Assembly: GCA_000381565.1 (NCBI GenBank)
Contig: KB906724.1
Location: 10,085-74,084, forward strand
Origin: Oxalobacteraceae bacterium AB_14
GTDB lineage: Bacteria > Pseudomonadota > Gammaproteobacteria > Burkholderiales > Burkholderiaceae_D
Direction of reading: 5' to 3'
Length of the DNA stretch: 64,000 bases
Shown here: positions 1-64,000 of the stretch, in pieces
Numbering within the stretch: the first letter of the stretch is position 1
Layout: every line of letters starts with the position of its first letter
Position numbers and translations under genes: made by a program
Notes under the pieces: generated by a model
Told to the model about the DNA's origin: nothing
The model's input: only the letters and a program-made list of their open reading frames with translations
The model's database searches: none

Positions 1-34
1 TACTAATTGCCCGTACGGCTTGTCCCTATAACCT
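1..34 (+). rRNA. rrl: 23S rRNA, 3' end only
   Basis: The first bases match the 3' terminus of betaproteobacterial 23S rRNA (ACTAATTGCCCGTACGGCTT followed by the segment that pairs with the 23S 5' end). Only the tail lies in the window, and the end near base 34 is judged from memory of that pairing. The 5S gene follows after a spacer of about 155 bases. Confidence 0.85.
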
Positions 35-189
35 TAGCAGGTTATGGTGAATGAGAAGTGCGTTGTAACGTTCGTTGATACACAACTTCATTACCTAAAA
101 TATTTACTACATAAACGGTATAAATCGTTTATAATACTTCCTCCAGATTCTTGGCGGCGCTGAAGTTAAGCGACGCTAGTACAAGTCAA
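35..189 (+). other. 23S-5S internal transcribed spacer
   Basis: AT-richer spacer between the 23S tail and 5S rRNA. No tRNA is visible. It presumably forms the processing stems for rRNA maturation. No gene was found in it. Confidence 0.6.
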
Positions 190-304
190 TGCCTGATGAC
201 CATAGCAAGTTGGTACCACCCCTTCCCATCCCGAACAGGACCGTGAAACAACTCTGCGCCGATGATAGTGCTGCAACCAGTGTGAAAGTAGGTTATCGTC
301 AGGC
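190..304 (+). rRNA. rrf: 5S rRNA
   Basis: About 115 bases with the 5S hallmarks: 5' TGCCTGATGACC pairing with 3' GGTTATCGTCAGGCT, and the conserved internal CCATCCCGAACAGG loop. It directly follows the 23S end, so this is the distal end of an rRNA operon transcribed on the plus strand. Confidence 0.95.
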
Positions 305-315
305 TAGTTATATAG

Positions 316-378
316 AAAACCCCCCATCAGCCTGAACGCGCTCAAGATCGCGTCCAGTGCCGATGGGGGGTTTTTGCT
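316..378 (+). terminator. rRNA operon terminator with inner hairpin
   Basis: Outer stem AAACCCCCCATC / GATGGGGGGTTT followed by a T run. Bases 328-360 inside it form a second hairpin (CTGAACGC / GCGTCCAG). The inner 33 bases recur almost unchanged inside the terminator after secF (39277-39309). Confidence 0.9.
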
Positions 379-458
379 TTTTGCGGCGGGTTTTTTGTGA
401 CAAAAGAGGCATATAAGATACAAGCTAGATTTTGATCTAGGGAAACGAAAGGTGTACC

Positions 459-500
459 ATGTGTGCTTTCGTGCTTGCGTCATACCTCAATGAAAAATAA
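459..500 (+). other. possible 13-codon upstream ORF overlapping the next gene's start
   Basis: ATG at 459 lies 8 bases after a GAAAGG ribosome site and opens a 13-codon frame (MCAFVLASYLNEK) that stops at 500. This overlaps the ATG at 490 of the TPR gene in another frame. It may be a leader peptide for coupled translation or a chance ORF. The TPR gene's own ATG has no clear ribosome site, which is why this is noted. Confidence 0.3.
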
Positions 501-1836
501 GACAGCTCCAACAATGCTGTACCGGGTCCTGGCGTCCGCCGGCATCGTGGCAAGCCTCTTCGCGCTTGCGCCTGCGCGCGCCGATGAGATGGCCGACGTT
601 AGCAAGTTAGCCAAGGCCGGCAAGTTTGTCGAGGCACTGAACAAGACCAACGAATACCTGAGCAAGCACCCATCCGATCCGCAAATGCGCTTCATGAAGG
701 GCGTGCTGCTGACCGAGCAAAACAAGTCGGATGAAGCGATCGCGGTGTTCACCAAACTTACCGAAGATTACAAAGACCTGCCGGAACCGTATAACAACCT
801 GGCCGTGCTGTACGCGGCCAACGGCCAGTATGACAAGGCACGCGTGTCGCTGGAAAAAGCGATCCGCACCAATCCGAGCTATATGACGGCGTATGAAAAC
901 CTGGGCGACGTCTACGGCAAGATGGCCAGCCAAGCCTATGACAAGGCGCTGGCGCTGGGTTCGAACAATGCGCCACCGGCCAAGTCCAGGTTGACGCTGC
1001 TGCGGAACTTCTCCAGCAGCACCGGCGCCAAGTTCGGCGCGCCGGAGATCGCCGTGTCAACGCCGGCATCCGCGCCTCGGCAAGTGGCTCAGGTGGCCGC
1101 TCCGCGCGCCGCAGCCAATGCTGCGCCGCCGCTGATCTCGCAAATTCCCGCCAATACTGGCAAGCCGACGACCTTGCAGCGCATACCTGCCTTGTCGGTC
1201 ACGCCGCCGGCACCAGCAGTCAAAGTGGCTGCAGCGCCAGCGCCAGTTCCAGCCAAGCCGGTCGCGCCAGCACCCGTGCCGACGGCGGTCCCGGTCAAGC
1301 CTGCTACACCAGCGCCTGCACCGGTATTGGCCAAGGTTGCACCGCCGAAGCCGGCGCCTGTCCCTGTACCTGCGCCCGCCCCAGTCAAAGCTGCGCCGGT
1401 GGTGCTTGCCCAAGCCGAGCCGGCCAAGCCCGCCAAAGTGGAGCCGCCGAAACCGGCCAAGCCGGAACCGGAAAAGGCCGCCAAGCCTGATACCTCCGAG
1501 CGCGATGCGGTGCTGGCCCAAGTCCACGGCTGGGCCAAGGCCTGGGCTTCGCAGAACGTTGACTCCTACCTCGGCTACTACAGCCATGAGTTCGAGCCGC
1601 CTAAAGGTTTGTCGCGCAAGGCCTGGGCAGAAGAGCGCCGCGCCCGCATCGAAGGCAAGGGCCGCATCCATGTCGAAGTGGGCGCACCGCAAGTGGTTGT
1701 GAACGGCAATACAGCTAAGGTGACGTTCCGCCAGACCTATGAATCGGACCGTCTCACCGCCAGAAGCCGGAAGACGCTCGTGCTGGTCAAAAATGGTGGA
1801 AAATGGCAGATTAAGCAGGAAGCCTCGGGTAGCTGA
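490..1836 (+). CDS. exported TPR protein with C-terminal NTF2-like domain
   Basis: About 448 residues. A Sec signal peptide ends near APARA (residue 31), followed by three to four tetratricopeptide-like repeats to about residue 150. A long Ala/Pro/Lys-rich linker probably crosses the periplasm or cell wall. The last 110 residues resemble the NTF2-like domain seen in Csd6-type L,D-transpeptidases. The next gene is such a transpeptidase, its ATG shares one base with this TGA, and it carries a similar C-terminal domain, so a joint role in peptidoglycan modification is likely. This is inference from context. Start: ATG 490 gives a clean signal peptide; an in-frame GTG at 463 is the alternative. 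The exact function is unknown. Confidence 0.75.
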   Translation: MKNKTAPTMLYRVLASAGIVASLFALAPARADEMADVSKLAKAGKFVEALNKTNEYLSKHPSDPQMRFMKGVLLTEQNKSDEAIAVFTKLTEDYKDLPEPYNNLAVLYAANGQYDKARVSLEKAIRTNPSYMTAYENLGDVYGKMASQAYDKALALGSNNAPPAKSRLTLLRNFSSSTGAKFGAPEIAVSTPASAPRQVAQVAAPRAAANAAPPLISQIPANTGKPTTLQRIPALSVTPPAPAVKVAAAPAPVPAKPVAPAPVPTAVPVKPATPAPAPVLAKVAPPKPAPVPVPAPAPVKAAPVVLAQAEPAKPAKVEPPKPAKPEPEKAAKPDTSERDAVLAQVHGWAKAWASQNVDSYLGYYSHEFEPPKGLSRKAWAEERRARIEGKGRIHVEVGAPQVVVNGNTAKVTFRQTYESDRLTARSRKTLVLVKNGGKWQIKQEASGS

Positions 1837-3065
1837 TGTCACACTTTAGATTTTCGCAACGCTGGCGTGCCAGTGGGTTGCTTTGCGTCCTGCTCCTCAG
1901 CGCTTTGGGGGGGGCGACCAGTTACGCCGCAAAAAAGCCGGCGCGGGCGCCGGTCTTCCGTAAAGCCAATCCTGAAGAGCTGCTGTCCGATATCTACAAA
2001 GAGCTGTCCCAGCAAAATCTGCGCGTCGCCCAGCAAAAGGCTGACGCGCTGGTGGCCGCCTATCCGAATTTCCGCCTGGGCCACCTGGTCCGCGGCGACA
2101 TCTTGCTGATGCATACCCGCGCAGTGGGCGTGCTGGGCGCAGCCGTGCCGGCCGGCGAAGCGTCCAAGCTGGCCGACCTGCGGCGCGAAGCGACCGTGCG
2201 CATGCAAGCCAAGCCAGGGCGGCCGTCGGCGGCGCTGCTGCCGCGCGCGCTGATGCAGATGCGCAAGGACCAAAGGCATGCGCTGATCGTCGACGCCAAG
2301 CATTCGCGCCTCTACCTGTACGAAAACCGCAACGACCAGATCCGTCTGCTGTCGGACTTCTACGTCAGCCAGGGCAAGCTGGGCATCAACAAGCTGAAGG
2401 AAGGCGATATGCGCACGCCGGTCGGCGTGTATTACATCATCGGCCACTTGCCGGGCGTGAAGCTGCCTGACATGTACGGCAAGGGCGCGTTGCCGCTTGA
2501 TTATCCGAACGACTGGGACAAGGTGCAGGGCCGCAGCGGCTCGGGCATCTGGGTGCACGGCACGCCGCCGGAAACGTTCAGCCGTCCGCCGCTGTCGACC
2601 GACGGTTGCGTGGTGGTTAGCAACGATGACCTGAATACGCTGACCCGCACGGTGGAAATCGGCAAGACGCCGATCCTGATCGGTGACCAGGTCGAGTTCG
2701 TCAGCAAGGAGCAAATGGAGCGCGACCTGCGGGTGGCCAGTGCGTTGGTGGAAGCCTGGCGGCGCGATGTCGAGAACCGTGACGACGCCGGTTTGCGCGC
2801 ACTGTATTCGCCGCGCTTCAAGTCGGCGGCGGACGAGGATGTGAATGCGTGGCTGGACAAGAACCGTTTCCTGCCCGGCGCCAAGAAGATCAGCGTAACC
2901 GTCAGCGAGCCGAGCTACTTCCGCCAGCCGAGCCAGGAAGAGGTCATCGTCAGTAATTTCACCCAGCAGATCGTGGTCGGAAAATACCGCCACGCGGTGC
3001 GCAAGAAACAGTACTGGGCCAAGGAAGGCAAGAGCTGGAAGATCGTCGCCGAATCGAACGTATAA
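1836..3065 (+). CDS. L,D-transpeptidase (YkuD) with NTF2-like tail, Csd6-like
   Basis: 409 residues. N-terminal signal/anchor (LLCVLLLSALGG), then a YkuD catalytic domain at about residues 145-290 with the conserved His in VHGTPPETF (H241) and the Cys nucleophile in STDGCVVVSNDD (C258). The final 120 residues form an NTF2-like fold, the arrangement known from Helicobacter Csd6. Members cross-link, attach proteins to, or trim peptidoglycan in the periplasm; which of these applies cannot be read here. Translationally coupled to the TPR gene through the overlapping TGATG. Confidence 0.85.
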   Translation: MSHFRFSQRWRASGLLCVLLLSALGGATSYAAKKPARAPVFRKANPEELLSDIYKELSQQNLRVAQQKADALVAAYPNFRLGHLVRGDILLMHTRAVGVLGAAVPAGEASKLADLRREATVRMQAKPGRPSAALLPRALMQMRKDQRHALIVDAKHSRLYLYENRNDQIRLLSDFYVSQGKLGINKLKEGDMRTPVGVYYIIGHLPGVKLPDMYGKGALPLDYPNDWDKVQGRSGSGIWVHGTPPETFSRPPLSTDGCVVVSNDDLNTLTRTVEIGKTPILIGDQVEFVSKEQMERDLRVASALVEAWRRDVENRDDAGLRALYSPRFKSAADEDVNAWLDKNRFLPGAKKISVTVSEPSYFRQPSQEEVIVSNFTQQIVVGKYRHAVRKKQYWAKEGKSWKIVAESNV

Positions 3066-3087
3066 AAAGAAAAGGCCCCGCAGGGCC
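3064..3087 (-). terminator. terminator of the pagL-like gene
   Basis: Read on the minus strand: stem GGCCC / GGGCC with a four-base loop, followed by TTTTCTTTTT. It lies just after the stop at 3096 and also abuts the stop of the convergent transpeptidase gene. Confidence 0.75.
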
Positions 3088-3095
3088 CTGGTCGA

Positions 3096-3641
3096 TCAGA
3101 AGTGGTAAGCCGCTTTGATTTCGACGAAGTTGACGCCGGTGTTAGGCTTCTTGTAGCCGCCGTTCGAGAAGTGCTGGATCTTGCCGCCGATTTCCCAGTT
3201 GTTGTCGAACACGTAGCCGATGCCGATCTGGTCGCCGAACTGGAAGTGCGTCGATAAACGGTAGGTATCGTTGTCGTACAGCTTGGACAGACGGTGCACG
3301 CCGATGCCGCCTTCGTAGTAGATGCCCTTCTTGTTATCGTTCTCGAAGCGGAACACCGGTGTGAAGCCCACATCCCACAGGTGGGCGGTGTTGCCCGAAA
3401 TATTCCGGTATTGGCTTTCCTTCCACAGGCCGGCGCTGGCTTCCCAATAGCCACTCAGGTGGGTGCCGTTCGATTGGAACCAGCGTGCGCTCCAGTCCTT
3501 GGCGGCGCTGAAGCGCACCATTTGTACCTTGGCGGCGTTGCCGTAATCGATGGCCACGGAGTCGACCAGTTTGTCATCGGCAAACGCACCCTGTGCGGTG
3601 ATCAGTGCTACTGCTGCTGCAATCATTTGTTTCGCGAACAT
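3096..3641 (-). CDS. PagL-like lipid A 3-O-deacylase (acyloxyacyl hydrolase)
   Basis: 181 residues with a Sec signal peptide ending at AFA (residues 19-21). The remainder is an outer-membrane beta-barrel rich in aromatic residues and ending in Phe. PagL removes the 3-linked acyl chain of lipid A at the cell surface. The active-site His and Ser are present in QHFSNGG (H157, S159). The residue that aligns with the catalytic Glu of Pseudomonas PagL, just after PNxGV, is Asn171; the nearest Glu is E174. Activity may therefore be altered or the triad rebuilt. The family call is firm; catalysis is less so. Confidence 0.8.
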   Translation of the reverse strand: MFAKQMIAAAVALITAQGAFADDKLVDSVAIDYGNAAKVQMVRFSAAKDWSARWFQSNGTHLSGYWEASAGLWKESQYRNISGNTAHLWDVGFTPVFRFENDNKKGIYYEGGIGVHRLSKLYDNDTYRLSTHFQFGDQIGIGYVFDNNWEIGGKIQHFSNGGYKKPNTGVNFVEIKAAYHF

Positions 3642-3756
3642 AGTATCCTTGCAATGTAAGTGCCATATCTCATATTTATACGGCTGGCTTGATTGTACCG
3701 GGGTTCGTGGAATAATTCCGGTGTGGCTATTATTTTGATCATCTCAGGAGTTGGAA

Positions 3757-4653
3757 TTGTCTACGCGAATTGCCTTTCTCGGTATCGGCTTGATGGGAGA
3801 CCCGATGGTGCGGCGCCTGCTGGCGGCCGGCCATGCGGTGACGGTCTGGAACCGTACCTTCGCCAAGGCCGCGGCGCTGGCCGGTGCCGGCGCGCATGCG
3901 GTGGCGGATCTGGCCGACGCGGTGCGCGATGCGGACATTGTCATCTCGATGCTGGAGGCCGGCCCCGTCGTCGGCGCGGTGATACAGGCAGCCTTGCCGG
4001 CGCTGGCGCCGCGCGCCTTGTGGGTGGACATGAGCTCGACCCGCCAGTCGGAAGCGCAGGAATTCCACGCGCTGCTGGCTGAACAAGGCCGGCGCTTTGT
4101 CGATGCGCCGGTGTCCGGCGGCGTCGGCGGCGCGGCGGCCGGCACGCTGGCCATCATGGCGGGCGGCAGCGCGCAGGATTTCGCCGAGCTCGAGCCGGTG
4201 CTGGCGGCCATGGGCCGGCCGACCTTGGTGGGCCCGGCCGGCAGCGGCCAGGTGGCCAAGCTGTGCAATCAGCTGATCGTCGGCGCCACCATCAACATCG
4301 TGGCCGAGGCCTTGCTGCTGGCACAGGCGGCCGGCGCCGACCCGGCGGCGATGCGGGCGGCGATACGCGGCGGCTTCGCCGAGAGCAAGATCCTCGACGT
4401 GCACGGCCAGCGCATGCTGGAGCGGAATTTTGTCGCCGGCGGCCAGGTGAAGACCCAGCTGAAAGACCAGCGCAACATCCTGGCGGCGGCGCAGGCGGCG
4501 GGCGTCACCTTGCCGGTGACGCAGCTGGTGACCGAGCGCTACCAGGCGCTGGCGGAGACGGTCCCGCAGGCCGATCATTCGGCGGCGCTGCTGGGACTGG
4601 AAGCCTTGAATCCCGGGCAGCGCGTCGGTAGCGCCCCGGACCGGCTGGCTTAA
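3757..4653 (+). CDS. NAD(P)-dependent beta-hydroxyacid dehydrogenase (HIBADH/GLYR family)
   Basis: About 298 residues. N-terminal Rossmann motif FLGIGLMGDPM, the substrate-loop segment DAPVSGGVGGA near residue 120, and the catalytic Lys in SGQVAKLCNQL near residue 170. Family enzymes oxidise 3-hydroxyisobutyrate or tartronate semialdehyde, or reduce succinic semialdehyde; the substrate here is not evident. Start: TTG 3757 has AGGAG six bases upstream, while the TTG at 3751 abuts that site and is less likely. It converges on the next gene, the stop codons overlapping by four bases. Confidence 0.85.
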   Translation: MSTRIAFLGIGLMGDPMVRRLLAAGHAVTVWNRTFAKAAALAGAGAHAVADLADAVRDADIVISMLEAGPVVGAVIQAALPALAPRALWVDMSSTRQSEAQEFHALLAEQGRRFVDAPVSGGVGGAAAGTLAIMAGGSAQDFAELEPVLAAMGRPTLVGPAGSGQVAKLCNQLIVGATINIVAEALLLAQAAGADPAAMRAAIRGGFAESKILDVHGQRMLERNFVAGGQVKTQLKDQRNILAAAQAAGVTLPVTQLVTERYQALAETVPQADHSAALLGLEALNPGQRVGSAPDRLA

Positions 4654-5843
4654 GCGAGCGGCAGGCTCTGCTCGGCCAGGCGCACCCAGAAGCTGGCGCC
4701 GATCGGCAGCAGGTGGTCGTTGAAGTCGTAGCTGCCGTTGTGCAGCACGCACGGGCCGAGGCCGTGGCCGCCGTCGCGGTGCTCGCCCTCGCCGTTGCCG
4801 ATGAAGACGTAGCAGCCCGGCTTGGCCTGCAGGAAGAACGCGAAGTCTTCCGCGCCCATGGTCGGCTCGACCTGGTCGTCGACCTTGTCCGCGCCCACCA
4901 CCGACTTCATCACCTCCACCGCGAACCTGGTCTCGGCCGGATGGTTGACCAGCGGCGGATAATTGCGGCGGAACTTGAACTCCACCTCGGCGCCGAAGGC
5001 GGCCGCCGTGTGTTGCGCGATCTCGCCCATGCGCTGCTCGATCATGTCCAGCACCGGCTGGGTGAAGGTGCGCACCGTGCCGACCAGCTCGGCCTCGTCG
5101 GGGATCACGTTGGTGGCGCTGCCGGCGTGGATCTGGGTGATCGACAGCACGGCCGTATCCAGCGGGCTCTTCTGGCGGCTGATGATGGTTTGCCAGCTCT
5201 GCGCGATCTGCACCGCCACCATCACCGGATCGATGCCCTTGTGCGGCTGGGCCGCGTGCGCGCCCTTGCCTTTGACGGTGACGTAGAACTCGTTACTGGA
5301 GGCCATCATCGGCCCCTCGACCACGCTCATGGTGCCGGCCGGCGCGCCCGGCCAGTTGTGCATGCCGTAGATCGCGTCCATCGGGCATTGCTCGAACAGG
5401 CCGTCCTCGATCATGCGGCGCGCGCCGGCGCCGCCTTCCTCGGCCGGCTGGAAAATGAGGTAAACCGTTCCGTCGAAATTGCGGTGCTCGGCCAGGTGCT
5501 TGGCCGCGCCCAGCAGCATGGCGGTGTGGCCGTCGTGGCCGCAGGCGTGCATCTTGCCGGGGTGGCGCGAGGCGTGGGCGAAGGTGTTTACTTCCTGCAT
5601 CGGCAGCGCGTCCATGTCGGCGCGCAGGCCGATGGCGCGCTTGGAGCTGCCGTGCTTGATGATGCCGACCACGCCGGTCAGGCCCAGGCCGCGGATCACG
5701 GGGATGCCCCATTCGCTCAGCTTGTCGGCGACGACGTCGGAGGTGCGTTGTTCTTCGTAGCACAGCTCGGGATGGGCGTGCAGGTCACGCCGGATTTGCT
5801 GTATTTCAGATTGAAATGCAATGATGGGATCAACTAGTTTCAT
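4650..5843 (-). CDS. M20 family amidohydrolase (hippurate hydrolase-like)
   Basis: 397 residues from ATG 5843, which has GGAG seven bases upstream; a longer in-frame start at 5918 lacks a ribosome site. Motifs of the dimetal amidohydrolases are present: HACGHDGHTAML (C101, H103), QPAEEGGAG (catalytic E135, metal E136) and GMHNWPG (H162). Family members release amino acids from N-acyl forms such as hippurate, N-acetyl amino acids or IAA conjugates. Cytoplasmic, no signal peptide. The exact substrate is unknown. Confidence 0.85.
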   Translation of the reverse strand: MKLVDPIIAFQSEIQQIRRDLHAHPELCYEEQRTSDVVADKLSEWGIPVIRGLGLTGVVGIIKHGSSKRAIGLRADMDALPMQEVNTFAHASRHPGKMHACGHDGHTAMLLGAAKHLAEHRNFDGTVYLIFQPAEEGGAGARRMIEDGLFEQCPMDAIYGMHNWPGAPAGTMSVVEGPMMASSNEFYVTVKGKGAHAAQPHKGIDPVMVAVQIAQSWQTIISRQKSPLDTAVLSITQIHAGSATNVIPDEAELVGTVRTFTQPVLDMIEQRMGEIAQHTAAAFGAEVEFKFRRNYPPLVNHPAETRFAVEVMKSVVGADKVDDQVEPTMGAEDFAFFLQAKPGCYVFIGNGEGEHRDGGHGLGPCVLHNGSYDFNDHLLPIGASFWVRLAEQSLPLA

Positions 5844-5977
5844 CTGCTTCTCCAATTTCGGTTTCGCTTGCCTTTTGGGCATCGAGAACAGCCATTGTAG
5901 CCCTTGTGGCGCAAACAAATCCAGAGTGGGGAGAATCGTTTACGATATGCCTTTGCCCCACGTTTTTGGATTTTCAC

Positions 5978-8056
5978 ATGACAACGACACAAGTCCGCGC
6001 GACCTGCCCGCACGACTGCCCCGACACCTGCGCGCTGCTCGTCACGGTCGAGGACGGCGTGGCCACCGCCGTCAAGGGCGACCCCGACCATCCGACCACG
6101 GCCGGCGTGCTGTGCACCAAGGTGGCGCGCTACACCGAGCGCACCTATCACGAGGACCGCCTGCTGCATCCGCTGCGCCGCGTCGGCAAGAAGGGCGAGG
6201 GCAAGTTCGAGCGCATCAGCTGGGACGAGGCGCTCGACACCATCGCCACCCGGCTCAAGGCGATCGCCGCGCGCGCCCCGCAAGCGATCCTGCCGTACAG
6301 CTATTGCGGCACCATGGGGCTGGTGCAGGGCGAGTCGATGTCCTCGCGCTTCTTCAACCAGATCGGCGCCTCGCTGCTGGACCGCACCATTTGCGCGACG
6401 GCCGGCGCCACCGGCTACAAATACACCATCGGCGCCTCGATCGGGACAGACCTGGAGCAGTTCCAGAACGCCAAGCTGATCCTGATCTGGGGCGGCAATC
6501 CGATCGCCTCCAACCTGCACTTCTGGACCCGCGCGCAGGAAGCCAAGCGCCACGGCGCCAAGCTGATCGCCATCGATCCCTACCGTTCGCTGACGGCGGA
6601 GAAGTGCCACCAGCACATCGCGCTGCTGCCCGGCACCGACGCCGCGCTGGCGCTGGGCCTGATGCACGTGCTGATCGCCGAGGACCTGCTCGACCACGAC
6701 TACATCGCGCGGCACACGCTGGGCTACGAGCAACTGAAACAACGCGCGGCCGAATGGACGCCGGAACGCACCGCCGAAACCTGCGGCATCAGCGTGGCCG
6801 AAGTGGTCGAGCTGGCGCGGCTGTACGGCGGCCTGGCGCGCGCCGGCGAGCCGGTGGCGATCCGCACCAACTACGGCGTGCAGCGCGTGCGCGGCGGCGG
6901 CATGTCGGTGCGCAGCATCGCCTGCCTGCCGGCGCTGGTGGGCGCGTGGCGCCATCCGGCCGGCGGCATCCAGTTGTCGTCCAGCGGTTCCTTCCCGGCC
7001 AACAAGGCGGCGCTGCAGCGGCCGGACCTGCTCAAGAGCGAGCCGCGCACCATCAACATGACCACCATCGGCGACGACCTGCTGCGCAAGACGTCGCCGC
7101 AGTTCGGGCCGGAACTGGAGGCGGTAATCGTCTATAACGCCAACCCGCTGGCGATCGCGCCGGATTCGGGCAAGGTGATGGCCGGCTTCGCGCGCGAGGA
7201 TTTGTTCACCGTGGTGCTGGAACACTTCCAGACCGACACCGTGGACTACGCCGACATCGTGCTGCCGGCCACCACGCAGCTGGAGCATGTCGACACGCAT
7301 ACCGCCTACGGCCACCTGTACATGATGGCCAACAACGCCGCCATCGCGCCGATGGGCGAGGCCAAGGCCAACACCGAAATCTTCCGCCTGCTGGCGGCGC
7401 GCATGGGCTTTGACGATCCCTGCTTCCAGGACAGCGACGACCAGCTGGCGGCCATGGCCTTCAACGCGCAGGACGTGCGCGCCGTCAACTTCGATTGGGA
7501 GTCGCTGAAGCAGAAGGGCTGGCAGAAACTCAATGTGCCCGCCGCGCCGTTCGCGCAAGGCGGCTTTCCCACGCCGTCCGGCAAGTGCGAGTTCTATTCC
7601 GCCGCGATGGCGGCCGACGGCCTCGATCCGCTGCCGGCCTACCTGCCGCCGTATGAATCGGTGGCCAGCAATCCCGAGCTGGCCAAGCGCTATCCGCTGG
7701 CGATGATTTCTCCGCCGGCGCGCAACTTCCTCAACTCCACCTTCGTCAACGTCAAAAGCCTGCGTTCGGCGGAGGGCGAGCCGCACCTGGACATCCACCC
7801 GGCCGACAGCGCATCACGCGGCATCGCCGACGGCGACATGGTGCGCATCTTCAATGACCGCGGCACTTTCATCGCCAAGGCGCGCGTCACCGACAAGGCG
7901 CGCGCGGGCCTCGTGGTAGGCTTGTCAGTGTGGTGGAAAAAACTAGGCCGGGATGGCAAGAACGCCAATGAGGTTACCAGCCAACAGTTGACTGATATGG
8001 GCCGCGCGCCAACTTTTTACGATACACTGGTACAAGTCGAAAGAGTCGCTGCTTGA
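5978..8056 (+). CDS. molybdopterin-dependent oxidoreductase with N-terminal [4Fe-4S] motif
   Basis: About 692 residues from ATG 5978. Cluster ligands lie in CPHDCPDTC (C10, C14, C18) and GVLC (C46), followed by the bis-MGD binding core and a C-terminal molydopterin dinucleotide-binding domain at about residues 565-690. Such single-subunit DMSO-reductase-family enzymes include formate dehydrogenase-like and assimilatory-type reductases. No Tat signal is visible, so it is probably cytoplasmic. No electron-transfer subunit or cofactor gene lies beside it, so donor and substrate stay open. The lipoprotein gene follows after nine bases. Confidence 0.85.
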   Translation: MTTTQVRATCPHDCPDTCALLVTVEDGVATAVKGDPDHPTTAGVLCTKVARYTERTYHEDRLLHPLRRVGKKGEGKFERISWDEALDTIATRLKAIAARAPQAILPYSYCGTMGLVQGESMSSRFFNQIGASLLDRTICATAGATGYKYTIGASIGTDLEQFQNAKLILIWGGNPIASNLHFWTRAQEAKRHGAKLIAIDPYRSLTAEKCHQHIALLPGTDAALALGLMHVLIAEDLLDHDYIARHTLGYEQLKQRAAEWTPERTAETCGISVAEVVELARLYGGLARAGEPVAIRTNYGVQRVRGGGMSVRSIACLPALVGAWRHPAGGIQLSSSGSFPANKAALQRPDLLKSEPRTINMTTIGDDLLRKTSPQFGPELEAVIVYNANPLAIAPDSGKVMAGFAREDLFTVVLEHFQTDTVDYADIVLPATTQLEHVDTHTAYGHLYMMANNAAIAPMGEAKANTEIFRLLAARMGFDDPCFQDSDDQLAAMAFNAQDVRAVNFDWESLKQKGWQKLNVPAAPFAQGGFPTPSGKCEFYSAAMAADGLDPLPAYLPPYESVASNPELAKRYPLAMISPPARNFLNSTFVNVKSLRSAEGEPHLDIHPADSASRGIADGDMVRIFNDRGTFIAKARVTDKARAGLVVGLSVWWKKLGRDGKNANEVTSQQLTDMGRAPTFYDTLVQVERVAA

Positions 8057-8065
8057 AGGTAATGT

Positions 8066-9193
8066 ATGCGCAACCCAGTCCGCCGAATCGTCCGCGCCAG
8101 ATACTGGGTGGCGGCGGGCTGCGCAGCAATCTTGCTGGCCGGTTGCGCCCAATTCAAGTACTACATGCAAGCCGCCCAGGGCCAGTATGCGCTGTGGTCG
8201 GACGCCCGTCCGATTGAGGACTGGCTGGGCGATCCGTCCACCGACCCCCAACTCAAGGCCCGCCTGGAAAAAGCGTTGTTAATACGCCGCTTCGCCGTCA
8301 AGGAACTGGGCCTGCCCGACAACGCCAGCTACAAGAACTACGCCGCGCTGACGCGCCCCTTCGTGCTGTGGAACGTGGTGGCGACGCCGGAGCTGTCGCT
8401 GCGGCCGATCCAGTGGTGCTTCCCGATCGCCGGCTGCGTCAGCTATCGCGGCTACTACAGCAAGGAAGACGCGATGGCCTACGCCGACGAGCTGCGCAAG
8501 GAGAACGACGACGCCCAGGTCGGCGGCGTGCCGGCGTATTCCACGCTGGGCTGGTTCAGCGATCCGCTGCTGTCGACCTTCATCAACTATTCCGACGCCG
8601 AGCTGGCGCGCATGGTGTTCCACGAGCTGGCGCACCAGGTGGTCTACGTGCAGGGCGATTCGCAGTTCAACGAAGGCTTCGCGACGGCGGTGGAGGAGGC
8701 CGGCGTGGCGCGCTGGCTGGAGCTGTACGGCACCGATCCGATGCGCGAGGCCTACACCCGCTACAACGCGCGCCGCCAGGATTTCCTCGACCTGCTGGTG
8801 CGCCACCGCAAAATGCTGGCCGACACCTACGCCGGCAAAACCAGCACCCGCCACAAGCGCGCGGAGAAGGCGCGCATCTTCGCCCACCTGAAAACCGAGT
8901 ACCAAAAGTTGAAGGACAGCTGGGGCGGCTACGCCGGCTACGACCGCTGGTTTGCCGAGCCGCTGACCAACGCCCACCTCAGTGCTGTGGGAACTTACCA
9001 CGATTTTTTGCCCGCCTTCCGTTCCTTGCTAAAGCAGGAACGAACGTTCGTGCGATTTTATGGTGCAGTGCAAAAATTAGCTTCTCTTGATCTAGTTCAA
9101 CGCCAGCAGCAGCTGCAGCAACTGGGCCGCCCGGTAATGCTCAACGCGGAGACCGCCAAGGAGCCGGCCACCGCGTGGGAAGGCATGCATTGA
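8066..9193 (+). CDS. lipoprotein zinc aminopeptidase (DUF2265/COG4324 type)
   Basis: 375 residues. A lipobox LLAGC follows a short hydrophobic segment, so it is probably membrane-anchored in the periplasm. The zinc motif HELAH lies at 186-190 with a third ligand in NEGFAT (E203), the gluzincin pattern. Proteins of this group are annotated as predicted aminopeptidases and are rarely characterised. The last 130 bases (from about 9025) are clearly AT-richer than the rest. Likely co-transcribed with the upstream oxidoreductase. Confidence 0.8.
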   Translation: MRNPVRRIVRARYWVAAGCAAILLAGCAQFKYYMQAAQGQYALWSDARPIEDWLGDPSTDPQLKARLEKALLIRRFAVKELGLPDNASYKNYAALTRPFVLWNVVATPELSLRPIQWCFPIAGCVSYRGYYSKEDAMAYADELRKENDDAQVGGVPAYSTLGWFSDPLLSTFINYSDAELARMVFHELAHQVVYVQGDSQFNEGFATAVEEAGVARWLELYGTDPMREAYTRYNARRQDFLDLLVRHRKMLADTYAGKTSTRHKRAEKARIFAHLKTEYQKLKDSWGGYAGYDRWFAEPLTNAHLSAVGTYHDFLPAFRSLLKQERTFVRFYGAVQKLASLDLVQRQQQLQQLGRPVMLNAETAKEPATAWEGMH

Positions 9194-9382
9194 TGTTGCG
9201 GTGCAGCATAAAAAGCCGTTAGAAGCCGCGTTCAAATATGCTTAAATGCGCTTGCGTCTGAGCTTGCTGCCCGATAGCATCGTCATAAGTAGGCTCCGGA
9301 AGTTCGCATAGACGAATCCCCCGACCCTGAACCGGCACTGTGCGCCGGACCTTACAACGATAATCGAGACACGAGGCACAGG

Positions 9383-11074
9383 ATGGAAAAAATCTGGTTG
9401 AAGTCGTACCCGCCCGGCATGCTGACGGAGATCGACACGAGCCAATACCGCTCGCTGGTGCAATTGATGGAAGAATCCTTCCACAAGTTCGCGGACCGCA
9501 ACGCCTACGTCTGCATGGACAAATTCCTCACCTATGCCGAAGTGGACGCGTATTCCAAGCGCCTGGGCGCCTGGCTGCAAAGCCGCGGCATGAAGAAGGG
9601 CGCGCGGGTCGCCGTCATGATGCCCAACGTGCTGCAGTATCCGATCGCCATCGCCGCCATCCTGCGCGCCGGCTACACCGTGGTCAACATCAATCCGCTG
9701 TACACGCCGCGCGAACTGGAGCACCAGCTCAACGACTCGGGCAGCGAAGCCATCCTGATCCTGGAAAATTTCGCGACCACGCTGGAGCAGGTGCTGGGCC
9801 GAACACAAGTCAAGCACATCGTGGTGGCCAGCATGGGCGAGATGCTCGGCGGCCTCAAGGGCGCGCTGGTCAACTTCGTGGTGCGCAGCGTCAAGAAGAT
9901 GGTGCCGCCGTTCTCGCTGCCGAACGCGGTGCGCTTCAAGGACGCGCTGTCGCAAGGCGGCCGCATGAAGCTGACGCCGGTGTCGCTGGAACCCTCCGAT
10001 CCGGCCTTCCTGCAATACACGGGCGGCACCACCGGCGTCTCCAAGGGCGCCACGCTGACGCACCGCAACCTGGTGGCCAACCTGCTGCAGAACGAGGCCT
10101 GGTCCAAGCCGGCGCTGGGCAATGTGAGCGAGCAGATCACCATCGTGTGCGCGCTGCCGCTGTACCACATCTTCGCGCTGACCTGCTGCGCGATGTGGGG
10201 CACGCGGGTCGGCGCGCTGAACATCCTGATCCCGAATCCGCGCGACATCGGCGGCTTCATCAAGGAGCTGGGCAAGTACAAGTTCAACATGCTGCCGGCG
10301 GTGAACACGCTGTACAACGCGCTGCTGAACCATCCGGCGTTCGGCAGCCTGGACTTCTCGGCGCTGAAGATCTGCAACGGCGGCGGCATGGCGGTACAGC
10401 AGGCCGTCAACGATAAATGGCTGAAGGTGACGGGCGTGTCCATCATCGAAGGCTATGGCTTGTCCGAAACGTCGCCGGTGGCTACCTGCAACCGCGCCGA
10501 CAGCTCGGCCTTCACCGGCACCATCGGTTTGCCGGTACCGTCGACCGACATCGCTATCCTCGATGACGACGGCAAGGAAGTGGCGCTGGGCCAGCCGGGC
10601 GAGATCGCGATCCGCGGTCCGCAGGTGATGGCCGGCTACTGGAACCGTCCGGATGAAACCGCCAAGGTCATGACGGCCGACGGCTATTTCAAATCCGGCG
10701 ACGTCGGCGTAATGGACGAGAACGGCTTCGTGAAGATCGTCGACCGCAAGAAGGACATGATTTTGGTGTCCGGCTTCAACGTCTATCCGAACGAGCTGGA
10801 GGGCGTGATCGCGGCCCACCCGGGCGTGCTGGAGTGCGCTTGCATCGGCGTGCCGGACGAACATTCGGGCGAAGCGGTCAAGGTGTTCGTGGTGCGCCGC
10901 GATCCCAACCTGACGGCCGAGCAATTGATGGCTTATTGCAAAGAACAATTTACCGGCTATAAAAAGCCCAAATATATCGAGTTCCGCGAGGAGCTGCCCA
11001 AAACCAACGTCGGGAAAATCCTGCGGCGCATGCTGCGCGATGAACCACCCGGCCAGAACAAGAAAGCTGCGTAA
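9383..11074 (+). CDS. fadD1: long-chain acyl-CoA synthetase, copy 1
   Basis: 563 residues. AMP-forming ligase with P-loop YTGGTTGVSKGA, the GYGLSETSP segment, RGPQVMAGYWNRPDET and the C-terminal lysine region KTNVGKILRR. Activates fatty acids with ATP and CoA at the inner membrane for beta-oxidation. It begins almost exactly like the next gene (MEKIWLKSYP), and only three bases separate the two, so they form a tandem duplication like fadD1-fadD2 of Pseudomonas. The start has GAGG nearby. Confidence 0.92.
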   Translation: MEKIWLKSYPPGMLTEIDTSQYRSLVQLMEESFHKFADRNAYVCMDKFLTYAEVDAYSKRLGAWLQSRGMKKGARVAVMMPNVLQYPIAIAAILRAGYTVVNINPLYTPRELEHQLNDSGSEAILILENFATTLEQVLGRTQVKHIVVASMGEMLGGLKGALVNFVVRSVKKMVPPFSLPNAVRFKDALSQGGRMKLTPVSLEPSDPAFLQYTGGTTGVSKGATLTHRNLVANLLQNEAWSKPALGNVSEQITIVCALPLYHIFALTCCAMWGTRVGALNILIPNPRDIGGFIKELGKYKFNMLPAVNTLYNALLNHPAFGSLDFSALKICNGGGMAVQQAVNDKWLKVTGVSIIEGYGLSETSPVATCNRADSSAFTGTIGLPVPSTDIAILDDDGKEVALGQPGEIAIRGPQVMAGYWNRPDETAKVMTADGYFKSGDVGVMDENGFVKIVDRKKDMILVSGFNVYPNELEGVIAAHPGVLECACIGVPDEHSGEAVKVFVVRRDPNLTAEQLMAYCKEQFTGYKKPKYIEFREELPKTNVGKILRRMLRDEPPGQNKKAA

Positions 11075-11077
11075 GAC

Positions 11078-12748
11078 ATGGAAAAAATTTGGCTGAAGTC
11101 CTACCCCGAAGGCGTGCCTGCTGAAATCGACAGCACGCAGTACCGCTCGGTGACGCACCTGCTGGAAGAATCGTTCCGCAAGTTCGCCGACCGCAACGCC
11201 TACGTCTGCATGGACAAGTTCGTCACGTATGGCGAGCTCGACAAGCTGTCGCTGCAGATGGGCGCCTGGCTGCAAAGCAAGGGCCTGAAGCCGGGCGCGC
11301 GCGTGGCGATCATGCTGCCGAACGTGCTGCAATATCCGGTGGCGATGGCGGCCATCCTGCGCGCCGGCTACACGGTGGTCAACGTCAACCCGCTGTACAC
11401 GCCGCGCGAGTTGCAGCACCAGCTGGTGGACTCCGGTTCGGAAGCGATCATCGTGCTGGAAAACTTCGCCACCACGGTGGAGCAGGTGCTGGCGCACACC
11501 CAGGTCAAGCACGTGGTCGTCGCCACCATGGGCGACATGCTGGGCACGCTGAAGGGGACGCTGGTCAACTTCGTGGTCCGCAATGTCAAGAAGATGGTGC
11601 CGTCGTTCTCGCTGCCGAACGCAGTGTCGTTCAAGCAGGTGCTGGCCGAGGGTTCGCGCCTGACGCTCAATCCGGTCAAGCAGGGCCATGACGACATCGC
11701 CTTCCTGCAATACACCGGCGGCACCACCGGCGTGTCCAAGGGCGCCGTGCTGCTGCACCGTAACATCATCGCCAACGTGCTGCAGAACGAAGCCTGGCTG
11801 CAATTCAAGCCGCAGGCCGAGCAGCTGGTGTTTGTGTGCGCGCTGCCGCTGTACCACATCTACTCGCTGACCATCAGCGCCTTCATGGGCATGCGCATGG
11901 GCGGCCTGAACCTGCTGGTGCCGAATCCGCGCGACATTCCTGGCTTCGTCAAGGAGCTGGCCAAGTACCGCGTGGCGGTGTTCCCTGCGGTGAACACGCT
12001 GTACAACGCGCTGCTCAACAACGCCGAGTTCGCCAAGCTGGACTTCTCGTCGTACTCGGTCTGCAACGGCGGCGGCATGGCCGTGCAGCAGGCCGTGGCC
12101 GACCGCTGGCTCAAGCTGACCGGCACGCCGATCATCGAAGGCTACGGCATGTCGGAAACCTCGCCGGTGGCCACCGCCAACCGGGTCGACATCAAGGAGT
12201 TCACCGGCACCATCGGCCTGCCGATTCCATCGACCGAAGTGTGCATCCTGGACGACGACGGCAACGTGCTGCCGCTGGGCGCGACCGGCGAGATCGCCAT
12301 CCGCGGCCCACAGGTGATGGCCGGCTACTGGAACCGTCCGGACGAAACCGCCAAGTCGATGACGGCCGACGGCTACTTCAAGACCGGCGACGTCGGCATC
12401 ATGAACGAGCAGGGCTTCACCCGCATCGTCGACCGCAAGAAGGACATGATCATCGTGTCCGGCTTCAACGTGTATCCGAACGAAGTGGAAGGCGTGGTGG
12501 CCTCGCATCCGGGCGTGCTGGAAGTGGCGTGCATCGGCGTGCCGGACAAGAACTCGGGCGAGGCGGTCAAGCTGTTCGTGGTGCGCAAGGACCCGAACCT
12601 GACCGCCGAGCAGCTGCTGGACTTCTGCAAGCACGAGCTGACCGCGTACAAGAAGCCGAAGTACATCGAGTTCCGCGATGAGCTGCCGAAGACCAACGTC
12701 GGCAAGATCCTGCGCCGCCAGCTGCGCGACGAAAAAGTCGCAGCGTAA
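11078..12748 (+). CDS. fadD2: long-chain acyl-CoA synthetase, copy 2
   Basis: 556 residues, closely similar to the upstream copy throughout, with the same adenylate-forming motifs (YTGGTTGVSKGA, GYGMSETSP, RGPQVMAGYW). In Pseudomonas the two paralogues prefer different chain lengths and conditions; whether this holds here is inference. A REP-like hairpin pair follows the stop. Confidence 0.92.
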   Translation: MEKIWLKSYPEGVPAEIDSTQYRSVTHLLEESFRKFADRNAYVCMDKFVTYGELDKLSLQMGAWLQSKGLKPGARVAIMLPNVLQYPVAMAAILRAGYTVVNVNPLYTPRELQHQLVDSGSEAIIVLENFATTVEQVLAHTQVKHVVVATMGDMLGTLKGTLVNFVVRNVKKMVPSFSLPNAVSFKQVLAEGSRLTLNPVKQGHDDIAFLQYTGGTTGVSKGAVLLHRNIIANVLQNEAWLQFKPQAEQLVFVCALPLYHIYSLTISAFMGMRMGGLNLLVPNPRDIPGFVKELAKYRVAVFPAVNTLYNALLNNAEFAKLDFSSYSVCNGGGMAVQQAVADRWLKLTGTPIIEGYGMSETSPVATANRVDIKEFTGTIGLPIPSTEVCILDDDGNVLPLGATGEIAIRGPQVMAGYWNRPDETAKSMTADGYFKTGDVGIMNEQGFTRIVDRKKDMIIVSGFNVYPNEVEGVVASHPGVLEVACIGVPDKNSGEAVKLFVVRKDPNLTAEQLLDFCKHELTAYKKPKYIEFRDELPKTNVGKILRRQLRDEKVAA

Positions 12749-12765
12749 CTATCGCCCGCCGGCCC

Positions 12766-12831
12766 CGTCGTCCTCGCGCAAGCGGGGACCCATGCTGAGT
12801 ATGGATTCCCGCCTGCGCGGGAATGACGTCG
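12766..12831. repeat. REP-like inverted pair, copy 1
   Basis: Two facing GC hairpins: CGTCGTCC...GGGGACC and GGATTCCCGC...GCGGGAATGACG. This is the repeat type seen also at 34584, 49534 and 56241, and it sits directly 3' of fadD2. Confidence 0.8.
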
Positions 12832-12856
12832 GCGGCAGCCGGGCGATTTTTCTATC

Positions 12857-13156
12857 CTAGTGGTGGTGTTCGAAACGCGGCCCTTTCTTGATGCAAGCGA
12901 GCCGCTTGTCCCTCATGGCGGCGGCCAGCCGCTGCCGCACTTCATGATCGTGATCGACATATCCTTCGACATTGGCCCTGCGGGCGCAATCGGCCCAGTG
13001 CTGGTCGTCGACGTCTTGCAGCCTTTCAAACTCGGCCAGTGACAGCACGACCACGGGATCGCGGTCGCCCTGTTCAACGACTATCGTCTGCGTCAGGGCC
13101 TGGTGCAAATAGCTATCCAGCTCTTGCGCAATTTCACTCTCTGTTACTTTTAACAT
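12857..13156 (-). CDS. Phd/YefM-type antitoxin-like protein, no toxin partner
   Basis: 99 residues. The first 50 residues (MLKVTESEIAQELDSYLHQA, then VVVEQGDRDPVVVLSLAEFERLQ) follow the Phd/YefM DNA-binding fold. The Arg- and His-rich C-terminal half would be the toxin-binding part. GGAGG lies seven bases before the ATG. No toxin-sized gene is adjacent on either side, so it is an orphan, a regulator, or paired in trans. The family call rests on the N-terminal pattern only. Confidence 0.6.
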   Translation of the reverse strand: MLKVTESEIAQELDSYLHQALTQTIVVEQGDRDPVVVLSLAEFERLQDVDDQHWADCARRANVEGYVDHDHEVRQRLAAAMRDKRLACIKKGPRFEHHH

Positions 13157-13291
13157 GTAGCGCCTCCATACGGTGATGGTCTAGCCAGTATAGGCCGTGT
13201 CGGCCCCGTTTCAAGCGCTAACCAGTCCGGGCCGGCCGTCGAGCGGCCGGTCTTTTACTGGACGTAGCGGGCGCGGCGGCCGCGCTGTGGA

Positions 13292-13741
13292 TCAGGAGCG
13301 GATCAGTGTTTCGATCGGCGGCACCTTGCGCGGCTTGCGGTCCGAATCGGTGGCGACGTAGGTCAGCGTGGCCTCGGTGACCTTGACGGTGCAGGCTTGC
13401 AGGCGGTTGCGCTCGGCATACACCTCGACGTTGACGGTAATGGACGTATTGCCAACCTTGATAATATCGGCATAAAACGACAGCAGGTCGCCCACGAACA
13501 CGGGATTCTTGAACACGAAGGAGTTCACCGAGATGGTCGCCACGCGGCCGTTGGCGCGGCGGGTAGCCGGCAGCGAGCCGGCGATGTCGACCTGCGCCAT
13601 GATCCAGCCGCCGAACACGTCGCCGTAGACGTTGGCGTCGGACGGCGCCGGCATCATGCGCAGTTCCGGCATCTTCCCGGCGGGCAGGCCGCGGTTGACG
13701 GTTTCGGCTTTGATGGTGGGGGGATTTTCGGGGGTGGTCAT
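13292..13741 (-). CDS. YciA-like acyl-CoA thioesterase (hot-dog fold)
   Basis: About 149 residues from ATG 13741, with AGAGAA upstream. Shows the hot-dog core with MPAPSDANVYGDVFGGWIM, where the Asp/Asn and GG helix form the YciA/ACOT active site, then VATISVNSFVFKNPVFVGD. Hydrolyses acyl-CoA to free acid and CoA. Divergent from the exporter gene, with 61 bases between the starts that must hold both promoters. Confidence 0.85.
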   Translation of the reverse strand: MTTPENPPTIKAETVNRGLPAGKMPELRMMPAPSDANVYGDVFGGWIMAQVDIAGSLPATRRANGRVATISVNSFVFKNPVFVGDLLSFYADIIKVGNTSITVNVEVYAERNRLQACTVKVTEATLTYVATDSDRKPRKVPPIETLIRS

Positions 13742-13802
13742 CGTGAATTCTCTTGAAGGGCTACAATTACCGGGATTGAACCATAAAAAGCCGACATCCG
13801 CC

Positions 13803-15674
13803 ATGCGCCGCTACGCCAACACCCCGCCAGCCCCCGACACCAAAGCCACGCCAGCCGCTCCCCAGCGCAGCGACATGGCCACATTGAAAACACTCTTCCC
13901 TTACCTGTGGGTCTACAAATGGCGCGTGTTGCTGGCGCTGGGTTGCCTGATCGGCGCCAAGCTGGCCAACGTCGGCGTGCCGGTCGTGATGAAGCGCCTG
14001 ATCGACAGCCTGAGCATCTCGCCCTCGCATCCGCAGGCGCTGCTGGTGCTGCCGCTCGGCGCGCTGGTGGCCTACGGCGTGCTGCGCGTGTCGACCACCC
14101 TGTTCACCGAGCTGCGCGAGTTCCTGTTCGCGCGCGTGACGCAGCGCGCCGTGCGCACCATCGCCTTGCAGGTGTTCCGCCATCTGCACGCGCTGTCGCT
14201 GCGCTTCCACCTGAACCGCCAGACCGGCGGCATGACGCGCGATATCGAGCGCGGCACGCGCGCGGTCGGTTCGCTGATCTCCTACACGCTGTTCAATATC
14301 CTGCCGACGCTGGTGGAGATCACGCTGGTGCTGGGCTACCTCGTCACGCACTACGACATCTGGTTCTCGGTGATCACCTTCGTCGCGCTGGTGACCTACA
14401 TCTCCTTCACCATCTTCGTCACCGACTGGCGCACGCACTTCCGCCGCACCATGAACGAACTGGACTCGAAGGCCAACACCAAGGCCATCGACTCGCTGAT
14501 CAACTACGAGACCGTCAAATACTTCGGCAACGAGGACTACGAAGCGAAGCGCTACGACGAAGGCTTGCAGCGCTACGAATCGGCCGCCGTCAAATCGCAG
14601 ACATCGCTGTCGCTGCTGAACACCGGGCAGTCGCTGATCATCGCCACCGCCGTCACGCTGATCCTGTGGCGCGCGACGCAGGGCGTCATCGACGGCAAGA
14701 TGACCTTGGGCGACCTGGTGCTGGTGAACTCCTTCATGATCCAGCTGTACATACCGCTCAACTTCCTCGGCGTGATCTACCGCGAGATCAAGCAAAGCCT
14801 GGCCGACATGGAGAAGCTGTTCTCGTTGCTGGACCAGAACCGCGAAGTGGCCGATGCGCCGGACGCGCAGCCGCTGGTCACGCATGGCGCGCAGGTGCGC
14901 TTCAACCATGTGGACTTCAGCTACGAATCCAAGCGCCAGATCCTGTTCGATGTGGACTTCACCATCGCGCCGGGCACCACGACGGCGGTGGTGGGCCACA
15001 GCGGCTCGGGCAAGTCGACCTTGTCGCGGCTGCTGTTCCGCTTCTACGAAGTCAACGCCGGCCCGAACGGGGGAGGCATCACCATCGACGGCCAGGACCT
15101 GCGCGCGGTCACGCAGGACACGCTGCGCCATGCGATCGGCATCGTGCCGCAGGATACGGTGCTGTTCAACGACACCATCGAATACAACATCGCCTACGGC
15201 CAGCCCGGCGCGACGAAGGAGCAGATCGTGGCGGCGGCGCGCGCGGCCTCCATTCATGACTTCATCGAGAGCCTGCCGGACGGCTACGCGACCATGGTTG
15301 GCGAGCGCGGTCTCAAACTCTCCGGCGGCGAGAAGCAGCGCGTGGCGATCGCCCGCACGCTGCTGAAGAATCCCGCCATCCTGATCTTCGACGAAGCCAC
15401 GTCCGCGCTGGACTCCAAGGCCGAGCAGGCGATCCAGGCGCAGCTGAAGGAAATCGCCAAGAGCCGCACGACGATGGTGATTGCGCACCGCCTGTCCACG
15501 GTGGCGGACGCGCAGCAGATCCTGGTGCTGGACCACGGCCGCATCGTCGAACGCGGCACGCACCAGTCGCTGCTGGCGGCGGACGGCTTGTACGCGCAGA
15601 TGTGGCAACGGCAGCAAGCCAAGGCCGATGAAGATTTGGCGTCGTCTCCCGACGACGTCGTGGATGCAGTCTAA
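13803..15674 (+). CDS. Atm1-type ABC exporter (permease-ATPase fusion)
   Basis: About 623 residues from ATG 13803. The transmembrane domain (residues ~40-330) contains FHLNRQTGGMTRDIERGT, characteristic of Atm1/HMT1/ABCB7 exporters that move glutathione-linked compounds and heavy-metal conjugates. The nucleotide-binding domain has Walker A GHSGSGKST (398-406), signature LSGGEKQRVAIART and Walker B ILIFDEATSALD. It acts as an inner-membrane homodimer. The transposon remnants start just after its stop. Confidence 0.9.
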   Translation: MRRYANTPPAPDTKATPAAPQRSDMATLKTLFPYLWVYKWRVLLALGCLIGAKLANVGVPVVMKRLIDSLSISPSHPQALLVLPLGALVAYGVLRVSTTLFTELREFLFARVTQRAVRTIALQVFRHLHALSLRFHLNRQTGGMTRDIERGTRAVGSLISYTLFNILPTLVEITLVLGYLVTHYDIWFSVITFVALVTYISFTIFVTDWRTHFRRTMNELDSKANTKAIDSLINYETVKYFGNEDYEAKRYDEGLQRYESAAVKSQTSLSLLNTGQSLIIATAVTLILWRATQGVIDGKMTLGDLVLVNSFMIQLYIPLNFLGVIYREIKQSLADMEKLFSLLDQNREVADAPDAQPLVTHGAQVRFNHVDFSYESKRQILFDVDFTIAPGTTTAVVGHSGSGKSTLSRLLFRFYEVNAGPNGGGITIDGQDLRAVTQDTLRHAIGIVPQDTVLFNDTIEYNIAYGQPGATKEQIVAAARAASIHDFIESLPDGYATMVGERGLKLSGGEKQRVAIARTLLKNPAILIFDEATSALDSKAEQAIQAQLKEIAKSRTTMVIAHRLSTVADAQQILVLDHGRIVERGTHQSLLAADGLYAQMWQRQQAKADEDLASSPDDVVDAV

Positions 15675-15689
15675 CTAAGGAAGCGACTT

Positions 15690-15800
15690 TGACGTCCTCC
15701 GCGCCCTAAAGGACGAGGATTCCTACATCTAGCGTCGCACGTCCGCGACGGAGAATGTTCAACGCAGCATTGAGATCGCGATCATGTACGCAACCACAAT
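15690..15800 (-). ncRNA. putative omega-RNA (reRNA) region at the tnpB element's downstream end
   Basis: In TnpB systems the guide RNA overlaps the 3' end of tnpB and the element's right end, and the guide is read from the flanking DNA. The matching stretch here is the minus strand from within tnpB to about 15690, so the guide would be copied from the last bases of the Atm1-type exporter gene. This part is not broken by the IS. Placement is by analogy only. Confidence 0.35.
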
Positions 15801-16093
15801 CACTACATTGCCACTCTCTTACTCCAAGGCCTGCGATACCTTTCGGACTCGAACCGGGCAAGGCGCCGCAATTCGAACAGGTTTGGGAGGTAAATCTTTC
15901 ATTCACTTCTACAAACCATGCGCCATGCTTAACAGCCTTGTACGCCAGTTTGTTGCGGAAGGACGACCAGCCGGCATCGAGAACGGACTTTGCCATGCTG
16001 GTCTTGGCAAGTCCGGCGGCGCTCACATTGCCCACCACGATGTAGTCGAACTCATGCACAAGACGGGTCGACAATTTATGGTGAAAATCGTTT

Positions 16094-16101
16094 CTGCAAT
16101 T
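16094..16101. repeat. 8-bp target duplication, left copy
   Basis: CTGCAATT directly left of the IS, identical to 17454-17461 on the right. This is the length expected for IS256-family insertion and shows a recent, intact transposition. Confidence 0.85.
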
Positions 16102-17453
16102 GAGGGTGTAAATAATTTTGTGTAAACGGTCATTTGGCAGGACACTGCCGCCATCAAGGAGAAATAATGACCGTTGTAAAGCGTAACAAGCGGGCCAAGC
16201 CCGATCCAGAACTGCTCAAACTGGCCGACAGCCTGCTGGCCAACTACCAGAAGCCCGAGGACCTGATCGGTGAAAACGGCCTGCTCAAGCAGCTCACCAA
16301 GATGCTGGTGGAGCGCGCCCTGGAGGTCGAGATGACTGGCCACCTGGGCCACGACAAGAGCGGCGATGTGACCAACGGTACCGCCAACACCCGCAACGGC
16401 CATAGCACCAAGACCCTAAAGGGCGATTTCGGCTCGCTGCCGCTGGATGTTCCCCGCGACCGCCAAGGAACGTTCGAGCCGCAGATCGTCGTCAAGCACC
16501 AGACCCGCTGGACCGGCTTCGACGACAAAATCATCTCGCTCTACGCGCGCGGCCTGAGCGTGCGGGAAATTCAAGGCCACCTGGAGGAGATGTATGGCAC
16601 CGAGGTGTCACCCACCCTCATCTCCAACGTCACGGACGCCGTCAGCGAGGATGTGAAGCTCTGGCAGGCCCGCCCGCTCGACGCCGTGTACCCGATCCTG
16701 TATCTCGACTGCATCCATGTGAAGGTGCGCGACAACGGCGCGGTGCGCACCAAGGCGGTCTACCTGGCCATCGGCGTCAACATGGAGGGCCACAAGGAGG
16801 TGCTGGGCCTGTGGATCTCCCAAACCGAGGGTGCCAAGTTCTGGTTGCAGGTCGTGACCGAACTCAAAAATCGCGGCGTGCAGGACATCTTCATCGCCTG
16901 TGTCGACGGTTTGAAAGGCTTCCCTGAAGCCATCGAGGCAGTCTACCCACAGACCACCGTTCAACTATGCATCGTCCACATGGTGCGCAATAGCTTGAAC
17001 TTCGTGCCCTGGAAGGCGCAGAAGGAAGTGGCCGCCGATTTGAAGCTGATTTACAGCGCGGCCACCGTCGACGAGGCTGAACTCAGGCTCGCGGAATTCG
17101 AGGAAAAATGGGATAAACAGTATAAACCAATAAGCCAGTCTTGGCGCCGCAACTGGGCCCGCGTCATACCGTTCTTCGACTACCCGCCGGAAATCCGCAA
17201 GGTGATTTACACCACGAACGCGATTGAATCGATTAATATGAGCCTGCGAAAAGTCACCAAGGCCCGCAGTTCCTTCCCGACCGATGATGCAGTCAGCAAG
17301 TTGTTTTACCTCGCGCTGAACAACATCAGCAAGAAGTGGACGATGCCGATACGGGACTGGAAAGCAGCGCTGAACCGCTTCGCCATCCAGTTTGAAGACC
17401 GGGTACCGCAGGCTTAAACGAAAACCCGTTTACACAGAATCCAGTACACCCCC
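16102..17453 (+). mobile_element. IS256-family insertion sequence, complete
   Basis: 1352 bp bounded by imperfect inverted repeats, about 22 of 28 bases matching (left begins GAGGGTGTA, right complement GGGGGTGTA, both then reaching TGTGTAAACGG), and by the 8-bp direct repeat CTGCAATT. Carries one transposase gene. Inserted into tnpB. Confidence 0.92.
16167..17417 (+). CDS. IS256-family (Mutator-type) transposase
   Basis: 416 residues from ATG 16167 with AGGAG upstream. The acidic catalytic residues fall in ILYLDCIHVKVRD, IACVDGLKGF and EFEEKWDKQY, and the C-terminal signature YTTNAIESINMSLRK is diagnostic of the family. No frameshift is seen, so it is likely active. Confidence 0.95.
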   Translation: MTVVKRNKRAKPDPELLKLADSLLANYQKPEDLIGENGLLKQLTKMLVERALEVEMTGHLGHDKSGDVTNGTANTRNGHSTKTLKGDFGSLPLDVPRDRQGTFEPQIVVKHQTRWTGFDDKIISLYARGLSVREIQGHLEEMYGTEVSPTLISNVTDAVSEDVKLWQARPLDAVYPILYLDCIHVKVRDNGAVRTKAVYLAIGVNMEGHKEVLGLWISQTEGAKFWLQVVTELKNRGVQDIFIACVDGLKGFPEAIEAVYPQTTVQLCIVHMVRNSLNFVPWKAQKEVAADLKLIYSAATVDEAELRLAEFEEKWDKQYKPISQSWRRNWARVIPFFDYPPEIRKVIYTTNAIESINMSLRKVTKARSSFPTDDAVSKLFYLALNNISKKWTMPIRDWKAALNRFAIQFEDRVPQA

Positions 17454-17461
17454 CTGCAATT
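17454..17461. repeat. 8-bp target duplication, right copy
   Basis: CTGCAATT directly right of the IS, matching 16094-16101. Confidence 0.85.
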
Positions 17462-18221
17462 GGCTATCTTGGCGTGGATCGCTCTTACTCGGCGCTTCTT
17501 GTGCGCACGCTGGGCGGCAGCAAGCGCTTGTTCCATACCGCGGTAAATCCGCTGCGCTTCGATTTTCTCGCCAGTGGACAGCGTCGCGAAGTCTTTCAGC
17601 CCAAGGTCTATCCCCACCCCTCGCACCGGCGCGCGCGCGTTGGCGGCCGTCGCATCAACTTCAATCGCGATGTTGAGAAACCAGTTGCCCCGACTGTCGC
17701 GGGAAAAATTCGTGCCGTCCTTGATCTTGCCTTCCGGGAGCGGGCGACTGTTGAATACCCGGAACGTATTGCCAGCGAACCGGAACGCATCACCTTCGCG
17801 TTTCAGTTCGCGCCCCTTGAGCGGAACCCATCCGAGGTTTTTTTTGCCTCGGTAGCGCAAAAAAGGGCGCTTTTTCTGCGCCCTCGACTTGGCATACTGC
17901 TCGCAAACCGCATTGATCGTGCCCGAGTGCAGGCCCAGTTCCTTGCTGCTGCCTTGCGTCAGCTTGTTCAAGTCGAAACCTGTGTGCCAGCGACGACCAA
18001 ACCGCAGAGCGTCTTTCTGCCTGTCGTTGCAAAAATTCCAGACGAAGTTGCACGCCCGGCTTTGCTTGTTCAGCAAGCCGATCAGCGACTTCACTCGGTA
18101 GCGATAGACTAAAATAATACTGTGATTATATACAGTTATTTCAACCGGAGGGCGACGACTGCTACGCAGTCGGCTCCTTTCACTCCCCGACCTGAGGGAC
18201 GGGTTTCTCGGAGCAAATCTA

Positions 18222-19640
18222 ATGAAGTCTCGTTTTACGCTGGGTGCGGTAACTGTCTTGATGGCTTGTGTTCAAAATGCGTATGCCGATCCTACGGAAC
18301 CGCAGTTCCGGGCCTTGTACAAGGAGCTGGTCGAAACCAACACGACGCTGTCTGCGGGCAGCTGCACGCTGGCCGCGGAGCGCATCGCCGCGCGACTGAA
18401 GACGGCGGGTTTTGCCGACTCGCAGCTGCACCTGTTTGCCGACCCTGCGCATCCGAAAGAGGGCGGGCTGGTGGCCGTCCTGCCGGGCAGCGATCCGAAA
18501 GCGAAAGCCATCCTGCTGCTGGCGCACATCGACGTGGTCGAAGCCAAGCGTGAAGACTGGGTGCGCGATCCGTTCACGCTGATCGAGGAAGGCGGCAAGT
18601 TCTACGCGCGCGGCGCGCTGGACGACAAGGCGCAGGCGGCCATCTGGGCCGACACGCTGGTGCGCTTCAAGAACGAAGGCTACGCGCCGCGCCACACGCT
18701 GAAGATGGCGCTGACCTGCGGCGAGGAGACCGGCGGCGCTTTCAACGGCGCCGAGTGGCTGACCAAGAACCGCCGCGAATTGATCGATGCCGGCTTTGCC
18801 ATCAACGAAGGCGCCGGCGGCGAGCTCGATGCGGCGGGCAAGCGCGTGTCGATGACGGTGCAGGCGGGCGAGAAGGTGTCGCAGAACTATCGGCTGGAAG
18901 TGACCAATCGCGGCGGCCACAGTTCGCGTCCGCAAAAGGACAATGCGATCTACCACCTGGCCGGTGCGTTGAAGAAGATTGAAGGCTACACCTTCCCGAT
19001 CCAGCTGGCCGACGGCAGCCGTGGCTACCTGACCGGCATGTCGAAGATCCAGGCGGCCGAAGGGCACAAGGACGTGGCGGCGGCGATGCTGGCGGTGGTG
19101 AAGAATCCCAAGGATGCCAAGGCGGTGGCGCTGGTCTCCGGCCGCGACACCAGCTGGGGCGCGATGCTGCACACCACCTGCGTGGCGACCATGCTCGACG
19201 CGGGCCATGCCACCAACGCGCTGCCGCAGCGCGCCCGCGCCAACATCAACTGCCGCATCTTCCCCGGCGTGACGCAGGAGACGGTGCGCGAGGCGTTGGT
19301 CAAGGCCATCAACGATCCGGCGGTGAAGGTGGATACGCTGGAAATCCGCGGCGAGAATTCGGCGCCGCCGGAGCTGACGCGCGCCATCATGGAGCCGGTT
19401 GAAAAGCTGACCGCGAAGATGTGGCCCGGCGTGCCGGTGCTCCCGATCCTGCAATCGGGCGCCACCGACGGCCAGTTCCTGAACGCGGCCGGCATTCCGA
19501 CCTACGGTATCAGCGGCATCTTCCTGACGCCGGACCTGGGCAACATCCACGGCCTGAACGAATATATCGGCGTGCGGTCGCTGATGGAAGGCCGTACCTT
19601 CCTGTACGACCTGGTGAAGGTCTACGCCGGCCAGAACTAG
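18222..19640 (+). CDS. secreted M20/M25/M40 metallopeptidase
   Basis: 472 residues with a signal peptide ending at AYA (residue 22). Dimetal motifs: LLLAHIDVV (H102, D104), ARGALDDKA (bridging D134), TCGEETGG (catalytic E168, metal E169). Related to carboxypeptidase G2 / carnosinase-type enzymes that cleave dipeptides or C-terminal residues in the periplasm; the substrate is not evident. The tnpB element ends just upstream, and the ribosome site GGAG (18210-18213) appears to be the last bases of that element. The stop overlaps the convergent gene's stop by four bases. Confidence 0.85.
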   Translation: MKSRFTLGAVTVLMACVQNAYADPTEPQFRALYKELVETNTTLSAGSCTLAAERIAARLKTAGFADSQLHLFADPAHPKEGGLVAVLPGSDPKAKAILLLAHIDVVEAKREDWVRDPFTLIEEGGKFYARGALDDKAQAAIWADTLVRFKNEGYAPRHTLKMALTCGEETGGAFNGAEWLTKNRRELIDAGFAINEGAGGELDAAGKRVSMTVQAGEKVSQNYRLEVTNRGGHSSRPQKDNAIYHLAGALKKIEGYTFPIQLADGSRGYLTGMSKIQAAEGHKDVAAAMLAVVKNPKDAKAVALVSGRDTSWGAMLHTTCVATMLDAGHATNALPQRARANINCRIFPGVTQETVREALVKAINDPAVKVDTLEIRGENSAPPELTRAIMEPVEKLTAKMWPGVPVLPILQSGATDGQFLNAAGIPTYGISGIFLTPDLGNIHGLNEYIGVRSLMEGRTFLYDLVKVYAGQN

Positions 19641-21208
19641 GCCAGCGCGCGGTACTGGAAGTCCCGCATGCGTACAGCGCCTTCGCCGGCGCTGTAGACC
19701 GCCGGCTGCAGGCTGAGGAAGCCGCCGAAGACGTTGTGGTGCATGCCGGAGGTCTCCATCTGCCACGGGTGCTGTATCCATTTGCCGTCGTCCAGCGCGT
19801 AGAAGAACGTCACGATATGCCGGTCGTTCCTGACGCGGATGCGCACCGTGGAGGCCTTCACGGCTTCGCGCATCCAGCTCTGTTCGCGGGCGTACTGGTA
19901 GGTCAGCATGTGCGTGGCGCTGAAGCCGACGCCGACGAACATATGCTCGTTGTAGTGCAGTAGCAGGCCGCCATGGCCTGCGCCGCTGATCTCCAGCGTG
20001 ACGCTGGCTTCGTAAGCGTGGTCGCCGACGATGCAGGCCAGCGGCGAGCAGTCGGCCGGCGATGTGCCTTTGCCAGCGATGCTGACCGCCCCCTGTTCAA
20101 AGCGCACGCGCTTCATTTCGTCCGGCCCCGGATTGAAGAAGCACCACTGCACGCCGAATTTGTTCTTTGTGAAGTCGTCCGATTTGGCGAAGCCTGCCTG
20201 AACGGCGGTGCCTTTCTTCGGCATCGGCAGCGGTGATGACAGGTCGCCGCCCTTGGGCTTGAACCAGCCGTCCGCTGTCCATTCGATCGGTTCAAGCAGC
20301 GTCTGGCGGCCGAGGGTGCGATAGCCGTTCTCATAACCGTGATAGACCATCCACCAGTCGCCGGCAGGCCCTTCGACCAGCGTGGCGTGGCCGCGCGACC
20401 ACCACCTCTCGTCGGCGCTCTTGGTGCGCACCAGCGGATTCTGGGGACAGTTCTCCCACGGTCCGTGGATGGAGCGCGAGCGCGCGGCGATCACCATGTG
20501 GCTGGTCGGCGGGCCGGAGGTGCCGCCGACCGCCAGCACCAGGTAGTACCAGCCGTTGCGGCGCAACAGTTTCGGTCCTTCGGGCGCGAACATCTCCACC
20601 ACCCAGTCGGATGGATAGCGCCACGGCTCGTAGACTTTTTCGAGCGTGCCGACGGTGGCCAGGCCGTCGTCGGTCAGGCCGATGCGGCGCACGCCGTTGA
20701 CGAACAGGTAGCGCTTGCCGTCCTCGCCGACCGCGTGGCCGGGATCGATGGCGTCGATGTGCAGGTCGATCGGGTCGCTCCACGGGCCCCTGATGTTGTC
20801 GGCCCAGATGACGAAGATCGTGCCTTTGCCGTCCGGTGTGGCGGGGATGTAGATGAAGTAGCGGCCGTTGTGCTTGACCAGGTCCATGGCCCAGACGCTG
20901 CCGATCGGCTTGGTCAACGCGGGGCCGATCGGTTCCCAGTTCACCAGGTCGCGCGAGTGCCAGAGGATGACGCCGGGGTAGGACAGGAAGGACGAAAACG
21001 TCATGTAGTAATCGTCGCCGTCCTTGAGGATGGTGGGATCGGGATGGTCGCCGGACAGGATGGGATTGAGGTAGGTGCCGTTGCCCAGGTCCGCCTTGCG
21101 CTGGCCTTCGATGCCGCGTCCCCAGGAAGGTTTTGCGTTGGCCGCCAGCGGCGCCAGCGCGGCGCCCGACAGCAGCGTTTTCAGCGCCGTGCGCCGTGTT
21201 GATTTCAT
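19637..21208 (-). CDS. exported glycoside hydrolase family 43
   Basis: About 523 residues from ATG 21208. A twin-arginine-like signal (TRRTALKTLL, then an Ala-rich stretch to ANA) starts the protein. GH43 five-blade propeller residues are visible: catalytic base D57 in GDHPDPTI, D155 in AIDPGHA, and acid E210 in FAPEGPKLLRRNG. A C-terminal beta-sandwich domain (~360-520) of the xylosidase type follows. Probably acts on arabinose- or xylose-containing plant polysaccharide in the periplasm or outside. No sugar transporter lies adjacent. Confidence 0.85.
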   Translation of the reverse strand: MKSTRRTALKTLLSGAALAPLAANAKPSWGRGIEGQRKADLGNGTYLNPILSGDHPDPTILKDGDDYYMTFSSFLSYPGVILWHSRDLVNWEPIGPALTKPIGSVWAMDLVKHNGRYFIYIPATPDGKGTIFVIWADNIRGPWSDPIDLHIDAIDPGHAVGEDGKRYLFVNGVRRIGLTDDGLATVGTLEKVYEPWRYPSDWVVEMFAPEGPKLLRRNGWYYLVLAVGGTSGPPTSHMVIAARSRSIHGPWENCPQNPLVRTKSADERWWSRGHATLVEGPAGDWWMVYHGYENGYRTLGRQTLLEPIEWTADGWFKPKGGDLSSPLPMPKKGTAVQAGFAKSDDFTKNKFGVQWCFFNPGPDEMKRVRFEQGAVSIAGKGTSPADCSPLACIVGDHAYEASVTLEISGAGHGGLLLHYNEHMFVGVGFSATHMLTYQYAREQSWMREAVKASTVRIRVRNDRHIVTFFYALDDGKWIQHPWQMETSGMHHNVFGGFLSLQPAVYSAGEGAVRMRDFQYRALA

Positions 21209-21380
21209 GGTGTCCCCACGTGTAGGTATCGTCGCGCTAGATGGTGCTCCGAGTGACGCGGACATGCAATTACGAAACTCACCAAGCCAGACAATGATTC
21301 CGCGCAAGTGCGGCTGCTTGCGGTAGGAGCGCGCAAAGGGCATTATTATTCGTCATCTTGATGATTATGAGGAGAGGCCC

Positions 21381-21581
21381 ATGAAAGATGGGTTGATGCT
21401 GTTGATCGCCGGCTTGCTTTGCGCAGGCGGCGCGGCGCTGTTCTTCAGATTCTTCGGCAACGAGGCTTTCAACGTCATCATATTGGTGACGCTGGCTTCT
21501 GCCCTTGTGGACAATGCGCGTTTGCGGCGCAGATTGCGTGAGATGGGCGCCAAGCCCGATGGGAAACGCACCTGGTTGTGA
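21381..21581 (+). CDS. small two-helix membrane protein, unknown
   Basis: 66 residues with two hydrophobic segments (LMLLIAGLLCAGGAALFF and AFNVIILVTLASALV) and a basic C-terminal tail (RLRRRLREMG). A strong GAGGAGAGG precedes the ATG, which supports real translation. No family was recognised. Confidence 0.55.
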   Translation: MKDGLMLLIAGLLCAGGAALFFRFFGNEAFNVIILVTLASALVDNARLRRRLREMGAKPDGKRTWL

Positions 21582-21583
21582 CG

Positions 21584-21610
21584 AAAAAAAGGCCACCGAG
21601 GTGGCCTTCT
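21584..21610 (-). terminator. terminator between small membrane gene and symporter gene
   Basis: Stem AAGGCCAC / GTGGCCTT with a four-base loop. Read on minus it is followed by seven T, so it ends the symporter transcript; it could also act on the plus strand with a weaker tail. Confidence 0.8.
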
Positions 21611-21628
21611 TGCTGGTGCGCGTGCTTG

Positions 21629-22882
21629 TTACGCGGCTTTGACTAACTCCACTTCGCCGGGAGCGGCCAATTCGCCTTCCCATTTGGCGACCACCGCGGT
21701 GGCCACGCCGTTGCCGATGACGTTGGTCGCGGAGCGCGCCATGTCGAGGAAGTGGTCGATGCCCAGCAACAGCAGCATGCCCGCTTCAGGAATGTTGAAC
21801 TGACCCAGCGTCGCGGCGATCACCACCAGCGAGGCGCGCGGCACGCCGGCCATGCCCTTGGAGGTCAGCATCAGCACCATCATCATCGACATCTGCTGGC
21901 CCAGCGACATCTCGATGCCGTAAGCCTGCGCGATGAACACGGTGGCGAAGGTGCAGTACATCATCGAGCCGTCCAGGTTGAACGAGTAGCCGATCGGCAG
22001 CACGAAGGCGGCCAGGCGGTTGCGTACACCAAAGCGCTCCAGGCCCTCCAGCGTTTTAGGATAGGCGGCCTCGCTCGACGCGGTCGAGAAAGCCAGCAGC
22101 GCAGGGCTGCGCAGCTCTTTGATCAGACCGAAGATACGGCCTTTCAGGAAAATGAAGCCGATGAAGATCAGCAAGGCCCACAGCAGCGCGATGCCCAGGT
22201 AGAACTCGGCCATGAACACGCCGTAGGTCGACAGCACGCCCAGGCCGCTCTTGGCGATCACGCCCGACACGGCCGCGAACACGGCGAACGGTGCGAACTG
22301 CATCACGTAGCCGGTGACCTTCAGCATCACGTGGGCCACGCCGTCCAGCGCGGCGACCATGACGTTGGCTTTTTCGCCGACCGCCGCGGCGGCCGAACCG
22401 AAGAACAACGAGAAGATCACGATTTGCAGGATCTCGTTCTTGCTCATGCCTTCGACGATGGAGGCCGGCACCAGGTGGACGACGAATTCCTTCAGCGTCA
22501 GGCCGGACACGACCAGGTCGGACTTGGCGGTGGTGGCGGCCATTTGGCCCAGCAGCGCGTCGCCAGGACGGAACAGGTTGACCAGCACCAGGCCCAGGCT
22601 CAGCGACATCACCGAGGCGATGAAGAACCAGCCCAGCGTTTTAATGCCGATGCGGCCCACTTCGGAGGCGTCGCCCATCTTGGCGATGCCGCATACCAGC
22701 GTCGAGAACACCAGCGGAGCGATAATCATCTTGATCAGACGCAGGAACAGCGTGGTGATCAGCGACATGTAGTCGGCAAATTCCCCCGGCTTGGCCAGGT
22801 TGGCATTGGCCAGGTATCCGGCAAAGATACCCAGCGCCAGTCCGACGAGGATGTAGGTGGTCAATCGGCTTTGTTTATGCAT
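21629..22882 (-). CDS. dicarboxylate/amino acid:cation symporter (DAACS family)
   Basis: 417 residues, eight transmembrane segments plus re-entrant loops. The conserved SFNLDGSMMY stretch lies near residue 300, and the C-terminal NVIGNGVATAVVAKWEGEL matches GltP/DctA proteins that bring in glutamate, aspartate or C4-dicarboxylates with Na+ or H+. AGGAAG lies eight bases before the start. It diverges from an acidic-amino-acid-type ABC ATPase gene, hinting at shared substrates. Confidence 0.88.
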   Translation of the reverse strand: MHKQSRLTTYILVGLALGIFAGYLANANLAKPGEFADYMSLITTLFLRLIKMIIAPLVFSTLVCGIAKMGDASEVGRIGIKTLGWFFIASVMSLSLGLVLVNLFRPGDALLGQMAATTAKSDLVVSGLTLKEFVVHLVPASIVEGMSKNEILQIVIFSLFFGSAAAAVGEKANVMVAALDGVAHVMLKVTGYVMQFAPFAVFAAVSGVIAKSGLGVLSTYGVFMAEFYLGIALLWALLIFIGFIFLKGRIFGLIKELRSPALLAFSTASSEAAYPKTLEGLERFGVRNRLAAFVLPIGYSFNLDGSMMYCTFATVFIAQAYGIEMSLGQQMSMMMVLMLTSKGMAGVPRASLVVIAATLGQFNIPEAGMLLLLGIDHFLDMARSATNVIGNGVATAVVAKWEGELAAPGEVELVKAA

Positions 22883-23099
22883 GTTATGAGCTTCCTGTGG
22901 TAGTGTCTCTCTGGGCCTGCGCAGAGGGCGGGGTGTCCGCCGCTGCTGTGGTTCTGCATTGGCTGCATCCGGTATATTATGGTCCGGCTGATGAAACTAT
23001 GGGCAAGTTCCGCAGTATCCTTGTGGGCAGAGGCGCTGTCAAGCGCATGTAGAGCCGCACCCATGCGGGTTCGGACCGGGTTTTTATTTCAGCGTACAT

Positions 23100-23825
23100 A
23101 TGATTGAAATCAACAACGTCAGTAAATGGTATGGCCAGTTTCAGGTGCTGGGGGAGTGCAGCACCCGGGTGGAAAAGGGCGATGTGATGGTCATTTGCGG
23201 GCCTTCCGGCTCCGGCAAGTCGACGCTGATCAAGACCGTCAACGGGCTGGAACCGTTCCAGCAGGGGAAAATTACCGTCGATGGCGTCGCCGTCGGCGAC
23301 AAAAACACCGATTTGCCGGCCTTGCGGGCCCGTATCGGCATGGTTTTCCAGAATTTCGAGCTGTTCCCCCATTTATCGGTGCGCGACAACCTGAACCTGG
23401 CCCAGGTCAAGGTGCTGGGCCGCAGCGTGGAGGAAGCCAGCGCGCGCGGCCTGAAGTACCTGGACCGGGTCGGCCTGCGGGCGCAGCAGGACAAGTTCCC
23501 CAGCCAGCTGTCCGGCGGCCAGCAGCAGCGGGTGGCCATCGCCCGTGCGCTGTCGATGGACCCGATCGCCATGCTGTTCGACGAGCCCACTTCCGCGCTG
23601 GACCCGGAAATGATCAACGAAGTGCTGGACGTGATGGTCGGCCTGGCGCAGGAAGGCATGACCATGATGGTGGTCACCCACGAAATGGGCTTCGCCCGCA
23701 AAGTGGCCAACCGCGTGGTGTTCATGGACAAAGGCCGCATCCTGGAAGATTGCAGCAAGGATGAATTCTTCGGCGCGCCCCGCTCGGAACGGGCCCGCGA
23801 TTTTCTTGCGCAAATTATTCACTAA
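23100..23825 (+). CDS. polar amino acid ABC transporter ATP-binding protein (GltL/GlnQ-like)
   Basis: 241 residues. Walker A CGPSGSGKST, Q-loop VFQNFELFPHLSV, signature LSGGQQQRVAIARAL, Walker B MLFDEPTSALDPE and switch THEMGF. Sequence style matches the glutamate/aspartate uptake ATPases. No permease or binding-protein gene is adjacent, which is unusual; it must work with membrane subunits encoded elsewhere. The start ATG lacks a clear ribosome site. Confidence 0.88.
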   Translation: MIEINNVSKWYGQFQVLGECSTRVEKGDVMVICGPSGSGKSTLIKTVNGLEPFQQGKITVDGVAVGDKNTDLPALRARIGMVFQNFELFPHLSVRDNLNLAQVKVLGRSVEEASARGLKYLDRVGLRAQQDKFPSQLSGGQQQRVAIARALSMDPIAMLFDEPTSALDPEMINEVLDVMVGLAQEGMTMMVVTHEMGFARKVANRVVFMDKGRILEDCSKDEFFGAPRSERARDFLAQIIH

Positions 23826-23878
23826 TGAACATTCTCAAACCTCTGGCGGGCGCCGCCCGGTAAGCACAGGCTCCGCGC

Positions 23879-24781
23879 CTACAGGGGCGCGGAGTAGCCC
23901 CTCAGGCTGGCCTGCACGAAATCGATGAACAACCTTACCCGCGACGGGATCAGGCGCGATTCGATGATTGCGTACACGGGGATCGGCGCGAAGTCCCATT
24001 CAGGCAGCACCCGCTGCAACTGGCCGCGCTCCAGTTCTTCCCGCGTCTCGGGACCGGCGGAAACCGCTATGCCCATGCCCAATGACGCCATCTTCTTGCA
24101 CATGCTGACGTTGTTGGCGGCGTACCGGCCGCTGACGTCGACGGTCACGCTGTTCTTGCGCGAGGACAGCGTCCATTGCGCCTTGCCTCCGCTGCGGCCC
24201 TGGATCATGCACTGGTGGTTCGCCAGGTCGTCGGGATGCTTCAGCGGCGGTGCGCCGCGCAGATAAGCCGGCGACGCATACAGGTAGCGCGGCAGCAGGC
24301 CGACCTGCCTGGCGATCAGCGTGGACGGCGTCGGTGGTGGTGTGCCCATGCGGATCGCGCAATCGAAACCATCGGTCACCAGGTCGACGCGGCGCGGCGT
24401 CAGGTCCATTTCAAAATCGATGGCCGGGTATTGTTCGCCGAAAGCCTTCAGCGACGGCGCCAGATAGGAGATCGCCAGGTCCACCGGCATCGATACCCGC
24501 AGCGTGCCGCTGGGGCGCTCGGCCAGCTCCTGCAGCGATTCGTGCGCGATGCGCGCCTCGGCGACGATGCTTTCGCAGCGGCGGAAGTAGGCCTGGCCGG
24601 CTTCGGTCAGCTCGACCTTGCGGGTGGAGCGGTGGAACAGGCGCACGCCGATTTCTTTTTCCAGTTCCGAGATGCGCCGCGACAGTGTGGAGTTGGGCAT
24701 GTCCAGCGTCTCGGCCGCGCGCCTGAACCCTCTGGCGTTGGCGACCGCCACGAACAATTCCATGCTCGATAAGAGTGACAT
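23879..24781 (-). CDS. LysR-family regulator, divergent from OYE fusion
   Basis: 300 residues. N-terminal winged helix (FVAVANARGFRRAAETLDMP, then STLSRRISELEKEIG) and a LysR substrate-binding domain from about residue 90. Lies back to back with the ene-reductase fusion gene, with about 105 bases between starts, so it probably senses an electrophile and controls that gene. An ATCC(C)ATGGAT near-palindrome in the gap may be its site. Confidence 0.88.
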   Translation of the reverse strand: MSLLSSMELFVAVANARGFRRAAETLDMPNSTLSRRISELEKEIGVRLFHRSTRKVELTEAGQAYFRRCESIVAEARIAHESLQELAERPSGTLRVSMPVDLAISYLAPSLKAFGEQYPAIDFEMDLTPRRVDLVTDGFDCAIRMGTPPPTPSTLIARQVGLLPRYLYASPAYLRGAPPLKHPDDLANHQCMIQGRSGGKAQWTLSSRKNSVTVDVSGRYAANNVSMCKKMASLGMGIAVSAGPETREELERGQLQRVLPEWDFAPIPVYAIIESRLIPSRVRLFIDFVQASLRGYSAPL

Positions 24782-24886
24782 CTTGATTGCTCCATCAGTG
24801 GATCAGTGATTTCATTTTAAGCTATTTATCCCATGGATGAATCAATGCATGATGGCTGCACATTCACTCACCTAGCGAGGCTTCTC

Positions 24887-26872
24887 ATGAACACCTTATC
24901 GACAGCAGTGCAAATCGGCCGTTACACCCTGCGCAACCGCATGATCATGGCGCCCATGACCCGCTCGCGCGCCAACGATGCGGACGGCGTGCAGTCCGAA
25001 CTGGCCGTTATCTATTACCGCCAGCGCGCCACGGCAGGCCTGATCGTCACCGAAGGCGTGTTCCCCAGCGCGATGGGCAAGGGTTATGTGCGCACGCCGG
25101 GCATCTACAGCGACGAACAGGTGGCCGCATGGAGGAAGGTGGCGCAGGCGGTGCATGCCGAAGGTGGCCGCATCTTCATGCAGTTGATGCACACCGGCCG
25201 CATCTCGCATCCGAGCATGCTGCCTGGCGGCGCGCTGCCGGTGGCGCCTTCCGCCATCAAGCCTGCGGGGCAGTCGTTCACTGCCAACGGCATGGCCGAT
25301 TTCGTCACGCCGCGTGCGCTGGAGACTTCCGAAGTGGCGAATATCGTGGCGGAATACCGCCTGGCGACGCGGCGCGCTCTGGAAGCGGGCTTCGATGGCG
25401 TGGAGCTGCATGCGGCATCGGGTTACCTGCCGGAGCAGTTCCTGTCGTCGGGCAGCAATCAGCGCGGCGACCAGTATGGTGGTTCGCTTCCCAATCGCGC
25501 TCGCTTCATCCTGGAGGTGCTCGACGCGATGATCGCGGAAGCGGGCAGCGACCGTGTCGGCATCAAGATCTCGCCGGAGATGGGCTTCAACGACATCAAG
25601 GACGACACGCCGGTGGAAACCTACACCTACCTGGTGCGCCAGCTCGCGCCGCTGGGCCTGGCCTATCTGCATGTGGCCAAGTTCAAGGCGGAGTATGACT
25701 ATCACGGCGTGTTGCGGCCCCTGTTCAAAGGCGCCTACATCCTGGGCGGCGGTCAGACCCGCGAATCCGGCGAGCAGCGCGTCGCGGACGGCGAGGCCGA
25801 CGCCGTGGCCTACGGCAGCGCCTTCCTCGCCAACCCGGACCTGCCGCGCCGTTTTGAGTTGAATGCGTCGCTCAACACGCCGAATCAAGCGCTGTTCTAT
25901 GCGCCCGGTGCCCAGGGTTATATCGATTATCCGGCGCTGGCTGAAGCCGCGTCCAACCGCGCGTTGCGCATCCACGGCTACGGCGGCGTGGAAGTGATGC
26001 AGTGGGATGAAGTGCCGATGCCTCAGCCGGGGCCGGGCGAAGTGCTGGTGCGGGTTGCCGCCGCCGGCGTCAACGGCCTCGATTGGAAAATCCGCGATGG
26101 GCTCGTCAAGGATGTCTTCCAGCTGCCGCTACCGGCCACACTTGGGCTGGAATTGGCCGGCAAGGTGGTGGCGGTTGGCGATGGCGTGGAAGGCTACCTG
26201 GTCGGCGACCGGGTTTTCGGGCCGCTGAGCGGTCTGGGAGCCTACGCCGATTACGTGGTGGTGGCCGCATCGAAGCTGGCGCCGACGCCCGCGACGATAG
26301 AAGATGCCACCGCCGCGGCCATTCCGGTCGCCGCGATGACGGCATGGCAGTCGCTGTTTGAAGCGGGCCAGCTGCAACGTGGCGAGACGGTGTTGATCCA
26401 TGGCGCCGCTGGTGGCGTCGGCAGCTATGCGGTGCAGTTTGCCAAGCAGGCCGGTGCCCGCGTGCTGGTCACCGCGCAAGGCCGCAACGCCGATCTGCTG
26501 CGCAGCCTTGGCGCCGATGAAGTCATCGACTACAAAACCACGCGCTTCGAGGAGGTGGCGAAGAATGTCGACCTGGTGTTCGATCTGGTGGGCGGCGAGA
26601 CGCTGGACCGCTCGTGGCAAATGCTGTCACCGCAAGGCCGCATTGTCAGCATCGCCGCGCCGGACATCGCCCAACGCGTGCCGGACGGCCGTCGCGGCAG
26701 CTGGAACACGATGCATCCCGATGGCGCGCTGCTGGCGCGGATCGCGGCGCAGGTGGCGAACGGCGAGTTGACCGTGGTGGTATCGGAGGTGGTCACGACG
26801 GAGCAGGCCGCCGCCGCGATCGAGCGCAACAAAACCGGCCACGGCGCAGGGAAGACGGTGATACGCTTCTGA
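24887..26872 (+). CDS. Old Yellow Enzyme fused to zinc-free quinone/alkene reductase
   Basis: 661 residues from ATG 24887, with AGG seven bases upstream. Residues 1-350 are an FMN-binding OYE barrel (MAPMTRSRAND; QLMHTGRISHP; GVELHAASGYLPEQF; GGSLPNRARF). Residues ~358-661 are a medium-chain quinone oxidoreductase with GHGAAGGVGS-type NADPH loop (IHGAAGGVGSYAVQFAK) and no zinc ligands. Both families reduce activated C=C bonds or quinones. Within the OYE part the usual His-x-x-Asn/His pair reads H175-A-A-S178, while the Tyr donor (Y180) is kept. No stop or frameshift separates the halves. A single polypeptide doing both is unusual. Confidence 0.88.
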   Translation: MNTLSTAVQIGRYTLRNRMIMAPMTRSRANDADGVQSELAVIYYRQRATAGLIVTEGVFPSAMGKGYVRTPGIYSDEQVAAWRKVAQAVHAEGGRIFMQLMHTGRISHPSMLPGGALPVAPSAIKPAGQSFTANGMADFVTPRALETSEVANIVAEYRLATRRALEAGFDGVELHAASGYLPEQFLSSGSNQRGDQYGGSLPNRARFILEVLDAMIAEAGSDRVGIKISPEMGFNDIKDDTPVETYTYLVRQLAPLGLAYLHVAKFKAEYDYHGVLRPLFKGAYILGGGQTRESGEQRVADGEADAVAYGSAFLANPDLPRRFELNASLNTPNQALFYAPGAQGYIDYPALAEAASNRALRIHGYGGVEVMQWDEVPMPQPGPGEVLVRVAAAGVNGLDWKIRDGLVKDVFQLPLPATLGLELAGKVVAVGDGVEGYLVGDRVFGPLSGLGAYADYVVVAASKLAPTPATIEDATAAAIPVAAMTAWQSLFEAGQLQRGETVLIHGAAGGVGSYAVQFAKQAGARVLVTAQGRNADLLRSLGADEVIDYKTTRFEEVAKNVDLVFDLVGGETLDRSWQMLSPQGRIVSIAAPDIAQRVPDGRRGSWNTMHPDGALLARIAAQVANGELTVVVSEVVTTEQAAAAIERNKTGHGAGKTVIRF

Positions 26873-26878
26873 CGGCGG

Positions 26879-26907
26879 CTGACCATGGCGGCGCAAGGAG
26901 GTAAAAT
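26879..26907 (+). promoter_or_regulatory. sigma-70-type promoter of pyrC
   Basis: CTGACC (26879-26884), 17-base spacer, TAAAAT (26902-26907). Transcription would start near 26914, downstream of the in-frame ATG at 26906, and so favours the later ATG at 26945 as the true pyrC start. Confidence 0.5.
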
Positions 26908-26944
26908 GGCGGTATTCGCCATTGATAGCCTGAAAGCCGCCGCC

Positions 26945-28012
26945 ATGTCCGACTTCGAACACACCCCAGACAGCATCACCATCACCCGTCCCGACGACTG
27001 GCATTTGCACCTGCGCGACGGCGCCACCCTGGCCAGCGTGCTGCCGCATAGCGCGCGCCAGTTCGGCCGCGCCATCGTGATGCCCAACCTGAAACCGCCG
27101 GTGACCACCACCGCAGCAGCAGAGGCTTATCGCAACCGCATCATGGCGGCTCTGCCGGCGGGCATGAACGGTGCGGCGACCCGATTTGAGCCGCTGATGA
27201 CGCTTTACCTGACCAACAACACGCCGCCGGACGAGATCCTGCGCGCGCAGGAAAGCGGCATCGTCCACGCGGTCAAGCTGTATCCGGCCGGCGCCACCAC
27301 CAACTCGGACGCCGGCGTGACCGACCTGTCCAACTGCTACAAGACGCTGGAGATGATGCAGGAAGTGGGCATGCCCTTCCTGGTCCACGGTGAAGTCACC
27401 GACCAGGACATCGACCTGTTCGACCGCGAAGCCGTCTTCATCGAGCGCGTGATGCGCCCGCTGCGCCGCGACTTCCCGGCGCTGAACATCGTCTTCGAAC
27501 ACATCACCACCAAGCACGCCGCGCAGTACGTGGCGGAAGCGGAAGGCCCGATCGCCGCGACCATCACCGCGCATCACCTGCTGTACAACCGCAACGACAT
27601 CTTCAAGGGCGGCATCCGTCCTCACTACTACTGCCTGCCGGTACTGAAGCGCGAAGAACACCGCCTGGCGCTGGTCACCGCCGCCACCAGCGGCGACGAG
27701 CGTTTCTTCCTCGGCACCGATTCCGCGCCGCACGCGCAGGGCGCCAAGGAAGCCGCCTGCGGCTGCGCCGGTTGCTACACCGCGCTGCACGCGATGGAGC
27801 TGTATGCTGAAGCCTTCGAGCGCGCCGGCGCGCTGGACAAGCTGGAGGCCTTCGCCAGCTTCAACGGCCCGGCTTTCTACAACCTGCCGCGCAACACCGA
27901 CACCATCACGCTCAAGCGCGAGCAGTGGACCCTGCCGGAAACCCTGCCGCTGGCGGACCAGCTGGTGGTGCCGCTCAACGCAGGCGAAACCATCAACTGG
28001 AAAATGGTATAA
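26945..28012 (+). CDS. pyrC: dihydroorotase (type II, PyrC)
   Basis: 355 residues from ATG 26945. Cyclises carbamoyl aspartate to dihydroorotate in pyrimidine synthesis. The zinc site shows in DDWHLHLRD (H20, H22) and the carbamylated Lys in [12 protein letters not shown] (K111), with further ligands in FLVHGEV and FEHITT. An in-frame ATG at 26906 has a perfect AAGGAGGT before it, but the same bases form a promoter -10, so the shorter start is preferred. The DUF3025 gene follows after three bases. Confidence 0.93.
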
Positions 28013-28015
28013 GCG

Positions 28016-28813
28016 GTGCTGCAAGCGATAGACTGGTCGCGTCCTTGGTACGACTCGGTCCGCATGGCGGCCGGCCAGCTTTCAGCGGACGTGCCCTTCA
28101 TGGACACGTTCAACGCGCAAGCCGCGGCACTGGGCTTGCGCAATCATCTGGGCCTGCCGATCGCCTTCGTGCCGCAGGAGTCTCTGCCTGACGGCACAGC
28201 CTACGAAGCCTTCATCGGCGCCACCGGCGGCGTGCCCACGCGCGACAATCTGCACGACTTCTTCAACGGCCTTGTATGGCTTAGCTTCCCGCGCATTAAA
28301 GTGCAGCTGAACGCCTTGCAGGCGGCGCAGATCGCGCTGGACGGCGTCGGCAAATCGCGCGGCCCCGCGCGTGACGGCGCCACCATCTTCGACGAAAACG
28401 CCGCCTTGCTGGTGGTGCGCGACTGCGCCGCCGGCCATGCGCTGACGGCCGCGCTGCGCGACCATCGATGGCGTGCCGCCTTCATCGAACAGCGCGCCAG
28501 CTTCGGGCCGGACGCGCAGGTATGGCTGTTCGGCCACGCGTTGATGGAGAAGCTGGTCGCGCCGCGCAAGGCGATCACCGCCCACACCCGGGTGGTGGTG
28601 GCCGGCGACGACTTCTTCGGCATGGAGCACGACGCCCGCCGCCACTGGGTCGACGCAACGGTGGCGCAGGACCTGGCCGGGCATGGCCTGAGCACCGCCG
28701 ACTTCACGCCGATGCAGGCGCTGGGCGTGCCGGGCTGGTGGCCGGACCAGGACGACGCTTTCTACAATGACGCAACGGTATTCCGCCCCAAACGCGCACC
28801 AGCGGTAAAATAG
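28016..28813 (+). CDS. DUF3025 family protein
   Basis: 265 residues from GTG 28016. Matches the conserved betaproteobacterial family by HDFFNGLVWLSFPRIKVQLN, TIFDENAALLV and VPGWWPDQ. No enzyme motif is known to me for it; the Asp/Glu/His-rich conserved core hints at a hydrolase but this is a guess. It is co-transcribed with pyrC, three bases apart. Confidence 0.75.
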   Translation: MLQAIDWSRPWYDSVRMAAGQLSADVPFMDTFNAQAAALGLRNHLGLPIAFVPQESLPDGTAYEAFIGATGGVPTRDNLHDFFNGLVWLSFPRIKVQLNALQAAQIALDGVGKSRGPARDGATIFDENAALLVVRDCAAGHALTAALRDHRWRAAFIEQRASFGPDAQVWLFGHALMEKLVAPRKAITAHTRVVVAGDDFFGMEHDARRHWVDATVAQDLAGHGLSTADFTPMQALGVPGWWPDQDDAFYNDATVFRPKRAPAVK

Positions 28814-28857
28814 ATTTTTAACCGACTTCGCCGCCGACGCGGCAGAAAGAGCACGTC

Positions 28858-29853
28858 ATGACGCAGGTAATTCGCTGGGGAATACTCGGCACCGGCAAGA
28901 TCGCCAAGGCTTTCGCCATCGCCTTGCAGGACACGCCCGGCGCCAAGCTGGCCGCCGTTGCTTCGCGCAGTGTAGATAGCGCTACCACGTTCGGTGTCGA
29001 ATATGGTGCGGAGCGCTACCACGGCAGCTATCAGGCGCTGGCGGACGATCCCGAGGTCGATGTCATCTACATCGGCACGCCGCACCCGATGCACCACGAG
29101 AACGCGCTGATGTGCCTTAACGGCGGCAAGGGCGTGCTGGTGGAGAAGTCGTTCACCATGAACCGTCGCCAGGCCGGGGACATCATCAACCTGGCGCGTC
29201 AGAAAAAGCTGTTCGTCATGGAGGCGATGTGGACCCGCTTCATGCCGGCCGTGGTGGAGGCCAAGCGCATCGTCGACAGCGGCGAGATCGGCGTGCCGGC
29301 CAACGTCAGCGCGGACTTCGGTTTTACCGCGGACGCGGGGCCGGAGCACCGGCTGTTCGCGCCGGAGCTGGGCGGAGGCGCGCTGCTGGACCTGGGCATC
29401 TATCCCTTGTCGATGGCGTCGTTCTTCCTCGGTCCGGTGACCGGCGTGAAGGCGCAGGCGGAGATGGGCGCCACCGGCGTCGACATGCAGACCGCGTTCA
29501 CGCTGATGCACAAGGATGGCGGCGTATCGTCGTGCGCGTGCAGCCTGCGTTCGCGCACGCCGACCGAGCTGACCATCTCCGGCACCAAGGGTTTCGTGCG
29601 CCTGCACGACCGCTTCCACAACACCGAGACCATCAGCGTCACGCTGGTGGACGGCGCCTCGCGCAGCGAGCGCACCATCAACCTGCCGCGCAGCGGCAAC
29701 GGCTACACGCATGAAGCGCAGGAAGTGGGGCGTTGCATCCGCGCGGGGCTGATCGAAAGCCCGGTGATGCCGCACGAGGAAACGCTGTCCATCATGGGCA
29801 CGCTGGACGACATCCGCGCGCAGATCGGCCTGAAATACACCTTCGATAACTAA
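28858..29853 (+). CDS. Gfo/Idh/MocA family oxidoreductase
   Basis: 331 residues. Rossmann start WGILGTGKIAKAFA and the catalytic/nucleotide motif GVLVEKSFTMN (the EKP-like position), with MWTRFMPA and LLDLGIYPLSM typical of the dihydrodiol/1,5-anhydro-fructose-reductase branch. NAD(P)-linked sugar or diol dehydrogenase, cytoplasmic; the substrate is not evident. Confidence 0.85.
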   Translation: MTQVIRWGILGTGKIAKAFAIALQDTPGAKLAAVASRSVDSATTFGVEYGAERYHGSYQALADDPEVDVIYIGTPHPMHHENALMCLNGGKGVLVEKSFTMNRRQAGDIINLARQKKLFVMEAMWTRFMPAVVEAKRIVDSGEIGVPANVSADFGFTADAGPEHRLFAPELGGGALLDLGIYPLSMASFFLGPVTGVKAQAEMGATGVDMQTAFTLMHKDGGVSSCACSLRSRTPTELTISGTKGFVRLHDRFHNTETISVTLVDGASRSERTINLPRSGNGYTHEAQEVGRCIRAGLIESPVMPHEETLSIMGTLDDIRAQIGLKYTFDN

Positions 29854-29923
29854 GGCCTTCAAGCGCGGGCGGCGGGAACTGGTTAGAATCGACAGATGTC
29901 GTTTCCACAATCAGGAACCTATC

Positions 29924-31141
29924 ATGTTCGTCGCCACCCGCGCTCCTTCCCTTAGAACCGTCCTGCTGGCCAGCGGTGTCGTCCTGACGCTGGCGATGGG
30001 CGTGCGCCACGGCTTCGGCTTCTGGATGCAGCCCATCTCGCAAGCCAACGGCTGGACGCGTGAAACCTATTCGCTGGCGCTGGCCTTGCAGAATCTGTTG
30101 TGGGGCGCGTTCGGAGCGTTCGCCGGCATGGCGGCGGATCGCTTCGGCACCATGCGCGTGGTGCTGGTGGGCGCGGTCAGCTACATGGCGGGGCTGGTGT
30201 GGATGGCGCTGGTGAAGGACCCCACTTTATTCGTGATTGGCTCGGGCGTGTTCATCGGCCTGGGGCTGGCGTGTACCGCGTTCGGCGCGGTCAGCGGCAT
30301 CATCGGACGCGTGGCGCCGGTGGAGAAGCGTTCCTGGGCGTTCGGCATCTCCGGCGCGGCCAGTTCCTTCGGCCAGTTCTTGATGATGCCGGTGGAGCAG
30401 CAGCTCATTTCCGTAGTGGGTTGGCAGAACGCCTTCTACCTGCTGGCCGGGTTGGTGGTGGCGCTGATGATACCGATGGCCTTCCATCTGCGCGAGCCGG
30501 CGGTGGCGCATGGCGGCGGTCCGCAGCAAAGCGTGCGCGAGGCGATGAGCGAGGCGGTGGGCAACCGCTCCTTCCTGTTGCTGGTGGCGGGGTATTTTGT
30601 GTGCGGCTTCCAGCTGGTGTTCATCGGCGTGCACATGCCGGCGTACCTGAAGGACAAAGGCATCGCCAGTCCGGGCGTGGCGGTGATGGCGCTGGCGCTG
30701 ATCGGCTTGTTCAACATCTTCGGCTCGTACTATGCGGGCAAGCTGGGTGGGCGCTTCCCCAAGCGCTACCTGCTGTCGTCGATCTACTTCACGCGCGCGG
30801 TCGTCATCGGCATGTTCCTGCTGGCGCCGTTGACGCCTTACTCGGTGTATGTGTTTGCGGCGGCGATAGGATTCATCTGGCTGTCGACGGTGCCGCTGAC
30901 GAACGGCATCATCGCCGGCATCTTCGGCGTCAAGCACATGTCGATGCTGGCGGGCGTGGTGTTCTTCTCGCACCAGGTGGGCAGTTTCATCGGCGTTTGG
31001 CTGGCCGGCTACCTGTTCGCGAAGCTGGGCAGCTACGACATCGTCTGGGGCATCGCGATTGGGTTGAGCATCATGGCCGGCCTGGTCAACCTGCCGATCA
31101 ACGAGCGTGCGATCGAGCGCGGCGTCCTGAAGGCGGCCTAG
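29924..31141 (+). CDS. MFS transporter (monocarboxylate/oxalate-formate-like branch)
   Basis: 405 residues, twelve predicted helices, with the loop motif GMAADRFGTMRVVLVGA between helices 2 and 3. The pattern RHGFGFWMQPISQANGWTRE near the start and FGVKHMSMLAGVVFFSHQVGSF near the end are usual for this MFS branch. Substrate unknown. AGGA precedes the ATG. A 38-codon gene follows two bases after the stop. Confidence 0.82.
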   Translation: MFVATRAPSLRTVLLASGVVLTLAMGVRHGFGFWMQPISQANGWTRETYSLALALQNLLWGAFGAFAGMAADRFGTMRVVLVGAVSYMAGLVWMALVKDPTLFVIGSGVFIGLGLACTAFGAVSGIIGRVAPVEKRSWAFGISGAASSFGQFLMMPVEQQLISVVGWQNAFYLLAGLVVALMIPMAFHLREPAVAHGGGPQQSVREAMSEAVGNRSFLLLVAGYFVCGFQLVFIGVHMPAYLKDKGIASPGVAVMALALIGLFNIFGSYYAGKLGGRFPKRYLLSSIYFTRAVVIGMFLLAPLTPYSVYVFAAAIGFIWLSTVPLTNGIIAGIFGVKHMSMLAGVVFFSHQVGSFIGVWLAGYLFAKLGSYDIVWGIAIGLSIMAGLVNLPINERAIERGVLKAA

Positions 31142-31143
31142 CA

Positions 31144-31260
31144 ATGAAAACCTGGCTGCTGCGCGCGGCCGGCGTCCTGGTGCTGGCGCTGGTATTCATG
31201 GCCTACCTGACGCCAGACTTCCTGCTGGACCTCGCCAACCGCTTCTACCTGTGCTTTTAA
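31144..31260 (+). CDS. 38-residue single-helix membrane protein
   Basis: MKTWLLRAAG at the start, then one hydrophobic helix, a YLTPDFLLDLANRFYLCF ending and TAA. The tail with a D-F-x-x-D-L-A-N core and a terminal Cys-Phe resembles short proteins seen in other Burkholderiales, as I recall them. Placed two bases behind the MFS gene, so likely translated from the same mRNA; a partner or regulator of the transporter is possible. The ribosome site is weak. Confidence 0.5.
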   Translation: MKTWLLRAAGVLVLALVFMAYLTPDFLLDLANRFYLCF

Positions 31261-31264
31261 CATC

Positions 31265-31348
31265 GGGGTCAAGTCTGACATTCGGACACGGCCTCTGCCG
31301 TAGCGGCCGCTACGGCAGAGGCCGTGTCCGAATGTCAGACTTGACCCC
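31265..31348. repeat. 84-bp perfect palindrome
   Basis: Two 42-base arms with no mismatch and no spacer, centred between 31306 and 31307 (TAGCGG|CCGCTA). Arms start GGGGTCAAGTCTGACATTCG. It lies between the convergent 38-codon gene and recG, two bases from the recG stop. It may act as a bidirectional terminator or be a REP-type element of RAYT transposases; no T run follows. Confidence 0.95.
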
Positions 31349-31350
31349 AG

Positions 31351-33417
31351 CTAGACTTTGAGGAACTCTTCGCGGCCGCCTAGCCAGCGGGCCAGGTGGG
31401 CTTCGACGGTGGCGGCTTTTTCGGGGGTGTTGGCGTGCAGCAGGTCGTGGGCGACGTCGCGCGCCTGGTCTACCAGCCAGCCGTCCGTCTCCAGGTCGGC
31501 GAAGCGCAGCATCGCCTGGCCGGACTGGCGGGCGCCGAGGAATTCTCCGGGACCCCGGATCTCCAGGTCGCGGCGGGCGATCTCGAAGCCGTCGGTGGTT
31601 TCGCGCATCGTCATCAGGCGCTGCTTGGCGATGCCTCCCAGCGGGCTTTGGTACAGCAGCAGGCAGACCGACGCCGCCGAACCACGTCCCACTCGCCCGC
31701 GCAACTGGTGCAGCTGCGACAGGCCGAAACGCTCCGCATGCTCGATCACCATCAGCGACGCATTCGGCACGTCCACGCCCACTTCGATCACCGTGGTGGC
31801 GACCAGCACCTGCATTTCGTTGGCTGTGAAGGCGTCCATGACCGATTGCTTCTCTGCCTGTTTGAGACGGCCGTGTACCAGCCCTACGTTCAGGTCCGGC
31901 AGCGCTTCGGCCAGCAGCGCGTGCGTGTCCGTCGCGGTTTGCAGTTGCAGCGCCTCCGATTCCTCGATCAGCGGACAGACCCAGTAGATCTGCCGTCCTT
32001 CCAGCGCCGCCGCATGCACACGTTCGATCACTTCATCGCGCCGGTTCTGGTCGATGGCGCGCGTGATGATCGGACTGCGGCCAGGCGGCAGCTCGTCGAT
32101 CACCGATACTTCCAGGTCGGCGTAGTAGGTCATCGCCAGCGTGCGCGGGATCGGCGTGGCCGACATCATCAGTTGGTGCGGCACCGCGCCCTCGACACCC
32201 TTGTTGCGCAAGGTCAGGCGCTGGCCCACGCCGAAGCGGTGCTGCTCGTCGACGATCACCAGCCCCAGGTTGGCGAAGTTGACCGCCTCCTGGATCAGCG
32301 CGTGCGTGCCGATCACCAGCTGCGCCTCGCCCGATTCGATCAGCGCATACGCGGCCAGCTTTTCCTTCTTCTTCAGACTGCCCGTCAGCCATGCGACCTT
32401 GACGCCCAAAGGCTCCATCCACGCGGCGATCTTGCGGAAGTGCTGGTCGGCGAGGATTTCGGTCGGCGCCATCAGCGCAGCCTGGTAGCCGCTGTCGATC
32501 GCCTGCGCGGCGGCCAGCGCCGACACCACCGTCTTGCCGCTGCCGACGTCGCCCTGCAACAGCCGCTGCATCGGATATGGATGGCGCAGGTCGGCGCGGA
32601 TTTCGTTCAGCACGCGCTGCTGCGCGCCGGTCAGCTTGAACGGCAGCGCGGCCTGGAAACTGTCGGACAGCGCACCGATCACCTTCAGCGCCGCCGCGCC
32701 CTTGGAGCGGCGCGCACGCTGCGCGCGCTTAAGCGATAGCTGCTGCGCCAGCAGTTCGTCGAACTTCATGCGTGTCCACGCCGGATGCGAGCGGTCCAGC
32801 AGCGCGTGCTCGTCCACTTGCTGCGGCGGATAGTGCAGCAGCCGCACCGCCGGTTCGAAGTCGGACAGCTGCATCTGTGCGCGCAGCGGCTCCGGCAGCG
32901 TATCGGTCCAGTCGACCCGCTTCATCGCGTCGCCGATGGCGCGCCGCAGTATCGGCTGGGACAGGCCTTCGCCCGACGGATACACCGGCGTCAGGGATGT
33001 CGGCAGCGGCGCGCCTTCGTTGACCACCTTGTAGGCCGGATGCACCATCTCGGCGCCGAAGAAGCCGTGTTTCAGCTCCCCGCGCGCGCGCACCCGTGTG
33101 CCCTCTGCCAGCTGCTTGACCTGGCTGCCGTAGAAGTTCATGAAGCGCAGCTGCAAATCGCCCGTCTCGTCGGCGATATGCACCAGCAGCTGCTTGCGCG
33201 GCTTGTAGGTGATTTCATTCTTGACCACCAGCCCCTCGACCTGCGAGGTCTCGCCGCCGTGCAAACGGGCTTCTTCGATGGTGATAACCTGGGTCTCGTC
33301 CTCGTAGCGCATGGGCAGGTGCAGCACCAGGTCCATATCGGTGTGCAGGCCCAGCTTGGCCAGCTTGGCTTCCGGGCTGACTGTCTTCTTGACGGTTTTG
33401 GCGGTTGAAACAGGCAT
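31351..33417 (-). CDS. recG: ATP-dependent DNA helicase RecG
   Basis: 688 residues from ATG 33417. The N-terminal wedge/OB domain is followed by the SF2 helicase core: Walker A LLQGDVGSGKTVV, DEQH box IVDEQHRFGV, and motif VI QLRGRVGRG, then the TRG-like C-terminal region. Unwinds stalled forks and Holliday junctions. No good ribosome site is seen, and a longer start at 33468 exists. Divergent from queA. Confidence 0.93.
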   Translation of the reverse strand: MPVSTAKTVKKTVSPEAKLAKLGLHTDMDLVLHLPMRYEDETQVITIEEARLHGGETSQVEGLVVKNEITYKPRKQLLVHIADETGDLQLRFMNFYGSQVKQLAEGTRVRARGELKHGFFGAEMVHPAYKVVNEGAPLPTSLTPVYPSGEGLSQPILRRAIGDAMKRVDWTDTLPEPLRAQMQLSDFEPAVRLLHYPPQQVDEHALLDRSHPAWTRMKFDELLAQQLSLKRAQRARRSKGAAALKVIGALSDSFQAALPFKLTGAQQRVLNEIRADLRHPYPMQRLLQGDVGSGKTVVSALAAAQAIDSGYQAALMAPTEILADQHFRKIAAWMEPLGVKVAWLTGSLKKKEKLAAYALIESGEAQLVIGTHALIQEAVNFANLGLVIVDEQHRFGVGQRLTLRNKGVEGAVPHQLMMSATPIPRTLAMTYYADLEVSVIDELPPGRSPIITRAIDQNRRDEVIERVHAAALEGRQIYWVCPLIEESEALQLQTATDTHALLAEALPDLNVGLVHGRLKQAEKQSVMDAFTANEMQVLVATTVIEVGVDVPNASLMVIEHAERFGLSQLHQLRGRVGRGSAASVCLLLYQSPLGGIAKQRLMTMRETTDGFEIARRDLEIRGPGEFLGARQSGQAMLRFADLETDGWLVDQARDVAHDLLHANTPEKAATVEAHLARWLGGREEFLKV

Positions 33418-33546
33418 ATTGGAGCGTTTTTCGGGCACTAGCGTAAAATAGAGGGTTGGCCGCAGCAAAGCAACGCCGGTATTGTACGACTTGCACCGCC
33501 TTCGGGCCTATCCGAATTTTCTTCAACAGTTTCCAGAAGTCCGCAA

Positions 33547-34572
33547 ATGTACTCGCTTTCCGATTTCGATTTTAACTTGCCGCAAGAGCGTATTGCGCAA
33601 TTCCCGCTGCCAGACCGCAGCGCTTCCCGCCTGTTGCACCTGGACGGTGAGCAGATTATCGACCGCCAGTTCGCCGATATCGTCGGCCAGCTGCAGGCGG
33701 GCGACCTGCTGGTGATGAACGATACCCGCGTGCTGAAGGCGCGCTTCTTCGGCGTCAAGGAGAGCGGCGGCAAGATCGAGGCGCTGGTCGAACGCGTGCT
33801 CGACAGCCGCACCGTGCTGGCCCAGGTGCGCGCGTCCAAGTCGCCCGGCCCCGGCGTCAAGATCCGCCTGGCCAACGCCTTCGACGTCACCGTCGGCGAG
33901 CGCGCCGGCGAGTTCTACACCCTGCATTTCGACGCCGACGTGTTCGAGCTGATCGAGGCCCACGGCCGCCTGCCGCTGCCGCCCTACATCGAGCACGATG
34001 CCGACTCGTTCGATGAAACCCGCTACCAGACGGTGTTCAACAAGGTGCCGGGCGCCGTGGCCGCGCCGACCGCCGGCCTGCACTTCGACGAGAAGCTGCT
34101 GGCCGAGCTCAAGGCCAAGGGCGTCAACTTCGCCTACGTCACGCTGCACGTGGGCGCCGGCACCTTCCAGCCGGTGCGCGCCGAGGTGCTGGCCGAGCAC
34201 AAGATGCACACCGAGTGGTACACCATGCCGCAGGAAACCGTGGACGCCGTGCGCGCCACCCGCGCCGCCGGCCGCGATGTGGTGGCGGTCGGCACCACCA
34301 GCCTGCGCGCGCTGGAGTCGGCCTCGCAGAGCGGCCAGCTGGAAGCGGGCAGCGCCGATACCGCGCTGTTCATCACGCCGGGCTACCAGTTCAAGACGGT
34401 CACCCGCCTGATCACCAATTTCCACCTGCCGAAGTCGACCCTGCTGATGCTGGTGTCGGCCTTCGCCGGTTTTGAAGAAATCCGCAAGGCCTACGCTCAT
34501 GCGATCGCTAATGAATACCGTTTCTTCAGCTATGGCGACGCCATGCTGCTGACGACGCAGGAACGCGCTTAA
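33547..34572 (+). CDS. queA: tRNA preQ1(34) S-adenosylmethionine ribosyltransferase-isomerase
   Basis: 341 residues, the usual length. Starts with the family pattern [15 protein letters not shown] and DRSASRLL. Internal [14 protein letters not shown] and C-terminal [17 protein letters not shown] are QueA signatures. Makes epoxyqueuosine in tRNA, the step after Tgt, whose gene follows. Confidence 0.95.
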
Positions 34573-34583
34573 CACCCGCCGCC

Positions 34584-34645
34584 CGTCGTTCCCGCGAAAG
34601 CGGGAACCCATGCTGACTATGGATTCCCGCTTTCGCGGGAATGAC
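34584..34645. repeat. REP-like inverted pair, copy 2
   Basis: Hairpins CGTTCCCGCGAAAGCGGGAAC and its inverse TTCCCGCTTTCGCGGGAATG, 8-12 bases apart, between queA and tgt. Confidence 0.85.
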
Positions 34646-34667
34646 AGGAGGTAACAATAAGGAATGA

Positions 34668-35810
<1,143 letters not shown>

Positions 35811-35862
35811 TTTAACTAAAAGTGTTGCAAGTCTTGTAAAAAGATTTATGCCACCCACATAG

Positions 35863-35885
35863 CCGGAAGACCTAGCGCCTTCCGG
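35863..35885. promoter_or_regulatory. hairpin between tgt and yajC
   Basis: CCGGAAG / CTTCCGG stem of seven with a nine-base loop. No T run follows; TAGAAT ten bases downstream could be a -10 for yajC-secDF. It may be a weak attenuator or an operator. Confidence 0.35.
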
Positions 35886-35935
35886 CCAGTGCTAGAATAC
35901 AGCGCTATTTTTTCAAACTATTATCGGAGTCACCT

Positions 35936-36271
35936 GTGTTCATTTCCAACGCTTATGCCCAATCGGCTTCCCCACTCGACGCACTCGGCCTGGGCGGTAA
36001 CCTCACCAGCTTCCTGCCGCTGATCCTGATGTTTGTCGCGATGTACTTCCTGATGATCCGTCCTCAGCAGAAGCGCGCGAAAGAACAGAAGGCCATGATG
36101 GAAGCACTGGCCAAGGGCGACGAAGTCGTGACCGCCGGCGGCGTGCTGGGCAAGGTCTCCAAGGTGACCGACCTGTACGTGACCATCGAAATCTCCAGCG
36201 GCGCCGAAATGACGTTGCAAAAGAATTCCATCACCATGCTGCTGCCTAAGGGCACGCTGAAGGCGCTGTAA
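35936..36271 (+). CDS. yajC: Sec translocase accessory subunit YajC
   Basis: 111 residues from GTG 35936 with GGAG upstream. One membrane helix (FLPLILMFVAMYFLMI) then the RPQQKRAKEQKAM segment and a small soluble domain. It sits before secD and secF as in most bacteria and joins the SecDF complex. Confidence 0.95.
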   Translation: MFISNAYAQSASPLDALGLGGNLTSFLPLILMFVAMYFLMIRPQQKRAKEQKAMMEALAKGDEVVTAGGVLGKVSKVTDLYVTIEISSGAEMTLQKNSITMLLPKGTLKAL

Positions 36272-36291
36272 TCAGCCTCGGCCTTGGCCTC

Positions 36292-36310
36292 GGCCCGCGT
36301 AACGCGGGCC
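36292..36310 (+). terminator. hairpin between yajC and secD, possible attenuator
   Basis: GGCCCGCG-TAA-CGCGGGCC, eight perfect pairs, followed only by TTATT. Strong stem but weak tail, so it may set the yajC to secD ratio or protect the yajC mRNA end. Confidence 0.5.
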
Positions 36311-36348
36311 TTATTGCATCCGACGCCTAACACTGAACGTTGAACAAT

Positions 36349-38211
36349 ATGAATCGCTATCCTCTCTGGAAATACATACTGATCGTAGTCGCCATTCTGC
36401 TGGGCGCGCTGTACACCGCGCCCAACTACTACGGCGAATCGCCTGCGGTCCAGGTCACGAGCGGCAAATCGACCGTCAAGATGTCGTCCGACATGGGCGC
36501 CAAGGTGGAAGAGGTGCTCAAGGGCGCCGGCATCGCCTACAACGGCATCGCCTTCGACGGCACCGGCACCTACGCGTCCGTGCGCGCCCGCTTCGCCGAT
36601 CCGGACACCCAGTTCCGCGCCAAGTCGGTGCTGGAAAAGGGCCTGAACGCCGATCCGGCCGATCCGACCTACCTGGTCGCGCTGAACCTGCAAAAAGACA
36701 CGCCGAAATGGATGCAGGCCCTGCATGCGCTGCCGATGTACCTCGGCCTCGACTTGCGTGGTGGCGTGCACTTCCTGATGCAGGTCGATACCAAGGCGGT
36801 GCTGGCCAAGCGCGTGCAAGGCATCCAGGCCCTGGCCCGCACCTCGCTGCGCGACAAGAACGTGCGCCACGCCGGCATCGACCGCGTCGGCGACACCATC
36901 GAAATCAAATTCCGCGACGACGCCACCCGCCAGAAGGCCAAGGACGTGCTGCAAGGCCTGATGACCGACCTGCTGCTGGTCGATTCCGGCGAGGGCGATG
37001 CGCTGAAAACCACCGTCTCGCTGAAGCCGGTCGCGCTCAAGCAAACCATCGACGACGGCGTCAAGCAGAACATCTCGACGCTGTCCAAGCGTGTGAATGA
37101 GCTGGGCGTGGCCGAACCTATCATCCAGCAGCAAGGCCCTGACCGCATCGTGGTCCAGCTGCCTGGCGTGCAGGACGTGGCGCGCGCGCGCGCCGTGATC
37201 GGCCGCACCGCGACGCTGGAAGTGCGCATGACCGATAACTCGATCACGCCGGGCACCGAGCTGACGTCGGCGATTCCGTTCAACTCCGAGCTGTTCACCG
37301 TCGGCCGCAATGTGCCGGTCGTGCTGAGCAAGGACGTCGTCATCACCGGCGACTCCATCTCCAGCGCCACCGCCACCTATGACCAGAACCAGCAGCCTGC
37401 CGTCAGCATCACGCTGAACGGCGACGGCGGCCGCAAGATGCGCGACCTGACCCGGGACAACGTCGGCAAGCGCATGGCCATCGTGCTGTTCGAGAAGGGC
37501 AAGCCGGAAGTGCTGTCGGTCGCCACCATCCAGAGTGAATTCGGCAGCAGCTTCCAGATCACCGGCATGGGCAACGCGGAGAACTCCGCCGAGCTGGCGC
37601 TGCTGCTGCGCTCCGGCGCGCTGTCCGCACCAATGGACGTGATCGAAGAACGCACCATCGGCCCGCAGCTGGGCGCCGAGAACATCAACAAGGGTCTGCA
37701 TTCGACGATGTACGGCTTCGCCGCCATCGCCATCTTCATGATGGTCTACTACATGATGTTCGGCTTCTTCAGCGTGCTGGCCCTGGCCTGCAACCTGTTG
37801 CTGCTGCTGGCCTTGCTGTCGCTGATGCAGGCGACCCTGACCCTGCCGGGTATCGCCGCTATCGCGCTGGCGCTGGGTATGGCGATTGACGCCAACGTGC
37901 TGATCAACGAGCGTATCCGCGAGGAGCTGCGTTCCGGCGCCACGCCGCAGGCGGCCATCGCCGCCGGCTTCGACCGCGCATGGGCCACCATTATCGACTC
38001 CAACGTGACCACGCTGATCGTCGGTATCGCACTGTGGGTGTTCGGTTCCGGTCCGATCCGCGGCTTCGCCGTGGTGCACTGCCTGGGTATCTTGACCTCG
38101 ATGTTCTCCGCCGTGTTCATCTCGCGCGGTGTGGTCAACCTCTGGTACGGCCGCAAGAAGAAGCTGCAATCGCTCGCCATCGGTACCGTTTGGGTACCGG
38201 GTCTGAAATAA
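36349..38211 (+). CDS. secD: protein translocase subunit SecD
   Basis: 620 residues from ATG 36349. First helix near residues 8-24, a large periplasmic region with DLRGGVHFLMQVD, then five helices with ALGMAIDANVLINERIREE. Uses the proton gradient to pull exported proteins. No strong ribosome site; a TTG nine bases earlier is possible. Confidence 0.96.
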   Translation: MNRYPLWKYILIVVAILLGALYTAPNYYGESPAVQVTSGKSTVKMSSDMGAKVEEVLKGAGIAYNGIAFDGTGTYASVRARFADPDTQFRAKSVLEKGLNADPADPTYLVALNLQKDTPKWMQALHALPMYLGLDLRGGVHFLMQVDTKAVLAKRVQGIQALARTSLRDKNVRHAGIDRVGDTIEIKFRDDATRQKAKDVLQGLMTDLLLVDSGEGDALKTTVSLKPVALKQTIDDGVKQNISTLSKRVNELGVAEPIIQQQGPDRIVVQLPGVQDVARARAVIGRTATLEVRMTDNSITPGTELTSAIPFNSELFTVGRNVPVVLSKDVVITGDSISSATATYDQNQQPAVSITLNGDGGRKMRDLTRDNVGKRMAIVLFEKGKPEVLSVATIQSEFGSSFQITGMGNAENSAELALLLRSGALSAPMDVIEERTIGPQLGAENINKGLHSTMYGFAAIAIFMMVYYMMFGFFSVLALACNLLLLLALLSLMQATLTLPGIAAIALALGMAIDANVLINERIREELRSGATPQAAIAAGFDRAWATIIDSNVTTLIVGIALWVFGSGPIRGFAVVHCLGILTSMFSAVFISRGVVNLWYGRKKKLQSLAIGTVWVPGLK

Positions 38212-38224
38212 CTCAGGGGTTCAC

Positions 38225-39247
38225 ATGGAATTTTTCCGCATCAAAAAAGACATACCGTTCATGCGCCACGCGCTGGTGTTCAACGCCATTTCGGCGTTGA
38301 CCTTCGTCGCGGCCGTGTTCTTCCTGATCACCCGTCCGCTGAACTTCTCGGTGGAGTTCACCGGCGGCACCGTGATGGAACTGAAGTACCAGCAGCCTGC
38401 AAAGCTGGAGCAGATCCGTCACTCGCTGGAAAAGATCGGCTACGAGCAGCCGGAAGTGACCGGCTTCGGCACCGCGCATGACGTCATGCTGCGCCTGCCG
38501 GTGGTGAAGAACGTCAGCTCCAAGGATGCGTCGCAGCTGGTGTTCACCACGCTGTGCGCGGCCGAGCAGGGTACGCCCAAGCAGGTCGACGCCGTCAGCG
38601 CCAAGGGCGAGCATGTGGTCAAATCCGCTTGCATGGACAGCGCCGGCAACGAAGCGGTATCGCTGCAAAAAGTCGAATTCGTCGGCCCGCAGGTGGGCGA
38701 CGAGCTGGCGCAGAACGGCTTGAACGCACTGGTGATGGTGATCATCGGCGTGATGATCTACCTGGCCGTGCGCTTCGAATGGAAGTTCGCGGTGGCGGCG
38801 ATCGTCGCCAACTTGCACGACGTGGTCATCATTCTCGGCTTCTTCGCCTTCTTCCACTGGGAGTTCTCGCTGACGGTGCTGGCGGCGGTGCTGGCGGTGC
38901 TGGGTTACTCGGTCAACGAGTCGGTGGTTATCTTCGACCGTATCCGTGAAAACTTCCGCAAGCAGCGCAAGTCGTCGGTGCATGAAGTGATCGACAACGC
39001 GATCACCTCGACCATCTCGCGCACCATCATCACCCACGGCTGCACGCAGATGATGGTGCTGTCGATGCTGTTCCTGGGCGGTCCTACGCTGCACTACTTC
39101 GCCGTCGCGCTGACCATCGGTATTTGCTTCGGTATTTACTCGTCGGTGTTCGTGGCCGCCGCTGTGGCCATGTGGCTGGGCGTGAAGCGTGAAGACCTGA
39201 TCAAGCCCATCAAGGAAAAAGACGAAACCGATGGCGCTGTAGTGTAA
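38225..39247 (+). CDS. secF: protein translocase subunit SecF
   Basis: 340 residues. Six helices; FSVEFTGGTVMELKY after helix one and GYSVNESVVIFDRIRENFRK near residue 230 are SecF signatures. Follows secD by 13 bases and ends in a strong terminator. Confidence 0.96.
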   Translation: MEFFRIKKDIPFMRHALVFNAISALTFVAAVFFLITRPLNFSVEFTGGTVMELKYQQPAKLEQIRHSLEKIGYEQPEVTGFGTAHDVMLRLPVVKNVSSKDASQLVFTTLCAAEQGTPKQVDAVSAKGEHVVKSACMDSAGNEAVSLQKVEFVGPQVGDELAQNGLNALVMVIIGVMIYLAVRFEWKFAVAAIVANLHDVVIILGFFAFFHWEFSLTVLAAVLAVLGYSVNESVVIFDRIRENFRKQRKSSVHEVIDNAITSTISRTIITHGCTQMMVLSMLFLGGPTLHYFAVALTIGICFGIYSSVFVAAAVAMWLGVKREDLIKPIKEKDETDGAVV

Positions 39248-39263
39248 GCGTCGCCAGCTTCTC

Positions 39264-39328
39264 AAAAATCCCTCTCCAGCCTGGACGCGCTCAAGACAGC
39301 GTTCAGTGCAGGGGAGGGATTTTTTTTA
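39264..39328 (+). terminator. secF terminator with conserved inner hairpin
   Basis: Outer stem AAAATCCCTC / GAGGGATTTT and a run of eight T. The inner 39277-39309 segment (CTGGACGC / GCGTTCAG) matches the rRNA terminator's inner part at 29 of 33 bases while the outer stems differ. Confidence 0.9.
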
Positions 39329-39368
39329 TTGTTCTTCGCGGATTTGCGGGAAGCAAACTCGGATCCGG

Positions 39369-39405
39369 AGGTTTGGGTATTCCTTTCGGCAGTAAAGTCT
39401 AATTC
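39369..39405 (+). repeat. left inverted repeat of island
   Basis: AGGTTTGGGTATTCC, 13 bases, GTCTAATTC; inverse partner at 40218-40254 with the same 21-base offset between the two conserved blocks. Confidence 0.6.
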
Positions 39406-39570
39406 GATCAAAATCGCGCCGATTCAGTCTAGTGGCGTCCAAAATCTCCGGGGGGGCGAGTTTTCTAGACTGAAATCGCCGGAATGCCAAATTCACTAGA
39501 CCGGAATCGTCTTCGCAAAGCAACCCCAAGACCGAATTAGACTCTCCCTCATGACGGCTTAGACCGACCT
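39396..39570. repeat. left motif array (about 31-bp period)
   Basis: Inverted copies at 39397 and 39427 (30 bp apart), then forward copies AGACTGAAATCG at 39467, AGACCGGAATCG at 39498, AGACCGAATTAGAC at 39529 and AGACCGACC at 39561, stepping 31, 31 and 32 bp. The spacing equals about three helical turns, so proteins would bind on one face. Intervening bases are not conserved, which excludes a CRISPR array. Confidence 0.65.
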
Positions 39571-40037
39571 GGATGTATCAACATCGCGTACTGCACGTCT
39601 TTGTAGTTGCTCGGCAAAGCGCGCCCTGTAACTGTCGGCACGGATCCAGTAGTCATCGCCGGGAAAGCGCAGCCAAACAAAGCGCCACGCGTTGCGCCCC
39701 TTTGCATGGCGATTGGCGAACAGCGAGGGATGATGGACTCGCCATCGTCGGTCAGGATGCGATCACCGACTACTTTGGCGAATTCAATGGTGTCGTGGTA
39801 GCTGGTTCGCAAATTGGTTCTGTCGGGCAGGAAGATATTCTTCCATTGAAAACCGCGCATCGCTTGACCATTCTTGCGCAGCGCGAGCCGCTCCATTTCA
39901 ATCTTTAACCATCGCTGAACCAGTTCCGTGACAAAGGCATCGGGTTTGACACCCGGTCGTGTAGCCATCAAATGGTATTCCAGATTCTGAAAATCAAGCA
40001 GAGGCAGGTATATTTGGTGTTTCGCTTCGTATGCCAT
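39559..40037 (-). pseudogene. unknown protein, frameshifted
   Basis: From ATG 40037 (AAGGA upstream) the frame runs MAYEAKHQIYLPLLDFQNLE... to about ...TDDGESI. From roughly 39725-39740 a neighbouring frame continues better (PSLFANRHAKGRNAWRFVWL, then RFPGDDYWIRADSY) and stops at 39559; staying in the first frame gives a low-quality tail to 39549. A one-base shift therefore probably broke a protein of about 160 residues. No family was recognised. It is the sole cargo of the island. Confidence 0.55.
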
Positions 40038-40120
40038 GATGGATTCCTTTCGAACGGGGTCTATAAGTTGGACCACGGAACGGGATTATGGTTCGCTTTA
40101 GACTTTGGCTTGCTAAAACG

Positions 40121-40226
40121 CGACCAAATTAGATTTGGCTACCGGACTTCATCGACCGTTTTGGACATCGCTTGGGAATTTCAGACTAAATTAGCTACAT
40201 TCGGCTCCAACCAGACTGAATTAGAC
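40121..40226. repeat. right motif array
   Basis: Copies at 40121 (CGACCAAATTAG), 40153 (CGACCGTTTTGG, weak), 40183 (AGACTAAATTAG) and 40213 (AGACTGAATTAGAC), steps of 32, 30 and 30 bp, all in one orientation and opposite to the outer left pair. Confidence 0.6.
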
Positions 40227-40254
40227 GAAGTTGCGATTTGGAATACCGAAGCCT
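40218..40254 (-). repeat. right inverted repeat of island
   Basis: Complement reads AGGCTTCGGTATTCC, 13 bases, GTCTAATTC, mirroring 39369-39405. Confidence 0.6.
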
Positions 40255-40290
40255 GAAGGGGGAGGCTCGATAATCCGTGGAGAACCGTAC

Positions 40291-41178
40291 TTATTTTGGC
40301 TTGATCATGTCGTACAGCGCTTGCGCGGCCGGCGACAGATGGCCGGCCTTGCGGGTGATGAGCACCAGCTGGCGCGAGATGGTCGGCTCCTTCAGCTTGA
40401 TGGCGCGCAGGCGCGGATAGCTGCCCTTGACGATCGCCAGCTTGGGCACGATGGCGGCGGCGATGCCCGAGGCCACCAGGCCCACCGCCGTCGCGCTGCG
40501 CTGCACGTCGTACTGGAAGTGCAGGTTCAGCTGCGCGCTCTTGCTGCCCAGGTAGCTGTCGAGCAGCGCGCGGTTGCCGTTGACGTCGCCCGAGAAGATC
40601 AGCGGGTAGGGCTGGATCTGCGACCACGTCAGCGAGCGCCGCTTGGCCAGCGGATGATCGTCGCGGCAGACCAGCACGAAGTGATCCTCCATCAGCGGCG
40701 CCGACACCAGGTCGGGATGCATGCCGCCACCCAGGCCGATACCGAACTCCGCTTCCCTGCGCTGCACCGCCTCCGCCACGCGCGACGAGGCATGGTCGAG
40801 AATCTTGATGCGGTTCCCGGGAAAGCGCGCCGAGTACTCCTGGATGATCTGCGGCAGGTACTGTATGCCCACCGTCGGCACGCAGGCGATCGCCACGTCG
40901 CCGCGCTGCGCCTTGCCGGTTTCGCGGATCTCGTTCAGTGTGGACGACAGCTCCTGCAGCAAGCGCCGCGCCTGCGGCAGGAAGTCTTCGCCGATGCTGG
41001 TCAGCGCGATCGAGCGCGTGGTGCGTTCGATCAGTTTCACCCCGAGGAAGTCCTCCAGGTTGCGCAGCCGTTGCGTGACGGCGGTCTGTGTGACGTGCAG
41101 CGTCTGCGCCGCTTTCTGGAATCCGCCAAAGTCCGCAATCGCGACAAAAGCCTGCACGCCGAGTATGTCTATCTTCAT
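40291..41178 (-). CDS. LysR-family regulator next to chromate transporter genes
   Basis: 295 residues. Helix-turn-helix in ADFGGFQKAAQTLHVTQTAV, then TQRLRNLEDFLG. Effector-binding domain from ~residue 90. Divergent from the chrA pair with 92 bases between, which hold a 7-bp inverted repeat, so it most likely controls them and itself. Confidence 0.88.
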   Translation of the reverse strand: MKIDILGVQAFVAIADFGGFQKAAQTLHVTQTAVTQRLRNLEDFLGVKLIERTTRSIALTSIGEDFLPQARRLLQELSSTLNEIRETGKAQRGDVAIACVPTVGIQYLPQIIQEYSARFPGNRIKILDHASSRVAEAVQRREAEFGIGLGGGMHPDLVSAPLMEDHFVLVCRDDHPLAKRRSLTWSQIQPYPLIFSGDVNGNRALLDSYLGSKSAQLNLHFQYDVQRSATAVGLVASGIAAAIVPKLAIVKGSYPRLRAIKLKEPTISRQLVLITRKAGHLSPAAQALYDMIKPK

Positions 41179-41184
41179 CAGAAA

Positions 41185-41213
41185 AATGAATGAATGGTCT
41201 AAATAAATTCATT
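41185..41213. promoter_or_regulatory. candidate LysR operator
   Basis: AATGAAT, 15 bases, ATTCATT, in the AT-rich gap between the divergent LysR and chrA genes. Seven-base arms; the site is inferred from position and symmetry. Confidence 0.4.
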
Positions 41214-41229
41214 GTACTTATATTTGGCG

Positions 41230-41248
41230 GAGGCGGAAAATCCGCCTC
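41230..41248 (+). promoter_or_regulatory. hairpin in chrA leader
   Basis: GAGGCGGA-AAA-TCCGCCTC, eight perfect pairs, about 22 bases before the chrA start and just upstream of its ribosome site. No T run. It could influence mRNA stability or translation. Confidence 0.35.
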
Positions 41249-41270
41249 ATTGAAACCGAAGGAGACGATC

Positions 41271-41825
41271 ATGCCGCTCTCAACAATTTTCCTGGTGTTC
41301 TCCAAGCTGGCGCTGATGGGCTTTGGCGGCGTGATGCCGTTCGCCTACCGCGCCCTGGTCGAGCAGCACAAGTGGCTCACGGCCGAGGAGTTCGCGAAGT
41401 ATCTCGCCACCAGCCAGATCCTGCCCGGCCCGACGATCTGCAACGTCGCGCTGATGGTGGGCAACCGCTACGCCGGCACGGGCGGCGCGCTAGCGGCGCT
41501 GGCCGGCATGGTCGCCGGGCCGTTCCTGGTGGTCATCGCCTTGGGCGTGGTGTACCAGCGCTTCGGCGAGGTCGAGATGTTCCGCCACGCGATACGCGGC
41601 ATGGCGGCGGTGGCGGCGGGGCTGATCCTTGCCACCGCCGTCAAGATGGCGAAGGCCATGTTCGGCAAGGCCGACTGGCGCGCACACCGCACGCAGTTGC
41701 AGGCGGTCTTGCTGGTGCTGGCCTTCATTGGGCTGGGTCTGCTGCAATGGCAGCTGGCGCTGGTGTTCTGTGTGCTGGCGCCGTTGGGCACCGGCGCGAC
41801 TTACCTGGTGGGAGAAAAGAAATGA
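41271..41825 (+). CDS. chrA: chromate transporter, short subunit 1
   Basis: 184 residues from ATG 41271 with AAGGAG upstream. One CHR domain: FSKLALMGFGGVMPF, then ATSQILPGPTICNVALMVGNRYAG. Short CHR proteins work as hetero-pairs to export chromate. Its TGA overlaps the next ATG (ATGA). Induction by chromate is not shown by the sequence; some CHR pairs carry other anions. Confidence 0.88.
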   Translation: MPLSTIFLVFSKLALMGFGGVMPFAYRALVEQHKWLTAEEFAKYLATSQILPGPTICNVALMVGNRYAGTGGALAALAGMVAGPFLVVIALGVVYQRFGEVEMFRHAIRGMAAVAAGLILATAVKMAKAMFGKADWRAHRTQLQAVLLVLAFIGLGLLQWQLALVFCVLAPLGTGATYLVGEKK

Positions 41826-42355
41826 ACGAGCAATCTCCGGTGGTCGAACTGTCGCTGCACATCGCCGCGATGTCGTTGATGGCGGTGGGCGGCGGCGTGG
41901 TGCTGCTGGGGCCGCAGGTCGGGCACTACGTGGTCGAGGGCAAGCAGTGGCTGAACAACGAGCAGTTCTCGGCCGCGTATGCGATGGCGCAGGCCGCGCC
42001 CGGCCCCAACCTGCTGTTTGTTTCGCTGGTGGGCTGGCTGATCGCCGGCTGGGCGGGCGCGATCTTCACCACGCTGGCGGTGCTGGGGCCGTCGACGCTG
42101 CTGACACTGGGCGCGATCCGCTTGCAGGCCCGCCACGCCGGCGGGCGATTGACGCAGGCGCTGGGCGATGCCTTCGCGCCGATATCGATAGGCTTCCTGG
42201 CCGCCACCGCATGGCTGTTCACCCGCATCTCCAACGTCAACTGGCATGCGGATGTGCTGACGGTGCTGGCCGCGTTGATACTGCTGCGGACCAAGATCAA
42301 TCCGGTGCTGCTGATCGCGGCCGGCGCGCTGGCCGGCGCGCTGGGCCTTATCTGA
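41822..42355 (+). CDS. chrA: chromate transporter, short subunit 2
   Basis: 177 residues. Second CHR domain with MSLMAVGGGVVLLGPQVGH and AMAQAAPGPNLLFVSLVG. Together with the upstream gene it makes the two-part transporter. Its 3' end overlaps the end of the convergent AraC-type gene by eight bases. Confidence 0.86.
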   Translation: MNEQSPVVELSLHIAAMSLMAVGGGVVLLGPQVGHYVVEGKQWLNNEQFSAAYAMAQAAPGPNLLFVSLVGWLIAGWAGAIFTTLAVLGPSTLLTLGAIRLQARHAGGRLTQALGDAFAPISIGFLAATAWLFTRISNVNWHADVLTVLAALILLRTKINPVLLIAAGALAGALGLI

Positions 42356-43319
42356 GCGATTGCTGCGTTGACCGCGACCGCAGCGACGCCGACGGGCAGT
42401 GGCCGAACAGCTTGCGGTAGTCGCTGGAAAACTGGCTGAAGTTACTCAGGCCCCAGGAGCCTGCCACGTCGCCGATGGCGCCGCCGTCCTGCAACTGACG
42501 GCGCACGCCGTTCAGGCGCACCATGCGCAGGTACAGCATGGGGCTCATGCCCAGCACGTCCTCGAAGCAGTATTGCAGCGTGCGGCGGCTCACGTGCACC
42601 CGTTCGCACAGCTCCGGCACGGTAATCGAGTCGCTGCGGTGCGCCATGATGTACTCGCGCGCCAGCGAGACCACGTGGCGCCGCCGTTGCAGGCTGGCCG
42701 CCAGCGCCGGCTCCACGCAGCTGTGGTCCAGCATGTCGAGCAGGGTGGACAACACCAGCTCCTGCCATTGCGCCGCACCTTCCGCCGCGCCGTCTCCGTC
42801 GCCCGGCAACAGCTGCGACAGGATGCGCAGGCATTTTGCCTGGGCTTGCGCATCGACCTGCAACAGCTCGGCCGACTGCACCCGCTGCCAGTCGATCTGG
42901 CAACCATAGCGGCGCGCGGTCTCAACCAACAGTTCGCGGCTGGCGACGATGCCGAAGATGCTGTAGGCGCTCGGCGTTACCAGCTCGAACTCAACATTGC
43001 CGGGCTGCACCATAATCCAGTCGGCCTCGGTCTGGCGGCCGTTGATGCGGGTGCTGGCGCCGTGATCGGGCAGGCCGAACCAGATGGCGTCCGGCCACAC
43101 GCGGCAGGACTGGCGCACCGACTGGCTCAGGCTTTCGCGGAACACTTGCAGCTGCGGCAGGCGCAGTTCGGTCAGCGCGCCGTGGAACAGGCCGGCGCTG
43201 ATCTGGTCGTAGCTTTGTTGCCAGTTGGTGAGCTTGCTGGCCAATTCGTCGGCGTCGTGCGCCATCACAGTGCGCAAATCTGGCGCACTGTGTAACAACT
43301 CTGTCGCAGTCTGGTGCAT
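42348..43319 (-). CDS. eutR: AraC-family regulator, EutR-like
   Basis: 323 residues. C-terminal double helix-turn-helix (ITVPELCERVHVSRRTLQYC, then FEDVLGMSPMLYLRMVRLNG) after a long sensor domain. Divergent from the ethanolamine permease and ammonia-lyase genes, so it is the likely ethanolamine-responsive activator. The symbol is given by family resemblance and position. Confidence 0.8.
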   Translation of the reverse strand: MHQTATELLHSAPDLRTVMAHDADELASKLTNWQQSYDQISAGLFHGALTELRLPQLQVFRESLSQSVRQSCRVWPDAIWFGLPDHGASTRINGRQTEADWIMVQPGNVEFELVTPSAYSIFGIVASRELLVETARRYGCQIDWQRVQSAELLQVDAQAQAKCLRILSQLLPGDGDGAAEGAAQWQELVLSTLLDMLDHSCVEPALAASLQRRRHVVSLAREYIMAHRSDSITVPELCERVHVSRRTLQYCFEDVLGMSPMLYLRMVRLNGVRRQLQDGGAIGDVAGSWGLSNFSQFSSDYRKLFGHCPSASLRSRSTQQSLR

Positions 43320-43395
43320 ATTATTTTTCTCCCACTGTTGTTATTTCTTCCCGTGGACGCCAGCCCCTCGCAAGTTTGCCGATTTTCGATAACGC

Positions 43396-43419
43396 TGGCA
43401 TTTGGCTCGCTCCTATACT
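43396..43419 (+). promoter_or_regulatory. candidate promoter of the ethanolamine operon
   Basis: TGGCATTTGGCTCGCT has GG and GC spaced as in sigma-54 -24/-12 boxes. Overlapping it, TATACT (43414-43419) could be a sigma-70 -10 without a good -35, as expected for an AraC-activated promoter. The two readings cannot be separated here. Confidence 0.3.
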
Positions 43420-43471
43420 CGATTCTGCTGCAACTTCCATACCAGACGCGCTTTACCTTAGGGAGAATCAC

Positions 43472-44851
43472 ATGAATGCACAACAGGCGGCCGGGCAACC
43501 GGCGCTGCAACAGTCGCTAGGCACCTTCCAGTTGTGGGGCATCGCGGTAGGCCTGGTGATCTCGGGCGAGTACTTCGGCTGGAGCTATGGCTGGGCCTCG
43601 GCGGGGACGCTGGGCTTTACCATCACGGCGCTGTTCATCGCGGCGATGTACACCACCTTCATTTTCAGCTTCACCGAGCTGACCACCTCGATCCCGCATG
43701 CGGGCGGCCCGTTCGCCTACAGCAAGCGCGCCTTCGGCCCGACCGGCGGCTACCTGGCCGGCGCGGCCACCCTGATCGAGTTCGTGTTCGCTCCGCCGGC
43801 GATTGCGCTGGCGATCGGCGCCTACCTGAATGTGCAGTTCCCCACCGTCGATCCGAAGACGGCGGCGGTCGGCGCCTACGTCGTGTTCATGACGTTGAAC
43901 ATCGTCGGCGTGCAGGTGGCGGCGACCTTCGAGTTGCTGATGACGCTGCTGGCCATCTTTGAATTGCTGGTGTTTATGGGCGTGGTGTCGCCGGGCTTCT
44001 CGGTGGCCAACTTCGTCAAGGGCGGCTGGTCGGGGCAGGACAGCTTCAGCATCGCGTCGATACCCGGCATGTTCGCGGCGATTCCGTTTGCGATCTGGTT
44101 CTTCCTGGCGATTGAGGGCGTGGCCATGGCGGCCGAGGAAGCCAAGGACCCGAAACGCTCGATCCCGATCGCCTACATCGCCGGCATCATTACGCTGGTG
44201 CTGCTGGCGATCGGTGTGATGGTGTTTGCCGGCGGCGCGGGCGACTGGACCAAGCTGGCCAACATCAACGATCCGCTGCCGCAGGCGATGAAGATCATCG
44301 TCGGCGAGCACAGCAACTGGCTGCACATGCTGGTGTGGCTGGGGCTGTTCGGCTTGATCGCTTCCTTCCACGGCATCATCCTCGGCTACTCGCGCCAGAT
44401 CTTTGCCTTGGCCCGCGAGGCTTACCTGCCGCATTACTTCGCCAAGATCCACCCACGCTTCAAGACGCCGCACCGCGCCATCCTTGCGGGCGGCGTGATC
44501 GGGATCGCTGCCATCTATAGCGACGAGCTGATCAAGATCGGCGGCCAGACCCTGACCGCCAACATCGTCACCATGTCGGTCTTTGGCGCCATCACCATGT
44601 ACATCCTCAGCATGCTCAGCCTGTTCAAGCTGCGCCGCATGGAGCCGAACATGGTGCGTCCCTTCCGCGCACCGTTCTATCCGCTGTTCCCATCGATTGC
44701 GCTGATCGGTGCGCTGATTTGCCTGGTGACGATGATCTATTACAACTTGCTGATCTTTGGCGTGTTCGTCGGCTTCATGGCCGCCGGCTATGCCTTCTTC
44801 CTGGCCACCAAGGGCAATCGTCAGCAGCATGCGGCGTTTGATGCCGTTTAA
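43472..44851 (+). CDS. eat: ethanolamine permease
   Basis: 459 residues from ATG 43472 with GGGAG upstream. APC-superfamily transporter with twelve helices; the opening GIAVGLVISGEYFGWSYGW is the Eat hallmark. Brings ethanolamine across the inner membrane for EutBC encoded downstream. Confidence 0.92.
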   Translation: MNAQQAAGQPALQQSLGTFQLWGIAVGLVISGEYFGWSYGWASAGTLGFTITALFIAAMYTTFIFSFTELTTSIPHAGGPFAYSKRAFGPTGGYLAGAATLIEFVFAPPAIALAIGAYLNVQFPTVDPKTAAVGAYVVFMTLNIVGVQVAATFELLMTLLAIFELLVFMGVVSPGFSVANFVKGGWSGQDSFSIASIPGMFAAIPFAIWFFLAIEGVAMAAEEAKDPKRSIPIAYIAGIITLVLLAIGVMVFAGGAGDWTKLANINDPLPQAMKIIVGEHSNWLHMLVWLGLFGLIASFHGIILGYSRQIFALAREAYLPHYFAKIHPRFKTPHRAILAGGVIGIAAIYSDELIKIGGQTLTANIVTMSVFGAITMYILSMLSLFKLRRMEPNMVRPFRAPFYPLFPSIALIGALICLVTMIYYNLLIFGVFVGFMAAGYAFFLATKGNRQQHAAFDAV

Positions 44852-44875
44852 CTCATAATCAACGGAGTACTACTC

Positions 44876-45697
44876 ATGTCCAAGACTCTTTTCTCCCTGC
44901 TGGCCGCGGCCGGATACCTGGCTTGTGCGGCAGGCAGCGCGCTGGCTGCTGACGCTGCGCCGGCTGCGGCGGCGCCCGACTGGACCAACACCGGCAACGT
45001 GACGCTGGTGTCCGACTATATTTTCCGCGGCATCTCGCAGACGCAGGCCAAGCCGACGGCGCAGGCCACGCTGGACTTCACCCACGTCAGCGGTTTCTAC
45101 CTCGGCCTGTTCGGCTCCGGCGTTTCGCATGCGGCCTATAACAACGGCAGCGGTTCGGAGATCGACGTCTACGGCGGCTACCGTCATCCGCTCAGCGCCG
45201 ACAGCAATATCGACGCCGGCCTGGTCACCTACTGGTATCCCGGCGCGCACTATGCGGCGGGCGGCAAGAACATCAAGTACCATACGCAGGAGGCCAAGCT
45301 GGGCGTGAACGTTGGCGCTTTCAACGCCTACGCCTGGGTGGCGCTGAGCGAGTACTGGTTCGGCTTCGCGGTGCAGCCGGACAGCGGCAAGCTGGCCAAC
45401 ACGCGCGGCACCGCCTACGCCGAAGTGAACTGGAATCCCGAACTGATGCCGGGCCTGGTGCTGAACCTGCACGCGGGCCGCCAGCAAGTGCGCAACATGA
45501 GCGATTTTAATTTCTTCGACGTCAAGGCGGGCGTGACCAAGACCATCGACGTTTGGGCGTTCACGGCGGCGGGCACCTACAACAGCGGCGACGCTGGCAA
45601 GAATGGCACGCCCTTGTGGACCTTCTTCAACGCCGACGGCAGCGGCAAGAATGTGGCACAAAAGCGCCTGGTCGTAACGGCCTCGCGCAACTTCTAG
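44876..45697 (+). CDS. TorF-family outer-membrane protein (Gcw_chp)
   Basis: 273 residues. Signal peptide to ALA near residue 24, then the family start VTLVSDYIFRGISQTQAKPT and aromatic beta-strands ending ASRNF, a barrel terminus. Located between eat and eutB, so it probably lets ethanolamine or related solutes through the outer membrane; this substrate link is inference. Confidence 0.82.
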   Translation: MSKTLFSLLAAAGYLACAAGSALAADAAPAAAAPDWTNTGNVTLVSDYIFRGISQTQAKPTAQATLDFTHVSGFYLGLFGSGVSHAAYNNGSGSEIDVYGGYRHPLSADSNIDAGLVTYWYPGAHYAAGGKNIKYHTQEAKLGVNVGAFNAYAWVALSEYWFGFAVQPDSGKLANTRGTAYAEVNWNPELMPGLVLNLHAGRQQVRNMSDFNFFDVKAGVTKTIDVWAFTAAGTYNSGDAGKNGTPLWTFFNADGSGKNVAQKRLVVTASRNF

Positions 45698-45723
45698 ACC
45701 ACCGGCGGCATCGGGAGACGGCA

Positions 45724-47115
45724 ATGAGCAGCTTTGCACATACGGTAGGCAGCAGGACATATCAGTTCCGCGACCTGAAGGACTTGATGGCGAAGGCGAC
45801 GCCGGCGCGTTCCGGCGACTACCTGGCGGGGCTGGCGGCGGCCAGCGCCGAGGAGCGGGTGGCGGCGCAGATGGCGCTGGCCGAGCTGCCGCTGTCGCTG
45901 TTCCTGAACCAGATGGTGGTGCCGTATGAGCAGGACGAGGTGACGCGGCTGATCATCGACGATCACGACCGCGCCGCCTTCGCCCGCATCGCCCACCTGA
46001 CCGTGGGCGACTTCCGCAACTGGCTGCTGGGCGACGCCGCCGACGAAGCCGTGCTGGCCGCCGTCGCGCCGGGCATCACACCGGAGATGGCGGCGGCCGT
46101 TTCCAAGATCATGCGCATCCAGGACCTGATCCTGGTGGCGAAGAAATGCCGCGTCGTCACCCGCTTCCGCAACACCATCGGCCTGGCGGGCTGCATGTCG
46201 ACGCGGCTGCAACCGAACCACCCGACCGACGACGCCACCGGCATCGCCGCCAGCGTGCTGGACGGCCTGCTGTACGGCAGCGGCGACGCGGTGATCGGCA
46301 TCAACCCGGCCACCGACAATGTGCCGCAGGTGATCAAGATCGTCACCATGCTCGACGAGATCATCGACCGCTACGGCATCCCCACGCAATCGTGCGTGCT
46401 GACCCACGTGACCAACACCATCGCCGCCATCGGGCGCGGCGCGCCGATCGACCTGGTGTTCCAGTCGATCGCCGGCACCGAGGCGGCCAACGCCAGCTTC
46501 GGCATCAACCTGGCCCTGCTGGCGGAAGCGCAGCAGGCGGCGCTGTCGCTGCAACGGGGCACGGTGGGCAACAACGTGATGTACTTCGAGACAGGGCAGG
46601 GCAGCGCGCTGTCGGCCAACGCCCATCACGGCGTCGACCAGCAGACCTGCGAGACGCGCGCCTACGCGGTGGCGCGCAAGTTCCAGCCGCTGCTGGTCAA
46701 TTCGGTGGTCGGCTTCATCGGTCCCGAGTACCTGTACGACGGCAAGCAGATCGTGCGCGCGGGACTGGAAGACCACTTCTGCGCCAAGCTGCTGGGCCTG
46801 CCGATGGGCTGCGACGTCTGCTACACCAACCACGCCGAGGCCGACCAGAACGACATGGACATCCTGCTGACCCTGCTGGGCACGGCCGGCTGCACCTTCG
46901 TCATGGGCATCCCCGGCTCGGACGACATCATGCTCAACTACCAGACCACGTCCTTCCATGATGCGCTGTACGCGCGCCGCGTGCTGGGCCTGAAGCCGGC
47001 GCCGGAATTCGAGTCCTGGCTGAAGGAGATGGAAATCTTCACCCGCGACGATTACGTTACACTGGGCACAGCGCTGCCGGCTTCTTTCAAACGCGCGCTG
47101 GCTAGCCTGAACTGA
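45724..47115 (+). CDS. eutB: ethanolamine ammonia-lyase large subunit
   Basis: 463 residues. Carries the substrate site and most of the coenzyme B12 interface; motifs [20 protein letters not shown] and [20 protein letters not shown] are diagnostic. With EutC it converts ethanolamine to acetaldehyde and ammonia. Its TGA shares a base with the eutC ATG. Confidence 0.96.
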
Positions 47116-47984
47116 TGGGAACCAGAATGAACGACGACGAGCACCTGCCGCCGGCCAGCCCCGTTGGCGACGATGGCGTGGTGACCAGCAATCCGTGGGG
47201 CTCGCTGCGGCGCTTCACGGCGGCCCGCATCGCGCTGGGGCGCAGCGGCGTCAGCCAGCCGACCGCGCCGCAACTGGAGTTCCAGCTGGCCCACGCGCGC
47301 GCGCGGGACGCGGTGCACCTGGCCTTGGATCACGCCGCGTTGGGCGATGCCTTGCAGGCTTCCAGCGGCTTGCCCTGCCTGTCGCTGCACAGCGCGGCCG
47401 CCAGCCGCGACATCTATCTGCAACGCCCCGACCTGGGCCGCCGGCTGGACGACACCTCGCGCCAGGCGCTGCTGGATCGCCCGCGCGAGGGTGGGAGTGA
47501 CGGCGCCGGCTACGACCTGGCCTTCGTCATCGCCGACGGCTTGTCGGCGCTGGCCATCGAGCAAAACGCCCGGCCCTTCCTGAACGTGCTGATGGCGCGC
47601 CTGGCCGCCGAATCGTGGTCGCTGGCGCCGCTGTCCATCGTCCGGCAGGGGCGGGTGGCCGTGGGCGACGAGGTGGGCGAGTTGCTGGGCGCGCGCGCGG
47701 TGGTGGTGCTGGTCGGCGAACGTCCCGGCCTCAGCTCGCCCGACAGCATGGGCCTGTACCTGACCTGGGCGCCGAAGACCGGCCTGACCGACGCCGCACG
47801 AAATTGCATCTCGAATGTGCGTCCGGCGGGTTTGACCTACAATGATGCAGCCTTCAAGCTTCACTACCTGCTGTCCGAATCGCGTCAACGGCAGTTGTCC
47901 GGGGTCGCGCTGAAGGATGAGACAACCACCGACAATACCCTGCTGGACGCGCCGCAGCGCAACTTCCTGCTCGACCTCGACTAG
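47115..47984 (+). CDS. eutC: ethanolamine ammonia-lyase small subunit
   Basis: 289 residues. Start overlaps the eutB stop; an ATG at 47127 is also possible. Motifs [28 protein letters not shown] and ISNVRPAGL match the B12-holding small subunit. No acetaldehyde dehydrogenase or shell protein follows, so the aldehyde is handled elsewhere. Confidence 0.95.
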
Positions 47985-48028
47985 TCGGCAGGCGGACGTC
48001 CCGCCGACCGACTTGCGAGAGAGCGACA

Positions 48029-48724
48029 ATGAGCCGTACCGGCCGACTTTTCCTGTTGATGGACGCGATGCGCGGCTACCGCCGTCCCGTCACCGCCGCC
48101 CGGTTGGCCGAGCAGCTGGGTGTATCCGAGCGCACCATCTACCGCGACATCCAGACCTTGTCCGGCCTGGGCGCGCCGCTGGAAGGGGAGGCCGGGGTCG
48201 GCTACATGCTCAGGGCCGGTTTCTTCCTGCCGCCGCTGATGTTCGGCGCCGACGAGCTGGAGGCGCTGGTGCTGGGCGCGCGCTGGGTGCGGCGGCAGGG
48301 CGACGAGGCGCTCGCGGCAGCCGCCAACAACGCGCTGGCCAAGATCGCCGCCGCCTCGCCCAAGGACTTGCGCGACGACATGGCCGAGACCAGCCTGTGG
48401 GTGCCGCTGTACCAGGACCAGGACAGCGCCAGCGACATCCACGTGCGCCCGGTGCGCGAGGCGATCCGCTACCAGCACCGCCTGCGCATGGCCTACCAGG
48501 ACGAGCACGGCAAGCCGTCGGAGCGGGTGGTGTGGCCGTTCGCGCTGGCCTTCATGGAGGGTAAGCGCTTGCTCGCCGCGTGGTGCGAGTTGCGCATGGC
48601 GTTCCGCCATTTCCGCATCGACCGCATCGCGCAGGTGGAGTCGCTGGGTGTGCGCTATCCGGCCCGCCGCAGCGACTTGCTCAAGACCTGGCGCCAGCAA
48701 CACAACCTGCGCGAAGACTCCTGA
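48029..48724 (+). CDS. YafY-type HTH and WYL-domain regulator
   Basis: 231 residues. HTH_11 winged helix (YRRPVTAARLAEQLGVSERT, then IYRDIQTL) and a WYL-like ligand domain with AFMEGKRLLAAWCELRMAFRHFRIDRI. Usually represses or activates an adjacent detoxification gene; the GST gene follows 60 bases downstream. Confidence 0.87.
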   Translation: MSRTGRLFLLMDAMRGYRRPVTAARLAEQLGVSERTIYRDIQTLSGLGAPLEGEAGVGYMLRAGFFLPPLMFGADELEALVLGARWVRRQGDEALAAAANNALAKIAAASPKDLRDDMAETSLWVPLYQDQDSASDIHVRPVREAIRYQHRLRMAYQDEHGKPSERVVWPFALAFMEGKRLLAAWCELRMAFRHFRIDRIAQVESLGVRYPARRSDLLKTWRQQHNLREDS

Positions 48725-48784
48725 CAAAAACTGTCGCAGGCCGGTCGTACGATGAAGTCCTCAACGCATACATCGGAGACCGCC

Positions 48785-49402
48785 ATGCGCTTATACCACC
48801 ACCCCGCTTCCGCCAACTCGCGCCGCGTCATGCTGGCGGCCCTGCACATGGGCACGCCGCTGGAAGTGACCGAAGTGAACCTGATGAGCCAGGAAGACCG
48901 GCGCCGCCTGGAGGCGCTCAATCCCAATTCGATGGTGCCGGTGCTGCAGGATAGCGACTTCATTCTCTGGGAATCCTGCGCCATCATGCAATACCTGGCC
49001 GACCGCACGCACGGCCAGACGCTGTACCCGGACAACATCGTGGTGCGGGCCGACATCAACCGCTGGTTGTTGTGGGCCTGCCAGCATTTCTCGCCGGCGC
49101 TGGCCGTCATCGTCTGGGAAAACATCTGGAAGGGCATCACCGGCAACGGCCTTCCCGACCAGGCCGAGCTTGACCGGGGGACGCGGCTGGTGGCGAAATT
49201 TGGCGCCGTGCTGGAGCAGCACCTGGCGGGGCGCGACTGGGTGGTGGGCGAGAAGCTGAGCCTGGCGGATTTCGCCCTGGCCGCGCCGCTGATGTATGCC
49301 GAGCAAGCTAAGTTGCCCGTCACTCAATATCCGAAGATGATGGCGTGGTTGGGCCGCATTCAGCAGCTGGACGCGTGGAAGCAAACGGAACCGGTGTGGT
49401 GA
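48785..49402 (+). CDS. glutathione S-transferase family protein
   Basis: 205 residues from ATG 48785 with GGAG upstream. Thioredoxin-like N-domain (LYHHPASANSRRVMLAALHM; NPNSMVPVLQD; ILWESCAIMQYLAD) and all-helical C-domain (VGEKLSLADFALAAPLMY). Conjugates or isomerises electrophiles with glutathione in the cytoplasm. Likely controlled by the preceding WYL regulator. Confidence 0.9.
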   Translation: MRLYHHPASANSRRVMLAALHMGTPLEVTEVNLMSQEDRRRLEALNPNSMVPVLQDSDFILWESCAIMQYLADRTHGQTLYPDNIVVRADINRWLLWACQHFSPALAVIVWENIWKGITGNGLPDQAELDRGTRLVAKFGAVLEQHLAGRDWVVGEKLSLADFALAAPLMYAEQAKLPVTQYPKMMAWLGRIQQLDAWKQTEPVW

Positions 49403-49439
49403 CAGAAACTTGTGTCCATATGTGAACTGGCGCACAGAG

Positions 49440-49530
49440 CGGGCGGGGCGGGGAGCGTATTCTGGACTTGTCTCCTCTGGAGGAGATCCCTAGTTTTGGA
49501 CTTTGCCCGCTCCCCAGCGGGCTTTTTTTT
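49440..49530 (+). ncRNA. candidate small RNA resembling the betaproteobacterial toxic small RNA family
   Basis: After the GST gene: perfect hairpin TCTCCTC-TG-GAGGAGA (49471-49486) exposing Shine-Dalgarno-like GGAG and its complement, a linker, then a strong terminator. This fits my memory of the Rfam family named Betaproteobacteria toxic small RNA, but no search was possible. TATTCT just before TGGACTTG may be a -10. Confidence 0.5.
49505..49530 (+). terminator. terminator after GST / sRNA
   Basis: GCCCGC / GCGGGC with a six-base loop and eight T. Ends the candidate sRNA and the GST transcript. Confidence 0.88.
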
Positions 49531-49533
49531 ACC

Positions 49534-49613
49534 CGTCGTTCCCGCGAAAGCGGGAACCCGGAGAACGCGTCCGGGCAAGCTCAGCATGGATTCCCGCTTT
49601 CGCGGGAATGACG
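49534..49613. repeat. REP-like inverted pair, copy 3
   Basis: Same hairpin type as copy 2 (TTCCCGCGAAAGCGGGAAC and inverse), about 24 bases apart, ending at the stop of the convergent HDOD gene. Confidence 0.85.
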
Positions 49614-50450
49614 CTACAACATCAGCACAGCGTACAGCGACTGCACTTCCAGTGCCGATTCGCTCATGATGGCGTGCAGCGTGCCTTCGCCGACCACGAA
49701 GTCGATGGTGCGCGCGCCCTGCAGCGTGGTCGCGCCCGGACGCTGGTACAGCGGCGAGTGCACCGGCGACAAATCATTGGCCAGCAGCAGCGTGTCGCCC
49801 AGGGTTTCCGGCGGCAGCGCGCGCAGGCCCACCCACATCGATTCGATCGCCTTGTAGACGCCGTCCGGCACGCCCAGCTTGGTCATCACGCCGCGGCCTA
49901 TTTCCACCTCGCCGTGCTCGACCCAATCCTCCGGCTCGCCGTCCATCACTGCCGGGAAGGCGCCGGCGCAGGACAGCATGTAGAAGCCCGCCACCTCGTG
50001 CACGATGCCGGCAAACAGCGCCGTATCCGGATCGACGTGCGTGACGCGGCGCGCGATCACCTGCGACAGGGCCGCCACGTGCGCCGTGTGTTCCCACAAT
50101 TGATTGATCTTGGCCAGCAGGGCGGGATCGGTGACCTGGCTGCCGATCTGGCGCACGATCAGCGCCGCCACCAGCGATTGCAGGGTGCGCACGCCAAGCC
50201 GCTGCACGGCCGCGCGCACGCTGGAGATTTCAGTACCGGAACGGTTGTAGGCCACCGAGTTGGCGATGGCGACGCTGCGCGCCGCCAGCAACGGGTCCGC
50301 CTGGATGAGCTTGGCTGCCGCCTCGACGTGGCAATCGGGATCGCTCAGCGCCTGCTGAAGGCGCAGCGAGGCGTTGACGTTGGCCGGGAACGACAGCTCC
50401 CCCCGGCTCGCCTGAGCAGCAATAGTCTTGAAGGCGTCGAGTCTGTCCAT
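49614..50450 (-). CDS. HDOD-domain protein
   Basis: 278 residues from ATG 50450. The HDOD fold spans most of the protein (FPANVNASLRLQQALSD; LIQADPLLAARSVAIANSVA; AVQRLGVRTLQSLVAALIV; FAGIVHEVAGFYML). Proteins of this class scaffold signalling pathways such as c-di-GMP or motility control; no effector domain is attached. The specific role is unknown. Confidence 0.82.
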   Translation of the reverse strand: MDRLDAFKTIAAQASRGELSFPANVNASLRLQQALSDPDCHVEAAAKLIQADPLLAARSVAIANSVAYNRSGTEISSVRAAVQRLGVRTLQSLVAALIVRQIGSQVTDPALLAKINQLWEHTAHVAALSQVIARRVTHVDPDTALFAGIVHEVAGFYMLSCAGAFPAVMDGEPEDWVEHGEVEIGRGVMTKLGVPDGVYKAIESMWVGLRALPPETLGDTLLLANDLSPVHSPLYQRPGATTLQGARTIDFVVGEGTLHAIMSESALEVQSLYAVLML

Positions 50451-50539
50451 CAAAAAAATTATACTCTCGAAAATTGCCGTGTGGCACTTTTCATGAAAAT
50501 ACTTTTCGTCTGCCTGGACGGGGCTTAGCGGTATGACGG

Positions 50540-50923
50540 TTAGCAAGTTGAGCCGGGGATGCTCTTGCCGGTTGCGAGATTGAGACCGAAGCGGCAGGTA
50601 TAGGGAGCAGATGGAGTGTCCTTGTCGAAGGTGCACTCCACGTCGCCCTTTTCCCTGATCCGTAAGTGGGACGACGCGCCGCAAGTCTCTTTTAAGTCGG
50701 GACCGATGGATTCGAACATTTCTTTCGCCATGAGTCCCTCGACCATGAATGCCATCTTGCGATCGGTTCGCGTGGGCGCTTGCTTTTCATCCAGGTCGTT
50801 CGAGTAGGTCAGGTAGGACACCTTGTACGATGTGTATGTGCCGTCCCACGGCTTCCCGGTACCTGCATATGCCAGCAAAAATAAGGTGGATGTCACTGCA
50901 AGAAGTGCAAGGTGCTTTTTCAT
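50540..50923 (-). CDS. secreted small protein, candidate T6SS immunity protein
   Basis: 127 residues. Sec signal MKKHLALLAVTSTLFLLAYA, then a soluble domain of about 107 residues with four Cys, possibly two disulfides. GAGGGGG lies before the ATG. Placed 17 bases after the murein endopeptidase gene in the hcp cassette. A secreted neighbour of a cell-wall-cutting effector would protect the maker's own periplasm. No family was recognised, so the role is by context. Confidence 0.5.
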   Translation of the reverse strand: MKKHLALLAVTSTLFLLAYAGTGKPWDGTYTSYKVSYLTYSNDLDEKQAPTRTDRKMAFMVEGLMAKEMFESIGPDLKETCGASSHLRIREKGDVECTFDKDTPSAPYTCRFGLNLATGKSIPGSTC

Positions 50924-50940
50924 GCGTCCCCCTCAGCAAA

Positions 50941-51402
50941 TTAGACAAATTGGACGTGGAAGTGATTGTCATGTTTCCTTAGCGGTGACACTGCAGGTAT
51001 CCTGCTGTCGTTGAAAAAAATCTTCAACTTGCCACATGCATAGGCGTGAAAAATGTTTATCAGCGTTTCGGTCGCATCGAGGTCATATGCATCGTCGTGA
51101 TAGGTCACTGGAGCGTGGTGCCCGTCTTTTCTCATAGGGCGAATATCTACTTCTAGTCCTTTTAAATGCGATGCATGATCGAATTTCACGCCATTGGCGA
51201 TGCTGATGTTGCCCACCCCGAATTTGCGGTCGTCGATCGTTGCCCATTCCCGCTCGACGGCAAGGATCAGGGTCATCATTCGAGGATGTGCAAATTGAGC
51301 GGCACCGCTGTCGGGCGTGCCATAGACGTAATACCCGGCTTCCTCGGGGGCTTGAGGGAGAATGAAGTAGGCGCGTGCATCCTTGGGTTGGACTTCAAGC
51401 AT
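50941..51402 (-). CDS. LAS-type murein endopeptidase, candidate T6SS effector
   Basis: 153 residues from ATG 51402 with GGGAGGG five bases upstream. Zinc motif of the MepA/M15 fold: SHLKGLEVD (H79, D86) and HFHVQF (H147, H149). Would cut peptide cross-links in peptidoglycan. It has no signal peptide, and its gene starts 11 bases after hcp, which suggests export through the Hcp tube rather than by Sec. MepA itself is larger and secreted, so this is a reduced, cytoplasm-made form. Confidence 0.75.
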   Translation of the reverse strand: MLEVQPKDARAYFILPQAPEEAGYYVYGTPDSGAAQFAHPRMMTLILAVEREWATIDDRKFGVGNISIANGVKFDHASHLKGLEVDIRPMRKDGHHAPVTYHDDAYDLDATETLINIFHAYACGKLKIFFNDSRIPAVSPLRKHDNHFHVQFV

Positions 51403-51413
51403 GGTAGCCCTCC

Positions 51414-51905
51414 CTACGCGATCCGGTTGGTCGAGAGGTCCCATCCGCCAGAGGTGTTGCCGCCGGCACCGCCGCCGATTTTCTGTTGGCTATATTTCCA
51501 CTTTACCTTTGAGAATTTCAAACCGATGGCGTCGTGTAATACATCGCCTTCATGTACCACTTGGCTGATATTGCCGATCAGAACGTTTTCAAGCTCGACT
51601 TCGTAGTACTTAACGCGCTCGCCCTGCCCATCCGCCCGCATGAATTCGAGCCGTGCTTTCGGGATCGTCTTACCTGCGGAACAGGTTTGCATCAAAAGCG
51701 GTGAGGACAGGTCCACAAGCTTGGTGATAGCGATGCTTTGATGCTCGCATCTTTCTGCCGTATGGCCGCCGGCGGTTGATGCCGTAGCGCTTTTGGGTTG
51801 TTTTACGCCCCATTGGGCAGATGTAAGTTCGATCCAGCCCGGGTGCGCAGAGTCGGCCGATTCGCCTTTGATGCCGTCGATTTGCAGATATACGTCGATT
51901 GCCAT
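51414..51905 (-). CDS. hcp: Hcp family type VI secretion tube protein
   Basis: 163 residues from ATG 51905 with GGAG upstream. MAIDVYLQIDGIKGESAD and the later HQSIAITKLVDLSSPLLMQ are Hcp1 signatures; rings of six make the inner tube and can carry small effectors. No other T6SS structural gene is near, so this is an orphan hcp with its own cargo. Read as an operon with the two genes downstream. Confidence 0.9.
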   Translation of the reverse strand: MAIDVYLQIDGIKGESADSAHPGWIELTSAQWGVKQPKSATASTAGGHTAERCEHQSIAITKLVDLSSPLLMQTCSAGKTIPKARLEFMRADGQGERVKYYEVELENVLIGNISQVVHEGDVLHDAIGLKFSKVKWKYSQQKIGGGAGGNTSGGWDLSTNRIA

Positions 51906-52022
51906 CGATAGCTCCAGAAGTGATTTTTGGAATACCAGAGGGCATTGTTGCGCGTCTCGTTGAGGACGGCATTGGGGACGGTCAATCGATGCGTCGGTCG
52001 AGGCGGTTTTAGGCGCAGCTCG

Positions 52023-52036
52023 TAGATTTAAATCTA
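52023..52036. promoter_or_regulatory. 14-bp palindrome upstream of hcp
   Basis: TAGATTTAAATCTA, perfect, about 120 bases before the hcp start. A possible regulator site, based on symmetry and AT content only. Confidence 0.3.
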
Positions 52037-52046
52037 TTGGCGAAGT

Positions 52047-52077
52047 CCAGTATCCACCTGCCTGATGTGGATACTGG
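52047..52077. promoter_or_regulatory. hairpin upstream of hcp
   Basis: CCAGTATCCAC, nine-base loop, GTGGATACTGG: eleven perfect pairs. There is no T run on either strand. It lies between the 93-residue gene's stop (52134) and hcp; it may end the upstream message or be an operator. Confidence 0.4.
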
Positions 52078-52133
52078 TACCCCACGGTAATGGCGCGGCT
52101 AAACTTCGCGGAATTACCGTCGAGGGGGGGGCT

Positions 52134-52415
52134 TTACTGTTCGCTGAAGATGGCGTCGCAGCCGTCCTGGGTGGCGTCGGTGTCTTGCAGTTCGTCGGTC
52201 AGGCCCAGGTCGAACAGTTCTTCGATGGCGTTCATGAAGCTGTTGTGCTTGGTCGCGCCGATCAGGCGGTAGATCTCGCCGTCTTCGTTGCGCACGCCGA
52301 TGATCAGCTTTTCCTGGCGCACTTCGTCAGGGGTGGACTGGTTCAGCAGCAGGTTGCCGATGATGTGTTTGTCGAACTTGGCAGGCTTTTTGCCTTCGAG
52401 CAGAGTCGTTTTCAA
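52134..52415 (-). CDS. conserved-looking 93-residue protein coupled to MarR gene
   Basis: Starts at TTG 52415, which overlaps the MarR gene's TGA by four bases (TTGA), with AAGGAA upstream. The sequence is acidic toward its C-terminus (GLTDELQDTDATQDGCDAIF) and predicted soluble. No family was recognised. Tight coupling suggests it works with, or is made in fixed ratio to, the MarR regulator. Confidence 0.6.
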   Translation of the reverse strand: MKTTLLEGKKPAKFDKHIIGNLLLNQSTPDEVRQEKLIIGVRNEDGEIYRLIGATKHNSFMNAIEELFDLGLTDELQDTDATQDGCDAIFSEQ

Positions 52416-52885
52416 ATGATTTCCTTGGTTGAGTCGCAGGTGGACGGGCATTCGGTATGGCCGGCCATGATTACAGTTTTAAGATCGCTCAGGGTTTTTT
52501 CAAGGGCGGCGAAGTCGTCTTCGCTGTAATGCGCGAAGACTTTCCCGCTTTCCTTGACGACCGCCGGGAAGACCGTGCAGAACACCTGCTCGCCCTGCGC
52601 CGTCAGCCGGACAAAGAAGGAACGCTTGTCGCAGTCGTTGCGCTGACGCTCCACCAACCCTTTTTGTTCCAATCGCTCGATCACGCCGGTCAGCGTACCC
52701 TTGGTGATCAGCGTCTTGTCGCCCAATTCTTTATAGGACATGCCGGGCGTATTGCCCAGCGTGGCGATGATATCGAACTGGGCGTGCGTCAAGCCGCTCT
52801 GGCGCACGTACTGGCCAGAGAGCCGCTCGTAGCTCTGTAAGCAATCGGCCAGCAGCCGGATGCTTTTCAAAAATCGTTCACCCAT
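52412..52885 (-). CDS. MarR-family regulator
   Basis: 157 residues. Winged helix with SYKELGDKTLITKGTLTGVI, then ERLEQKGLVERQRNDCDKRS; Cys residues at C84-like and near the C-terminus (ECPSTCDS) could sense oxidants, which is speculative. Diverges from the EamA transporter gene; a 6-bp inverted repeat lies between the two -10 boxes, so it likely represses both. Confidence 0.87.
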   Translation of the reverse strand: MGERFLKSIRLLADCLQSYERLSGQYVRQSGLTHAQFDIIATLGNTPGMSYKELGDKTLITKGTLTGVIERLEQKGLVERQRNDCDKRSFFVRLTAQGEQVFCTVFPAVVKESGKVFAHYSEDDFAALEKTLSDLKTVIMAGHTECPSTCDSTKEII

Positions 52886-52893
52886 AGACTGTG

Positions 52894-52936
52894 ATTATAG
52901 CCGGTTCGCACCGGCAATCTTGGCCGGTACTATAAT
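52894..52936. promoter_or_regulatory. divergent promoters with MarR-type operator
   Basis: TATAAT on minus (52894-52899) for marR and TATAAT on plus (52931-52936) for the transporter. GCCGGT-TCGC-ACCGGC (52900-52915) abuts the first and covers the -35 region of the second, the layout for a repressor of both genes. Confidence 0.6.
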
Positions 52937-52965
52937 GGCGGACGCACATTCATAATAAAAAAACC

Positions 52966-53880
52966 ATGCCTCAACACTTGCGCGGCATTGCCGCTTTGCT
53001 CATCGTGACCCTGGTATGGGGCACGACTTTCCCCGCGATGAAGGACATGACCGGCTACCTGTCGGCCAGCTGGATCGTGCTGTGCCGCTTCGCGCTGGCC
53101 GGCTTGCTGTTGGCCCCGTTTATGTGGCGCGCCAAGTGGAACGATATCCGCTGGGGCATCATCGCCGGCGGCGTGTTGTTCCTGTGCTACGTGTTCCAGA
53201 TCGAGGGGCTGGCGCTGACCAGCTCCAACCGCAACGCCTTCGTCACCGGCCTGAACGTGCTGGTGCCGCCGCTGCTGGGCGTGCTGATGGGCGCGCGCCT
53301 GGAGCGCCGCATCGTCGTCGCGCTGGTGCTGGCGCTGGCCGGCTTGTTCGCCTTGTGCTGGGAGGGCAGCTTCACCTGGGGCCGCGGCGATACGCTGGCG
53401 CTGCTGTGCGCGCTGTTTTTCGGCATCTATGTCAAGTTGATGGAAACCACCACCCGCAAGGTCGAGAAGCTGATGGTGCTGACCGCTTCGCAAATCCTGA
53501 CGGTGGCCGTGTGCGCCGCCGCCTGGCTGCTGATCCGTGAAGTGCCGCTGGGCTTTGCCGAGCGCAGCCAGGACCTGCCGGACTACGTCAGCTACATCTG
53601 GAAGGGCTTGCAGATGTACGGCCTGAACCTGGTCTACCTGGGCGTGGTCGCCACGGCGGCCATTATTTCGCTGCAAACCTGGGGCCAGAGCCACAGCAGC
53701 GCCAACGAGGCGGCCGTAATCTACGCCTTCGAGCCGGGTTGCGCGGCGATCTTCGCGTATTTCTGGCTGGGCGAGACGCTGGCCTGGAACGGCTTGCTGG
53801 GCGCGGCGCTGCTGATTTCCGGCATGATCGTCAGCCAGTGGAGCACCGAGCGGCCCGCCGCCGCGCTGGCTCCGGAGTAA
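52966..53880 (+). CDS. EamA/DMT family transporter
   Basis: 304 residues, ten helices in two EamA repeats (LLIVTLVWGTTFPAMKDMTG; LALLCALFFGIYVKLMET). Exports metabolites or drugs; substrate unknown. Probably repressed by the divergent MarR protein. The ArgR-like gene follows seven bases after its stop. Confidence 0.87.
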   Translation: MPQHLRGIAALLIVTLVWGTTFPAMKDMTGYLSASWIVLCRFALAGLLLAPFMWRAKWNDIRWGIIAGGVLFLCYVFQIEGLALTSSNRNAFVTGLNVLVPPLLGVLMGARLERRIVVALVLALAGLFALCWEGSFTWGRGDTLALLCALFFGIYVKLMETTTRKVEKLMVLTASQILTVAVCAAAWLLIREVPLGFAERSQDLPDYVSYIWKGLQMYGLNLVYLGVVATAAIISLQTWGQSHSSANEAAVIYAFEPGCAAIFAYFWLGETLAWNGLLGAALLISGMIVSQWSTERPAAALAPE

Positions 53881-53887
53881 GTGTCTT

Positions 53888-54847
53888 ATGTCTTTCGATA
53901 ATTTATCCCGCGTCATCCAGGAGCGGCCGCTGCGCATGCTGCTGGTGAACGCGGGCGAGGCCGATGCGCTCACCTGGGCCGGCCTGGTGCAGCCGCTGCG
54001 CCTGGCCGCCGCCGCGCTGGGCCGCGATGTGCTGCATCTGGAAACCATGACGCCGGCGCAAGTGGTGCTGGCGCAGCCGGGCTGGCCGCCTCACAATCCC
54101 CACCTTGCTTTGCTGGTGGCGGACGAGGGGCAGTCGCCGATGGCGCCCGAGTTGAGCCGCGCCGTCATCGAACGCTGCCGCTCGGCCGAGTACTGGGGCG
54201 GCGTCGGCGCCGGCGTGCTGTGGCTGGCCACCGCCGGGCTGATGGCGGGCGTGCGCATCGCGCTGCCGTGGGCGCTGTACGCCGACACCGAGGGCATTTC
54301 CGAACGCGCCATCCTGACGCCGCACCTGTTCGAGCTGGACGGCCGCCACCTGAGCTGCTGCGGCGGCGCCGCCAGCATCGACTTCTCGCTGACCCTGATC
54401 GAGCATTTGTTCGGCGCCACCGTGCAGGCCGGCATCAAGGAAAGCCTGTGCATCGAGCGCGTGCGCGGCCACGAGGAACGCCAGCGGGTCGCCCTGCAGG
54501 CGCGCTTCGGCGCCTTGCAGCCGCGCCTGTCCGAGGCGGTGACGCTGATGGAAACCAATATCGAGGAGCCACTGTCGACCGACGACATCGCCAACCTGGT
54601 CGGGCTGTCGCGCCGCCAGCTGGAGCGGCTGTTCAAGCAATACCTTGGCAGCCTGCCGTCGCGCTACTACCTGGAGTTGCGCCTGCAACGCGCCCGCCAG
54701 CTACTGTTGGAGACCAACCATTCCATCGTGCAGGTCGGGCTGATGTGCGGCTTCTCGTCCGGCTCGCACTTCTCGACCGCCTTTGGCGCCTTGTTCGGCA
54801 ACACGCCGCGCGAGGAGCGCCAACGCAAGCTCCAGCCACCTGTATAG
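53888..54847 (+). CDS. argR: ArgR-type (GlxA/AraC family) regulator of arginine catabolism
   Basis: 319 residues. N-terminal DJ-1/PfpI-like domain (residues ~15-190, GGVGAGVLWLATAGLM) and C-terminal AraC helix-turn-helix (LSTDDIANLVGLSRRQLERL, FKQYLGSLPSRYYLELRLQRA). Close in style to Pseudomonas ArgR, which activates the aru genes with arginine. It lies right before astC, and ArgR-like half-sites precede both astC and the glutamate dehydrogenase gene. The symbol is by resemblance to the Pseudomonas protein, not to the E. coli repressor of the same name. Confidence 0.85.
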   Translation: MSFDNLSRVIQERPLRMLLVNAGEADALTWAGLVQPLRLAAAALGRDVLHLETMTPAQVVLAQPGWPPHNPHLALLVADEGQSPMAPELSRAVIERCRSAEYWGGVGAGVLWLATAGLMAGVRIALPWALYADTEGISERAILTPHLFELDGRHLSCCGGAASIDFSLTLIEHLFGATVQAGIKESLCIERVRGHEERQRVALQARFGALQPRLSEAVTLMETNIEEPLSTDDIANLVGLSRRQLERLFKQYLGSLPSRYYLELRLQRARQLLLETNHSIVQVGLMCGFSSGSHFSTAFGALFGNTPREERQRKLQPPV

Positions 54848-54872
54848 ACTGGTCGTTCTGACAAGCTTACTT

Positions 54873-54937
54873 TGCGGCCAAAAGTGAAAATCCTTGTCGC
54901 CATTAGAAAAGAGTTTTAGCATGCCGCTTTTTATAAT
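54873..54937 (+). promoter_or_regulatory. ArgR-type operator and astC promoter
   Basis: Direct half-sites TGCGGC-N8-AA (54873-54888) and TGTCGC-N8-AA (54895-54910), 22 bp apart; the second fits the Pseudomonas ArgR half-site TGTCGCN8AA exactly. TATAAT follows at 54932-54937. The -35 is poor, as expected where an activator touches the polymerase. Confidence 0.65.
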
Positions 54938-54988
54938 GGGTCCACGCGGTGCTGTGCCGCGCCTTACCCAACATTGATAGGGAATGCC

Positions 54989-56233
54989 ATGAACGCCAAG
55001 CTCGATACGACCGTAACTACCCGTCCTGTAACTCGTCAGACCTTTGATGAAGTCCTGGTGCCAACCTATGCACCAGCAGCGATGGTACCGGTCCGAGGCG
55101 CTGGTCTGGACCTGTGGGACCAGAATGGCAAGCACTATCTGGACTTCACCTCCGGCATCGCCGTCGCTTCGCTGGGTCATTGCAACCCGATCCTGGTCGA
55201 GGCGCTGACCCGCCAGGCCAACACCCTGTGGCACCTGGGCAATGGCTACACCAACGAGCCAGTGCTGCGCCTGGCCACCGCGCTGACCGAAGCGACCTTC
55301 GCCGACCGCGCCTTCTTCTGCAACTCCGGCGCCGAAGCCAACGAAGCCGCGCTGAAGCTGGCCCGCAAATACGCCCACACCAAGTTCGGCCCGCACAAGT
55401 CGCGCATCGTGTCGTGCTACCAGTCGTTCCACGGCCGCACGCTGTTCACCGTGTCCGTCGGCGGCCAGTCCAAGTACACCGAAGGCTTCGAGCCGCTGCC
55501 GCCAGCGATCGACCACGTGACCTATAACGACATCGAGTCCGCACGCGCCGCCATCGGCGACGACGTCTGCGCCGTGATCGTCGAGCCGCTGCAAGGCGAA
55601 GGCGGCGTGGTCCCGGCCGACAAGGCTTTCCTGCAAGAGCTGCGCGACCTGTGCAACAAGACCGGCGCCCTGCTGATCTTCGACGAAGTCCAGTGCGGCA
55701 TGGGCCGTACCGGCGACCTGTTCCACTACATGAGCTACGGCATCACCCCGGACATCCTGACCTCGGCCAAGGCGCTGGGCAACGGCTATCCGATCGGCGC
55801 CATGCTGACCACCGACGAACTGGCCAAGACGCTGGGCGTGGGCACCCACGGCACCACCTATGGCGGCAACCCGCTGGCCGCGACCGTGGCGCTGACCGTG
55901 CTGGACACGATCAACCAGCCGGCCTTCCTGGCCCGCGTCAAGGAAGCCAGCGCCAAGCTGCGTTCGACGATGGAAAAACTGGTGGCCGACTACTCGCAGG
56001 TGTTCACGCTGGTGCGCGGCGCCGGCTTGCTGCAAGGCCTGGTGGTGACCGACGCCTGGAAAGGCCGTTCCAAGGACATCCAGCGCGCTGCCGAAGCCAA
56101 CGGCCTGATGGTGCTGATCGCCGGCATGGACGTGCTGCGCCTGGCGCCAGCGCTGATCGTCACCGACGCGCAGATCGCCGAAGCCGACCGCATCCTGCGC
56201 CTGTCGCTGGACGGCATGCTGAAAGCAGCGTAA
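54989..56233 (+). CDS. astC: succinylornithine/acetylornithine aminotransferase
   Basis: 414 residues from ATG 54989 with AGGGA upstream. Class III PLP enzyme; Schiff-base Lys in [14 protein letters not shown] (K261), EPLQGEGGV and [12 protein letters not shown] present. In the AST pathway it removes the alpha... delta-amino group of succinylornithine; it can also serve arginine synthesis. Same order as aruC in Pseudomonas. Confidence 0.93.
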
Positions 56234-56240
56234 TCACCGC

Positions 56241-56320
56241 AGTCATCCCCGCGCAGGCGGGAATCCATGCTGAGCCTCCGGGCCGGCGTTCTATGGGTTC
56301 CCGCTTCCGCGGGAACGACG
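56241..56320. repeat. REP-like inverted pair, copy 4, inside the ast operon
   Basis: Hairpins CATCCCCGCGCAGGCGGGAAT and GGTTCCCGCTTCCGCGGGAACG about 30 bases apart, between astC and aruF. It may process or stabilise the astC part of the message. Confidence 0.8.
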
Positions 56321-56378
56321 TTAACGGCCCGGGCGTCCGCCGCGGGCTTGCCTGCATTTACAGCACCAAGGAGTTCCC

Positions 56379-57416
56379 ATGTATGTAGTCCGTCCGGTAG
56401 AACTTGCGGATATTGCTGCCCTCGAAGCGCTGGCCGCAGTGACCATGCCGGGTGTGCACACCTTGCCGAAAACGCGCGAGAAGATCGCCGACATGATCGG
56501 GCGTTCGATCGCTTCGTTTGCCGCGCACGTCGACATCCCCAGCGAGGAATCCTACCTGCTGGTGCTCGAGACGCCGCAGGACAAGACCATCGTCGGCACC
56601 GCCGCGATCTTCGCCGCCGCCGGTTCCAACGGCACCTATTTCTCCTTCCGCAACGACGTGATCCAGCAAGTCTCGCGCGACCTGAACATCAGCCACAGCG
56701 TGCACGCGCTGACGCTGTGCTCCGAGCTGACCGGCTACTCGCAGCTGTCGAGCTTTTACGTCGGCGAACGCGAACACGGCACGCCGGAAGCGGCGCTGCT
56801 GTCGCGCGCGCGCCTGATGTTCGCCGTGCTGGCGCCGCACCGCTTCGCCGACCGCTTCTTCGTGCCGCTGGCCGGCGTGACCGACGCCGACGGCGGTTCG
56901 CCGTTCTGGGATGCGCTGGGCCGCAAATTCTTCAAGATGGATTTCCTCGACGCCGAGCGCGTGATCGGCGGCGCGCGTAACCGCACGCTGATCGTCGAGC
57001 TGATGCCGCACTATCCGGTCTACGTGCCGCTGCTGCCGGGCGACGCGCAGGCGGCCATGGGCCAGATCCATCCGTCGGGCGAACTGGCGTTCAACCTGCT
57101 GACGGCCGAAGGCTTCGAGGCCGACGACTACATCGACATCTTCGACGGCGGCCCGATCCTGCAGGCGCACAAGAATTCGCTGCGCACCTTCAACGGCGCG
57201 CTGCAGCGCCGCGTGACCACCGCCGCCGAATCGCCGGACCGTGGCCGCGAAGCGCAGCTGCGCTACGCCGTGTCGTCCGGCTCCGAACACAACTTCCGCG
57301 CCGTGATCACGCATTGCGCCGCGCTGGAATCGCAAGTCAATGTGGCGCTGCCGGCCGATGTGCTGGAAGCGCTCCAGGTCGCCGAAGGCGATACCGTCAT
57401 CTGCGTCAGAATTTAA
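56379..57416 (+). CDS. aruF: arginine N-succinyltransferase, alpha subunit
   Basis: 345 residues. AstA-family acyltransferase fold: PVELADIAALEALA at the start, LCSELTGYSQLSSFYV, and YIDIFDGGPILQAHKNSLRT. Joins succinyl-CoA to arginine as first AST step together with the next gene's product. Confidence 0.93.
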   Translation: MYVVRPVELADIAALEALAAVTMPGVHTLPKTREKIADMIGRSIASFAAHVDIPSEESYLLVLETPQDKTIVGTAAIFAAAGSNGTYFSFRNDVIQQVSRDLNISHSVHALTLCSELTGYSQLSSFYVGEREHGTPEAALLSRARLMFAVLAPHRFADRFFVPLAGVTDADGGSPFWDALGRKFFKMDFLDAERVIGGARNRTLIVELMPHYPVYVPLLPGDAQAAMGQIHPSGELAFNLLTAEGFEADDYIDIFDGGPILQAHKNSLRTFNGALQRRVTTAAESPDRGREAQLRYAVSSGSEHNFRAVITHCAALESQVNVALPADVLEALQVAEGDTVICVRI

Positions 57417-57429
57417 GAGTGGATCAATT

Positions 57430-58488
57430 ATGCTAGTAGTACGCGCAATCACAGCCAACGACCTCGACGCCCTGTACGTGATGGCCACGCAGGTCGGCAG
57501 CGGCATGACCACCCTCAAGCCGGACATGAAGATGATGGGCGACCGCCTGGCGATCGCCGTCGCCTCGTTCGCCGAAACCATCCCGCCCGAAAAGCGCGAC
57601 TACATGTTCGTCATGGAGGACACCGACAACGGCCGCATCGCCGGCGTGTGCGCGATCAAGGGCGCGGTCGGCCTGACGGAGCCGTTCTACAACTACCGCA
57701 TCGGCACGCTGGTGCACTCCAGCCGCGAGCTGGACGTGTTCACCCGCATGGACACGCTGTACCTGTCGAACGACCTGACCGGCAGCACCGAACTGTGCTC
57801 GCTGTTCCTGGCGCCGGACTACCGCACCGGCAACAACGGCAAGCTGCTGTCGAAGAGCCGCTTCCTGTTCATCGCCCAGTTCCCGCACCTGTTCACCGAA
57901 AAGCTGATCGCCGAGATGCGCGGCTACCAGGAGGAGAGTGGCCGCTCGCCGTTCTATGAAGGCCTGGGCCGCCACTTCTTCAAGATGGACTTCGATCACG
58001 TCGACGACCTGACCGCCGTCGGCAAGAAGTCCTTCATCGCCGAACTGATGCCGCGCCAGCCGCTGTACGTGGCCTACCTGCCGGAGGACGCGCAGCAGGT
58101 GATCGGCAAGGTCCACATGTCGACCGCGCCGGCGCGCCGCCTGCTGGAGCAGGAAGGCCTGTACTTCGAAGGCTACGTCGACATCTTCGACGCCGGCCCG
58201 GTGCTGCAGGCGCGCGTGTCGGAACTGCGCGCCATGCGCGAAAGCACGCTGGCCGAAATCGGCCCGACAACGGACTGGGATTCGGCCTGCGCGCCGGAAT
58301 CCGTCGCCGCCGAACCGATGCTGGTGTCGAACACCACGCTCAAGGATTTCCGCATGATCCTGTCGCAATCGGTGCCGGTCAACGGCGCCATCGCGCTGCC
58401 GGAAGCCGAACAAAAACTCCTGCACTGCCATACCGGCGATACGGTGCGCACGCTGACCCTTAATTTGAGGAAGAATCCACATGTCTAA
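57430..58488 (+). CDS. aruG: arginine N-succinyltransferase, beta subunit
   Basis: 352 residues from ATG 57430. Paralogue of the upstream subunit with TNDLTGSTELCSLFLAPDYR, GRHFFKMDFDHVDDL and YVDIFDAGPVLQARVSELRA. Its end overlaps astD by eight bases, so translation is coupled. Confidence 0.93.
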   Translation: MLVVRAITANDLDALYVMATQVGSGMTTLKPDMKMMGDRLAIAVASFAETIPPEKRDYMFVMEDTDNGRIAGVCAIKGAVGLTEPFYNYRIGTLVHSSRELDVFTRMDTLYLSNDLTGSTELCSLFLAPDYRTGNNGKLLSKSRFLFIAQFPHLFTEKLIAEMRGYQEESGRSPFYEGLGRHFFKMDFDHVDDLTAVGKKSFIAELMPRQPLYVAYLPEDAQQVIGKVHMSTAPARRLLEQEGLYFEGYVDIFDAGPVLQARVSELRAMRESTLAEIGPTTDWDSACAPESVAAEPMLVSNTTLKDFRMILSQSVPVNGAIALPEAEQKLLHCHTGDTVRTLTLNLRKNPHV

Positions 58489-59962
58489 AGTCCTGAGTAA
58501 CTTCATCAACGGCGAGTGGCTCGCCGGTAGCGGCGCCGAACTGGTCACCATCGATCCATCGAACGGCAAGCAGACCTGGGCCAGCAACGAATCGACCGCG
58601 CAGGACGTGGCCCACGCCGCCGCCGCCGCGCGCGACGCGTTTGAAGCCTGGGCCTTGACGCCGCTGGCCGAACGCATCGCCGTCTGCAGCCGTTTCCGCG
58701 ATCTGCTGAAACAGGACGCGGAAGAGCTGGCGCTGCTGATCGCCGAGGAAGTGGGCAAGCCGATGTGGGAAGCCCGCACCGAAGTAACCACCATGGCCAA
58801 CAAGATCGACATCTCGGTGCAGGCCTACGGCGCGCGCACCGGCGAAACCCAGAACAAGGTCGCCGACGGCGAGGCCGTGCTGCGTCATCGTCCGCACGGC
58901 GTGTTCGGCGTGTTCGGCCCATACAACTTCCCGGGCCACCTGCCTAACGGCCATATCGTGCCGGCGCTGATCGCCGGTAACACCGTGGTCTTCAAGCCGA
59001 GCGAATACGCGCCACGCACCGCCGTCAAGACGGTGCAGCTGTGGGAAAAGGCCGGCGTGCCGAAAGGCGTGATCAACCTGGTCAACGGCGGCCGCGATGC
59101 CGGCGTCGCGCTGGGCCAGAACGAACTGCTGGACGGCGTGCTGTTCACCGGCAGCTGCCAGACCGGCACCGCGCTGCACAAGCAGTTCGGCGGCCAGCCG
59201 GGCAAGATGCTGGCGCTGGAAATGGGCGGTAACAATCCGCTGGTGGTGTGGGACGAGGATAAGACCATGGACATCGACGCCGCCGTGTTCATGGCGATTT
59301 CGTCGGCCTTCATCTCGGCCGGCCAGCGCTGCACCTGCGCGCGCCGCCTGATCGTCAAGCAGGGCGCCGAGGGCGACGCGATCATCGCGCGCCTGGTCGA
59401 CGTGGCCAGCCGCCTGACCATCGGCGCATCGGCTGCTGAACCGGCGCCGTTCATGGGCCCTGTTGTTTCGGCAGCCATCGCCAAGCGCCTGGTGCAGGCG
59501 CAGGCCGACATGGTCGCCAAGGGCGGCAAGAGCCTGCTGGCGATGCGTCAGCTGGTCGACAACACCGGCTTTGTCAGCGCCGGCATCGTCGACGTCACCG
59601 ACGCCAAAGGCATTCCTGACGAAGAGTGGTTCGGCCCTCTGCTGCAGGTGATCCGCGTGGCGGACTTCGACAGCGCGATCAAAGCCGCCAACGCCACCGA
59701 ATTCGGCCTGGCTTCGGCGCTGATCTCGAACGACGAAAACCTGTGGAAGATCTTCCAGGTGCGCGCACGCGCCGGCATCGTCAACTGGAACCGTCCGACC
59801 ACCGGCGCCGCCAGCAGCGCGCCGTTCGGCGGCGTGGGCAAATCGGGCAACCATCGTCCGAGCGCCTACTACGCGGCCGACTACTGCGCCTATCCGGTCG
59901 CTTCGATCGAAAACAATGTACTTGAAATGCCTGCGAAACTGTCGCCGGGCATGCACTTCTAA
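58481..59962 (+). CDS. astD: succinylglutamate semialdehyde dehydrogenase
   Basis: 493 residues. Aldehyde dehydrogenase superfamily: catalytic Cys in SAGQRCTCARRL (C284), general base Glu in LALEMGGNNPLV (E247), NAD site FGPYNFPGHLPNGH. Oxidises succinylglutamate semialdehyde in the fourth AST step. Confidence 0.95.
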   Translation: MSKVLSNFINGEWLAGSGAELVTIDPSNGKQTWASNESTAQDVAHAAAAARDAFEAWALTPLAERIAVCSRFRDLLKQDAEELALLIAEEVGKPMWEARTEVTTMANKIDISVQAYGARTGETQNKVADGEAVLRHRPHGVFGVFGPYNFPGHLPNGHIVPALIAGNTVVFKPSEYAPRTAVKTVQLWEKAGVPKGVINLVNGGRDAGVALGQNELLDGVLFTGSCQTGTALHKQFGGQPGKMLALEMGGNNPLVVWDEDKTMDIDAAVFMAISSAFISAGQRCTCARRLIVKQGAEGDAIIARLVDVASRLTIGASAAEPAPFMGPVVSAAIAKRLVQAQADMVAKGGKSLLAMRQLVDNTGFVSAGIVDVTDAKGIPDEEWFGPLLQVIRVADFDSAIKAANATEFGLASALISNDENLWKIFQVRARAGIVNWNRPTTGAASSAPFGGVGKSGNHRPSAYYAADYCAYPVASIENNVLEMPAKLSPGMHF

Positions 59963-59971
59963 GGAACTGAC

Positions 59972-61309
59972 ATGCGCGCACGCGAATTCAACTTCGACGG
60001 CCTGGTAGGCCCATCGCACAACTACGCCGGTCTGTCGTTCGGCAATGTGGCCTCGTTCAGCAACGTCAAGAGCGCTTCGAATCCGAAGCTGGCGGCGCTG
60101 CAAGGCCTGGCCAAGATGCGCGCGCTGGCCGCGCGCGGCTTCGGCCAGGCGCTGCTGCCGCCGCAGGATCGTCCGAATTTCCGCCTGCTGCGCAGCATCG
60201 GTTTCACCGGCAGCGATGCCGAGGTGCTGGCCAAGGCAGCCAAGGAGTCGCCGGTGATCCTGGCGTGCGCCTACTCGGCTTCGCCGATGTGGACCGCCAA
60301 CGCGGCCACGGTCAGCCCGTCCGCCGACAGCGCCGATGGCCGCACGCACTTCACCGCCGCCAACCTGAATAACAAGCTGCACCGCGCCTTCGAGCACGCG
60401 CAGTCGGCGCGCTCGCTGCGCGCCATCTTCAAGGACGAGAAGCATTTCGCCGTGCATGACGCGCTGCCAGGCACGCCGGCGTTCGGCGACGAGGGCGCGG
60501 CCAACCACACGCGCTTGTGCAAGGACCACGGCAGCGCCGCCGTCGAGATGTTCGTCTACGGCCGCACCGAGTTCGACGCCTCGGCGAGCGCGCCGAAAAA
60601 ATACCCGGCCCGCCAGACGCTGGAGGCATCGCAGGCGGTCGCACGCCTGCACGGCCTGTCGGCCGAGCGCACCGTCTACATCCAGCAGAATCCGGACGTG
60701 ATCGACCAGGGCGTGTTCCACAACGACGTGATCGCGGTCGGCAACGGCAATGTGCTGTTCTACCACGAGCAGGCCTTTGCCGACGAAGCGGGCGCGCTGG
60801 AACAGCTGCGCCGCGCGATGGGCGGCGTGGGCGCGGACCTGAACGCGATCCGCGTCGACACCGCCAAGGTGTCGGTGGCCGACGCGGTGCACAGCTACCT
60901 GTTCAACAGCCAGCTGCTGAGCAAGGACAATGGCAAGATGGCGCTGGTGATCCCGCAGGAGTGCGAGGAAAACGCCGCCGTGGCGGCCTACCTGCAAGGC
61001 CTGGTCGCCAGCGGCAACGCGGTCGACGAACTGATTCACTTCGACCTGCGCCAGTCGATGCGCAATGGCGGCGGTCCTGCGTGCCTGCGCCTGCGCGTGG
61101 CGCTGACCGATGGCGAAGCGGCGGCCATGCATCAAGGCGTGGTGATGACCGAGACGCTGTACCACACGCTGGTGGCGTGGGTGGAGAAACACTACCGCGA
61201 CCGGCTGGAACCGTCCGACCTGGCCGATCCGGCGCTGGCGATCGAAGTGCACGCCGCGCTGGAAGACTTGAGCCGGATTTTGGGCTTGCCTGGACTGTAT
61301 GATTTGTAA
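59972..61309 (+). CDS. astB: N-succinylarginine dihydrolase
   Basis: 445 residues. Starts with the AstB pattern [21 protein letters not shown]; nucleophile Cys in [11 protein letters not shown] (C371); further ligands in [11 protein letters not shown] and [12 protein letters not shown]. Splits succinylarginine into succinylornithine, two ammonia and CO2. Last gene of the operon; astE is not in this window. Confidence 0.95.
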
Positions 61310-61310
61310 A

Positions 61311-61343
61311 ACACCATCTCGCCCCCATATGGGGATTTGGTGT
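61311..61343. promoter_or_regulatory. hairpin after astB
   Basis: ACACC...CCCC-ATAT-GGGG...GGTGT: palindromic core CCCCATATGGGG flanked by complementary ACACCA/TGGTGT. No T run, and it overlaps the first ArgR-like half-site. It may be a weak terminator of the ast operon. Confidence 0.4.
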
Positions 61344-61404
61344 CTAATAGCGCTCAACCACTGCCGCGCAGCCACAAGCCGGCGCGGCGCCTGCAACATA
61401 AAAT
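61341..61404 (+). promoter_or_regulatory. ArgR-type operator and promoter of NAD-glutamate dehydrogenase
   Basis: Half-sites TGTCTA-N8 (61341, weak) and TGCCGC-N8-AA (61362-61377), 21 bp apart, then TAAAAT at 61399-61404. The proximal half-site ends 21 bases before the -10, as at astC. Confidence 0.5.
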
Positions 61405-61430
61405 ACACATAACGTATTGGAGAAGCAACG

Positions 61431-64000
61431 ATGAAACAAATGCCACAAGACCTGCGCACACAGACGCTGGATTTGGTCAATTCGAGCAAGCCGGCCAGCG
61501 ACAGCAGCCAGGTCGCCTCCCTGATCAGCGCCTGGCTCGGATCCCTGGACGAAGAAGACCTGGCGGGCACCGCCCCGGGTAGCCTGGCCCCGGTTTTGTG
61601 GGACGGTTTCACGCAAGCCTCCAAGCGCACCGGCTCCGGCGCGCAGATCGCCAGGCTGCGCTACGCGGATGGCCGCGGCGGCATGGCCACCGCGCTGCTG
61701 GTCCTGAACGATGACATGCCTTACCTGGTCGATTCGATCGTCATGGCGATGCGCAAACTGCGCGTGGGCGTCAGCGGTGTATTGAACTCGGTGCTGCCGG
61801 TTGCGCGCAATGCGGACGGCGTAGTGACCGCCGTCGGCCAAAGCGGTGACAAACTCGAATCGTATGTACTGTGCCTGCTGTCCGAAGACCTGCCGGAAGC
61901 GGAAATCGGCATGCTGGTCGAGCGCCTGGAAATGGTGTCGCGCGACGCCGCCGTGGTGCGCCGCGACAAAGCCGCGATGCAGGAACACTTCAGCCGCATC
62001 GGCGCCGAAGCCGCCGCCCATGGCGACGAAGGCAAGGAAGTCGCCGCCTTCCTGGAATGGGCCAAGACCGAAGGCTTCGAGCCGTTCGGCTACGCCTACT
62101 ATCAGGTCAAACCGGGCGTGCGCGAGCTGGAACGCGACATCCCTAGCCGCATCGGCGTGCTGCAGGATACTTCGCATCCTGTCTACGGCACCTGCCTGGC
62201 CAATATCCCCGGCGATTTCGACACGCTGTCGAAACGCGCCCACACGCTGTCCATCGTCAAAGCCGACGTTGAGGGCACGCTGCACCGCGACCAGCAACTG
62301 GACTTCATCGGCATCCGCCACACCGACGCGCAAGGCGCGATCCTGGGCGAGTACTGCTTCGTGGGCCTGTTCACCCGCGCCGCCACCGCGACGCCGCTGA
62401 ACCGCCTGCCGTTCGCGCGTGGCCGCGTGGCCAAGGTGTTGAGCATCGCCGGCGTGCGCCAGGAAGGCTTCCGCGCCGAGAAATTCATCGAGATCCTCGA
62501 ATCGCTGCCGCGCACCGAAGCGCTGGAAGCGGAACCTGAATGGCTGGCCGAAGTTTGCGGCGCCGTCGTTTCGCTGTACAAGCAGCCGCGCACCAAGGTT
62601 TTCGCCCGCCGCGACGTGTACGCACGCCACCTGAACGTGCTGGTCTACCTGCCGCGCGAGCGTTACAGCGCAAGTGTCGCTTCGTCGCTGGCCAAGGCGC
62701 TGCAAGCGAGTTCCGGCGCGCAGCATGTCAGCTCGCAGACGCTGGTGGCCGACGGCCCGCTGGCCCGCGTGTACCTGATCGCCCACGCCGCGCGCTATCC
62801 GCTGGACCTGGAAACCGATATCCAGCAGCCGCTGTTGTCGGTGCTGGACGGCTGGCACAACCAGTTCTCCGCGCTGGCCGACGCCGTGCCGGACGTGCCG
62901 CTGCGCGCCAGCCTGCGCAGGATGTGCGCCACGCTGCCGATCGACTACGTCGCCACCACCGCGCCGGAAGCGGCCTTCCATGACCTGGGCACCATCCTGC
63001 GCAACACCGATCCATCGCGCGTGGACGTGCGTGTGGAAACCGTGGCCGATGCGACCACCATCCGTTTGTATTCCGTCGACCGCGTACCGTCGCTGTCGAC
63101 CATCCTGCCAGCGCTGCATAACGCCGGCGTGGCGATCGACCGTGAACAAGCGCACTCGCTGCGCGTGGACGGCCAGCGTCACTTCGTCACCAGCCTGTCG
63201 GTGGATGCCGCCAGCGCCGCCAGCCTGGCCAAGGCCGACATTGTGCCGGTCGCGCAGGAACTGTTCGCCGCACTGTTCAACAACGAAGCCGAAGACGGCC
63301 GCCTGAATGGCCTGGTCATCGAAGGCGGCTTGAGCGTGCGCCAGGTACAACTGGTGCGCGCCTACATGAGCTACTGGCGCCAGACCGGCAGCCGTTTCTC
63401 GGTGCGCTACATCGCCGAGACGCTGCGCAAGCAGCCGGTGGTGGTCAAGCAGCTGGTGGACGCCTTCCTGCAGCGCTTCAACCCAGCGCTGGACGCCGCC
63501 ACCCGCGCCGCCGCGCTGGACGCGCTGGCCGGCATCAAGAGCCGCCTGCCGGCGATCAACCACGCCGACAGCGAAGAAGTGCTGGGCGCGATGACCGACC
63601 TGATGGTCGCCACGCTGCGCACCAACTACTTCCAGAATAACCAGAAGGGCGACAAGATCATCTTCAAGTTCGACACCAGCAGCCTGTCGCTGGTGCCGGA
63701 ACCGCGTCCGTTCCGCGAGATCTTCGTGTTCTCGCGCCGCTTCGAAGGCGTGCACCTGCGCGGCGGCCCGGTCGCCCGCGGCGGCCTGCGCTGGTCGGAC
63801 CGCATGGAAGACTACCGCACCGAAGTCCTCGGCCTGGTGAAGGCGCAGATGGTGAAGAACGCCGTCATCGTGCCGGCCGGCGCCAAGGGCGGCTTTGTCT
63901 GCAAGCAGATGCCGAAGGACGCCGTGCGTGAGACCATCGCGGCCGAAGGCGAAGCAGTGTATCGCCTGTTCATCGCCAGCCTGCTGGAAATGACCGACAA
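61431..64000 (+). CDS. gdhB: NAD-specific glutamate dehydrogenase, large type (N-terminal 856 residues)
   Basis: Open from ATG 61431 (GGAG eight bases upstream) to the window edge; family members have about 1600 residues, so roughly half is seen. The start MKQMPQDLRTQTLDLVNSSK is followed by ACT-like regulatory repeats, then the catalytic core begins at ARGGLRWSDRMEDYRTEVLG and AQMVKNAVIVPAGAKGGFV. Deaminates glutamate to 2-oxoglutarate with NAD. Placed directly after the AST operon, which yields glutamate, and likely under ArgR as in Pseudomonas. Confidence 0.93.
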   Translation, partial: MKQMPQDLRTQTLDLVNSSKPASDSSQVASLISAWLGSLDEEDLAGTAPGSLAPVLWDGFTQASKRTGSGAQIARLRYADGRGGMATALLVLNDDMPYLVDSIVMAMRKLRVGVSGVLNSVLPVARNADGVVTAVGQSGDKLESYVLCLLSEDLPEAEIGMLVERLEMVSRDAAVVRRDKAAMQEHFSRIGAEAAAHGDEGKEVAAFLEWAKTEGFEPFGYAYYQVKPGVRELERDIPSRIGVLQDTSHPVYGTCLANIPGDFDTLSKRAHTLSIVKADVEGTLHRDQQLDFIGIRHTDAQGAILGEYCFVGLFTRAATATPLNRLPFARGRVAKVLSIAGVRQEGFRAEKFIEILESLPRTEALEAEPEWLAEVCGAVVSLYKQPRTKVFARRDVYARHLNVLVYLPRERYSASVASSLAKALQASSGAQHVSSQTLVADGPLARVYLIAHAARYPLDLETDIQQPLLSVLDGWHNQFSALADAVPDVPLRASLRRMCATLPIDYVATTAPEAAFHDLGTILRNTDPSRVDVRVETVADATTIRLYSVDRVPSLSTILPALHNAGVAIDREQAHSLRVDGQRHFVTSLSVDAASAASLAKADIVPVAQELFAALFNNEAEDGRLNGLVIEGGLSVRQVQLVRAYMSYWRQTGSRFSVRYIAETLRKQPVVVKQLVDAFLQRFNPALDAATRAAALDALAGIKSRLPAINHADSEEVLGAMTDLMVATLRTNYFQNNQKGDKIIFKFDTSSLSLVPEPRPFREIFVFSRRFEGVHLRGGPVARGGLRWSDRMEDYRTEVLGLVKAQMVKNAVIVPAGAKGGFVCKQMPKDAVRETIAAEGEAVYRLFIASLLEMTD

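Follow-up and report, generated by a model that had tools for sequence, protein, structure and literature searches.

Dispersed repeat arrays around a ribbon-helix-helix-like/RAMA-like gene: a broken copy of a probably self-regulating unit in Oxalobacteraceae bacterium AB_14

Ribbon-helix-helix (RHH) proteins are the classical readers of tandem operators, and the repeats of such operators lie about one helical turn apart. The ends of Tn7 and Mu contain several sites inside inverted ends, and in REP-RAYT systems a small gene with short repeats of its own is dispersed within one bacterial group. The RAMA domain is described as a phosphate-contacting or sequence-independent DNA binder (PMC6787082, PMC9963953, PMC12839542); the DNA-phosphate residues of CcrM include Ser315, His317, Asn330, Trp332 and Arg350 (PMC6787082), and MPND contacts DNA through Ser113, Ser115 and Trp135, alanine mutants of which nearly lose binding (PMC9963953).

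The locus described here lies in a window of 64,000 nucleotides from Oxalobacteraceae bacterium AB_14 (contig KB906724.1), the whole stretch of DNA that was analysed, and it belongs to a family that has something in common with each of these systems. As in RHH autorepressors of the CopG/Arc/MetJ/ParD type, direct repeats about one helical turn apart are found near the gene's own promoter; unlike them the family has a RAMA-like domain, inverted arms flanking a sigma-E-type promoter, many paralogues with differing motifs, and no toxin partner that was noticed. Unlike the RAMA domains of CcrM and MPND, the family's domain follows an RHH-like part in the same protein, goes with private arrays and is associated with specific bases. 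Subfamily A, to which the window copy belongs, resembles Tn7 and Mu in having several sites within inverted ends, but no transposition genes were noticed in family copies and the motif varies between paralogues. The family gene is also small, with its own short repeats and dispersed in one group, as in REP-RAYT, a candidate with HUH and tyrosine transposase motifs that was rejected as the invariant columns of the alignments hold neither a histidine pair nor any histidine or tyrosine. The reading that we favour, with moderate rather than high confidence, is of self-regulating DNA-binding genes that spread as array-plus-gene units, each with a private array and with a RAMA-like domain that would read sequence; the island in the window is a broken copy of such a dispersed, probably self-regulating unit, from an undescribed family.

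The unit in the window

The features of the unit, in window coordinates, are:
39346 to 40254, minus strand: whole subfamily-A unit, read in gene direction, its outer limits approximate and taken from the extent of the DNA match to an 85% copy in genome G051 and a 75% copy in its own genome
39376 to 39383, plus strand: inverted end block GGTATTCC, behind the gene
39397 to 39572, minus strand: second array, behind the gene, with repeats at 39397, 39427, 39467, 39498, 39529, 39539 and 39561
39559 to 40037, minus strand: broken gene for a 159-aa RHH-like/RAMA-like protein, the frame lost near 39727-39732 (tblastn pieces and three-frame reading)
40058 to 40066, minus strand: inverted repeat copy TTATAGACC, the right arm, between promoter and ATG
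40068 to 40094, minus strand: sigma-E-type promoter pattern GAACCATAATCCCGTTCCGTGGTCCAA (a sequence pattern only)
40100 to 40234, minus strand: array in front of the promoter, AGAC-type repeats with plus-strand starts at 40100, 40121, 40153, 40183, 40213 and 40223
40240 to 40247, minus strand: end block GGTATTCC on the promoter side of the gene, 203-210 bases upstream of the ATG; L022 and L002 have it at -210 too

The original prediction was of a transposon-like island at 39369-40254, with two blocks at equal 21-base offsets in its inverted ends, a short motif repeated at both ends and one frameshifted gene of no known kind as cargo. Both blocks are where they were said to be: GGTATTCC at 39376-39383 and its complement at 40240-40247 form the inverted ends, and GTCTAATTC starts 21 bases inward of GGTATTCC at either end. 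The left limit of the unit itself is probably ~23 bases beyond 39369, near 39346, the point from which the 85% copy in G051 matches. All eight listed copies of the motif are present but uneven in quality, with 2, 3, 0 and 3 mismatches to AGACYRAATTAG at 39467, 39498, 39529 and 39561 and 1, 4, 0 and 0 at 40121, 40153, 40183 and 40213, those at 39561 and 40153 being poor; in the second array the outermost two repeats are inverted relative to the rest.

Comparison with shuffled sequence, which had been proposed as a check, bore out the spacing: between 39369 and 40254 there are six pairs of AGACYRAATTAG-type sites at 30-32 bp against 0.09 in shuffles, and none of 2000 shuffles equalled this. In the same interval 13 plus-strand sites have at most four mismatches to AGACYRAATTAG (mean of dinucleotide shuffles 5.4; 13 or more in 4 of 2000), and AGAC or its complement GTCT occurs 14 times against 5.0, with none of the 2000 shuffles having as many. 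Across the entire window the 12-mer motif with at most two mismatches is found 13 times where 4.1 are expected.

The cargo is a single frameshifted gene, as had been described. It runs on the minus strand from 40037 to 39559 and, in the host strain, loses its frame at about codon 104; a close database homologue (P0010) is intact, and the unit holds no other sizeable gene. The proposed search for copies and empty sites yielded related copies and sites that lack the unit. The host's own genome has a 75% copy at another place, sharing the ends of the window unit, G051 has an 85% copy, and DNA matches to the island were found in 41 of the 100 genomes searched (its own included), all of one genus, with zero matches in the plasmid collection. 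The neighbours of the window copy are secF on one side and a lysR-type gene on the other; among 29 other secF loci compared, the lysR-type neighbour is kept in three (G026, G466 and G015), and the unit is absent from all three, the DNA around the junction being strongly diverged in these relatives. The island is thus a discrete and dispersed unit with inverted ends and a multi-site array, as had been supposed. Of 32 subfamily-A genes examined, L001, L002 and L022 have a clear GGTATTCC end 210 bases upstream of the ATG and L047 has a variant of it; inverted counterparts of it lie behind the gene in several members, and many members have arrays behind the gene.

A gene family with arrays around the promoter

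Seventeen intact relatives are 61-79% identical to L002, one protein search found 321 homologues, and of 8000 candidates scored with a broad profile 640 matched it at E <=1e-5. For the 120 matches listed, any name given reads "hypothetical" or "uncharacterized", with no Pfam domain shown. Most of the named loci are from Duganella, Pseudoduganella, Rugamonas and Massilia, and a few are from Janthinobacterium, Nitrosospira and others; family matches occur in 66 of 74 genomes of the host genus, at 1-16 each, and the broad profile has matches in 4 of 368 other genomes of the same class. Literature searches on this gene family found no publication.

The protein combines an RHH-like N-terminus with a RAMA-like C-terminus. 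By fold, the best matches of the C-terminal domain are the RAMA domains of CcrM and MPND (Pfam PF18755); Foldseek alone gave zero matches at E <=0.001. Scans of family members against Pfam and NCBIfam gave zero matches, PF18755 at its curated cut-off included; the exceptions, L080 and L082, fall below that cut-off, L082 (a distant relative) with a model match of 1.1e-6. At the N-terminus the monomer model has helices at 13-26 and 32-56 with the strand not formed, and the profile's best PDB sequence match there is to a CopG/Arc/MetJ antitoxin, weakly (E 0.16).

In 30 upstream regions the usual plan is of repeats in one direction, a promoter-like box pair, the same repeats inverted and then the ATG; a few distant members (for example L054 and L057) have no such plan. 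Paralogues of subfamilies B and C in the host's own genome have upstream repeats of their own kind, unlike those of A. A pair of GAAC-type boxes resembles the sigma-E promoter, and the pattern scored here, GAAC[CT]-N17/18-TC[TC]AA, is found in 130 of the 173 family genes with enough upstream DNA (43 are without it) against 0.5% of shuffles. From first box to ATG the distance is most often 54-57, 64 or 75, values that differ by one repeat unit, and outliers reach 167. The GAACTT-16-TCTRA-type arrangement of a sigma-E-dependent gene is thus present at the level of sequence pattern, and the DNA ahead of the host's best rpoE match reads GAACTT-N16-TCTATA by eye, a case missed by the scripted pattern. 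The strict pattern occurs nine times in the host genome, five of them before family genes; it is not enriched genome-wide because the reversed control is commoner (30 occurrences). Two of the four non-family sites precede starts that look, by eye, like those of signal peptides or lipoproteins. Genes with such starts behind the strict pattern are L263 and L267 (G000), plausibly ordinary sigma-E targets.

The arms were compared in 112 of the 130 pattern genes, those with the promoter at most 110 bases from the ATG and at least 60 bases before the promoter. Left arm and inverted right arm of the same gene have 17.3 6-mers in common; the figure falls to 3.6 for arms of other genes, to 3.8 when the right arm is shuffled and to 0.46 when it is taken in direct orientation. 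Counting against privacy, the own right arm is in the top 5% for just 61 of the 112 left arms. The array repeats are of ~10 bp and recur at 10, 20 and 31 bp; another series of distances is 12-13 and 22-23 bp. The 31-bp step noted in the window thus amounts to three units of a 10-bp grid. A scan of the loci for arrays ahead of other genes returned 25 rows, by eye all family-like genes. These are small self-contained bacterial genes of an uncharacterised and unnamed family, each of them apparently with a private array of putative protein-binding sites around its promoter.

Three further observations concern the arrays. In many loci, for example L203, L204 and L211, a conserved block resembling GGAGTATGCACA-GGGGTG...CTCCTTGTGGCAAA precedes the left arm, ~60-120 bases ahead of the -35 box. 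Two subfamily-C copies in the host's own genome, L088 and L089, have identical arms and diverged protein tails, which suggests gene conversion of array and N-terminus. At 1401-1587 of L183 (G000:C1:1424300-1424486) there is a copy of the subfamily-C array that has no gene; its promoter is degenerate, its outer ends CGCGCTCCTTCTAGCAAACC are inverted, and it resembles a miniature element.

It had been proposed that the island is a relative of Tn7/Mu-type elements or else part of a multi-site DNA-binding system of no known kind, and it is the second option that describes the family better, with its promoter-centred arrays whose motif differs by paralogue. Kinship with Tn7 or Mu is not supported: paralogues keep one plan with very different motifs, placed around a promoter rather than at transposon ends, and the likeness to the TnsB site rests on the array motif, the outer part GGCAGTAAA being replaced by GGCCATAGA in L022 and GGGCAATCA in L023. 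A related alternative is that the arrays are sites for a transposase acting in trans, with the gene as cargo or as an accessory end-binding protein. The units are dispersed, subfamily A has its repeats inside inverted ends on both sides and the gene-less array has the look of a miniature element, all of which this alternative would accommodate; yet the arms of most paralogues surround the promoter and stop at the ATG, the motif varies by paralogue in a way that a common transposase would not tolerate, and no transposase was noticed in the copies that were read, nor a target duplication at the strongly diverged junctions. We therefore regard it as distinctly improbable. The window unit itself contains no transposase gene and none was noticed inside the copies inspected by reading.

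Dispersal and selection

One genome (G015) has five similar copies (L195-L199) at unrelated sites, with sharp borders; they are alike from ~200 bases before the ATG to ~30 past the stop, except that L199 diverges before its end. Furthermore, genes of different subfamilies adjoin common flanking DNA, on at least one side, in different species: L085 of subfamily B has a flank in common with L159, L160, L165 and L167, and L002 of subfamily A with L221. In all 15 pairs measured dN/dS is 0.09-0.26, indicating purifying selection.

An ordinary, vertically inherited regulator family, whose places differ through rearrangement and loss and in which there is no spreading unit, would also be under strong purifying selection of this kind, and several sites are indeed common to species and occupied by alike genes. 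Such a history is nevertheless unlikely given five sharp-bordered copies at unrelated sites in a single genome, different subfamilies beside common flanking DNA, and a copy number that ranges from 0 to 16 within one genus. The spread of array-plus-gene units accordingly remains the reading that we favour.

As to the setting of the units, the gene that follows points towards the unit in 22 of the 27 units with clear flanks, 142 of 169 being unclear under the crude ORF-based orientation.

A residue of the RAMA-like domain and the bases of the repeats

The DNA-contact residues of RAMA domains (Ser-x-His/Ser, Asn-x-Trp and Arg) have counterparts in the [ST]-P-x, N-[AG]-W and conserved R of the family, as a motif match only; DNA-contacting residues of CcrM stand at the places of the family's [ST]-x-x and of the N-[AG]-W behind it, and x is, by motif, at the position of CcrM His317 and MPND Ser115. 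The counterpart residues in CcrM and MPND touch the backbone, base contacts being unreported in the available parts of those papers (PMC6787082, PMC9963953), and for MPND the available text states no base contact and suggests sequence-independent binding (PMC9963953), so that base reading by this family would be new.

The third residue of [S/T]-P-x (Ser105 in L002) tracks the bases before "AG" in the repeats: S goes with TAG, R with CGAG, H with AGAG and N mostly with CAG or TAG. Across the 109 of the 112 arm-analysed genes that were used both here and for the array correlations below, the base before AG is T in 23 of 24 genes with S, and G in 15 of 16 with R and 9 of 9 with H; N is ambiguous (C 23, T 22 and G 13 of 58). 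The association recurs within subfamilies. In one with 26 genes, CGAG is top or tied in all 11 that have R, and AGAG comes first or second in all nine that have H; in one with 10 genes the pairs are TCAG with N (3), CGAG with R (3) and ATAG with S (4).

In a 128-gene tree 13 changes of x are counted, and seven of them fall among the 25 branches, of 254, that carry a change of the base (hypergeometric 4.5e-5); serine arose three times, with T each time except in L226. In a tree-based scan of 131 columns on a second tree, made after two other scans, the top column is residue 105 (p 1.4e-4, 6 of 12 changes), and next comes residue 109 (p 0.0076), four further on in the same helix. With an alternative counting window 105 takes second place for the base directly before AG (p 0.0044) and first place for the one preceding it (p 2.1e-6), and it is absent from the four columns shown for the bases after AG. 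In the two earlier scans it ranks lower, fourth by mutual information with a loose control for descent, where columns at 113-114 stand above it, and third in a noisy matched-pairs test, behind residues 123 and 37.

Some N-terminal columns also score in the column tests, and it could be that the RHH N-terminus, a fold that classically reads tandem operators, is the reader of the arrays, the link to the RAMA-like residue reflecting shared descent or an indirect effect. Identity in the N-terminus and identity in the C-terminus are correlated with array similarity to the same degree (0.70 each; partial 0.28 each), and this Mantel comparison does not separate the two domains as partner of the array. 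However, L072 and L073 have N-termini with an identity of 0.87 and yet differ in their repeats, CAG against TAG, and at x, N against S, and the residue that tops the tree-based scan is 105, followed by 109 in the same short helix. Reading by the N-terminus would therefore seem rather unlikely, and we prefer a reader in the RAMA-like domain.

What sequence comparison shows is how the arrays are built, that they are private and periodic, that the units are dispersed and under selection, and that residue and base go together; binding, autoregulation, the reader domain, the sigma factor and the mode of spread are inferred. The mechanism that we envisage, from the comparisons above, would begin with a unit in which a promoter of the sigma-E (envelope-stress ECF) type lies between inverted repeat arms, followed by the RHH-like/RAMA-like gene. 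The protein would line up on its own array on both sides of the promoter, and the gene would thereby limit its own expression. The [S/T]-P-x turn, together with the short helix after it, would make at least part of the sequence choice by reading the bases before AG; as x changes the repeats of both arms would change too, so that each paralogue would address mainly itself. The array-plus-gene unit would then spread to new intergenic sites, subfamily A often having a second array behind the gene as well as inverted ends.

A bolder proposal, which we put forward only tentatively, is that these are a new class of dispersing, self-addressed units, in which the RAMA-like domain would read its private operator through a short recognition helix by a simple residue-to-base code (S for TAG, N for CAG or TAG, H for AGAG and R for CGAG, refined by the residue four further on). 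Since array and protein would change together, sibling units in one genome may be mutually blind, rather as phage immunity groups are, and each could spread without being silenced by its relatives. If this is true the RAMA domain gains a sequence-reading role, with a code that can be addressed by single-residue swaps and by hundreds of natural pairs of protein and array; mutually insulated autoregulators would offer a natural system for how regulator and operator change together without losing each other, and genes would be dispersed without a recognised transposase. The residue-base association is the most novel element of the analysis and the part most worth bench work.

The association was also applied as a rule to held-out genes, the rule being fixed before their DNA was read. 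From 44 matches, 12 known proteins, 11 without a promoter pattern at most 110 bases away and two without a usable start were removed, leaving 19 to be scored; in one the residue lies outside the rule, so 18 were judged. These genes are new but related to the training genes, five of the 19 (L313, L315, L316, L322 and L327) are from genomes searched earlier, and several other held-out genomes had different genes among the training loci (L051, L064, L073 and L075). R and H share one prediction because only the base before AG was scored. Four genes failed, two without clear repeats by eye, one a tie and one a near-tie; the rule was right for 14 of 18, against 8.5 in shuffles, with 22 of 2000 shuffles as good.

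Finally, at one site shared by seven genes, three genes with S have TAG repeats, three with N have CAG, and L226, with S, is mixed. In L226 units of TAGGC and CAGGC are mixed ~120 bases before the ATG, where sister species are purely TAG or CAG, as if the array had been caught in transition.
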